This document shows positions 1-36,055 of a stretch of 36,055 nucleotides of DNA, piece after piece (position 1 is the stretch's first letter; each line of letters opens with the position of its first letter). Source of the stretch: Actinomycetota bacterium (GTDB taxonomy: Bacteria; Actinomycetota; Acidimicrobiia; IMCC26256; JAGPDB01). The notes beneath the pieces are model-generated. The model worked only from the letters and a program-made list of their open reading frames with translations. It was not told the origin of the DNA and did no database searches. The DNA lies in assembly GCA_963169585.1 (NCBI GenBank), contig CAUJDU010000119.1, positions 1 to 36,055 of the forward strand, written 5' to 3'. The translations under genes were made by a program, and so were the position numbers.

Positions 1-1
1 A

Positions 2-259
2 TTAAACCAAGAAGTAGAAGCTTTACAATACCTAGCAACCTGTGCTGAGAAGGAATGTCAAACAGTAATTAGAAATGAAAGTCTAGGTAGGGGCTTAGAT
101 GCACTATACAGAAAAGAAGCTGACATGGAAGTGGATTCACTTATGGATTGGTTTAAAGATGGATGCGATCCAGAAACATTTCCAAAATTTCCTCGACTTG
201 AGCACATACTTACCTACAGAGTTGAAGCAGGCATAAACCATGCACCGATTCAACGTTGA
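2..259 (+). CDS. C-terminal fragment of an unidentified protein (runs off the left edge)
   Basis: A single frame is open from the window edge to a TGA at 257-259, giving the last 85 residues of a plus-strand gene. The peptide has ordinary soluble-protein composition: two cysteines near the start (motif TCAEKEC), an RGLDALYRKEAD stretch, and a tail rich in aromatic and charged residues ending in HAPIQR. I recognise no family and see no membrane segment. The stop lies one base from the stop of the convergent zinc-ribbon gene, so the two converge with essentially no spacer. It reads as a real coding region because codon use looks natural and there is no internal stop, but function is unknown and the start lies outside the window. 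Confidence 0.7.
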   Translation, partial: LNQEVEALQYLATCAEKECQTVIRNESLGRGLDALYRKEADMEVDSLMDWFKDGCDPETFPKFPRLEHILTYRVEAGINHAPIQR

Positions 260-260
260 T

Positions 261-542
261 TTATTTCATCAATAAGAGACCAATAATTGTAGCCAAGTAA
301 ACAGTACTTATTATTCCGCCGAATACGAGTAACTCTTTTAGGCCAGGAGTTTTCTTTAAAGGTTGATGGTATTTACAGTTTTGACATTTAATCCAACTTG
401 ATTTACTGTGAGGATCAACCAAAATATTTTGTAAACACAGATTACATTGGACATAAATCTTAGAGCTGTCAGAACCACCAGTATCATCAGAGTTGTCTGG
501 ATTGTCTGGGTAATCAGGTATCGCTTCAGTCAAGACAATCAT
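261..542 (-). CDS. Small zinc-ribbon membrane protein coupled to the sigma factor (putative anti-sigma factor or co-regulator)
   Basis: The protein has 93 residues. It shows an acidic, Asp/Pro/Asn-rich N-terminus (residues 9-20), two CxxC knuckles (C33/C36 and C53/C56) that would form a zinc ribbon, and one hydrophobic helix at about 70-91 ending in a lysine, so the ribbon probably faces the cytoplasm from a C-terminal anchor. Its ATG overlaps the TGA of the upstream ECF sigma gene (ATGA, 539-542), which implies translational coupling. A small membrane protein directly after an ECF sigma gene is the usual position of an anti-sigma factor. However, the classical ZAS signature (HxxxCxxC) is absent, so this role is inferred from position and architecture only. 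It could instead be an unrelated zinc-ribbon protein. Confidence 0.75.
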   Translation of the reverse strand: MIVLTEAIPDYPDNPDNSDDTGGSDSSKIYVQCNLCLQNILVDPHSKSSWIKCQNCKYHQPLKKTPGLKELLVFGGIISTVYLATIIGLLLMK

Positions 543-1108
543 TCTGCCATATCTAGCAATGCCATACGGTATTCACTGAGCATATTTCGTGACAATTCTT
601 TTGCTCGATACAAACGTGACCGAACTGTACCTATTGGTATGCTTAACACTTGCGATACCTCTTCGTAAGTTTGACCTAATACAACTACCATTATGAGAAT
701 TTGCTTATGCTCCTCAGATAAAGAATGTAAAATATCTAGATCAAAGTCAATATCTGCAAGCGTATCATTAATCTGTGAATTAGTTTCCAGTTTCGTCCGT
801 AAACTTTTTGTCTTAGCTTTACTTTTTAGATAATCAGCACAAACGCATTTCGCAATTGCGATCATGTAAGCTTCCGGATTTTGTGTAGAAATAATTGGGG
901 TTTTGCCCCTCATTGCCCGCGCATATACTTCTTGTGCAAGGTCCTCACCTTCACATTTTGAGACCATATAAGAGCAGTAAGATACGATAGATTTATATGT
1001 TCTACTTATTAGCTCACGATAAGCATTTTCATCACCATATCTCGCTCCTTCGACCAATAACGGTAACGGATAGTCTCTTACATGGTATGAAAACCTAAGT
1101 TTTCTCAT
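539..1108 (-). CDS. ECF-type RNA polymerase sigma-70 family factor
   Basis: A 189-residue two-domain sigma factor that would direct RNA polymerase to a specific promoter set. Region 2 covers about residues 20-95 and includes the GEDLAQEVYARAM stretch typical of helix 2.2-2.3. A linker follows at about 96-128, and region 4 lies at about 130-176 with the helix-turn-helix (TYEEVSQVL, then IPIGTVRSRLYRAK). Regions 1.1, 1.2 and 3 are missing, as in ECF factors. Cysteines at 45, 52, 88 and 90 in region 2 are unusual but have no proven role. The ATG has an AAGG-like ribosome site about 4-7 bases upstream. The gene is divergent from a copper-protein operon across only 43 bases and is coupled to a zinc-ribbon protein downstream. 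The specific ECF group cannot be assigned from sequence alone. Confidence 0.9.
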   Translation of the reverse strand: MRKLRFSYHVRDYPLPLLVEGARYGDENAYRELISRTYKSIVSYCSYMVSKCEGEDLAQEVYARAMRGKTPIISTQNPEAYMIAIAKCVCADYLKSKAKTKSLRTKLETNSQINDTLADIDFDLDILHSLSEEHKQILIMVVVLGQTYEEVSQVLSIPIGTVRSRLYRAKELSRNMLSEYRMALLDMAE

Positions 1109-1114
1109 GCACCT

Positions 1115-1146
1115 TATGCTACTTAGAACTTCCCAAAGCTAGCATA
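1115..1146. promoter_or_regulatory. Symmetric divergent promoter/operator between sigma factor and copper operon
   Basis: The 43-base gap between the divergent sigma gene and the membrane-protein/copC-copD operon holds a perfect 7-base inverted repeat, TATGCTA (1115-1121) and TAGCATA (1140-1146), with 18 bases between. Each arm contains TATGCT, which would serve as a -10-like hexamer for transcription leaving in its own direction, placing starts about 20-25 bases before each gene. Both arms are preceded by CC one or two bases further out. No convincing -35 box was found on either side, so the repeat could equally be a regulator's operator. The repeat itself is seen directly; its role is inference. 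Confidence 0.45.
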
Positions 1147-1151
1147 TTGGA

Positions 1152-1631
1152 GTGCCCACAAATAAGAACAATTCTTCAAGTAAGATAACCCCCCTAAAGA
1201 ACAAAAAACAATACCGTGAATTCTATTTCTTTGGGCTTTTTGACGCTCGTGATAAATCATTAATTCCCCTACAACTAATAGCAATACTTTTAGCCATAAT
1301 TGAAGCAGCACAAGGCGTAAATAATATCTTAAATCCAGAATCAAAAGAATTTGCTCATACTTTTGCCCATCTAGGTTCCTATTCGCTTGCATATGCTGGA
1401 GCACTTTTTGTTGTTGGTTTCAAACCTGCTCGAGCAAGAGGTCTCCTAATACTTTTTGTGATTGCAACGATAGGGTTCATAGTAACTTCAATTATTGATA
1501 TCTATGGAGGTAATGCGGGCTTAGCTACAGAAGTTCAACATGTGACAAAACTCATACCACCATTTATTGTTTGGCTAATTTCAAAAAGAGCTGTATATAA
1601 GTTTCCGGATCCGACTACGAGGGGTGATTAG
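1152..1631 (+). CDS. Four-helix integral membrane protein in operon with copC-copD
   Basis: The protein has 159 residues with a charged cytoplasmic N-terminus and four predicted hydrophobic helices at about 37-58, 72-93, 96-116 and 127-146. It ends in a basic, hydrophilic tail. No cysteine or Met-rich metal motif is present, and I do not recognise the family. The likely start is a GTG at 1152; there is no strong Shine-Dalgarno sequence before it, so translation may be leaderless or start weakly. Its TAG stop is followed immediately by the ATG of the CopC-CopD gene with no spacer, so the two are almost certainly co-transcribed and coupled. That suggests a role in the same membrane copper system, but nothing in the protein proves it. 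Confidence 0.8.
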   Translation: MPTNKNNSSSKITPLKNKKQYREFYFFGLFDARDKSLIPLQLIAILLAIIEAAQGVNNILNPESKEFAHTFAHLGSYSLAYAGALFVVGFKPARARGLLILFVIATIGFIVTSIIDIYGGNAGLATEVQHVTKLIPPFIVWLISKRAVYKFPDPTTRGD

Positions 1632-3299
1632 ATGGAACTTTTTCCCTCAAGTATAAGACTTCACTTAGTGCGAAGATTTAGCTTATACATCTCAAAAATA
1701 CTGTTGCTATCATTAGGGCTACTCGTAATGTTAGGTATATTTGCACCATCGGGCGCCCAAGCTCACTCTCAACTTATCGACTCAAACCCTAAGCCAGACG
1801 AACAATTAACTAAAAGCCCGCAAGTAATATCTCTAACTTTTAACGGTACAATAAAATCTAACGACGACTCCATCAAATTATTCGATAGTCAAGGTAAACA
1901 AATATCAAATAAAGCAACAACTAAAGCCAAATCTTCAAGTCATATTGAACTTGAATTAGATCCACTAGAACCGAGCATATACGTTGTCAATTGGAGCGTT
2001 GTCTCACCAGACTCTCACCCTATCAGTGGAACCTTTACCTTCACTGTAGGCAACCCAGTAAAAGAAAAATCCACAGTTGATACTTCTATTTTCAAAGATA
2101 TTGTCCTAATGAGTAATAAGGATATACATTCCACACAAGCAAACCTAAACAGATGGATCTTATTTAGTTCCACTGCTCTATCTATATCGATTAGTTTTCT
2201 TATTTTACTTGGAATAATAAAAATTCCAAAAAATAATATGATAAAAGTTTCTTTAATCCCTATTTTGATTGCAATTTTTTCATCTCTAGCTAGTATTTTT
2301 ATACAAAATGCGATTATTGACAACAAATCGATAATCGAATCTATTTCATATAGCTCATTTGTTGACCAAATCCAATATGATTTTGGTATTGCTGCAACTA
2401 TTAGAATTATTGCACTAATCGCACTTTTTGCCACACAATTCAATACTCTCTTATATAGATTCTTATCTCCTATTATTTCTTTACTGATAATCGCAACTAT
2501 TACATTTTCAGGACACAGTGCATACGGTCAGTTATCTACACTTGCAATTATTTCGAGCCTAATTCATCTAGGCGCAACGTCAATTTGGTTCGGAGGGTTA
2601 GGTTACTCTCTTGTTTCAATTCGATTGGAAGAATTATCTTTCGATTATAAAAAATTCTCAAAGTTAGCACTTGCACTTGTACTAATGACTATTTTTACAG
2701 GAGTTTTTGCCTCTTGGCGCCAGGTCGGTAATATCAACTATGCGATAAATTCAGCTTTTGGGCGAACACTTGGATACAAAATTGTATTAGTCATGGCAGT
2801 TATTGTAATAGCGTTTTTTGCTCGTAGATTTTTAAAGAACAATGATATGACAACAACGCGTAAACTTATTGCAGTCGAATCAATACTACTATTAGGCGTT
2901 TTTGCCCTTACTTCGATATTGGTTTCTCAAATCCCATCAAAAACTTCTGCACAAATACCAGTATCAAAAAAAGCAATCAGCGATAGTGGGATAATTGAAA
3001 TCCTTGTTGATCCAGCTAAGTCAGGTCCAACCCAATTACATGTTTATGTATACGACAAAAAAGGGCTACCTTTACAAATTGAATCAAAAAGTCTTACAAA
3101 TCCTCCTATTCAAGTCACAATTCAAAACAACTCAAAAAATATAAAGCCAGTAAATGTTGCTATGAGATTTCAAGGTTTAAACCATTTCAGTTCTGTAGGA
3201 TTCAATGTTCCTTTCTCTGGGGATTGGAAGTTAGTCGTGAGGATCCAGGTCAACGATTTTGATCAGCTCAAAGATCAATTCGAGGTAAAATTTTTATAG
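1632..3299 (+). CDS. CopC-CopD fusion (YcnJ-like) copper-binding membrane protein
   Basis: The protein has 555 residues. A signal peptide (about 15-44) ends so that a histidine (H45) sits directly after Ala-44. In CopC proteins the mature N-terminal His is a Cu(II) ligand, and the matching D-x-H site is present as D127/H129 in SPDSHPISGTF. The CopC beta-domain spans about 45-140. It is followed by a CopD domain with about eight membrane helices (roughly 175-430) containing FSGHSAYG and HLGATSIWFGGL. The C-terminal 110 residues form a beta-rich outside domain of the kind found at the end of YcnJ-type fusions. The protein probably binds copper outside the membrane and mediates uptake or handling; direction of transport cannot be told from sequence. 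It is the second gene of a two-gene operon and converges with a lipoprotein gene three bases away. Confidence 0.9.
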   Translation: MELFPSSIRLHLVRRFSLYISKILLLSLGLLVMLGIFAPSGAQAHSQLIDSNPKPDEQLTKSPQVISLTFNGTIKSNDDSIKLFDSQGKQISNKATTKAKSSSHIELELDPLEPSIYVVNWSVVSPDSHPISGTFTFTVGNPVKEKSTVDTSIFKDIVLMSNKDIHSTQANLNRWILFSSTALSISISFLILLGIIKIPKNNMIKVSLIPILIAIFSSLASIFIQNAIIDNKSIIESISYSSFVDQIQYDFGIAATIRIIALIALFATQFNTLLYRFLSPIISLLIIATITFSGHSAYGQLSTLAIISSLIHLGATSIWFGGLGYSLVSIRLEELSFDYKKFSKLALALVLMTIFTGVFASWRQVGNINYAINSAFGRTLGYKIVLVMAVIVIAFFARRFLKNNDMTTTRKLIAVESILLLGVFALTSILVSQIPSKTSAQIPVSKKAISDSGIIEILVDPAKSGPTQLHVYVYDKKGLPLQIESKSLTNPPIQVTIQNNSKNIKPVNVAMRFQGLNHFSSVGFNVPFSGDWKLVVRIQVNDFDQLKDQFEVKFL

Positions 3300-3301
3300 T
3301 T

Positions 3302-3715
3302 CTACTGTGCTGGAGTGGTTTCTTGAGTATTTAAATTCGGGTTTAAGCTTGGATCATCACGGAACTTTTCTTCACAAGTACCTGTAGCCCGATTAAAAAC
3401 TTCTTTCTCCTCACCTTTGAAATCGAAAGGATATTCACTAGTCGAATCAAATTCTTTAACCTCTTTTATTCCTATTAATGTTTCTGTGGACATTTCATCA
3501 TAAATTTCGCCGACGAGACAACTGTAAACTTCATTTAATGTTTCTTCTGGAACCAGATCTCCCAAACCATCCTGGCTTTTAGCTAATTGAACTAAGTGAG
3601 TTACTAATTCATCTTTTGTAGGTCGAGCCTGAGATTTATCAGAGCTGCAACCCATAACAACGATTGCCAAAAGTGTAACTACACTAATAATTTTGAATAG
3701 TTGATGTAACTTCAT
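3302..3715 (-). CDS. Predicted lipoprotein of unknown function
   Basis: The 137-residue product has a lipoprotein signal: basic start, hydrophobic core at about 8-20 and lipobox VVMGC with the acylated cysteine at 23, followed by SSDKS. The mature part is acidic and mostly helical in appearance, with two further cysteines (C66 and C114) that could pair in a disulfide outside the membrane. The tail is Asn/Thr/Pro-rich. No known domain was recognised. The gene converges on the CopC-CopD gene with a two-base gap. It lies about 46 bases downstream of folD on the same strand, so it could be the last gene of the purine/folate cluster or be expressed alone. Confidence 0.8.
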   Translation of the reverse strand: MKLHQLFKIISVVTLLAIVVMGCSSDKSQARPTKDELVTHLVQLAKSQDGLGDLVPEETLNEVYSCLVGEIYDEMSTETLIGIKEVKEFDSTSEYPFDFKGEEKEVFNRATGTCEEKFRDDPSLNPNLNTQETTPAQ

Positions 3716-3761
3716 TTTACTAGGCTAGAACAAATAAGATAGGAGAATCGGGATATCAATA

Positions 3762-4619
3762 TTAAGCCGATATTTTATTGTTTTCGCAGGCTGTAACTGT
3801 ATTCCTTAACAGCATGGCAATTGTTGTTGGTCCCACACCACCAATTCTTGGGGTAATCCAGCTAGCTTTTTCTTCACAATCTTCGCTTATATCAGGGATC
3901 AATTTACGGCCTTCAGAAAAAGTCATCCCAGCAGAAACTAGAACCACATCTTTTTTAACCATATCAGGGGTGATTGTATTTGGTGATCCAACAGCAGCAA
4001 TTACGATATCTGCGTCACGTGTAAATTGAGCAATGTCTGGTGTACCTGTATGTACAACTGTTACTGTTGCGTTTGCTCCTGCTTCCTTTAACGTAAGCAG
4101 GTTCGCTAACGGACGTCCGATGGTTAATCCTCTACCAACAATGACAACATGCTTACCTGTGAGATCGATACCATTACTTTGCAACAGTGCTTGAATCCCT
4201 AAGGGAGTACAAGGTCTAGGAGCATTAACCCCCATAACTAATTTACCTAAGTTAACGGGGTGTAGGCCATCAGCATCTTTTGTCGGGTTAATCGCCAACA
4301 GTGCACCTTGTTCGTCGCATTGGCTAGGTAGTGGAAGTTGCACTATGAAAGCATCAACGTTACTATCCGCATTCATAGCATTAATTGCATCTAGAACTTC
4401 TGCCTGACTAGCCCCATCACTCAACTCAACATGATGAGATACTATCCCTACATCTTGGCAAGCCTGTCGTTTACGACGAATATAACTTTGCGAGTTAGGA
4501 TCGCTACCCACAAGAATTGTTCCCAAACCAGGAGCTCGATCTAACTTAGATATGCGTTCTTGTAGTCGTAGCTTTTCGAGTTCTAAAAACTCTGTACCTG
4601 AAAGAATTTTTGCAACCAT
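3762..4619 (-). CDS. folD: Bifunctional methylenetetrahydrofolate dehydrogenase/cyclohydrolase
   Basis: FolD converts 5,10-methylene-THF to 10-formyl-THF, the formyl donor used by PurN and PurH encoded just upstream. The 285-residue length is normal. Visible landmarks are the active-site lysine K50 in SYIRRKRQA, VQLPLP, the substrate loop DADGLHPVNLGKL, PCTPLG, the NADP-binding stretch VGRGLTIGRPLANLL (the GRG-T form I associate with actinobacterial FolD rather than the usual GRS-IVG), and the C-terminal GGVGPTTIAMLL. It starts nine bases after purH on the same strand, so folate supply and formyl consumption are probably co-expressed. Confidence 0.97.
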   Translation of the reverse strand: MVAKILSGTEFLELEKLRLQERISKLDRAPGLGTILVGSDPNSQSYIRRKRQACQDVGIVSHHVELSDGASQAEVLDAINAMNADSNVDAFIVQLPLPSQCDEQGALLAINPTKDADGLHPVNLGKLVMGVNAPRPCTPLGIQALLQSNGIDLTGKHVVIVGRGLTIGRPLANLLTLKEAGANATVTVVHTGTPDIAQFTRDADIVIAAVGSPNTITPDMVKKDVVLVSAGMTFSEGRKLIPDISEDCEEKASWITPRIGGVGPTTIAMLLRNTVTACENNKISA

Positions 4620-4628
4620 ATATTAAGA

Positions 4629-6152
4629 CTAGTGTCGAAAGTGCCGTGTGCCAGTAAAAATCATAGCAATATTGTGTTCATTCGCTGCCTGAATTACTTC
4701 TTCATCCCTCATTGACCCACCAGGCTGAATTACAACAGATACACCAGTTTGGGCAGCTGCATCAATTCCATCACGAAATGGAAAGAATGCGTCAGAAGCA
4801 CAAGCACCACCTTTGGCTCTATCTTGTGCTTTTTGAGCTGCAATTTGAGCTGCATGAACACGACTTTGCTGCCCAGCGCCGATTCCAACAGCTGTCAGAT
4901 TGTTAGTAAGCACAATTGCATTACTTGAAGTACCTGCACATACACGCCAAGCAAACTTTGCTTCGTTTAGCTCTTGCTCGCTTGGTTGACGATTTGTAAC
5001 TACTTTCCATGAAGATTCATTATCTGTGAAATCGTCTGCAGTTTGCGATAAAAATGCACCATCAATATGTTTAAGTTCAAAACCTACATCTTCTGGCTTC
5101 GGGGCAGAAATAACTCTAAGGTTTTTCTTTGCAGAAAAAATCTTCAAAGCTTCGTCTGAAAACGAAGTAGCAATTACGACTTCTGTAAAAGCATCAGTGA
5201 TAGCTTGAGCTGTTTTAGCGTCTACTTCACCGGTCAAAGCAACTACTCCGCCAAAAGCAGAGACGCTATCACAATCAAAAGCTTTACTATAAGCATCAAA
5301 AATATTATCTGCACAAGCCACACCACATGGGTTTGCGTGTTTAACAATTACGCACGATGTACCTTCAAATTGATTCACTAAGGACCATGACGACTGAAGG
5401 TCAAGATAATTTATATAGCTTAAATCTTTTCCCTGATACAGAGTCATAGCTTGTGGCCAAGATGGTTTATGATTTACATAGTCATATATTGCTGCATGTT
5501 GATGAGGATTCTCTCCATATCGTAGATCCTTTTGTTTCTTCAGCGAAACAATAATTTCATCTGGTAAACCACCAGCAATTTCTCCATTTTTATTGTTCAT
5601 CCACTCAACAATGGATGCATCAAAAGATGCCGTCAAGGCAAAAGCTTGTCGCGCCAAGTTCAAACGTAGTTCATCGGTTAGGCATTTATTATTATTTTTT
5701 AAGTCGTTTAAAACATCTTCGTATTGGCTAGGGTTTGTGACAACCCCTACAAAAGCATTATTTTTTGCGGCAGCTCTAATCATTGCAGGTCCACCAATAT
5801 CTATAGTTTCAATATCTGGCCTTTCAACAAATGGGTACAGGTTAACTACAACCAAACCGAATGGCTCAATACCGAACTTTTCCAAATCATCAATATGATT
5901 TTGTTTGTCCATATCTGCCAAAATTCCACCATGGATCTTTGGGTGCAAGGTAACGACCCTGTGCTCAAGCATTTCAGGCATTCCAGTCGCATCTTCGACG
6001 GTTGTAACTTTAATGCCAGCATCGGAAATTGCTTTAGCTGTTCCACCTGATGAAACAATAGATATACCTAGCGCATCTAATTCTTGGGCAAACTCAACTA
6101 CACCTGTTTTGTCGAAGCATGAGATGAGCGCACGCGTTACTGGTAAGGTCAT
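4629..6152 (-). CDS. purH: Bifunctional AICAR transformylase/IMP cyclohydrolase
   Basis: PurH performs the last two steps of IMP synthesis. The N-terminal MGS-like cyclohydrolase domain (about 1-150) carries RVVTLHPKIHGGIL at 65-78 and the IGGPAMIRAAAKN stretch. The AICAR transformylase domain follows with RYGENPHQ (211-218) and the catalytic K271-H272 in VKHANPCGVA. I chose the ATG at 6150-6152 because it overlaps the purN TGA as ATGA, is preceded by AAAGG, and gives 507 residues. A longer in-frame reading (start at 6194) adds 14 residues not expected in the family. It is coupled to purN and followed closely by folD. Confidence 0.97.
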   Translation of the reverse strand: MTLPVTRALISCFDKTGVVEFAQELDALGISIVSSGGTAKAISDAGIKVTTVEDATGMPEMLEHRVVTLHPKIHGGILADMDKQNHIDDLEKFGIEPFGLVVVNLYPFVERPDIETIDIGGPAMIRAAAKNNAFVGVVTNPSQYEDVLNDLKNNNKCLTDELRLNLARQAFALTASFDASIVEWMNNKNGEIAGGLPDEIIVSLKKQKDLRYGENPHQHAAIYDYVNHKPSWPQAMTLYQGKDLSYINYLDLQSSWSLVNQFEGTSCVIVKHANPCGVACADNIFDAYSKAFDCDSVSAFGGVVALTGEVDAKTAQAITDAFTEVVIATSFSDEALKIFSAKKNLRVISAPKPEDVGFELKHIDGAFLSQTADDFTDNESSWKVVTNRQPSEQELNEAKFAWRVCAGTSSNAIVLTNNLTAVGIGAGQQSRVHAAQIAAQKAQDRAKGGACASDAFFPFRDGIDAAAQTGVSVVIQPGGSMRDEEVIQAANEHNIAMIFTGTRHFRH

Positions 6153-6787
6153 TTTTGGCCTTTCATTTTTGTTGTATTGAAATTTTGTGTACAAAACTGA
6201 CGAATAGTCTGAGGGTATAATCGGTGTTCCACTTTTTGAATCCTCTGATGAAGAGAGTCTTCATCATCACCGTCTAAAACTTCTATCGCTTCTTGAGACA
6301 AAATTGGGCCAGCATCAACTTGTTCAGTAACGATGTGGACTGTAACACCAGTGACCTTTACTCCTGCCTGCAAAGTTGCCGTCATTGTACCTTTGCCATA
6401 CGTTCCAGTAAATGCAGGTAGGAGGCTTGGATGGATATTCAGTATCCTATTTTCAAACTCTGTAATTAGATCTTCAGTAAATATTGTCATAAACCCAGCA
6501 AGTATTACTAGCTCGATTGATTTCTTTTTTAGTTCTTTAAGGACTTCACTTGTAAAACGTTCACGTTGACCTTTAAAGTCGGATCGATCGACAATCACAT
6601 AATCTATCTCGGATTTTTGTGCACGTTCTATAGAAGTAATCCCAGGACGATCACATAGTACAAGTGCTACTGGAATTTTATCATCGATAATTGCTTGAAG
6701 ATTAGTCCCAGAACCAGAGACGAGCACAGCGATCCTGGGGAATTGTGTGGACTCATATTTTGTTTCCAAGGGTCTATTTTTCCACAA
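6149..6787 (-). CDS. purN: Phosphoribosylglycinamide (GAR) formyltransferase
   Basis: PurN transfers a formyl group from 10-formyl-THF to GAR, the third step of purine synthesis. The 212-residue protein has the phosphate loop VSGSGTNLQAI (23-33) and the catalytic triad N117 and H119 in LNIHPSLLP with D158 in TEQVDAGPIL. The reading frame opens at a TTG at 6785-6787 preceded by a run of six G, a possible ribosome site. A second TTG six codons further in is an alternative, so the first few residues are uncertain. Its stop overlaps the purH start by four bases. Confidence 0.95.
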   Translation of the reverse strand: MWKNRPLETKYESTQFPRIAVLVSGSGTNLQAIIDDKIPVALVLCDRPGITSIERAQKSEIDYVIVDRSDFKGQRERFTSEVLKELKKKSIELVILAGFMTIFTEDLITEFENRILNIHPSLLPAFTGTYGKGTMTATLQAGVKVTGVTVHIVTEQVDAGPILSQEAIEVLDGDDEDSLHQRIQKVEHRLYPQTIRQFCTQNFNTTKMKGQK

Positions 6788-6832
6788 AAGGCCCCCCGAA
6801 TGCGAAACAATGATATAGATTTGCCTACGAGC

Positions 6833-7333
6833 TTAAAGTTGCGGCTGGAAACTAGATATATTAAAAACTAAATTCAATATAAGTAATCCAATGCCAATAA
6901 TGATTCCAGCGATACCGCAAGAAAGCCCACCTATAGCCAATCCTTTACCTGTTAGCTGACCACCAGATTTTTCAATTCGACCAAGAGAAAGGAACCCAAA
7001 AGCAGTCGCCACAACGCCAAGTATCACTCCAAAGATTCCACAACAACAAGCCAAAACGATTGCAGGTACACCAGTCGAGAGCGCAGTTATCGCAAAAGGA
7101 TCATTTTTTGGGCCACCAGCGTTATATCCTTGCTCATTTGAATAATACGTACCTTGAGCAGGAGCAACTTGCGGTGGAATTGGTGGTGGCGGTGGCGGCG
7201 TCGCACCTGGATACCCATAAGGCCCTGGCCGTTCGGGTTGAGTATTATCTGGAGTTCCCCCAAAAGGAGGTGGAGGAGGTGGAGTTCCTATACCGTCAGG
7301 ATTAGGTGGGAATGGGTCGTTATTATTATTCAC
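6833..7333 (-). CDS. Proline-rich DUF4190-type membrane protein
   Basis: A membrane protein of about 166 residues. The N-terminal half is a low-complexity Pro/Gly/Asn segment with two runs of six prolines, followed by two long hydrophobic hairpin helices at roughly 80-108 and 128-158 separated by a basic loop (GRIEKSGGQLTGKG). This architecture matches small actinobacterial DUF4190 proteins, whose function is unknown. I prefer the GTG at 7331-7333, which has AAAGAGA a few bases upstream, over a TTG at 7382-7384 that would add 17 residues of non-matching sequence. It sits between purN and sucD, so its placement reflects a housekeeping cluster rather than a clear functional tie. Confidence 0.8.
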   Translation of the reverse strand: MNNNNDPFPPNPDGIGTPPPPPPFGGTPDNTQPERPGPYGYPGATPPPPPPIPPQVAPAQGTYYSNEQGYNAGGPKNDPFAITALSTGVPAIVLACCCGIFGVILGVVATAFGFLSLGRIEKSGGQLTGKGLAIGGLSCGIAGIIIGIGLLILNLVFNISSFQPQL

Positions 7334-7428
7334 GAGATCTCTTTCGGCAAGGTTCCTATTTACTTTACCTTCTAGCAATAACAAAACCTGGGAATCAAAT
7401 GAAAATCCCTAAATATATGCTTTAGAGC

Positions 7429-8313
7429 CTATATGTTTTCTAAAACACCCGCCATTGCCTCACCAATTTCAGTTGGATTTAAGACAACAGTCGCACCAGC
7501 AGCTTGCAAAGCTTCCATTTTACCTTGAGCAGTTCCCTTTCCTCCAGAAATGATTGCCCCAGCATGACCCATCTTCTTCCCCGCAGGAGCTGTAACACCT
7601 GCAACATAGGCAACAACTGGTTTTGTCATTTTGTTAGCAATAAATTCTGCTGCATCTTCTTCAGCTGAACCACCAATTTCACCGATCATAATTACGGCTT
7701 TGGTTTCGTCATCAGCTTCAAATCTTTCAAGACAATCGATATGAGAAACTCCTGGAACTGGATCTCCACCAATGCCAACACAAGTTGTTTGACCAATACC
7801 TCTTTGTGATAGTTCATGAACTGCTTGATATGTCAAAGTTCCAGATCGAGATACTACACCAACAGGCCCTCCAGGTAATGCAATTTGGCCTGGGATAATT
7901 CCTATATTGCACTCTCCTGGCGTAATGATTCCTGGACAGTTTGGTCCAAGAATAAAAGTGTCGGGAAAGTTTGTCTTTACCTCATTATAAAACTGAGCTT
8001 CATCATGGCTAGGTACACCTTCAGTTATTACAACAATAAACTCGATACCAGCATTTGCAGCTTCAAGAACAGCACCTTTTACACCTGGGGCTGGAATAAA
8101 AATACAGCTAGCAGTTGCGCCAGTTTCTTTTTTTGCTTGCTCAACTGAAGCAAAAATTGGTATACCATCTACACTTTCTCCAGCCTTTTTCGGGTTTGTA
8201 CCTGCAACCACTTGTGTTCCGTAATCTCTGTTTCTAAGACCATGGAATCGGCCTTGCGAGCCAGTCAAACCTTGATAGATAACTTTGGTGTCTTTATTTA
8301 CAAAAATACTCAT
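7429..8313 (-). CDS. sucD: Succinyl-CoA synthetase (ligase) alpha subunit
   Basis: The alpha subunit binds CoA and carries the phospho-histidine in the reversible conversion of succinyl-CoA to succinate with nucleotide phosphorylation (TCA cycle). The protein is 294 residues long. The CoA-binding Rossmann part begins with [14 protein letters not shown] (11-24), [12 protein letters not shown] lies at 123-134, and the phosphorylated histidine is H250 in [15 protein letters not shown]. The start ATG has AAAGGA upstream. It follows sucC on the same strand across an 81-base spacer that can fold into a long hairpin (8333-8388). Confidence 0.97.
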
Positions 8314-8332
8314 TTGATTTTTCCTTTACTGG

Positions 8333-8388
8333 AGGTCCGACCTAACCAATCGAACACTTCGTGTCACGATTCGTCAGGTAACGGACCT
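8333..8388 (-). promoter_or_regulatory. Structured RNA hairpin in the sucC-sucD spacer
   Basis: The spacer between the sucC stop and the sucD start forms a nested inverted repeat. The outer arms are AGGTCCG (8333-8339) with CGGACCT (8382-8388), followed inward by ACCT (8340-8343) with AGGT (8376-8379). A middle stem pairs AATCG (8348-8352) with CGATT (8367-8371), and an inner stem pairs ACAC (8354-8357) with GTGT (8361-8364) around TTC. On the transcribed (minus) strand no U-run follows, so it is a poor terminator. It may instead be an mRNA processing or stability element, or an attenuator setting the SucC:SucD ratio. The structure is seen; its role is inference. Confidence 0.6.
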
Positions 8389-8394
8389 CTACTT

Positions 8395-9534
8395 CTACTT
8401 CGAAAGTCTTACGGCCTCACGTGCAGCATCCAACATGGTTGACGCCACTACAACTTTTGGATTTGGATTAGCTTCTAGAATCGCTCGACCTTGGTCAACA
8501 TTAGTTCCATCTAGCCTAACGACGATCGGGGATTTTAATTCCACTTTAGAAGTAGCTTGCACAACCCCATTGGCAACATCATCACATTTAGTTATTCCAC
8601 CAAAAATGTTAAGAAATATAGCTTTCACATTTTCATCACTATTAACCACTTCGATCGCATTGGCTAATAGGTCTGCATCAGCACCTCCACCAACATCTAA
8701 AAAGTTTGCTGGGCGACCTTCAACTTGATTTACGATATCAAGTGTTGACATAACAAGGCCAGCACCATTACCTATGATTCCAATTTCTCCATCTAAACCA
8801 ATATAATTTAAACCTTTTTCCTTGGCCATAAGCTCACGTGCATCCAAAATCTGAGTACTCTCATATTCGGCCCAATCTTCATGGCGGAATTGCGCGTTCT
8901 CATCCAAAGTTACTTTTGCATCCAAAGCATGCACGTTGCCTTCTGGGGTTAAAATAAGAGGGTTAATCTCAGCCAAGTCACAGTCACCCTGCACATAGAC
9001 ATCATAGAGTTTCAATAAAATATCAACTGCACCATCACGAGCTTTTGGATTCAACTGTGCACCATCAACCCAAGCTACACATTGCTCTTTAGTTAAGCCA
9101 ATGTATGGATCAATCCAAATTTTACTTATGGCATCAGGGTTTTCTTCAGCGACAACTTCAATCTCTACCCCACCTTGTGCAGACAACATTCCTAAGTGTT
9201 TTTTAGCTGCACGATCTAACGTAAAACTTGCATAGTATTCCTCAGCTATATCACTTGCATGTTCAACCCATAGTATTTCTACTACATGTCCCTTGATATC
9301 AAGACCCAGAATGCTTGTTGCATGCTCTCTTGCTTCATCTTCGTTAGTTGCAAGCTTCACACCACCTGCTTTTCCGCGTCCACCAACTAGTACTTGCGCT
9401 TTTATAACAACTGGATAACCGATTTCATTAGCTGCATCAACTGCGCTTTGCACATCGGTTACTGCTTTTCCATCGCTGACAGGTATTGCATATTTAGCAA
9501 AAAGCTGTTTACCTTGGTATTCCAAAAGATCCAT
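8395..9534 (-). CDS. sucC: Succinyl-CoA synthetase (ADP-forming type) beta subunit
   Basis: The 379-residue beta subunit supplies the nucleotide-binding ATP-grasp domain and the succinate site. It begins MDLLEYQGKQLFAKY as in the family. It contains VIKAQVLVGGRGKAGGVK in the ATP-grasp region, the metal/nucleotide motif EINPLIL with ALDAKVTLDENAQFRH, and the C-terminal CoA-ligase signatures GNGAGLVMSTLD and NFLDVGGGA. Start choice is clear: AAGGAG lies a few bases before the ATG. A 6-base inverted repeat (9536-9561) overlaps this ribosome site. Purine- versus GDP-specificity cannot be fixed by eye, so 'ADP-forming' is the default family name. Confidence 0.97.
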   Translation of the reverse strand: MDLLEYQGKQLFAKYAIPVSDGKAVTDVQSAVDAANEIGYPVVIKAQVLVGGRGKAGGVKLATNEDEAREHATSILGLDIKGHVVEILWVEHASDIAEEYYASFTLDRAAKKHLGMLSAQGGVEIEVVAEENPDAISKIWIDPYIGLTKEQCVAWVDGAQLNPKARDGAVDILLKLYDVYVQGDCDLAEINPLILTPEGNVHALDAKVTLDENAQFRHEDWAEYESTQILDARELMAKEKGLNYIGLDGEIGIIGNGAGLVMSTLDIVNQVEGRPANFLDVGGGADADLLANAIEVVNSDENVKAIFLNIFGGITKCDDVANGVVQATSKVELKSPIVVRLDGTNVDQGRAILEANPNPKVVVASTMLDAAREAVRLSK

Positions 9535-9535
9535 A

Positions 9536-9561
9536 GTTCTCCTTGAACTGATATTGAGAAC
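9536..9561 (-). promoter_or_regulatory. Small inverted repeat covering the sucC ribosome-binding site
   Basis: On the minus strand GTTCTC (positions 9561-9556) is complementary to GAGAAC (9541-9536), with 14 bases between. The second arm overlaps the AAGGAG ribosome site and ends one base before the sucC ATG. A hairpin here would mask the site. Six base pairs with a 14-base loop is weak, so it may be chance. Confidence 0.3.
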
Positions 9562-9586
9562 GATATTTTACTTTACAGAAAATAGA

Positions 9587-12118
9587 TCACACGAGTTCAA
9601 TAGGTGGATTTAGCGATGCCATAAATGTTCTAGTCCTATCAGTGGGAAAATCAACACTAATAGCAATATCCCCATTTTTGTGAGTATCCAAGCTTGTAAT
9701 AGTGCCTAAACCATATTTCTCATGAGATATCCGAGATCCAATGGCGAACTCGGAAGTGTCAAAATCAGGCTCCGGCGGTTGCGATATAAGTGGTTGGGCC
9801 TCAAACTCATTGACATCACTTATCTGGTCTTTGCTGGCTGAATCACTTCCCCAAATACGGGATCGAATGATCTCATCTGTGGCAAAATCGCGTCTTCGTG
9901 GTCTTTTGCCTTGGCCTATTACGCGCCCTTGTTCACTTTGATCATTTGGATCGATATCATCGAAAGCAAAATCGTCATATATTCTTGAATACCTAGAACT
10001 TTTATTATTCGTACCCGGAGCACTTGATCTCATAAATTCACTCGGAACTTCTTTATCTTCGATCGCATTAACTAGTTCTGCAGGGATTTCCTTCAGGAAA
10101 CGGCTCGGAGAAAAATAGTCTGGTGTTGCATACATGATCCTAGATAGCGCACACGTTAAATATAACCTGTCCATTGCTCTAGTTATGCCTACATAGCAAA
10201 GACGCCTTTCTTCTTCTAGCTCAGAGATATCTCCCATCGATCTTTCATGAGGGAAAAGGCCTTCTTCAAGACCAGTTATAAATACTGTTGAATATTCAAG
10301 GCCTTTGGCGCTATGTAACGTCATCAGCGTAACTGATTCATCGTTCGCGTTTGCTTGGTCAGATTCCGCCAATAAGGAAACTGCTTCTAAGAATGCTTGT
10401 ATGCGATCAAAGACAGATTCCGGATTAAATATTGTCGAATCTTCGTGTGCAAAAGTTGGAATCTCTAGACCGCTATCTCCTTGTTCCGCGAATTCGATTT
10501 TTTTATCGATCGCTATATCAAACTCACGTGCTTGAGATATAAGTTCTAGAAGGTTTTCTAAACGTCCTTGTGATTCAAAACTTCCTTCGTCTTCCAACAT
10601 CTTTTTATATCCACTAGCTTCTAACAGATATTCCAGTACTTTTGCAACCGTTTCGTATTCACCGTTAGCAGCTACATCAAACAGCGAACATAGCCCCAAA
10701 GCGGCGGTTGAAGCCTTTTTTGACAACCCAATCTCATTAGGCTTTTCTAAGGCCTTTCTAAATGAGATACCGTAATTTCTAGCAAAAGTCGCAATCTTAG
10801 AAATAGAAGTATCTCCTAAACCTCTTTTGGGCTCATTTATGATTCTTCTCCAAGAAGCTTCGTCAGACTGATTTGAAAATACGCGAAGATAACTAATTGC
10901 ATCTTTTATTTCACGCCTGTCAAAGAATTTTGTGCCACCTATTATGCGATAAGAAATACCATTTCTTATTAGCTGTTCCTCAATTAATCGAGATTGCGCA
11001 TTTGTCCGATAAAAAACAGCAATAGAATCTAATGATTGCGTTGTAGACAATTTGTTAATCGTATTAGCTACATATTGAGCTTCGCTGCGATCACTATTTG
11101 CATAGTAAACAACAATTGGTTCACCTATCCCCTTGTCTGAGACTAGCTCTTTTTTGTGTCTAGAGTTGTTGTTTGAAATAACGGCATTTGCCGCATTAAG
11201 AATATTTTCTGTTGAACGATAATTTGTATTTAAAACGACAACACTTGCATCTTCATATTCTTGTTCAAACCTTTGCATATTTAAATGATCAGCACCACGG
11301 AATCTATAGATAGACTGATCGGCATCTCCAACAACTGTAATATTATTGTGCTTCTTGGATATCAACCGAACAAATTCCCATTGCGCCAAATTTGTATCTT
11401 GAAATTCATCGACTAGGACATGTTTAAATCTATTCTGATATTTTTCTCGTACTTCATCATCTTCACGCAACAGTTCAACACATTTCCCTAACAAATCGTC
11501 GAAGTCAACAGCGTTAGCCGCCCTCAATCTTTGTTCATACTCTGCATAGATCTTTGCGACAGTAGCCTGGGTATCCATTTGAGCATTTTCTAATGCCTGA
11601 CCTGGAGTTATTAGCTCATTTTTGAAGTTAGAAATACTACGTTGTAAGCCTTTCGGGGAAAATCGTTTTGAGTCCACACCGAGATCTCTTCGGGCATAAT
11701 CAACAAGTCTTGTTGCATCAGAGACATCATATATCGAAAAGCCGGATTTAATACCTACACTTGATCCGTCCATTCTTAAGATTCGTGCGCAAGCAGAATG
11801 AAATGTTGAAACCCACATTCTCAGAGCTACGCGACCAACTAGTTTCGAAACCCGCTCAGCCATTTCTGCTGCTGCTTTATTTGTAAAAGTTATTGCTAAG
11901 ATTTCAAAAGGAGAAACATTTTGCGAACCTATAAGGTGTGCAATCCTCCTAGTTAGAACTCGTGTTTTTCCTGACCCTGCCCCAGCAACCACAAGAAGCG
12001 GGCCACCAGAATGTTGTACTGCTTGTTTTTGAGATTCGTTTAGGTCATCAAGTATCGATAAATTCGTTTTATCTACACCTATATTTGTTGATGCAAAAAT
12101 ATTTGCAGGAAAAGTCAC
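9587..12118 (-). CDS. pcrA: UvrD/PcrA-type superfamily 1A DNA helicase
   Basis: An 843-residue 3'-5' DNA helicase acting in nucleotide excision repair and removal of obstacles to replication. After a non-conserved start (about 24 residues) come LNESQKQAVQH (Q motif), Walker A AGAGSGKT (45-52), ITFTNKAAAEM, the DEFQDTN box (238-244), VVGDADQSIYRFRGAD, VVLNTNYRST, TLHSAKGLEYSTVF and YVGITRAMDRLYL. The last 55 residues form the Tudor-like domain (FAIGSRISHEKYGLGTI) that in PcrA contacts RNA polymerase. This, together with its place next to sucC, matches the actinobacterial UvrD1/PcrA. The start is a GTG without an obvious ribosome site, so the N-terminus may differ. Confidence 0.96.
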   Translation of the reverse strand: MTFPANIFASTNIGVDKTNLSILDDLNESQKQAVQHSGGPLLVVAGAGSGKTRVLTRRIAHLIGSQNVSPFEILAITFTNKAAAEMAERVSKLVGRVALRMWVSTFHSACARILRMDGSSVGIKSGFSIYDVSDATRLVDYARRDLGVDSKRFSPKGLQRSISNFKNELITPGQALENAQMDTQATVAKIYAEYEQRLRAANAVDFDDLLGKCVELLREDDEVREKYQNRFKHVLVDEFQDTNLAQWEFVRLISKKHNNITVVGDADQSIYRFRGADHLNMQRFEQEYEDASVVVLNTNYRSTENILNAANAVISNNNSRHKKELVSDKGIGEPIVVYYANSDRSEAQYVANTINKLSTTQSLDSIAVFYRTNAQSRLIEEQLIRNGISYRIIGGTKFFDRREIKDAISYLRVFSNQSDEASWRRIINEPKRGLGDTSISKIATFARNYGISFRKALEKPNEIGLSKKASTAALGLCSLFDVAANGEYETVAKVLEYLLEASGYKKMLEDEGSFESQGRLENLLELISQAREFDIAIDKKIEFAEQGDSGLEIPTFAHEDSTIFNPESVFDRIQAFLEAVSLLAESDQANANDESVTLMTLHSAKGLEYSTVFITGLEEGLFPHERSMGDISELEEERRLCYVGITRAMDRLYLTCALSRIMYATPDYFSPSRFLKEIPAELVNAIEDKEVPSEFMRSSAPGTNNKSSRYSRIYDDFAFDDIDPNDQSEQGRVIGQGKRPRRRDFATDEIIRSRIWGSDSASKDQISDVNEFEAQPLISQPPEPDFDTSEFAIGSRISHEKYGLGTITSLDTHKNGDIAISVDFPTDRTRTFMASLNPPIELV

Positions 12119-12127
12119 TCTAATAAT

Positions 12128-12391
12128 CTAGGCTTTATTGTATGCAATATTAGGCTCGTAGTCACCTTCATGATTTTCTACGTCGATATAGCCTCTCATG
12201 ATCCTCGTCTTCTCAGCATTTAAAAATAAGGTGAAGGCAGAATTATCTGCATCAATTTCTAAATCACAATAATTTTCCCAATCCTCATTCAAAACAAAAG
12301 CACTAGGGTTCATATCGCGAGGTATTCTTCGATATTTCATACGAGCATCGTCGAAGATCCACCAGCTATTAGATGTAGGAAGAGTGATCAT
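12128..12391 (-). CDS. Small hypothetical protein upstream of pcrA
   Basis: An 87-residue soluble, acidic protein with an aromatic-rich start (SWWIFDDARMKYRRIPR), a central NEDWENYCDLEID segment and a C-terminal part rich in Asn and Glu. There is no signal peptide, membrane helix or metal motif, and one cysteine. The family was not recognised. It lies nine bases ahead of pcrA on the same strand and is likely co-transcribed with it. That makes a link to DNA repair possible, but nothing in the protein shows it. The start ATG (12389-12391) lacks a well-placed ribosome site. Confidence 0.7.
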   Translation of the reverse strand: MITLPTSNSWWIFDDARMKYRRIPRDMNPSAFVLNEDWENYCDLEIDADNSAFTLFLNAEKTRIMRGYIDVENHEGDYEPNIAYNKA

Positions 12392-12470
12392 ATCGAATCT
12401 GTACCTTCGTTTTCAGTTCAACCAGTTTAGATCAAAAATCAACACCAACGCCAATGCCCTGCAATATCGC

Positions 12471-13088
12471 TTATTTGGCGGTTGTTCCAATTTCAAATGC
12501 TCTACATTTAGAAATACCCGCCGCACTTCCAACCTTTAATACTGTATCGAAACTCACTCCGATGGCCTGTAAGTTTTGTGTATATTCTCCACCCAAAGCT
12601 AAGAGACGGGCAAGTATTGCAACCGTTCGAGCCGGATCTTGATTAGTTTCAGACTCTGCTAATAGAGCAACATATTCAGAATACTGTTTTGAAACCAGAT
12701 CGACTTGAGATTTCAATAGGGAAAGTGAATCCAAACCTTGCTGCCATTGCTCAGCTTTGCTTACATCAGGTGTAATCGAACTAAACCCCAAAATCAAACC
12801 ATCTAGGGCTGTTGTTGCCTCATCGAATTTACTTTGAAAACTTTTATCTTTAGTAGGGTCAACCTTAATAATCGCATCAAAAACTTTTGGATCAACGCTA
12901 GTACAAACACTTTGAACTTTGCTAGCAAATGTATCTGCACTCGTAGTTGTTGCAGATGTTTGAGTCGCCTTTGCTGATTTGAAATCTTTTTTATTCGAAT
13001 CTTGTGATCTGCCATTCGAACATGCACTGGCGAATAAGATTACGATACACACAACTGCCAATATTCGAATAATACTAAATAGCTTCAT
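12471..13088 (-). CDS. Predicted lipoprotein, second of a tandem paralogous pair
   Basis: The protein has 205 residues. The lipoprotein signal ends in the lipobox FASAC with the acylated cysteine at 23. A Ser/Thr/Lys/Gln-rich linker (about 24-52) leads to a helical domain. The domain opens with TFASKVQSVCTSVD (C62) and closes near C195 (GISKCRAFE), so the two cysteines could form a disulfide tying both ends of a helical bundle. The adjacent upstream lipoprotein has the same plan and a matching opening motif, so the two look like duplicates that have diverged. The two genes are separated by two bases. No function is known to me; a cell-surface location is inferred from the lipobox. Confidence 0.8.
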   Translation of the reverse strand: MKLFSIIRILAVVCIVILFASACSNGRSQDSNKKDFKSAKATQTSATTTSADTFASKVQSVCTSVDPKVFDAIIKVDPTKDKSFQSKFDEATTALDGLILGFSSITPDVSKAEQWQQGLDSLSLLKSQVDLVSKQYSEYVALLAESETNQDPARTVAILARLLALGGEYTQNLQAIGVSFDTVLKVGSAAGISKCRAFEIGTTAK

Positions 13089-13090
13089 GA

Positions 13091-13672
13091 CTAACTCACA
13101 ATATCTGAACAGGAATCGAGATCCATGTTTTTGGTAACTATCTTTATTTCATTTACTCTTAATTTAAGCCCTTTGATCATGAGTTCAAGTTCATCGTTTA
13201 GTTCATCAAACTCACTAGCTGTTTGAGACTGACTATCTTCGTCTTCAAAATATTTTTGAGTTAACCCGCTTATCTCCAATAAAATACTCGAAAGTTCAGG
13301 GAAAGTGTCTCTAATTTCAGTATTCTCCCCCAAGAAAGCTTCCCAATCTTCTTCATACTCTTTTGGCGGTTCTACTAGTTCCAGTTTGGAAATGAAGCGA
13401 TCCATTTCATCTTCACTAGTTTTTAATGATTGAGCCATCCCTGATGGATCAGTAGTTGCCGCTGCTGAAATATCCGCAATTGAAAGGATGACACTATCAT
13501 CAACACTTTCACAAATACCTTCTACCTTCTTAACAAAAGCCTGCATGGTAGCTTTGGTACTTGTGTTAATATCTTCAGATTTTGAATCACCAGAATTCGT
13601 ACATGAAGCAACAAAAAAAGTGATTAGAAGAACTATCGAAGCAAAAACAATCTTCGACAAGGTTATTCCCAT
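13091..13672 (-). CDS. Predicted lipoprotein, first of a tandem paralogous pair
   Basis: The protein has 193 residues with lipobox FVASC (acylated C24) and a short Asn/Ser/Asp linker. Its helical acidic domain begins [14 protein letters not shown] (C54) and ends with C189 in DLDSCSDI. The opening motif aligns with the next gene's TFASKVQSVCTSVD, and the two-cysteine layout is the same. The ATG lies inside the last codons of guaA (13663-13672 shared, different frame), so it is translationally coupled to the GMP synthase gene. That arrangement suggests the pair rides on the guaB3-guaA transcript. No domain family was recognised. Confidence 0.8.
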
Positions 13673-15234
13673 TCGATTGTACCAGGAGGTTTAGAAGTTA
13701 CATCATAGGCAACTCTATTTACACCAGGTACTTCATTAATTATACGGTTTGCCATTTTTTCTAAAACTTCAAATGGGATACGAGCAAAATCTGCTGTCAT
13801 TGCATCATCTGACGTAACAGCACGAATAATTATCGGATATGCATATGTTCTTTCATCACCTTGAACACCAACACTTTTCACTGTTGGAAGGACTGCAAAA
13901 CTTTGCCAAATCTCCCTATAGAGTCCTGCTTTTCTAACTTCATCTACAACAATATGATCAGCAGCACGCACTATTTCTAGCCGTTCTAAAGTTATTTCAC
14001 CAACGATACGTACCGCCAAACCAGGGCCAGGAAAAGGCTGTCGCCAAACTATATCTTCAGGCAATCCCAATTCTGCACCTATTGCGCGGACCTCGTCTTT
14101 GAATAGGTTTCGAAGAGGTTCTACCAATTCAAATTTCATGTCTTCAGGAAGACCGCCAACGTTGTGATGACTCTTAATCGTTGAAGCATCCTCGCTTCCA
14201 GATTCAATAACATCTGGATATAGTGTTCCTTGAACTAAAAATTTTGCATCTTGAATCTCGTCTTCAACTTCTTCAAAAATCCTAATAAAAGTTTCACCAA
14301 TAATTTTTCTTTTTTCTTCAGGTTCTGTTATCCCTTTAAGTTGATCGAGGAATCTATCTTGCGCTTTCACATGTATCAGATCAATTTTGAATTGATCTCT
14401 AAACGTCTTTTCTACTTGCTCTGATTCGCCAGAACGCATCATGCCAGTATCCACATACACGCATACAAGTTGATCTCCGATAGCTCTATGCACAAGTGCA
14501 GCAGCAACTGAAGAATCCACACCTCCAGAAAGCGCACAGATAACTTTGCTCGCACCAACTTGTTCTCGGATCGCTTCGACGGAGTCATCAATAATGTTTG
14601 TGTTAGTCCACGTTGGTGCACAGTTAGCACCTTCGTAAAGAAAATGCTTAAGAATATCTTGCCCGTTAGGAGTATGTTTAACTTCTGGATGAAACTGCAT
14701 CCCAAATATTGCGCGTTCTTCATTCTCGATTACGGCACATGGCGTATTTTGAGTAGACGCACTTACCAAAAATCCTTTTGGTGCTTGCGTAATAGTATCA
14801 AAATGACTCATCCAAACGTCTTGAGATAAATCAAGATCATGAAGTAATAGCGAATTGTTCAAGACACTTAAATCCGTTCTACCATATTCGCCAGATCCTG
14901 TCTTGGTGACTTGTCCACCTAATTGTTTGGTAATAAGTTGTGCTCCATAGCAAATACCTAAAATTGGGATACCAAGTTCATATATTTCCTCATCTAGCAG
15001 AGGTGCATTTTCTTCATGAACAGATTTTGGCCCACCCGAAAGTATTATGGCTGCTGGTTTTTTATCTTTTACCTCTTGAGCTGAAATGGCCCTTGATACA
15101 ATTTCAGAATAAACATGAGCTTCACGAACACGACGAGCGATTAGTTGGGCATACTGTGCCCCAAAATCGACCACAAGTACGATTTGTTCTGGTATAGACA
15201 CGGTTGTTTCGCTGCGTGAAGTTGTTTTGCTCAA
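13663..15234 (-). CDS. guaA: GMP synthase (glutamine-hydrolysing)
   Basis: GuaA aminates XMP to GMP using glutamine and ATP. The 523-residue protein has the class I glutaminase domain with nucleophile C95 (GICYGAQL) and partners H182 and E184 (QFHPEVKHT). The ATP-pyrophosphatase P-loop follows (SGGVDSS, 236-242), then the XMP-binding dimer domain ending PPGTIEWE. The frame starts at a TTG overlapping the guaB3 TGA (TTGA). No good ribosome site precedes it, so coupling is likely; a GTG 11 codons further in is an alternative. Its end overlaps a lipoprotein gene. It works directly downstream of the IMP-to-XMP step. Confidence 0.97.
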
Positions 15235-16397
15235 GAGTTTTTGCCCATTCCTACTTGTTGTGCATTCTGTAAAATTTTTCCTTCAGTTTGTAGGCTAGGT
15301 GCAATCATAACTTCAGCTTTTTGAAACTCTTTCAACGAAGCATGTCCTGTCGTTGCCATTGAAGTACGCAGTGCTCCAAACAAGTTGAGTGAACCATCAT
15401 TTTCATGAGCTGGCCCAACCAGGATCTCTTCAAGCGTTCCTTTTTGTCCTGTGAAAACTCGTGTCCCTCTCGGTAGAGAAGGATGGAATGTTGCCATACC
15501 CCAATGAAATCCTTTTCCTGGGGCTTGGGTAGCACTAGCAAGTGGCGATCCAATCATCACTGAATCTGCACCACAAGCGATTGCTTTTGCAATGTCTCCA
15601 CCTAGTCTCATTCCACCGTCCGCTATCACATGCACGTAAACACCAGTTTCATCTAAGTGTCGTATACGTGCTCCGGCTGCATCCGCTATAGCTGTTGCTT
15701 GAGGAACGCCAATACCTAAAACACCGCGTGAGGTACATGCATGCCCTGGGCCAACACCAACCAAAACCCCAGCTGCACCAGTTCGCATTAGATGTAATGC
15801 TCCTGAATAACTAGCACATCCACCTACAAAAACTGGGATTTCAAACTCACGAATGAATTTAGTCAGATCTAAAGTAGTACCAGTTTTTGAAACGTGTTCT
15901 GCGCTGACTACAGTACCTTGAATAACCAATATATCTAAATCCGATGCAGTTACATATTTGGAAAACTCATCTACTCTTTGAGGTGTTAAGGAAGCGGCAA
16001 CAGTTACTCCAGCTTCTTTTATTTCTCTAATACGTTCAGTTATTAATTCACCTTTGATAGGTTCTTCATAAATCTCTTGCATACGTTGGGTAGCTTTATC
16101 AGAATCTAGAGCTACAATCTCTTCAAACACCTTTTGAGGATCTTCGTATCTTGTAAAAATACCTTCAAGGTTCAAACAACCGAGTCCACCGAGTTGGCCC
16201 ATTCTGATAGCAACTTGAGGAGACATAACCCCGTCCATTGCTGCACCAATCACAGGTAAGTCAAATTTGTAGGCATCAATTTCCCATGAGATATCGACAT
16301 CCTCAGGATCTCGTGTCCTACGTGAAGGAACTATTGCTATGTCATCAAACCCGTATGCTCGACGACCAGATTTACCTATACCAATTTCAACTTCCAC
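15231..16397 (-). CDS. guaB3: GuaB3-family IMP dehydrogenase-related protein
   Basis: A 388-residue TIM-barrel protein of the IMP dehydrogenase/GMP reductase superfamily. It starts [17 protein letters not shown], has a phosphate-binding stretch and catalytic loop [13 protein letters not shown] with the family cysteine at C221, and carries MIGSPLA near the C-terminus. The two CBS domains of canonical IMPDH are absent, and length and sequence fit the GuaB3 subfamily seen in actinobacteria and cyanobacteria. Its exact reaction is less settled than that of GuaB. Its four-base overlap with guaA argues for a role in making guanine nucleotides. No canonical guaB lies in this window. Confidence 0.93.
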
Positions 16398-16453
16398 TGA
16401 AAATCTTCCCTTAACTATTCAAATATGATCAAGACAACATTCTAATATACAAA

Positions 16454-17215
16454 CTAGACCTTTAGACAATGGAGAATATCCGTCAGGATGTGTGCAGTTG
16501 CTCCCCATATAAATACGGGTTTTGAATTTGTATCATAAACAAAATACATGTGAATTGTCGGAGACACTTGGCCAAAATCCCATATTTCACTAAAGTATGC
16601 TCCAGGTTTAACGAGCTCAGAAATCTCTATATTATGAATAAGTTCAACCTCATCTTCGTTAGCTTTAAGTTTTTCCAATACACTGTTCCTACAGGTTGCG
16701 ACAACTGGTGTTATTAAACCACTTCGAGCTCTAGTGTTCACTGGTGATCGTATGCCTAAAATATTAAATTCATTTGGGTCTATCCCTATTTCTTCATTCG
16801 TCTCTCTAAGAGCTGTGGATTTCATATCTTTGTCAAATGCTTCCACCATCCCCCCGGGGAAAGAAACCTGTCCTTTGTGATGCGAAACCGACATTGATCT
16901 TGTCATTAGTATTAGCGATTCGATCTCACTATTTTGGGAATGTTCTTTGAGGACAAAGGGGACCAGGACTGCTGCTGGCTTAGTTTCGATATCATCGTCT
17001 CCAAGATCTTCAATTGCTGTTTCTGGGAGTTCTGAGCTAATCAATGTACCAATATTCTTTATTTTTTTATCTTGAGATAAAAAATAATCTTGCATATTAG
17101 AAACGGTTAGCGATCGATCCCCTAATCCGACATGAATCCAGGGTGCACTGGGCCCAGGTATCCAACTTTTTGGCCTAGGTAAGTCATTGTATTTATCTTT
17201 AAAATCTGAATTCAT
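16454..17215 (-). CDS. NUDIX hydrolase, CoA pyrophosphatase (NudL)-like
   Basis: A 253-residue NUDIX enzyme. Ahead of the Nudix box lies the CoA-pyrophosphatase signature LMTRS...HHKGQVSFPGG (103-122). The box itself runs 121-145 with the metal-binding helix RETNEEIGI (R137, E138, E141, E142). As in CoA-type members, the first Glu of the classical box is replaced, with Asp nearby. The likely substrate is CoA or its derivatives, cleaved to 4'-phosphopantetheine and 3',5'-ADP. The roughly 75-residue N-terminal part contains Trp/Pro-rich sequence of no known domain. The gene sits between the groES terminator and guaB3, so it probably starts its own transcript. Confidence 0.88.
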   Translation of the reverse strand: MNSDFKDKYNDLPRPKSWIPGPSAPWIHVGLGDRSLTVSNMQDYFLSQDKKIKNIGTLISSELPETAIEDLGDDDIETKPAAVLVPFVLKEHSQNSEIESLILMTRSMSVSHHKGQVSFPGGMVEAFDKDMKSTALRETNEEIGIDPNEFNILGIRSPVNTRARSGLITPVVATCRNSVLEKLKANEDEVELIHNIEISELVKPGAYFSEIWDFGQVSPTIHMYFVYDTNSKPVFIWGATAHILTDILHCLKV

Positions 17216-17231
17216 AATTCGACCAAATAGA

Positions 17232-17295
17232 AAAAGGCACCTATTTGTTTCGCGTACGCCGGAACGTGAGCGCGAAGCAATTAGGTGCCTCTTTC
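17232..17295 (-). terminator. Strong rho-independent terminator after groES
   Basis: GGCACCTATTTGTTTCGCG (17236-17254) pairs with CGCGAAGCAATTAGGTGCC (17271-17289) with two mismatches, and the stem continues inward towards a CCGGAA loop. On the minus strand the stem is followed by TTTTTCTATTT, a proper U-run. It lies between the groES stop and the NUDIX start and should end the groES transcript. Confidence 0.9.
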
Positions 17296-17309
17296 TCTAA
17301 ACGAGTATC

Positions 17310-17600
17310 TTATGCAGGGAATTTTGCAAGTACATCACGAGAAGAAAGAATTAATAAATCCTCTCCATCGACTGTAATTTCTGTACCACCATACTTAGAG
17401 TAAACAACAGTGTCACCTACGGCGATTTCCATTGGTACTCTTTCGTTGTCATCTCCAAATCGGCCTGGACCAACTGCAAGTACTTCACCTTGTTGTGGCT
17501 TTTCTTTTGCTGAGTCTGGAATTACCAAACCTGAAACTGTGGTTTCTTCTGCTTCGCTTACGCGGATAACAATTCGATCTTCTAGTGGCTGCAGATTCAT
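17310..17600 (-). CDS. groES: Co-chaperonin GroES (Hsp10)
   Basis: The 96-residue co-chaperonin caps the GroEL cavity during protein folding in the cytoplasm. It has the family start [17 protein letters not shown], the mobile loop [19 protein letters not shown] and the closing [15 protein letters not shown]. The ATG is preceded by AGGAG at good spacing. A perfect CIRCE operator lies about 43 bases upstream, so it should be repressed by HrcA and induced by heat. Unlike the usual arrangement, no groEL follows: a strong terminator and a NUDIX gene come next. In actinobacteria I expect groEL directly downstream of groES, so here it must lie elsewhere. Confidence 0.98.
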
Positions 17601-17642
17601 GCATTTCTCCTGAATAGGTTATTAAACGGATATTTTCGATTA

Positions 17643-17669
17643 TTAGCACTCTCATATATAGAGTGCTAA
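17643..17669 (-). promoter_or_regulatory. CIRCE operator (HrcA binding site) upstream of groES
   Basis: The sequence TTAGCACTC (17643-17651), a 9-base spacer, and GAGTGCTAA (17661-17669) match the CIRCE consensus exactly on both arms. HrcA bound here represses groES under normal conditions. On the minus strand a possible -35 (TTGGTA, 17680-17675) and -10 (TATATG, 17658-17653, 16-base spacing) would place the -10 box inside the operator; the promoter boxes are tentative. Confidence 0.97.
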
Positions 17670-17725
17670 TACGTTACCAAGCCTGTTAGGCCCTATTCAA
17701 CTTCAACACATCGGCCATTATCCAT

Positions 17726-17772
17726 GCGATGGGCCTCTAATTCCGTATTTGTAGTACTAATAAGCCAATCGC
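17726..17772. repeat. Palindromic dispersed element, copy A
   Basis: GCGATGGGCCT (17726-17736) pairs with AAGCCAATCGC (17762-17772) at 9 of 11 positions, enclosing a loop that holds CGTATTTGTAGTA. The reverse complement of 28212-28260 has the same arms and an identical 13-base core; by eye about 39 of 47 positions agree. The element lies 12 bases after the tsaD stop codon and before the groES promoter. Since the loop is not part of the stem, its conservation suggests a recognised sequence, not just a terminator. Confidence 0.7.
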
Positions 17773-17783
17773 AGGTAGGAAAG

Positions 17784-18794
17784 TTAAAGGTCGGAGATTT
17801 TCCAGCCGGGATCAATTCCAACACCAAGTCCATCAGGGCCCCTTAGGTTGTAATGAATTAACCCCGCTACAGCAATCATTACCGCATTATCTGTACACAT
17901 CGACTTCTCTGGGATAAGAGCACGGATAGAAAATTCATCAGATAATGTTTTAACTTGAGATCGAAGATGCGAATTTGCTGCCACTCCACCACCAATAGCA
18001 ACTGCAGTTGTCTTTAACTTTTCGCTATTAAGTTTATTAATGGCGAATCGAGTTTTTGAAATTAATGAATCAATCACTGCTGCCTGAAAACTTGCACAAA
18101 CATCTTCTATCTTTGCATTTTCACTATCACGGAGTGCATATTTGACTGCTGTCTTTAATCCTGAAAAAGACATTTTTGTAGGTTCATCTTTCATCGGTCT
18201 TGGAAAATCAAATGCTTTAGGATTTCCTTGTAGTGCCAACTTATCTATGAGAGGTCCGCCCGGGTATCCCAAGCCTATAAGCCTGGCCACTTTATCGTAC
18301 GCTTCACCTGCAGCATCATCAATCGTCTGTCCTATAACTCGATATTTTCCAAGACCATCAACAATTACAACCATGCTGTGTCCGCCTGAAACCAATAAAG
18401 AGACAAAAGGAAATTCAACATTTTCATGTTCTAACAGAACGCTAAGAATATGTGCTTCGTGATGATTAACACCAACAAAATCTTTACCCATCGCATACGC
18501 ATAACTTTTTGCCGCAGTACTACCAACTAATAATGCGGCAGCTAAACCTGGACCTCTAGTGCCAGCAAACAAGTCGATATCGGCCAAGACCATCCCAGAT
18601 TCATCTAAAGCTGACTGTACAACATTATTTACCAACTCTAAATGATGTCTACCAGCAAGCTCTGGCACAACACCACCATATTTTTTATGTAAATCTATCT
18701 GACTAGAAACGATAGAGCTTTTAAGAATTTTCCCATCTTTAACAATTGCAGCTGCCATCTCATCACAGGAAGATTCGATACTTAAAATATTCAT
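17784..18794 (-). CDS. tsaD: tRNA t6A37 threonylcarbamoyltransferase
   Basis: TsaD transfers the threonylcarbamoyl group to A37 of ANN-decoding tRNAs, working with TsaB and TsaE, which are encoded just upstream. The 336-residue ASKHA-fold protein shows IESSCDEMAAAI at 6-17, the metal ligands H111 and H115 in NHHEAHI, VSGGHS, GGPLIDKLA, GGGVAANSHLR and the late CTDNAVMIA stretch with the third metal ligand. I start at the ATG at 18792-18794: it overlaps the rimI TGA as ATGA and has GAGGG four bases upstream. A longer reading from 18809 adds five residues the family lacks. Confidence 0.97.
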   Translation of the reverse strand: MNILSIESSCDEMAAAIVKDGKILKSSIVSSQIDLHKKYGGVVPELAGRHHLELVNNVVQSALDESGMVLADIDLFAGTRGPGLAAALLVGSTAAKSYAYAMGKDFVGVNHHEAHILSVLLEHENVEFPFVSLLVSGGHSMVVIVDGLGKYRVIGQTIDDAAGEAYDKVARLIGLGYPGGPLIDKLALQGNPKAFDFPRPMKDEPTKMSFSGLKTAVKYALRDSENAKIEDVCASFQAAVIDSLISKTRFAINKLNSEKLKTTAVAIGGGVAANSHLRSQVKTLSDEFSIRALIPEKSMCTDNAVMIAVAGLIHYNLRGPDGLGVGIDPGWKISDL

Positions 18795-19261
18795 AAATCC
18801 CTCAACCACATAATGGCAGCATCTTCACCATTATCGGCATAATACTTTGGCCTAATACCTTCACTGAGAAACCCGAGCTTCTCATACAACTCTATGGCCT
18901 TAAAATTAGACACCCGAACTTCTAAAGTCGAACTTTTTACACCTTGTCTTTTAGCGTAATCTAATAATTTGATAATTAAAGATCTACCTATACTATTTCT
19001 TCTGTATATTTCGTCTACAGCAAGCGAGTGAATATGTAATTCATCAGAAACTAATTGTCCACCTGCAAAGCCTAAAACAGTTTCTCGTTCTTGACCATTA
19101 TCTTTTTGGAGGATTGCAACAAAAATAATATGTGTTGCACTTCTCATTTCTGAAAGGAATGTCGTCCCACTCCAAGGGTTTGAATTACATCTAGATTCAA
19201 TACCTATAACATCATCAAGATGATGTTCAGACATTTCTACTAACGCAAAACTTCCGATCAT
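18791..19261 (-). CDS. rimI: GNAT acetyltransferase, RimI-like (ribosomal protein S18 N-acetyltransferase)
   Basis: A 156-residue GNAT-fold enzyme. It has the RimI-type entry NPWSGTTFLSEM, beta-strand HIHSLAVDEIYRRNSIGRSL with the acetyl-CoA loop RRNSIGRS, and the C-terminal VRVSNFKAIELYEKLGF typical of RimI. It is expected to acetylate the N-terminal alanine of ribosomal protein S18; substrate is family-based inference. Both ends overlap neighbours by ATGA (tsaB upstream, tsaD downstream), a tightly coupled arrangement common in actinobacteria. Confidence 0.92.
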   Translation of the reverse strand: MIGSFALVEMSEHHLDDVIGIESRCNSNPWSGTTFLSEMRSATHIIFVAILQKDNGQERETVLGFAGGQLVSDELHIHSLAVDEIYRRNSIGRSLIIKLLDYAKRQGVKSSTLEVRVSNFKAIELYEKLGFLSEGIRPKYYADNGEDAAIMWLRDL

Positions 19262-19998
19262 GGCTTACCCCAGGAGAGTTCTGCATCTGATTTTCTTATA
19301 TATAGTGCTTTCGGCGAAAATATATCCGCACTAACACCAGATATAATCGCATCCGATACTAAATCTAGCCCATATTTTGTATCGATTTTAGCCGGTAAGA
19401 CGCTTTCAATCCTTTTTGCATCAATAGATTTATAGTCCATATATTTTTCCATATCATCTAGGACCGTAACGCCATCCTGGGATTGGTTAACCCTTTGCAC
19501 AAATTCTTTCGGCGAGATCAGCTGTTCCTTTTCGATTCTCCTCATATTGGACGCAAAAGTTACCCCATCTATTAAAACTCTAGAAGTTGCACATCTTATA
19601 AATTCATATTTCGCATAATAGAGTTCACTACGTCTTGCATCTTTAGCTACAAGAATTTCGTTATAACTTTTTAGACCTGTCTGGATAGTCGATATTACTG
19701 ATAATTCAAGTGAAGAAAAATATACAAGAGGTAAATTAAGAGCATGTGCGAAAGCATGCGCAGCTGAAATTCCAACACGTAAACCAGTGAATAGTCCTGG
19801 TCCGATTCCAACACCGATAGCTGAGATAGAACTCATTGATGAAGACCTGTCGGCTAAAACTTGATCGACACAACTAAGAATATTTTCTGAATGTGAAGAT
19901 GGTTGATCTATAGATTTTGATGAAAAATCCATGGCGCTAGTACCGGCTGCCACAGATATCTGGTTAGTTGAGGAGTCGATCACAAGAATATCAGCCAT
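19258..19998 (-). CDS. tsaB: t6A biosynthesis protein TsaB (YeaZ)
   Basis: TsaB is the inactive TsaD paralogue that bridges TsaD and TsaE in the t6A complex. The protein starts MADILVIDSSTNQISVA, has the ASKHA-type SSHSENILSCVDQVL and the hallmark GVGIGPGLFTGLRVGISAAHAFA stretch. It lacks the metal-binding His pair of TsaD, as expected. The start at 19996-19998 overlaps the tsaE stop by eight bases and has GGGA upstream. An alternative in-frame start at 20013 adds five residues. The length, 246 residues, is ordinary. Confidence 0.94.
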   Translation of the reverse strand: MADILVIDSSTNQISVAAGTSAMDFSSKSIDQPSSHSENILSCVDQVLADRSSSMSSISAIGVGIGPGLFTGLRVGISAAHAFAHALNLPLVYFSSLELSVISTIQTGLKSYNEILVAKDARRSELYYAKYEFIRCATSRVLIDGVTFASNMRRIEKEQLISPKEFVQRVNQSQDGVTVLDDMEKYMDYKSIDAKRIESVLPAKIDTKYGLDLVSDAIISGVSADIFSPKALYIRKSDAELSWGKP

Positions 19999-20500
19999 AG
20001 TTTTCCCAACCACCCCTTACCAACTCGTCTTCAATCTTGTTTTGGCGATCTCTTGGAATTTCACCTTTTATTTGAAACACAAAATTTCTATCCTCGGGTT
20101 GACTTTCATCGATTTCGATCACAAAGTGATTCTTATCGACATATTCTTCAATCTTTTCTCCCCATTCGATGAAAGTAACTGCTTCTTCATCAAAGATTGT
20201 TTCTAAACCTAAATCATAAACTTCGTTAAGATGATCCAATCGATATGTATCTACATGAATAATCTTATTTAAACCTTTTACTTTTGGATATATTTCATAT
20301 GTATTTACTATTGCAAATGTTGGCGAAGTTACAACATCTACAGTTCCTAACAAACTAGTAATCGAAGATACTAATGTTGTCTTTCCAGCTCCAATATCGC
20401 CTTTCAGGATTACAACATCTCCACAGCTAAATATATTTGCAAAAATCTGAGCAACATCAGATAATCGATCTAAATTTATATTGTTTTGCTTCCAAATCAT
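19991..20500 (-). CDS. tsaE: t6A biosynthesis ATPase TsaE (YjeE)
   Basis: TsaE is the P-loop ATPase that resets the TsaBD complex during t6A formation. It has Walker A GDIGAGKT at 34-41, the switch-like VTSPTFAIVNTYE, HVDTYRLDHLNEVYDLGLE and the TFIEWGEKIE motif with the family tryptophan. At 169 residues it is slightly long, with about 20 extra charged residues at the C-terminus. It begins four bases after the uracil-DNA glycosylase stop and overlaps tsaB, so a run of five genes (20505-21083 through tsaD) is likely one transcript. Confidence 0.95.
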   Translation of the reverse strand: MIWKQNNINLDRLSDVAQIFANIFSCGDVVILKGDIGAGKTTLVSSITSLLGTVDVVTSPTFAIVNTYEIYPKVKGLNKIIHVDTYRLDHLNEVYDLGLETIFDEEAVTFIEWGEKIEEYVDKNHFVIEIDESQPEDRNFVFQIKGEIPRDRQNKIEDELVRGGWENYG

Positions 20501-20504
20501 TGCA

Positions 20505-21083
20505 TCACGAATCTCTTAGTTCTTTACTCACATTTAATAGATCCGAAAGCATATCGTCTTGAGCTTTTTTTCCATTTCTCAAAACATATGCGGGATGAAC
20601 TGTTGGGATAACAATTGAGTTATGTAGCTTGAACTTTTTACCTCGAATTTTTGTAATACCTTCTTTAGTGCTTAATATATATTTACTAGCAAAATTTCCA
20701 ACAGGTACGATTACTTTCGGAGAAACAAAATTAATCTGAGCTTGTAAAAATGGGCTGCATTGAGATATCTCTATACGACTAGGATCCCTGTTTTCAGGCG
20801 GTCTACATTTGAGAACATTAGCGATATATATTTCTTCTCGATTTATTCCGATCTGGCTGAATAGTTTTATTAGAAGTTGCCCTGATCGACCCACAAATGG
20901 TTTACCTTGCTCATCTTCACTTGCTCCAGGGGCCTCGCCAATTACCATCACTTTTGCGTCTAAAGTCCCATCACATAAAACTACATTCTTTCGTGTATCA
21001 CATAACTCACACCTGACGCACGAAAGTGCATCCAATTCCATATCCGCATACGTTAAATATTTTCGATCAACTTCAATCTTCAT
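20505..21083 (-). CDS. Family 4 (iron-sulfur) uracil-DNA glycosylase
   Basis: The enzyme removes uracil from DNA, starting base-excision repair. The 192-residue protein has the family-4 active-site loop GEAPGASEDEQGKPFVGRSG (49-68), the NVLKCRPPENRDP segment and the second motif HPAYVLRN. Cysteines for a 4Fe-4S cluster are available: C22, C25 and C28 near the start, plus C93 and C109. The family uses a CxxC pair and two later cysteines, which fits C22/C25 with C93/C109. It precedes tsaE by four bases, so a repair gene heads the t6A cluster. Confidence 0.94.
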   Translation of the reverse strand: MKIEVDRKYLTYADMELDALSCVRCELCDTRKNVVLCDGTLDAKVMVIGEAPGASEDEQGKPFVGRSGQLLIKLFSQIGINREEIYIANVLKCRPPENRDPSRIEISQCSPFLQAQINFVSPKVIVPVGNFASKYILSTKEGITKIRGKKFKLHNSIVIPTVHPAYVLRNGKKAQDDMLSDLLNVSKELRDS

Positions 21084-21127
21084 TGATTGCTTTTCTCTTG
21101 AGCTTTGTTTGGGACTAATTACTCTAG

Positions 21128-22102
21128 CTAGGAAGGTGTTGCTTTATCCAAAAAGTCTAAAAATGCCTGGTTAAATTCATCTACACTTTCCAGCATCGGA
21201 CAATGACCTACATCTTCAATTATTACTTCTTGGATCCCAAGAGCCTTAGCAACAACTCGAGCATCTTTAACAGGAGTAACAGGATCTGAAGTTCCCACTA
21301 TAACTGCAGCAGGAGAAATGACTACTTCCAAAGTTCTTCGAAAATCAAAATTGGCCAAGACCTTCAATAACTCCGCACATACATTTCTATCTGTAGAGAT
21401 AACACATCTACGAATAAACTCACAAACAGCATTTGAAGCTTTCTTGCCTAATGCAAAGCGAGCAAGTGGAAAACCAATCAGAGGAATATCAGCAACAAAA
21501 TGGAATGCTTTACCAGTCAACGAAAATTTAGTTAATGCCTCAGAAAAACTCTCAATATGGTGATAAGGAGGATGTGCCAATGTTGAGACCAAACAGAGGC
21601 CTGCTACTTTTTTATCTGCTTCATGTTTATATTTTTCCATGAATGCCATCGACACAACACCACCTGTTGAATGGCCTACGAGAATATATTTATCAATTTC
21701 TAGCTGAGCTATAACATCATATAAATCATCAGCTAATACTTCCAAAGAAAAATCACTATCTCCTATCGAGGAAGCACCATGACCTCTTATATCAATAGAA
21801 ACCAGATCATACTTGTCTCGAAGAAGATCGAATTGATGTGCCCATATTGGAGAGCAAAGAGCATATCCGTGAAGGAAAATTAATGTTGGAAGCCCCGAAT
21901 TTCTTGGCCCATCTCTATACACAACTATACGTGCATTATCCCTTGTGGTTATATAAAATTGTTCAGAAGCGAAGAACTCAAAATCTACATCAGTTTTTGA
22001 AATCGAATTAACTACGATTTTTTGAGCACCGTAAGCGGCAGAAGCCACACCAATTGCTGCACCCGCAACTATACCTAATGCTTTTAGTGGATGATTCGCC
22101 AT
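21128..22102 (-). CDS. Alpha/beta hydrolase with N-terminal membrane anchor
   Basis: A 324-residue protein. A small-residue-rich hydrophobic helix (about 8-30) anchors the N-terminus. The hydrolase fold follows with oxyanion region FLHGYALC (77-83), the acid-strand RGHGAS, nucleophile S145 in GHSTGG, acid D273 in GTSDPVTP and base H300 in VGHCPMLES. The substrate is unknown; peptidase, esterase or thioesterase activity cannot be told apart. The position between alr and the tsaE group matches, as I recall, the alr-hydrolase-tsaE order of Streptomyces and relatives, so it is an old neighbour rather than a recent arrival. Confidence 0.9.
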   Translation of the reverse strand: MANHPLKALGIVAGAAIGVASAAYGAQKIVVNSISKTDVDFEFFASEQFYITTRDNARIVVYRDGPRNSGLPTLIFLHGYALCSPIWAHQFDLLRDKYDLVSIDIRGHGASSIGDSDFSLEVLADDLYDVIAQLEIDKYILVGHSTGGVVSMAFMEKYKHEADKKVAGLCLVSTLAHPPYHHIESFSEALTKFSLTGKAFHFVADIPLIGFPLARFALGKKASNAVCEFIRRCVISTDRNVCAELLKVLANFDFRRTLEVVISPAAVIVGTSDPVTPVKDARVVAKALGIQEVIIEDVGHCPMLESVDEFNQAFLDFLDKATPS

Positions 22103-22114
22103 AATTCTAAAATG

Positions 22115-23314
22115 TTAGCCGTAAATCCGAGGGATTCGTTCGTTCAAACGGCAAAGAACTTCGTATGAAATTGTCCCCGTTAGTTTACCCCAATCTGACG
22201 CTGAAATAGTCGCTTCGCCATCGGTTCCGATTAACGTGACCTCATCTCCCACATTAACTGCTAAGTCACCTACATCAACCATACTTTGATCCATCGTTAT
22301 TCTTCCTACGATCGGACACTTAACACCATGAATTAAGACACATCCACCCAACAATCCATAGTTCCTAGGTAGTCCATCTCCATAACCTATTGGTAATGTT
22401 GCGATTTTAGTATCTTTTTTTGTCTTAAATTCGCCACCATAGGATACGCTCTCGCCAGCCTTTATGGTTTTAATATACGAGATTGCAGACTTTAAAGACA
22501 ACACGGGTTTAAGCCCATCTTTTTCAGATGTAAATCCATCTGGATAAAAGCCGTAGGCACTTATCCCGATTCTTACCATTGTAAATCGTGTGGATTCAAT
22601 ATTAAATGTAGCTGCAGAATTTGCAGCATGAATATATTTAGGAGTCAAGCCAGCTTCATCGATTTTTTTAACCACTTCTTCAAAGAGCTGTATCTGTTCT
22701 AATGTTTGTGGTTTTGCAGGTTCCTCTGCACTAGCAAAATGAGTAAATACCCCTTCAAGAACTAGATTTTTGCTATCCGAAATCATTCGTGCCAGATCTA
22801 TTGCATTATCAACTTTGACTCCAATTCGATTCATCCCTGTTTCAACTTTTAAATGCACATGTGCTTTATGCTCTGGGGTAGCATAAGAATTAATCGCGTC
22901 AATACATTCTGGAGTATATGCGGTAATAGAAATATCGTTTAGGAGACATGGACTAATTGCAACGATTGGCGGCTCGCTGAGAAGTAAGATTTTTGTTGCG
23001 ATACCATTTTCCCGCAAGCAAAGCGCCTCTTCGACTGTTGCCACACAAAGCATCTCTACACCTATTTGGTCAAGTTTTTTTGAGATCTCAACTAAACCAT
23101 GCCCATAAGCATTAGCTTTAACAGCAACAGCAATTTTGGATGGGTACACGAGATTTGAAATATAATTGACGTTAGATTCAAATGCTTTTAAATCTATAGA
23201 AATATAAGTTGGACGATAAAATATTTTTTCTAAATCTAGATTCAAATTCTCTACCTGTTCATTTCCGTAGGTAGGGTTGGCTTGTGACAAGGCAATTAGT
23301 TTGTCTTGAAGCAC
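22115..23314 (-). CDS. alr: Alanine racemase (PLP-dependent)
   Basis: Alr makes D-alanine for peptidoglycan. The fold-type III PLP barrel begins near YRPTYISIDLKAF. The PLP lysine is in VAVKANAYGHG (K66 from the start used here), and the second catalytic base is the tyrosine of SVSYGGEF. LPIGYGDGLPR and VGRITMDQSMVDV complete the signatures. The start is uncertain. The frame opens at a TTG (23336-23338), but a GTG at 23312-23314 has AAGG six bases before it within GGGGGCAAGG, so I use that. Either way about 35-40 extra residues precede the usual N-terminus. Confidence 0.93.
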   Translation of the reverse strand: MLQDKLIALSQANPTYGNEQVENLNLDLEKIFYRPTYISIDLKAFESNVNYISNLVYPSKIAVAVKANAYGHGLVEISKKLDQIGVEMLCVATVEEALCLRENGIATKILLLSEPPIVAISPCLLNDISITAYTPECIDAINSYATPEHKAHVHLKVETGMNRIGVKVDNAIDLARMISDSKNLVLEGVFTHFASAEEPAKPQTLEQIQLFEEVVKKIDEAGLTPKYIHAANSAATFNIESTRFTMVRIGISAYGFYPDGFTSEKDGLKPVLSLKSAISYIKTIKAGESVSYGGEFKTKKDTKIATLPIGYGDGLPRNYGLLGGCVLIHGVKCPIVGRITMDQSMVDVGDLAVNVGDEVTLIGTDGEATISASDWGKLTGTISYEVLCRLNERIPRIYG

Positions 23315-23406
23315 TCTCAACCTTGCCCCCTTTGCCAATATATAAAGTGAGTAGTGACATTCTACGCCCTATATAAAACACAAAAGGCGAATTCATGTAA
23401 ATTTTC

Positions 23407-26400
23407 CTACACAGACCAATATTTAGCCAGCAAAACGACTGGTTCAGTTAGAAGTTCCATAATATCAATACTATTAAGGATATTATCGTCAAAACTTTCA
23501 CTTATTTCAGTAACAGAATCTTTAAGGGCAAAAAGTCTCTGCTTATAGCCTTCTAATATTCTTTTCCTAGCATCAACATCAATTGAAGAATTTTTTCGGA
23601 CATCAAAATGCAAGAGAGTTATTCCTACTGTTTTTGCACGCTTAATCTCTGGAATCAAAATAACATTACGGCCATCACTCTTACCTTTTGCTATCCAAAC
23701 AGATTGTTCTCTAGCCACAAGATGTTTAGTTCCGCGTAATGTTGGATTAGATTGAACTCTTGAAATCAGCCCTTTGGCGCACCCTTTTTGTTCAATTATA
23801 CTCAATGTTGCATCATTGGAAGTTACGTCACCATTTATTTTATATCTAGTGTGCCCAGAGATATTTTCTACCAATTCATCTAATGCGAGCATTGTTCTAA
23901 TAATTGGGAATCCGAGAAGATCACGCTCGACACCATTTTCTATTACATAAGCAATACTTGGTGACCGCAATAACGTATCGTCTGATCTTGAAATTCCAAC
24001 TGTAACTGTCTTTGCTTGGTGACGAATTGCATCTATTGGTCTTGTAAGTTGATCAATTGCGTGTGTAAGCATCGAAACAGCACAATTCATCAACGCACCT
24101 GGAGTCTGCAGCCCCCCACAATTATCGTTCAGTAGTTCAGGGGTAAATGGTGGAGTTAGCCCAACAAAGAGTTTGGTTAGATCTGCCGCATCGCTAGCAT
24201 CCAAAACTGCATCGTAGTGTCTTTTTGATAATGTTTCAAAAAACTCTTGAGATGTATCACTCAATGCCCCACCAATGAATCTCAATGCATTTACGGAAGA
24301 TAATTGTTCATCAGTGACTTCTGCAAGTGCACCCCTAGCTTGGCGGAGTACAAGTGCAGTTTTATCGATTGCCTGGGCTGATTCATAACCGATAATGTGT
24401 CCAGCAACAGTAGTAAGTATAAAGCTTATTTCTTTAGGTGCTTTAGGTATGATGATCACTGAATCTGTCTCATCAAAACGCCCTGAATCATCGTCAGTTA
24501 TAACTATAGGACTTGCTTTGTGTGCATTATAAATAGCAACTTCTTTTGCCACGTCATCAGCATTACTTCCATCCAAGCCAGCAGCACAAACAACAATAAG
24601 TGGCTCTGATGATAAGTCGATATGTTTTTTGTCTTCTGTAACATCCATGGCAATTGCTTTATAGCAAAGTTCAGAAGATTTAATTCTTATTTCACGTGCA
24701 GCAATTGAATTTGGGCCATTACCTACTGTGGCCCAAGATCTTCTCGATAAAACATTACGCTGCACAATTTCTGCGATAGCATCTTTTTGCTCCAAAACTT
24801 TTTTCATCAATGTAGGAATTTCTTTAAGTCCTTGAGCGATGCGAATTGCTAGTTCATTGTTGTTCGATATTTGACCACTTAGCGTTCCTAGAGCGATTGC
24901 AATATATGCTCCAGCTGCAACTTGTGCATAAAATGCCTTAGTAGAAGCAACAGACATCTCTACATCTCGACCACTAGATGTATAGCAAACTCCATCTGCT
25001 TTCGATGATAGATCGCTACCTCGTCTATTGACAATGGCAATTACGCTTGCGCCTCGATCCTTCAGTAGATCTACAGTCCTATTAGTATCTGTAGTCGTCC
25101 CAGATTGAGATACAGCAATAACCAAAGTATCACTCATATCTTCTTTTAGTGCAAAACCAGAAACCTCTGTTGCTAACTTGGCTTTTACATCATATTGTGT
25201 TTCAAACACATTAAAGAAATGCGCACATGCTTGACCGGCAACTCCTGCGGTACCTTGACCGATAATCAATACCTTCTTTATTTTTCCGCTAGCTATATTA
25301 TCTTTTAATACTGGAGAAAAAATCTCGTCTGGAGTGAGCACTTTTAGAGATTGTTCGCTAACAACAAATTTTCCTTGTAATGTTGTAGCAAAACTTCGAG
25401 GTGCTTCGTTTATTTCTTTCCATAAATAATGTTCATAATCACCACGGTCAATATCTCGAGTTGTGACTTCACTTTGGATAATATCTTCACTGTTTAGAGT
25501 TATGCCTTGACCATCGTACGAAACCCTTGTTAAGCCTTCAAGCGTTCCTGCCTTTTTCTCATTTAAAGAAAATATTTGCCCTCTTGATGTAATTGGCTGG
25601 GTATGATCTCGAGGTGTTTCACCATCCACTCGCACATAGCACTCAGATATTTCTACTACCCCGTATGGTTCACTAGCGATAAAGTACTCGTCAACACCCA
25701 ACCCGATAAAGAGCCCCTGCCCTCCGCCTCTAAGTCCTAACAACAGTTCATTTTCTATATCTGAAGCAATAATTGATATAGCAGTCGATCCTTCAAATCG
25801 AGAAAGTACCTTCCTAAAAGAATCAACAGGGCTTGAAGTTGGGTTTGACTCTCGTTCATGTGAATATAAGACAGGGATCAATTTCGCATCTGTTGTTATT
25901 GCATTATTGATAGAGCATTCACCCCTGAGTTGTGAATGGTTATCTATATCACCATTAAGAACCCCAATTGCTACTATTTCATCATTAGTTGAAGTTTCAG
26001 AGGAATCTAGCGGGTGGGTATTTTCTTCACTTATAACACCCATGGATGCCCAACGGGTATGGGCCAATACCATCTCATGACAGTTTTGGTTTTGTAAAAC
26101 TAAATCAAAAAATAGGTCGTCGTTCATAATTGAAGCTCTTATATGCTTAACATTATCTCCGAGCTCACCTATTTCTGCAGCACGCTTATAAACAAAATAT
26201 ACAATTGATTTATCTTTAGAACCTGAAATTCTTATAGATAAATTTGAGAAGGTAGAGTTTATTCTTTTTTCTAGAAGATTCTTCGTTGAATCATCTAGCT
26301 CTACTCCAGTTAAAGCAATTGAAATACCAGCACTGTCTCGCCCTCTAACCTCAATTCGGTCAAGACTACGTAACACTAAATTTATTGACCGATATACGGC

Positions 26401-26814
26401 TATAACCCTATTCTCTAAATTTTCAACATCATGCTTTTGAGTTGAAATTAATTCGCGAATTTGAGTTGCAGACTCGCAAGCATCTTGCTCTATCCTCCAA
26501 AAAGCATCATTAAGTGAAGTAAATGATTCCTTTTCTATCTCTTCTAATTCGTCTTCTACGAGTAATGTGTCGATAAATGTTCTAAGTTCATAAGAAAGGT
26601 ATTGTATTTGATTTGCAACTTCTGGATTAGAAACCAGAGCTACAACTCCTTCGACACTTACAGCATTTTTTGCATGAATAGCTGCCCGTTCTACATCTGC
26701 GTTGATTAATCCATCTTTAGTTAGTTCAATCGACCCTAATAAGGCTAGTAAAGGCTGTAGGTCTAATGAAATAATCTCTTTTTGCTTGCGTACAAGGCCT
26801 ACTATTCCACACAT
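23407..26814 (-). CDS. glmS: Very long GlmS-like glutamine amidotransferase/double-SIS protein
   Basis: The product is about 1135 residues against about 610 for ordinary GlmS (glutamine:fructose-6-phosphate aminotransferase). It begins MCGIVG, so C2 can be the N-terminal nucleophile. About 130 extra residues, mostly helical and acidic, then separate this from RGRDSAG (157-163). HTRWAS (252-257), VLNGDIDN (285-292) and LRGGGQGLFIG complete the glutaminase. SIS1 spans about 512-640 (IGQGTAGVAGQ, SQSGTTTDT, SVASTKAF) and SIS2 about 690-845. In SIS2 the usual ELKHGP motif is altered to EDKKHI. About 280 unrecognised residues follow. The ATG is two bases after the glmM stop. Position beside glmM favours a GlmS role, but altered motifs mean activity is inferred. 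Confidence 0.85.
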   Translation of the reverse strand: MCGIVGLVRKQKEIISLDLQPLLALLGSIELTKDGLINADVERAAIHAKNAVSVEGVVALVSNPEVANQIQYLSYELRTFIDTLLVEDELEEIEKESFTSLNDAFWRIEQDACESATQIRELISTQKHDVENLENRVIAVYRSINLVLRSLDRIEVRGRDSAGISIALTGVELDDSTKNLLEKRINSTFSNLSIRISGSKDKSIVYFVYKRAAEIGELGDNVKHIRASIMNDDLFFDLVLQNQNCHEMVLAHTRWASMGVISEENTHPLDSSETSTNDEIVAIGVLNGDIDNHSQLRGECSINNAITTDAKLIPVLYSHERESNPTSSPVDSFRKVLSRFEGSTAISIIASDIENELLLGLRGGGQGLFIGLGVDEYFIASEPYGVVEISECYVRVDGETPRDHTQPITSRGQIFSLNEKKAGTLEGLTRVSYDGQGITLNSEDIIQSEVTTRDIDRGDYEHYLWKEINEAPRSFATTLQGKFVVSEQSLKVLTPDEIFSPVLKDNIASGKIKKVLIIGQGTAGVAGQACAHFFNVFETQYDVKAKLATEVSGFALKEDMSDTLVIAVSQSGTTTDTNRTVDLLKDRGASVIAIVNRRGSDLSSKADGVCYTSSGRDVEMSVASTKAFYAQVAAGAYIAIALGTLSGQISNNNELAIRIAQGLKEIPTLMKKVLEQKDAIAEIVQRNVLSRRSWATVGNGPNSIAAREIRIKSSELCYKAIAMDVTEDKKHIDLSSEPLIVVCAAGLDGSNADDVAKEVAIYNAHKASPIVITDDDSGRFDETDSVIIIPKAPKEISFILTTVAGHIIGYESAQAIDKTALVLRQARGALAEVTDEQLSSVNALRFIGGALSDTSQEFFETLSKRHYDAVLDASDAADLTKLFVGLTPPFTPELLNDNCGGLQTPGALMNCAVSMLTHAIDQLTRPIDAIRHQAKTVTVGISRSDDTLLRSPSIAYVIENGVERDLLGFPIIRTMLALDELVENISGHTRYKINGDVTSNDATLSIIEQKGCAKGLISRVQSNPTLRGTKHLVAREQSVWIAKGKSDGRNVILIPEIKRAKTVGITLLHFDVRKNSSIDVDARKRILEGYKQRLFALKDSVTEISESFDDNILNSIDIMELLTEPVVLLAKYWSV

Positions 26815-26816
26815 AA

Positions 26817-28166
26817 TTACCCGCAAATACTTTCTACTATAATTTCTAGTCGCCCTATAGCTATAGCGACCTCGTTTTGAGATTGTCCTTCAACGCTAAT
26901 CCGTACAACAGGCTCAGTTCCAGATGGACGAATTATTATCCTGGAATTTTCTCCTAAAAATTTGAGTTGCTCATTTATTGCCGTTTGTATTTCTTCATTA
27001 CTTATAGCTTTATCTCGATTTTTAACTGCGACTTTCGAATGTTGTTGCACTAAAGGTTCAAATAAATTGAATACTTTACTGGCACAAAAATTTGAATCAT
27101 TTATTCTTGCTTCATTTAATATTCTGCCAACAAGTAAAGCATTTAATGTGCCATCTCCCCAGTTAGCAAAATCTCTTCGTATAATATGGCCAGATTGCTC
27201 ACCACCCAAAGATAAATCATTATCCAATAATGCTTCAAGAACATATTTGTCCCCAACCTGAGTTTCAACAAATTCTAGAGAATTTTCCTCACAGAATTTT
27301 TTTAACGCTCCATTACTCATAGATGTGGCTACAATCGAATCTGCCGATAAATTATCATTAGATTTCATTTCTTTAGCAAATAATGCCAATATGAAATCGC
27401 CGTCTCTAACAATCCCTCTCTCATCGACTACTATCAGTCGATCCGCATCTCCGTCAAAAGCAAAACCGACGTCTGCTTTTGTAGCCAAAACTTCTTTCAC
27501 TAAAGAAGTAAGGTAAGTTGCTCCACATTCATTATTTATATTTAATCCATTTGACTCAGTATTAATCGCTGTGACTCTTGCACCACAAAGTAAAAATGCA
27601 CTCATTGCAGTTGTATAACTTGCACCGTTAGCACAATCCAAAACTACTCGTAAGCCTTCAAGTGCTTTTGAACCAATTGCATCCACCAGATAGCTTATGT
27701 ATTCTTGCGAGGATAGGGTTTCTACAGGTGTCGATGTTATATTTTCGGAATAAGAAAATCCGTCGGTAAAAATTTTATCGAGTTCTTCCTCTAGCTGGTT
27801 CTCGATTTCAGAAGTTATCTTCACTCCACCAATATCAAAAACTTTTATACCGTTATCCTCTGCTGGATTATGGCTAGCTGTGATTACGCATGCCCTCTTC
27901 GAATCCCTTCGTGCAATCATTGCAATTGCAGGTGTAGGCAAAATTCCAACATCGAGGGAAAGGGCGCCTTGCGATTTAAGACCATCGATTAAAGCGTTAG
28001 AAAGGACTTGACCTGAAGTACGGGTATCTCTACCAACGATAAATTCTGTCTGTGAACCTAAGATACGTGCAATTGCTACACCTAGAGCATAAGCATATTG
28101 TGCATGTATGTCTTTACCAAAAGTCCCACGAACGCCATCCGTACCAAATTTTGGGCGCGTTATCAT
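26817..28166 (-). CDS. glmM: Phosphoglucosamine mutase
   Basis: GlmM interconverts glucosamine-6-phosphate and glucosamine-1-phosphate on the way to UDP-GlcNAc. The 449-residue protein starts RPKFGTDGVRGTFG, has the phosphoserine S98 in ITASHNPAEDNGIK, the Mg2+ loop DGDADR (238-243), the sugar loop GEQSGHI and the phosphate-binding RPSGTEPVVRISVE near the C-terminus. All landmarks are intact. It is directly followed by the GlmS-like gene (two-base gap), which would supply its substrate. It begins about 107 bases after rpsI, across dispersed repeat copy B. Confidence 0.97.
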   Translation of the reverse strand: MITRPKFGTDGVRGTFGKDIHAQYAYALGVAIARILGSQTEFIVGRDTRTSGQVLSNALIDGLKSQGALSLDVGILPTPAIAMIARRDSKRACVITASHNPAEDNGIKVFDIGGVKITSEIENQLEEELDKIFTDGFSYSENITSTPVETLSSQEYISYLVDAIGSKALEGLRVVLDCANGASYTTAMSAFLLCGARVTAINTESNGLNINNECGATYLTSLVKEVLATKADVGFAFDGDADRLIVVDERGIVRDGDFILALFAKEMKSNDNLSADSIVATSMSNGALKKFCEENSLEFVETQVGDKYVLEALLDNDLSLGGEQSGHIIRRDFANWGDGTLNALLVGRILNEARINDSNFCASKVFNLFEPLVQQHSKVAVKNRDKAISNEEIQTAINEQLKFLGENSRIIIRPSGTEPVVRISVEGQSQNEVAIAIGRLEIIVESICG

Positions 28167-28211
28167 CGAACTATTTTAGTAAATATATAGATAGATCTTC
28201 GCTTTGAAAGA

Positions 28212-28260
28212 GCGATGGGCCTCTTAATACTACAAATACGAGAGTTTAAAGGCCCATCGG
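28212..28260. repeat. Palindromic dispersed element, copy B (possible weak terminator after rpsI)
   Basis: CGATGGGCCT (28213-28222) and AGGCCCATCG (28250-28259) are perfect 10-base inverted arms around a 27-base loop. Its reverse complement aligns with copy A (17726-17772), including the identical core CGTATTTGTAGTA. It lies 12 bases after the rpsI stop. On the rpsI strand the stem is followed by CTCTTTC, only a weak U-run, so termination is possible but not the whole story. Confidence 0.7.
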
Positions 28261-28272
28261 TGAAAAGTGAAA

Positions 28273-28671
28273 TTATCGTTTAGAAAATTGTGAAGCTTTA
28301 CGAGCTTTTTTGAGGCCGTATTTTTTACGTTCAACTTCACGTGCATCACGTGATAGTAGCCCTGCAGATTTCAAAGTACTACGTTGATCTACATCAAGGC
28401 CGACAACAGCACGAGCGATACCTAATCTAAGGGCACCCGCTTGTCCTGCAACTCCTCCACCTGTAACTTTCGCGTCAACATCATATACTTCAGACACATT
28501 AGAAATTTTTAGCGCTTCAATAGCGTGGCGAACAAGAACTTCATTGTTCAAGTATTGTTCTATAGGAGTTTTGTTAACAGTTATAGTTCCGTTGCCTGGA
28601 CGGACTCGTACTCGTGCAACTGCACTCTTACGACGTCCTGTTGCTTGGATCAATGGTTTGGATTTTGCCAC
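28273..28671 (-). CDS. rpsI: 30S ribosomal protein S9
   Basis: The 132-residue S9 protein binds 16S rRNA in the head of the small subunit, its C-terminal tail reaching the P-site tRNA. ATGRRKSAVARVRVRPG at the start and the terminal KYGLKKARKASQFSKR, with the invariant final KR, are intact. It follows rplM with a 29-base gap, the standard rplM-rpsI pair. Repeat copy B lies after its stop and probably marks the end of the pair's transcript. Confidence 0.98.
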   Translation of the reverse strand: MAKSKPLIQATGRRKSAVARVRVRPGNGTITVNKTPIEQYLNNEVLVRHAIEALKISNVSEVYDVDAKVTGGGVAGQAGALRLGIARAVVGLDVDQRSTLKSAGLLSRDAREVERKKYGLKKARKASQFSKR

Positions 28672-28700
28672 GGAATTTCCTCTTACTTTATGAATCGCAG

Positions 28701-29156
28701 TTATGCGTTAGCTTTTTCTTTGTTTGACTTTATTGCGAATGGTTTAGGTTGTTGTGCTTGATGAGGATGTTGATCTCCTGCATAGATGTGCAATTTAGAC
28801 GCCATTGCATTTCCAAGCCTTGTATGTGGAAGCATGCCCGTAATTGCAAGTTCCAATACTTTTGTTGGATTCTTTTCCATCATTTCGCCAAGCGTAGTAC
28901 TTTTAAGTCCGCCTGGGTATCCAGAGTGGAAATAGTAGTTTTTGTCTTCAGATTTTCTAATCGAAATATCAAGCTTGTCAGCGTTAATAATTACGACATG
29001 GTCGCCTACATCAAGATGAGGAACCCACATTGGTTTATGTTTTCCTCGAAGTAAATGTGCAGCATGGGTTGCGACTTGTCCAAGCACTAAATCTTTTGCA
29101 TCTATAAGATGCCATTCACGGACTATGTCAGCAGCTTTTGGTTGGTAAGTTCCCAT
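28701..29156 (-). CDS. rplM: 50S ribosomal protein L13
   Basis: The 151-residue L13 is an early-assembly protein of the large subunit. It starts TYQPKAADIVREWHLIDAKD and has LGQVATHAAHLLRGKHKP, HVVIINADK, YFHSGYPGG and the late MLPHTRLGNAMASKLHIY with the family GxxMLP-type motif. It forms the usual pair with rpsI. The 147 bases upstream, up to truA, contain no gene and presumably hold its promoter, though I could not name boxes with confidence. Confidence 0.98.
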   Translation of the reverse strand: MGTYQPKAADIVREWHLIDAKDLVLGQVATHAAHLLRGKHKPMWVPHLDVGDHVVIINADKLDISIRKSEDKNYYFHSGYPGGLKSTTLGEMMEKNPTKVLELAITGMLPHTRLGNAMASKLHIYAGDQHPHQAQQPKPFAIKSNKEKANA

Positions 29157-29303
29157 TATTTCCTCTATTTATTTTCTCAATTTGTTCCACTGATTAAGCC
29201 AAAAACTATTAGCTTTCGAACTTTAAGCGACTTAATAATCTAGCGTGTTTTACTCACCTGAGGCAAAGCAAGCCTAATATTTCAGTATCTACTTCACAAT
29301 AGC

Positions 29304-30086
29304 TTAATATTGGACTTTCCAGAGGGTTAAACCATGTCCTGGAGCAAATGTCCTTGAAGAGTCACGCTGCTTTGCTTGTAGTAGCTGTTTTACATCAAAT
29401 TCAGTGATTTTGCCCATTCCTACATCTACCAGTACTCCAACGATTGATCTAACCATGTTCCAACAAAAGGAATTAGCTGAAATCTCAAAACATATAAGTG
29501 GCTTCTCTGATCCAGTTATAAGTACTGATTGCACAAAGTGCGCTTCTAATACTTCCCTAATGTTGTGATCCATAGATTCATCACGTTTGCAGACACTAGT
29601 AAAATCGTGTTCACCAATAAATACCTTTGCAGCCATTTCCATGGCTTCTATATCAAGATCACTCGAAATATGCCACGCAAATCTTGACGAAAAGATATCT
29701 GGAGTGTTATTTGCATCTATTAGATATCGATAAGTTCTTGATTTTGCACTGAATCTCGCATGAAAATCTTGGTCGCAGTTTTCAATCGAATGAATAACTA
29801 TTTCAGGACCGAGTTTTTTGTTAGCAACATACGCCATCCTCGCAGGATCAAAATCCTTAAAACCTTGAGGGAATGAAAATGATAGTACCTGTTCGCGTGC
29901 GTGGACACCTTTATCTGTTCTGCCAGACACAACGATTTTTGGTTGGCCTTGTGCCACCATTTCAATTATCGGCCGTAATTCACCAACAACAGTACGAATC
30001 TCTTTTTCGTTTGCCCCATTTAATTGTTCTGCAACACCCGAAAAATCTGTTCCGTCATAAGCAATAGTTGCTTTAAAATTTACCAT
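29304..30086 (-). CDS. truA: tRNA pseudouridine(38-40) synthase
   Basis: TruA converts uridines 38-40 of the anticodon stem to pseudouridine. The 260-residue protein has AYDGTDFSGVAEQ (9-21), the catalytic aspartate D58 in VSGRTDKGVHA, YRYLIDANNTPD, and the FCWNMVRSIVGVLVDVG stretch. Its position between rplQ and rplM matches actinobacterial ribosomal clusters. A 164-base spacer with a hairpin separates it from rplQ, so it may have its own promoter. Confidence 0.96.
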   Translation of the reverse strand: MVNFKATIAYDGTDFSGVAEQLNGANEKEIRTVVGELRPIIEMVAQGQPKIVVSGRTDKGVHAREQVLSFSFPQGFKDFDPARMAYVANKKLGPEIVIHSIENCDQDFHARFSAKSRTYRYLIDANNTPDIFSSRFAWHISSDLDIEAMEMAAKVFIGEHDFTSVCKRDESMDHNIREVLEAHFVQSVLITGSEKPLICFEISANSFCWNMVRSIVGVLVDVGMGKITEFDVKQLLQAKQRDSSRTFAPGHGLTLWKVQY

Positions 30087-30214
30087 GAAAGCTAGTTACC
30101 TCTAAATCTGCTCGCGTTGTCAATTTTACAAGCGTATGGGTGTAAACACCTGATTTCCCGACCCTTTTCGGCCCAACGCAATAGAAGAATCGAGATCACA
30201 AGGAGCGACTGCGA

Positions 30215-30240
30215 GAAGCATCTGGCTTTGCCAGTGCTTC
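30215..30240 (-). terminator. Hairpin after rplQ, possible terminator without a U-run
   Basis: GAAGCA (30215-30220) and CTGGC (30222-30226) pair with GCCAG (30230-30234) and TGCTTC (30235-30240), an 11-pair stem with one bulged T and a three-base loop. It starts 11 bases after the rplQ stop. On the minus strand it is followed by TCGCAGTCG, not a U-run. It may be a rho-dependent or 3'-end stabilising structure. The rest of the 164-base truA-rplQ gap shows only a small ACACC/GGTGT hairpin at 30139-30150. Confidence 0.4.
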
Positions 30241-30250
30241 GATAATAAAT

Positions 30251-30604
30251 TTAAACCAGTTCGATGCGCGCCATTGGAGCTTTATCTCCATCACGCGGCC
30301 CAAGTTTCAAAATCCGAATATATCCACCTTGACGGTTCATATATTTAGGCGCAATTTCTTCAACAAGTTTATGGGCAACACCTTTATCTCGTAGTTTTGC
30401 AACTAATTGACGCTGAATATGTTGGTTGTTGCCTTTACGTGCTTTCGTTATCAATCGTTCAAACTCTGGGCGAACATATTTTGCCTTAGCCAATGTCGTC
30501 TCTACTGCACCATGGGTGAAGAACTGGCATGCCAAAGTTGAAATAATTAGCTTCTGATGTTTTGGATCACGACCTAGCCGTGGTCCTTTTTTTGGGGTCG
30601 CCAT
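30251..30604 (-). CDS. rplQ: 50S ribosomal protein L17
   Basis: The 117-residue L17 sits near the exit tunnel of the large subunit. It has the family opening (GPRLGRDPKHQKLIISTLACQ), the conserved TTLAKAKYVRPEFERLITKARKG and the late YIRILKLGPRDGDKAPMARIELV. It follows rpoA in the alpha operon across a 91-base spacer with no other gene. Confidence 0.98.
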   Translation of the reverse strand: MATPKKGPRLGRDPKHQKLIISTLACQFFTHGAVETTLAKAKYVRPEFERLITKARKGNNQHIQRQLVAKLRDKGVAHKLVEEIAPKYMNRQGGYIRILKLGPRDGDKAPMARIELV

Positions 30605-30695
30605 TTGTTATTCCTTTTCTGAGAGGTCTAGCCTTTAAAATCAAGTAAATCTATTAGGTATTTATCCAATTTCGAAGGTTACACCCCTTTTCGTT

Positions 30696-31631
30696 CTAGT
30701 GTTTATTTGGTAGTGCCAAACCACGCTCATCTAGCTTCTCGATGATTTCATCGAGGGACTTCTGACCGAAGTTTGTTAATGCGAGTAGTTCTTCTGCACT
30801 GTTGACCATGAGTTGACCGATAGTTTCGATACGTGCACGACGCAAGCAGTTTCGAGGACGTTCTGAAAGGTCGAGTTCGTCAACACTAAGTTCAAGATCA
30901 GGAGAAGTTGTGCTCGCAGGAGCAAGTTCACCTAGTTCTAGACCTTGAGGATTTTCTGATAGTTCAGAAATTAGGCTCATAAGGTTTTCCAAAGTCTTCG
31001 TTGCACTTGCTAGAGCTTCCCTTGGAGTCAAAGAACCGTCAGTTTCTATTTCTACTGTCAATTCGTCGAAGTTAGTTGCTTGCTCAACACGCGTTGGAGC
31101 AACTGAGTAACTTACACGTTGAACCGGTGAAAAGATTGCGTCAATTGGGATTATTCCAATGGTATTTGAACTCTTCGTTTTGTCGATACTTTGATATCCA
31201 CGACCTTGTTCAATTGTCACATCACAATTAAATTCTGCCTTATCATTAAGATTTGCAAGAACCAACTCTGGGTTAACAATAGTTACTTCAGAAGAAACTT
31301 GAATATCTCCTGCTGTAACTTGTCCAGGTCCACGTTTTTCGATTCGGCCAGTAATAGCTTCTTCAGCAACCGATGTGAGTACGACATCCTTAAGGTTAAG
31401 GATAACGTCTGTAACATCTTCTTTAACACCAGCAATAACATCAAACTCGTGTAATACTTCATCGAATTTTACTTGTGTAATTGCAGCACCTGGTATAGAA
31501 GAAAGCAAAGTTCTTCTAATCGAATTACCAAGTGTCTGACCAAAGCCTGGCTCTAGTGGTGAAATCGTGAACTTACAGGTGTTGCCGATTTGATCTCCGG
31601 CTTCAACTTCAGGTCGTTGGATGATAAGCAT
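30696..31631 (-). CDS. rpoA: DNA-directed RNA polymerase subunit alpha
   Basis: RpoA dimerises to start RNA polymerase assembly, and its C-terminal domain contacts UP elements and activators. The 311-residue protein shows the N-terminal dimer domain (EPGFGQTLGNSIRRTLLSSIPG), an acidic linker at about 225-245, and the C-terminal helix-hairpin-helix domain (ELDLSERPRNCLRRARIETI then LTNFGQKSLDEI). It lies between rpsD and rplQ as in the standard alpha operon. Confidence 0.98.
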   Translation of the reverse strand: MLIIQRPEVEAGDQIGNTCKFTISPLEPGFGQTLGNSIRRTLLSSIPGAAITQVKFDEVLHEFDVIAGVKEDVTDVILNLKDVVLTSVAEEAITGRIEKRGPGQVTAGDIQVSSEVTIVNPELVLANLNDKAEFNCDVTIEQGRGYQSIDKTKSSNTIGIIPIDAIFSPVQRVSYSVAPTRVEQATNFDELTVEIETDGSLTPREALASATKTLENLMSLISELSENPQGLELGELAPASTTSPDLELSVDELDLSERPRNCLRRARIETIGQLMVNSAEELLALTNFGQKSLDEIIEKLDERGLALPNKH

Positions 31632-31660
31632 TTTTTCTCCTATATAGCGTGGTGCTGAGA

Positions 31661-32284
31661 TTACTTCGAGTACAACTCGACAATGAGTTGTTCGCGGACA
31701 GGAATGTCGATCTGTTCTCTAATCGGCAATTCAGAAATTGTTAGTTTTGCATCGTTCTTAGAAACATCTATCCACATTGGTGGTGTGTGATCTACAACTT
31801 CAAGCGAGTGACGAACAACAATCATTTCTTTAGCACGTTGTGTTAAAGAAATTTGGTCGCCCTTTTTAAGTTGGTAGCTAGGAATGTCAACACGTTTCCC
31901 ATTGACTTGGATATGCCCATGTCGAATGAATTGTCGAGCTTGACTACGAGATGCAGCAAACCCTGAACGGAAGACAACATTATCTAGACGAGTTTCAAGA
32001 AGAACTAACAAGTTGTCACCTGTTTTTCCTTCACGACGAGCAGCCTCTTTGAATGTAATTCGGAATTGTTTTTCAAGAACTCCGTAAATACGACGTGCCT
32101 TTTGCTTTTCACGCAACTGTAGTAAGTACTCGGTCTCGCGTACCCTTCCACGGCCATGCTGGCCAGGAGGGTATGGTCGTTTTTCTATTGGGCATTTCAT
32201 TGAGTCGCACTTTGCGCCCTTTAAGTACAATTTCATTCGTTCGCGACGACACAAACGACATACAGGTCCTGTATAACGAGCCAT
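31661..32284 (-). CDS. rpsD: 30S ribosomal protein S4, zinc-binding form
   Basis: S4 is a primary 16S rRNA binding protein that nucleates small-subunit assembly. The 207-residue protein carries four cysteines in the N-terminal part (C9, C12, C26, C31), the zinc-binding (C+) form. The S4 RNA-binding domain (RLDNVVFRSGFAASRSQARQ, then HIQVNGKRVDIPSY) and the closing REQLIVELYSK are intact. It starts three bases after rpsK. Confidence 0.98.
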   Translation of the reverse strand: MARYTGPVCRLCRRERMKLYLKGAKCDSMKCPIEKRPYPPGQHGRGRVRETEYLLQLREKQKARRIYGVLEKQFRITFKEAARREGKTGDNLLVLLETRLDNVVFRSGFAASRSQARQFIRHGHIQVNGKRVDIPSYQLKKGDQISLTQRAKEMIVVRHSLEVVDHTPPMWIDVSKNDAKLTISELPIREQIDIPVREQLIVELYSK

Positions 32285-32287
32285 GAC

Positions 32288-32683
32288 TTATACTCTCCTT
32301 CTCTTTGGAAGGCGACAACCATTGTGAGGAAGTGGTGTTACATCTTTAATACCCACAACTTCGATTCCAATAGTTTGTAGTGAACGGATTGCTGTTTCTC
32401 TTCCAGAACCAGGTCCTTTAACTAAAACGTCGACTTTTTTAATACCATGTTCCATTGCAGCTTTTCCAGCCATCTCAGCAGCAGCCCCTGCAGCAAATGG
32501 TGTTGATTTTCGAGATCCTTTGAAACCTGCTTGACCAGATGAAGCCCAAACTAGAACATTTCCTTGTTGATCTGAAATAGAAACAATAGTGTTGTTAAAC
32601 GTTGATTTGATATGCGCCACACCATAGAAAACGTCTTTGCGTTCTTTTTTCTTTGGGCGGCGAGATTTTGTAGGTGCAGCCAT
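32288..32683 (-). CDS. rpsK: 30S ribosomal protein S11
   Basis: The 131-residue S11 lies in the platform of the small subunit. Basic start [14 protein letters not shown], then [38 protein letters not shown] and the C-terminal [18 protein letters not shown] are all as in the family. Its ATG overlaps the rpsM stop by one base (TAATG), showing coupling. Confidence 0.98.
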
Positions 32684-33060
32684 TACTTGGTTACCTTCTT
32701 CTTACCTGCAACGGTCTTCTTTGGACCTTTTCGCGTACGTGCATTTGTGCTTGTTCGTTGACCACGAACTGGAAGTCCTCGTCTATGTCGTATACCGACA
32801 TAGCAACCAATTTCCATTTTGCGCTTAATATTTTGTGAAATATCTCGTCGAAGGTCTCCTTCAACTTTGATATTGTCATCGATGAATTGTCGAAGTTTTG
32901 CTACTTCTTCTTCACTCAAATCGCGTACACGAGTTTGTCCTGGAAGATTTGTAGCTTCACAAATTTGGGTAGCGGTTTTACGACCGATTCCAAAAATGTA
33001 AGAGAGTGATATGTCGAGCCGCTTTTCTCGCGGTATGTCGACTCCGGCTATACGTGCCAT
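32683..33060 (-). CDS. rpsM: 30S ribosomal protein S13
   Basis: The 125-residue S13 sits in the head of the small subunit and contacts the P-site tRNA and L5. It begins [25 protein letters not shown] and has the [26 protein letters not shown] block and a lysine-rich tail. It follows rpmJ by 32 bases and overlaps rpsK by one. Confidence 0.98.
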
Positions 33061-33092
33061 ATATTTCTAAAACACCTTTCTTATCAACAGTA

Positions 33093-33206
33093 TTAACCCT
33101 GGCGTTGCTTATGCCGTGGGTTCTCACAAATTACGCGTACTGATCCATGTCGTCTAATGACGCGACACTTTTCGCACATTTTTTTCACGCTTGGGCGAAC
33201 TTTCAT
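33093..33206 (-). CDS. rpmJ: 50S ribosomal protein L36, zinc-binding form
   Basis: A 37-residue protein, [20 protein letters not shown] and onward to NPRHKQRQG. Cysteines 11, 14 and 27 with H33 give the zinc-binding (C+) form. It lies between infA and rpsM, its usual place. It ends at a TAA at 33093-33095. Confidence 0.97.
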
Positions 33207-33264
33207 TTATTTGCCTTTTTGATTTGTAATTAATTTTCTTTGTGACGAGAAATGATCTCTAAAA

Positions 33265-33489
33265 CTATTTATACCGATAAGTTATGCGGCCCTGATTGAG
33301 ATCATAAGTAGTGAGCTCAACTTGGACTTTATCTCCTGGAAGAATTCGAATGTAATGCATTCGCATTTTCCCAGAAATTTGCGCAATAATTTTGTGACCG
33401 TTTTCGAGTTCAACTCTAAACATAGCGTTACCTAAAGCTTCTGAAACATTGCCATCTAAAACAATGACATCTTCTTTATCTTTAGCCAA
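33265..33489 (-). CDS. infA: Translation initiation factor IF-1
   Basis: IF-1 blocks the A site during initiation. The S1/OB-fold protein has the family core ([42 protein letters not shown]). I start at a TTG (33487-33489): it gives [13 protein letters not shown], matching the canonical 70-odd-residue protein (74 here), and GGAG lies five bases upstream. An in-frame ATG seven codons earlier (33508-33510) has no ribosome site and would add seven unusual residues. It opens the infA-rpmJ-rpsM-rpsK-rpsD-rpoA-rplQ operon. Confidence 0.96.
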
Positions 33490-33567
33490 CTTCACTCCAT
33501 CATTTATCATCGAAAATCGATACCATTGCCGCAGTATCTCTCTTCTTAGTTTTTGAGACGAAGGTAA

Positions 33568-33598
33568 ATACTAGTCCAATTCGGACCGAATTTGCCAA
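33568..33598 (-). promoter_or_regulatory. Probable promoter of the infA ribosomal operon with an embedded palindrome
   Basis: On the minus strand TTGGCA (33598-33593) and TAGTAT (33573-33568) could be -35 and -10 boxes, with a rather long 19-base spacer. The spacer holds a perfect 15-base palindrome, AATTCGG-A-CCGAATT as read on the plus strand (33578-33592), with seven-base arms. A repressor bound there would sit between the boxes. The palindrome is certain; the promoter boxes are a guess. Confidence 0.45.
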
Positions 33599-33663
33599 GC
33601 TGAGCGAGAGTTGTCTTAATTGCATGCACCTGCCGGAAAGTTTTCTAGCAATATGAGAGCAAA

Positions 33664-33687
33664 ATTTTGTCATTACCCCCACAAAAT
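33664..33687. repeat. Inverted repeat upstream of the infA promoter
   Basis: ATTTTGT (33664-33670) and ACAAAAT (33681-33687) are perfect inverted arms with ten bases between. It lies about 70 bases upstream of the palindrome at the infA promoter. It may be a second regulator site or part of the glycosyltransferase 3' region; in AT-rich sequence it may also be chance. Confidence 0.35.
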
Positions 33688-33802
33688 CAGCAGGTTAGAA
33701 GGGTAAATTCGCACAAATTGGGCTCAGCAAGACTAGCGAACATCGAATTCACCCACATTAGACACTATAACCACGGCTGTCGTAGCAAAAAGAAGTTCTG
33801 CA

Positions 33803-35731
33803 CTATTTGGAAGGAACAGCTAAATCATATACATCAAATTGTTTATTCGAAACAGACTTGACTTGTTTTTGTTGTAAAACCCACTCTTCAATTAGGGCAC
33901 TTGACTTGACCTTACCTGCAAGATACAGATTGCAATTTGTCCTATTAGCCGAACTCTGCGTTGGCTTAATCCTTCCAATAACACATTCCTGATACGAATT
34001 AGCTTGTTGCTTATCAAAAATATAAAACCTCACATCACCAGTTGATACTAATTTCTTAAATTCAGCCAACTTCAGAGGATTATCATTAGCACTAAATCCA
34101 CCTAATGCTATAACTGGTTTTTTGGTAGAAAGCTGAATGGGTGCAGATTGAATAGCACTTGGTGCTGCTGCGATCCAGCGCTCGCCTTTATATTCTTGCA
34201 ATAGATACTCTTTTAAAGCTTTAGGGATCGATGTTCGCGGTGGTGTAATTTTTTCGTATATCGGAGGTAATGGTTGTGTGGTCGGCATAAATCCTTTTTG
34301 CACATTGATTACATTCGCGATGCAAAGACTTGTAGATATTGCTATAAGTACAAAAACACTAGACCAAGACAACTTCTCTTTCAGCTTGTTATTAACAAAT
34401 ACCGTCGACAAACAGTAGGCTATAACAAGGATACCTGCAACACCTAAGGTGGAAAATCCTAATATCTTTGTCCAAGGTTTTTCTCCGATTACATATAAAG
34501 GGATAAAAATAAACACAGTTGAAATAGCTGCTATAAAATAGACCGTAACGATCCTGCCGCGATCGCGGTTTTCAACTTCATTTGACCACAGTGTCGATAA
34601 TCCTATTGCACTTAGAATTGCAACACCTGGAGCAAAAGTAACAGCATAATAAGGGTGTATTGTTCCTTCATTAAATGAGTACACGACTGCATTAATAAGA
34701 AGATAAAAAACCCAGAGGCCAATATGGTTTTTTATCATTATCTTTTGTGAAGCATTACGATATGCCCATATAGATAAAACAACCGAACACACCGCTAATA
34801 AAAAGAACCATATGAAGTTCGGCCCGAACCCTGCGTTAAACATTCTCAAAGCACCAGGTTCACCTCCAAATGCAATTCCTATGTTCCCGCTACCCGTTTC
34901 TTGTTCCCAATTCGCGCCGAATATTCTCCCGAATCCATTGTGAATAAATATGAGTTCAAAAATATTATTTGTCCGTGTCGCACCAATAAAAGGTCGTTGC
35001 ATTTCGGGAGTAAGCCAAACGATAATTACCCACCAAGCGCTCGACACCAAGGTAGAAAAACCTAAAACGCCAACACCAATAAACTTATTAAGTATCTTCG
35101 AATTTGAATTATATACATACATAATCACAAGAATTGGGATAACAATATACGCCTGAAACATTTTCGTATTGAAAGCTAATCCTAAAAAGATTCCGGTAAA
35201 AATTAACCATTTAAACTTCTCTTCTTGTAGAGCACGTAGAAAAAAATACATGGAACAAGTAGCAAAAAGTATTAGGAATGAATCAGTCATGTTGTATCTA
35301 AAGACAACTGAGCTGGCAGGTGTAATCAAAAATACGCTTGAAGCAATTACACCAGTCCTTGCATCAAAAGTTATCCTTAGTGTTTTATAGATAATACAAG
35401 CACACAATATCCCAGCAATCGCATGTGGGAGCAATATCCAAAAAGGAGTAACACCAAAAAAACGTGCAAATAAAGATGATAACCAGACACCTAACGGAGG
35501 TTTATCAATAGATATAAAGTTAGACCCATCCACACTCGCAAAGAAAAATGATCTCCAATTAGTAGTTCCAGCTTGAGCTGATGCTGAATAATATGTGTAA
35601 GCAAAACCGTTACGCCATAATCCACCAACAAAAAATATGCTTCCTAACAAAACTATAAGTATAAGGTTGGAGCGGTCAACGTTAGATAAATAATTCTTAG
35701 GTTTCTTGTACATTAAGGCAGGCAACTGCAT
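33803..35731 (-). CDS. GT39/ArnT-like integral membrane glycosyltransferase (YkcB-type)
   Basis: A 642-residue GT-C fold enzyme of the PMT/ArnT superfamily, which transfers a sugar from a polyprenyl phosphate to an acceptor outside the membrane. After helix 1 (about 23-40) the first outside loop holds FFASVDGSNFISIDKPPLGVWL, the typical acidic/DKPP site. Then come roughly ten to twelve membrane helices, with THxYYAVTFAPG-like sequence before the last group. The C-terminal outside domain (about 480-642) includes the GGFSANDNPLKLAEFKKLV motif common in YkcB-type proteins. The sugar and acceptor are unknown. It separates adk from infA, where map usually lies. Confidence 0.9.
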   Translation of the reverse strand: MQLPALMYKKPKNYLSNVDRSNLILIVLLGSIFFVGGLWRNGFAYTYYSASAQAGTTNWRSFFFASVDGSNFISIDKPPLGVWLSSLFARFFGVTPFWILLPHAIAGILCACIIYKTLRITFDARTGVIASSVFLITPASSVVFRYNMTDSFLILFATCSMYFFLRALQEEKFKWLIFTGIFLGLAFNTKMFQAYIVIPILVIMYVYNSNSKILNKFIGVGVLGFSTLVSSAWWVIIVWLTPEMQRPFIGATRTNNIFELIFIHNGFGRIFGANWEQETGSGNIGIAFGGEPGALRMFNAGFGPNFIWFFLLAVCSVVLSIWAYRNASQKIMIKNHIGLWVFYLLINAVVYSFNEGTIHPYYAVTFAPGVAILSAIGLSTLWSNEVENRDRGRIVTVYFIAAISTVFIFIPLYVIGEKPWTKILGFSTLGVAGILVIAYCLSTVFVNNKLKEKLSWSSVFVLIAISTSLCIANVINVQKGFMPTTQPLPPIYEKITPPRTSIPKALKEYLLQEYKGERWIAAAPSAIQSAPIQLSTKKPVIALGGFSANDNPLKLAEFKKLVSTGDVRFYIFDKQQANSYQECVIGRIKPTQSSANRTNCNLYLAGKVKSSALIEEWVLQQKQVKSVSNKQFDVYDLAVPSK

Positions 35732-35775
35732 TTATCTAGGATACCTAACTATTCGCACAAACGTATGGACTGCCT

Positions 35776-36055
35776 TTATCCAACTCTCATGTCGATAATA
35801 TTTGAAATACGAGTAAATACTTCCTCTGCAGAACCAAATGCCTCAACAATTTCTAGAAGATCGCGTTCTTTATAAAATGAAAGTAGCGGCTGTGTTTCTT
35901 TTTCATACAGATCGAGCCTTCGATTAATAGCTAATTCACTGTCATCTTTCCTTTGACGAACTTCCCCACCACAGACATCACATGTCCAAGGATTTTTTGG
36001 TGGATTATCTATATGGTAATTACTCCCGCATTCGATACACACTCTTCGACCTGTC
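35776..36055 (-). CDS. adk: Adenylate kinase, C-terminal part (runs off the right edge)
   Basis: About 93 codons of the C-terminal part of adenylate kinase (ATP + AMP to 2 ADP), whose N-terminus lies beyond the window. TGRRVCIECG is followed by a second knuckle, CDVC: the zinc-binding four-cysteine LID of the Gram-positive type. RRLDLYEKETQPLLSFY is the helix after the LID carrying the conserved Arg-Arg-related contact, and the C-terminal helix follows. Position upstream of the infA operon agrees with the actinobacterial secY-adk-infA order. Confidence 0.94.
   Translation of the reverse strand, partial: TGRRVCIECGSNYHIDNPPKNPWTCDVCGGEVRQRKDDSELAINRRLDLYEKETQPLLSFYKERDLLEIVEAFGSAEEVFTRISNIIDMRVG

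Follow-up and report, generated by a model that had tools for sequence, protein, structure and literature searches.

The two palindromes at 17726-17772 and 28212-28260 of the window (the whole 36,055-nucleotide stretch of DNA that was analysed) are probably solo copies of a non-autonomous, REP-like mobile palindrome, whose autonomous form is a unit made of a gene for an AbiEi/Vsr-type nuclease with one palindrome on either side; that the nuclease drives mobility is our inference. Computation shows a palindrome family with covarying arms, a preferred type of site, nuclease genes bracketed by palindromes of a single subfamily, the fold of the modelled protein, and nuclease and palindrome sequences that diverge together. 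Movement itself was not observed, and all evidence comes from assemblies. The palindromes and the gene that they bracket suggest that Actinomycetota harbour a very small type of selfish DNA that has apparently not been described.

Both copies in the window belong to one subfamily (subfamily 1) and share a 13-nt core, CGTATTTGTAGTA, the reading of which sets the strand of copy 1. This copy (17726-17772, plus strand, core at 17744-17756) is 47 bp long and scores 57.3 bits with the covariance model R1 (E=1.6e-12 in the source genome), while copy 2 (28212-28260, minus strand, core at 28228-28240) is 49 bp long, has near-perfect arms, and scores 74.2 bits with R1 and 48.0 bits with a second model, R2. 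The right arm of copy 1 is decayed, reading AAGCCAATCGC with two mismatches relative to AGGCCCATCGC, and the copy is 2 nt shorter than copy 2. The positions given for the two copies in a preliminary description are correct, as are its estimate of about 39 agreements in 47 and its identical 13-base core: the alignment has 39 identical element positions and the core is common to both. The description had also placed each copy 12 bases from the stop codon of a minus-strand gene, which is exact for rpsI (28273-28671, minus strand), but the distance is 11 nt for tsaD (17784-18809, minus strand); both host genes are site context and lie outside the element. Its statement that the copies lie in opposite orientation is borne out by the asymmetric cores, which face opposite ways relative to tsaD and rpsI. 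A gapped core pattern occurs at exactly these two places genome-wide and a looser one at nine places in the source genome, with no hits for the reversed control in either case, and the likeness of the two copies is not due to chance. The conserved, unpaired loop ascribed to the element holds within subfamily 1 and not elsewhere; other subfamilies pair nearly to the centre. The predicted hairpins are stable (z about -4 to -5). No Rfam match in the window reached the gathering threshold, the exact core had no match in 11.3 M genome contigs and 2.9 M viral contigs, and lone arms of the DNA-uptake type showed no clear excess in the window beyond the two copies. An integron attC site was rejected by inspection, the order of the arms being inside-out (GTTGGGC...GCCCAAC).

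A covariance-model search for further copies, proposed in the preliminary description, recovered 12 clear copies and one more distant one in the source genome (G000, from an uncultured member of the Acidimicrobiia; 1.57 Mb in 147 contigs, 95% complete, with the window as contig C119), and no copies except for one weak match in two congeners and 58 other relatives. The window palindromes are two of about 13 copies of one subfamily within a larger superfamily, which comprises at least 44 elements in the source genome and 29 in the congener G001. When the ends were kept and the core was dropped (GYGWTGG-N35-CCAWCRC), 33 places matched in the source genome, 11 in G001 and none in the congener G002; reversed-pattern controls gave 0 in both the source genome and G001. 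A length-free hairpin scan of 196 kb recovered the same elements, again with a constant length of 49 bp, and model R2, which was built from 26 diverse members, also recovered elements from several further families within the order. All 93 curated elements (44 from the source genome, 29 from G001 and 20 from six other genomes) are 46-49 bp long. The ends read GYGWTGG...CCAWCRC and the interiors differ among subfamilies while covarying strongly. Each genome has its own subfamilies, the copies of which are near-identical, unpaired loop bases included; for several subfamilies of the source genome (e.g. GTGTTGGCAGGAAAA, with about 6-10 copies) the 95% complete assembly contains no corresponding nuclease gene.

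Covariation in the stem and invariance of the loop had been suggested as checks. In an alignment of 26 elements, 86.9% of the 22-bp helix is paired and the covariation score is 0.683, compared to 0.186 in shuffles and no more than 0.178 when the alignment is slid. The 13-nt core is only one of many interiors in the superfamily. Compensated changes at consensus pairs number 54 versus about 7 expected under independence, a count that is inflated by the relatedness of copies. Uncompensated changes, read in transcript orientation, comprise 32 derived A.C and 27 derived G.U mismatches (40 A.C and 41 G.U when all mismatches are counted). Given this absence of a G.U excess, there is no sign that the hairpin is kept as RNA, and an RNA function is unlikely. 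In our reading, the palindromes were perfect when made and have since decayed as DNA.

Where these elements reside is far from random. Of 42 intergenic elements in the source genome, 26 lie at most 30 nt behind a stop codon, as compared to 14.5% expected at random intergenic positions (p=2e-12; genes called as longest ORFs). Several elements are located within tandem gene pairs, directly ahead of the next ribosome-binding site, and asymmetric interiors occur in both orientations relative to the genes. The tsaD-groES and rpsI-glmM loci are syntenic in G001 and G002, and both congeners are without the element at both; exact empty sites could not be resolved, the intergenic flanks at both loci being too diverged. 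At the site of copy 2, between rpsI and glmM, G001 carries an unrelated long palindrome with AGGGTCYGGCC ends (L103:16140-16300), which resembles the repeats flanking its RAYT gene, and G002 carries a GGGTCTGTCC..GGCTCAGACC palindrome. Different palindrome families seem to share one 3' site.

Five pairs of elements of the same subfamily lie about 1 kb apart, and each pair brackets one gene of about 305-317 codons (a protein of about 310 aa) in a unit of 1058-1086 bp (~1.07 kb). Three of these units are found in the source genome (C54, C81, C87), one in G042 and one in G010. The source genome encodes exactly three homologs of this nuclease, and all three are bracketed, each by palindromes of its own subfamily; the homology among the three paralogous units ends at the palindromes. 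The downstream palindrome overlaps the 3' end of the gene or closely follows it; the outer palindrome follows the stop codon of a host gene, at a distance of 9-10 nt in the source genome (rpsG, pyrB and typA, as named from their translations) and 11 nt in G042. Solo copies and whole units are accordingly found at the same type of site, just 3' of stop codons. None of the five units contains an AbiEii-like toxin gene between its palindromes, each holding a single gene, with the frame broken in one case: the unit at L116:1522-2455 (G010:C1) has its nuclease gene split over two frames and looks like a broken copy. We found no other type of gene bracketed by the element.

The encoded protein has an AbiEi_4 domain at its N-terminus and a REase_MTES_1575/DUF559 domain at its C-terminus according to Pfam, PF13338 being below threshold. 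An AlphaFold model (pLDDT 91.5) matches the AbiEi antitoxin 6y8q (E=1.6e-6) over the N-terminal ~200 residues, which make up two thirds of the protein, and the catalytic domain of the homing endonuclease I-Bth0305I (3r3p) with a TM score of 0.79 by target; Vsr ranks below. All of 30 diverse homologs retain the residues D243, E254, H261 and R273. On the strength of this model, the protein is predicted to join an AbiEi-type DNA-binding fold to a Vsr/I-Bth0305I-type (EDxHD) domain, for which no cleavage data are available. A study in a different context defined the MTES_1575 REase as a new domain of the Vsr type (PMC3710099). Annotations of the homologs go no further than 'DUF559' or 'AbiEi family antitoxin', and no full-length homolog was found on plasmids or phages, where the nuclease domain occurs alone.

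The association of gene and palindrome extends well beyond the source genome. Nuclease homologs are present in 49 of 58 genomes of the order, and many of their loci carry one locus-specific palindrome on both sides. Among 52 homolog loci taken without selection, the left and right palindromes are shared at 30 by a strict threshold, versus 6 of 2652 mismatched pairs and 2 of 58 shifted windows; 22 fall below this threshold, and at 10 of the 52 loci matching palindromes are absent. Exact repeats of at least 15 nt occur on both sides at 21/32 loci versus 4/992, and the corresponding numbers for named genomes, which include Mycobacterium, Mycolicibacterium, Pseudonocardia, Gordonia, Hoyosella and Rhodococcoides, are 28/77 versus 36/5852. 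The conserved stretch used in this last scan was taken from a 7-row alignment, as a 30-row alignment gave none. Members of Mycobacterium, Pseudonocardia and Gordonia likewise show the palindrome-gene-palindrome arrangement. The more alike two nucleases are, the more alike their palindromes tend to be (Mantel r=0.40, p=0.0005, n=32), in a sample restricted to units chosen for having palindromes, and G002 has neither nuclease homologs nor elements. Some units are orthologous between species, and even between families, and have been kept for a long time (L168/L172, L152/L153); movement may thus be slow, or the units may have been domesticated. In the case of L152 and L153, from different families of the order (G010 and G005), the bracketed unit is apparently orthologous with conserved neighbours, suggesting long vertical retention.

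A mechanism can be outlined, each step of which is inferred. The wHTH/AbiEi part would recognise the palindrome of its own unit as duplex, single-stranded DNA hairpin or cruciform, and the nuclease domain might nick or cut the palindrome or the target. Palindromes, alone or together with the gene, may be copied into new sites without target duplication by a strand-transfer or repair step that we leave unspecified. Copies would survive mostly behind stop codons because they presumably do least harm there. Of the identities offered in the preliminary description, a dispersed short repeat or non-autonomous mobile palindrome is the one supported: there are many copies, both orthologous sites in the congeners lack the element, and palindromes bracket a gene for a predicted DNA-cutting protein.

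The position just behind stop codons and the stable predicted hairpins would also be compatible with transcription terminators or mRNA 3'-end stabilisers selected as RNA hairpins and unrelated to mobility. We consider this very unlikely. There is no U-run after the stem, judging from base composition over the 12 nt past the element in gene orientation, which supports the earlier remark that the element is not a plain terminator; canonical terminators are present separately from the elements (C1, C146). The ratio of G.U to A.C changes (27:32, or 41:40 for all mismatches), the occurrence of interiors in both orientations and of copies inside tandem gene pairs, and the orthologous 3' ends that lack the element all argue against it, and the bracketed nuclease genes would remain unexplained. 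The RNA recognition element considered in the preliminary description is disfavoured by the same derived mismatches (A.C 32 versus G.U 27) and by the mixed orientation of the loop relative to genes. AbiEi-type proteins bind inverted repeats for autoregulation, and, given the AbiEi antitoxin fold in the N-terminal two thirds of the nuclease, the palindromes might instead be operator or regulon sites of an AbiEi-like defence or toxin-antitoxin regulator rather than mobile DNA. While less easily dismissed, this reading is unlikely too: palindromes flank both sides of the gene, the dispersed copies are at gene 3' ends and not at promoters, and at both sites the congeners lack a copy. Moreover, the near-identity within a subfamily extends to unpaired loop bases, so that its copies descend from one another, and an operator would account neither for a single ORF between palindromes without a toxin partner nor for the fused nuclease domain.

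Two other readings accept mobility and assign it to a different enzyme. REP/REPIN elements mobilised by RAYT, an HUH Y1 tyrosine transposase, are of the same size class, extragenic and likewise near stop codons (within about 20 nt; PMC3733652), and the source genome does contain a RAYT-like gene. This gene, however, is flanked by GAGGGTCCGACCCTC and not by the 49-mer, and R2 has no matches in Y1 loci. Most genomes that carry the element lack Y1: six (G031, G042, G055, G010, G018, G005) have the element without a Y1 match, two (G002, G057) have Y1 without the element, and no Y1 transposase locus flanked by 49-bp palindromes was found across 58 genomes. Nor is there a conserved GTAG/CGTC-like tag beside the palindrome, the conserved ends being the paired GYGWTGG/CCAWCRC. 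We regard mobilisation by RAYT as highly improbable; Y1/RAYT is excluded as the partner by the other ends at its loci and its mismatched presence. The RAYT-like Y1 gene is single-copy in all three congeners (L046:1320-1995 in G000:C104, L045:1220-1960 in G002, L044:1239-1990 in G001), bracketed by inverted ends of the GGGTC type (GAGGGTCCGACCCTC in the source genome), and it probably constitutes a TIRtron distinct from the 49-bp family. MITEs derived from a classical DDE or recombinase transposon would similarly be short inverted-repeat elements with several subfamilies, but this reading is scarcely tenable: in 91 copies, target-site duplications (k from 2 to 9) were as frequent as expected, with none at k>=4, and no gene other than that of the AbiEi-Vsr nuclease was found between copies of the element.

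The palindrome-nuclease units share features with several known systems. As in REP/REPIN-RAYT (REPtron) systems, short dispersed extragenic palindromes lie behind stop codons in genome-specific subfamilies, and a single-gene enzyme unit is flanked by its own palindrome. In contrast to these systems, the enzyme combines AbiEi with a Vsr-like PD-(D/E)XK domain and is not HUH-Y1, and the 49-bp family has no GTAG/CGTC tag, a near-fixed length of 46-49 bp, GYGWTGG ends and at most a few dozen copies. In TIRYT/TIRtron elements, inverted or self-complementary repeats stand on both sides of a gene, and some of these repeats exist as dispersed families (Di Nocera et al. 2013, PMC3733652). The units resemble them in that palindromic repeats with dispersed copies bracket a gene, whereas the TIRYT enzyme is a tyrosine (Y1) transposase; it is the RAYT-like gene with GAGGGTCCGACCCTC ends that resembles TIRYT. 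The predicted catalytic domain superposes on that of the Vsr-like I-Bth0305I/EDxHD homing endonucleases (3r3p, TM 0.79 by target), with catalytic-type residues conserved, yet the unit nuclease resides outside introns and inteins, is fused to an AbiEi fold and is bracketed by palindromes with dispersed solo copies. Its N-terminal ~200 residues adopt in the model the fold of the antitoxin of the AbiE type IV toxin-antitoxin system (6y8q, E=1.6e-6), from which the unit differs by the fused nuclease domain and the lack of an AbiEii-like toxin gene between the palindromes.

A REP-like lifestyle is already known, and mobility of the 49-bp family is unproved. To our knowledge, RAYT (an HUH transposase) is the only dedicated enzyme known for dispersed bacterial palindromes. 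CGTC-REPs have no known partner (PMC3733652). Here, an AbiEi-fold/Vsr-type enzyme unlike RAYT is tied to its own palindrome at dozens of loci in Actinomycetota, and an abundant uncharacterised protein family (DUF559/MTES_1575 + AbiEi) gains a hypothesis of function. The origin and spread of REP-like repeats thereby become testable with a single purified protein and its bracketing sequence. Because the likely target lies right next to each gene, endonucleases of readable specificity may result. We found no mention of DUF559 together with 'inverted repeat' in the 5.39 million open-licence papers searched (subscription literature was outside the search), nor of the palindrome-nuclease association in those of their titles and abstracts that appeared relevant; with the search so limited, novelty of the association is likely but not certain. 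The wider proposal that AbiEi-Vsr nucleases are the enzymes of a phylum-wide, undescribed form of mobile DNA, in which palindrome-nuclease units are copied by nuclease initiation without target duplication as a counterpart of RAYT-REPIN with a homing-endonuclease fold, is in our view evenly poised between right and wrong.

Several palindromes outside the 49-bp family were also noted. In the source genome, a 79-bp palindrome with AGGAGGCCTGGCC ends (L056:7821-7899, G000:C90) and a 57-bp palindrome with GGGGTTGAACC ends (L052:5601-5657, G000:C77) possibly represent further small repeat families. Within the window, an inverted repeat, TATTAGCACTC...GAGTGCTAATA, is located upstream of groES at 17641-17671, which we take to be of the known CIRCE (HrcA) operator type, and a terminator-like, imperfect palindrome of 68 bp lies at 17229-17296, near the end of the groES operon region.
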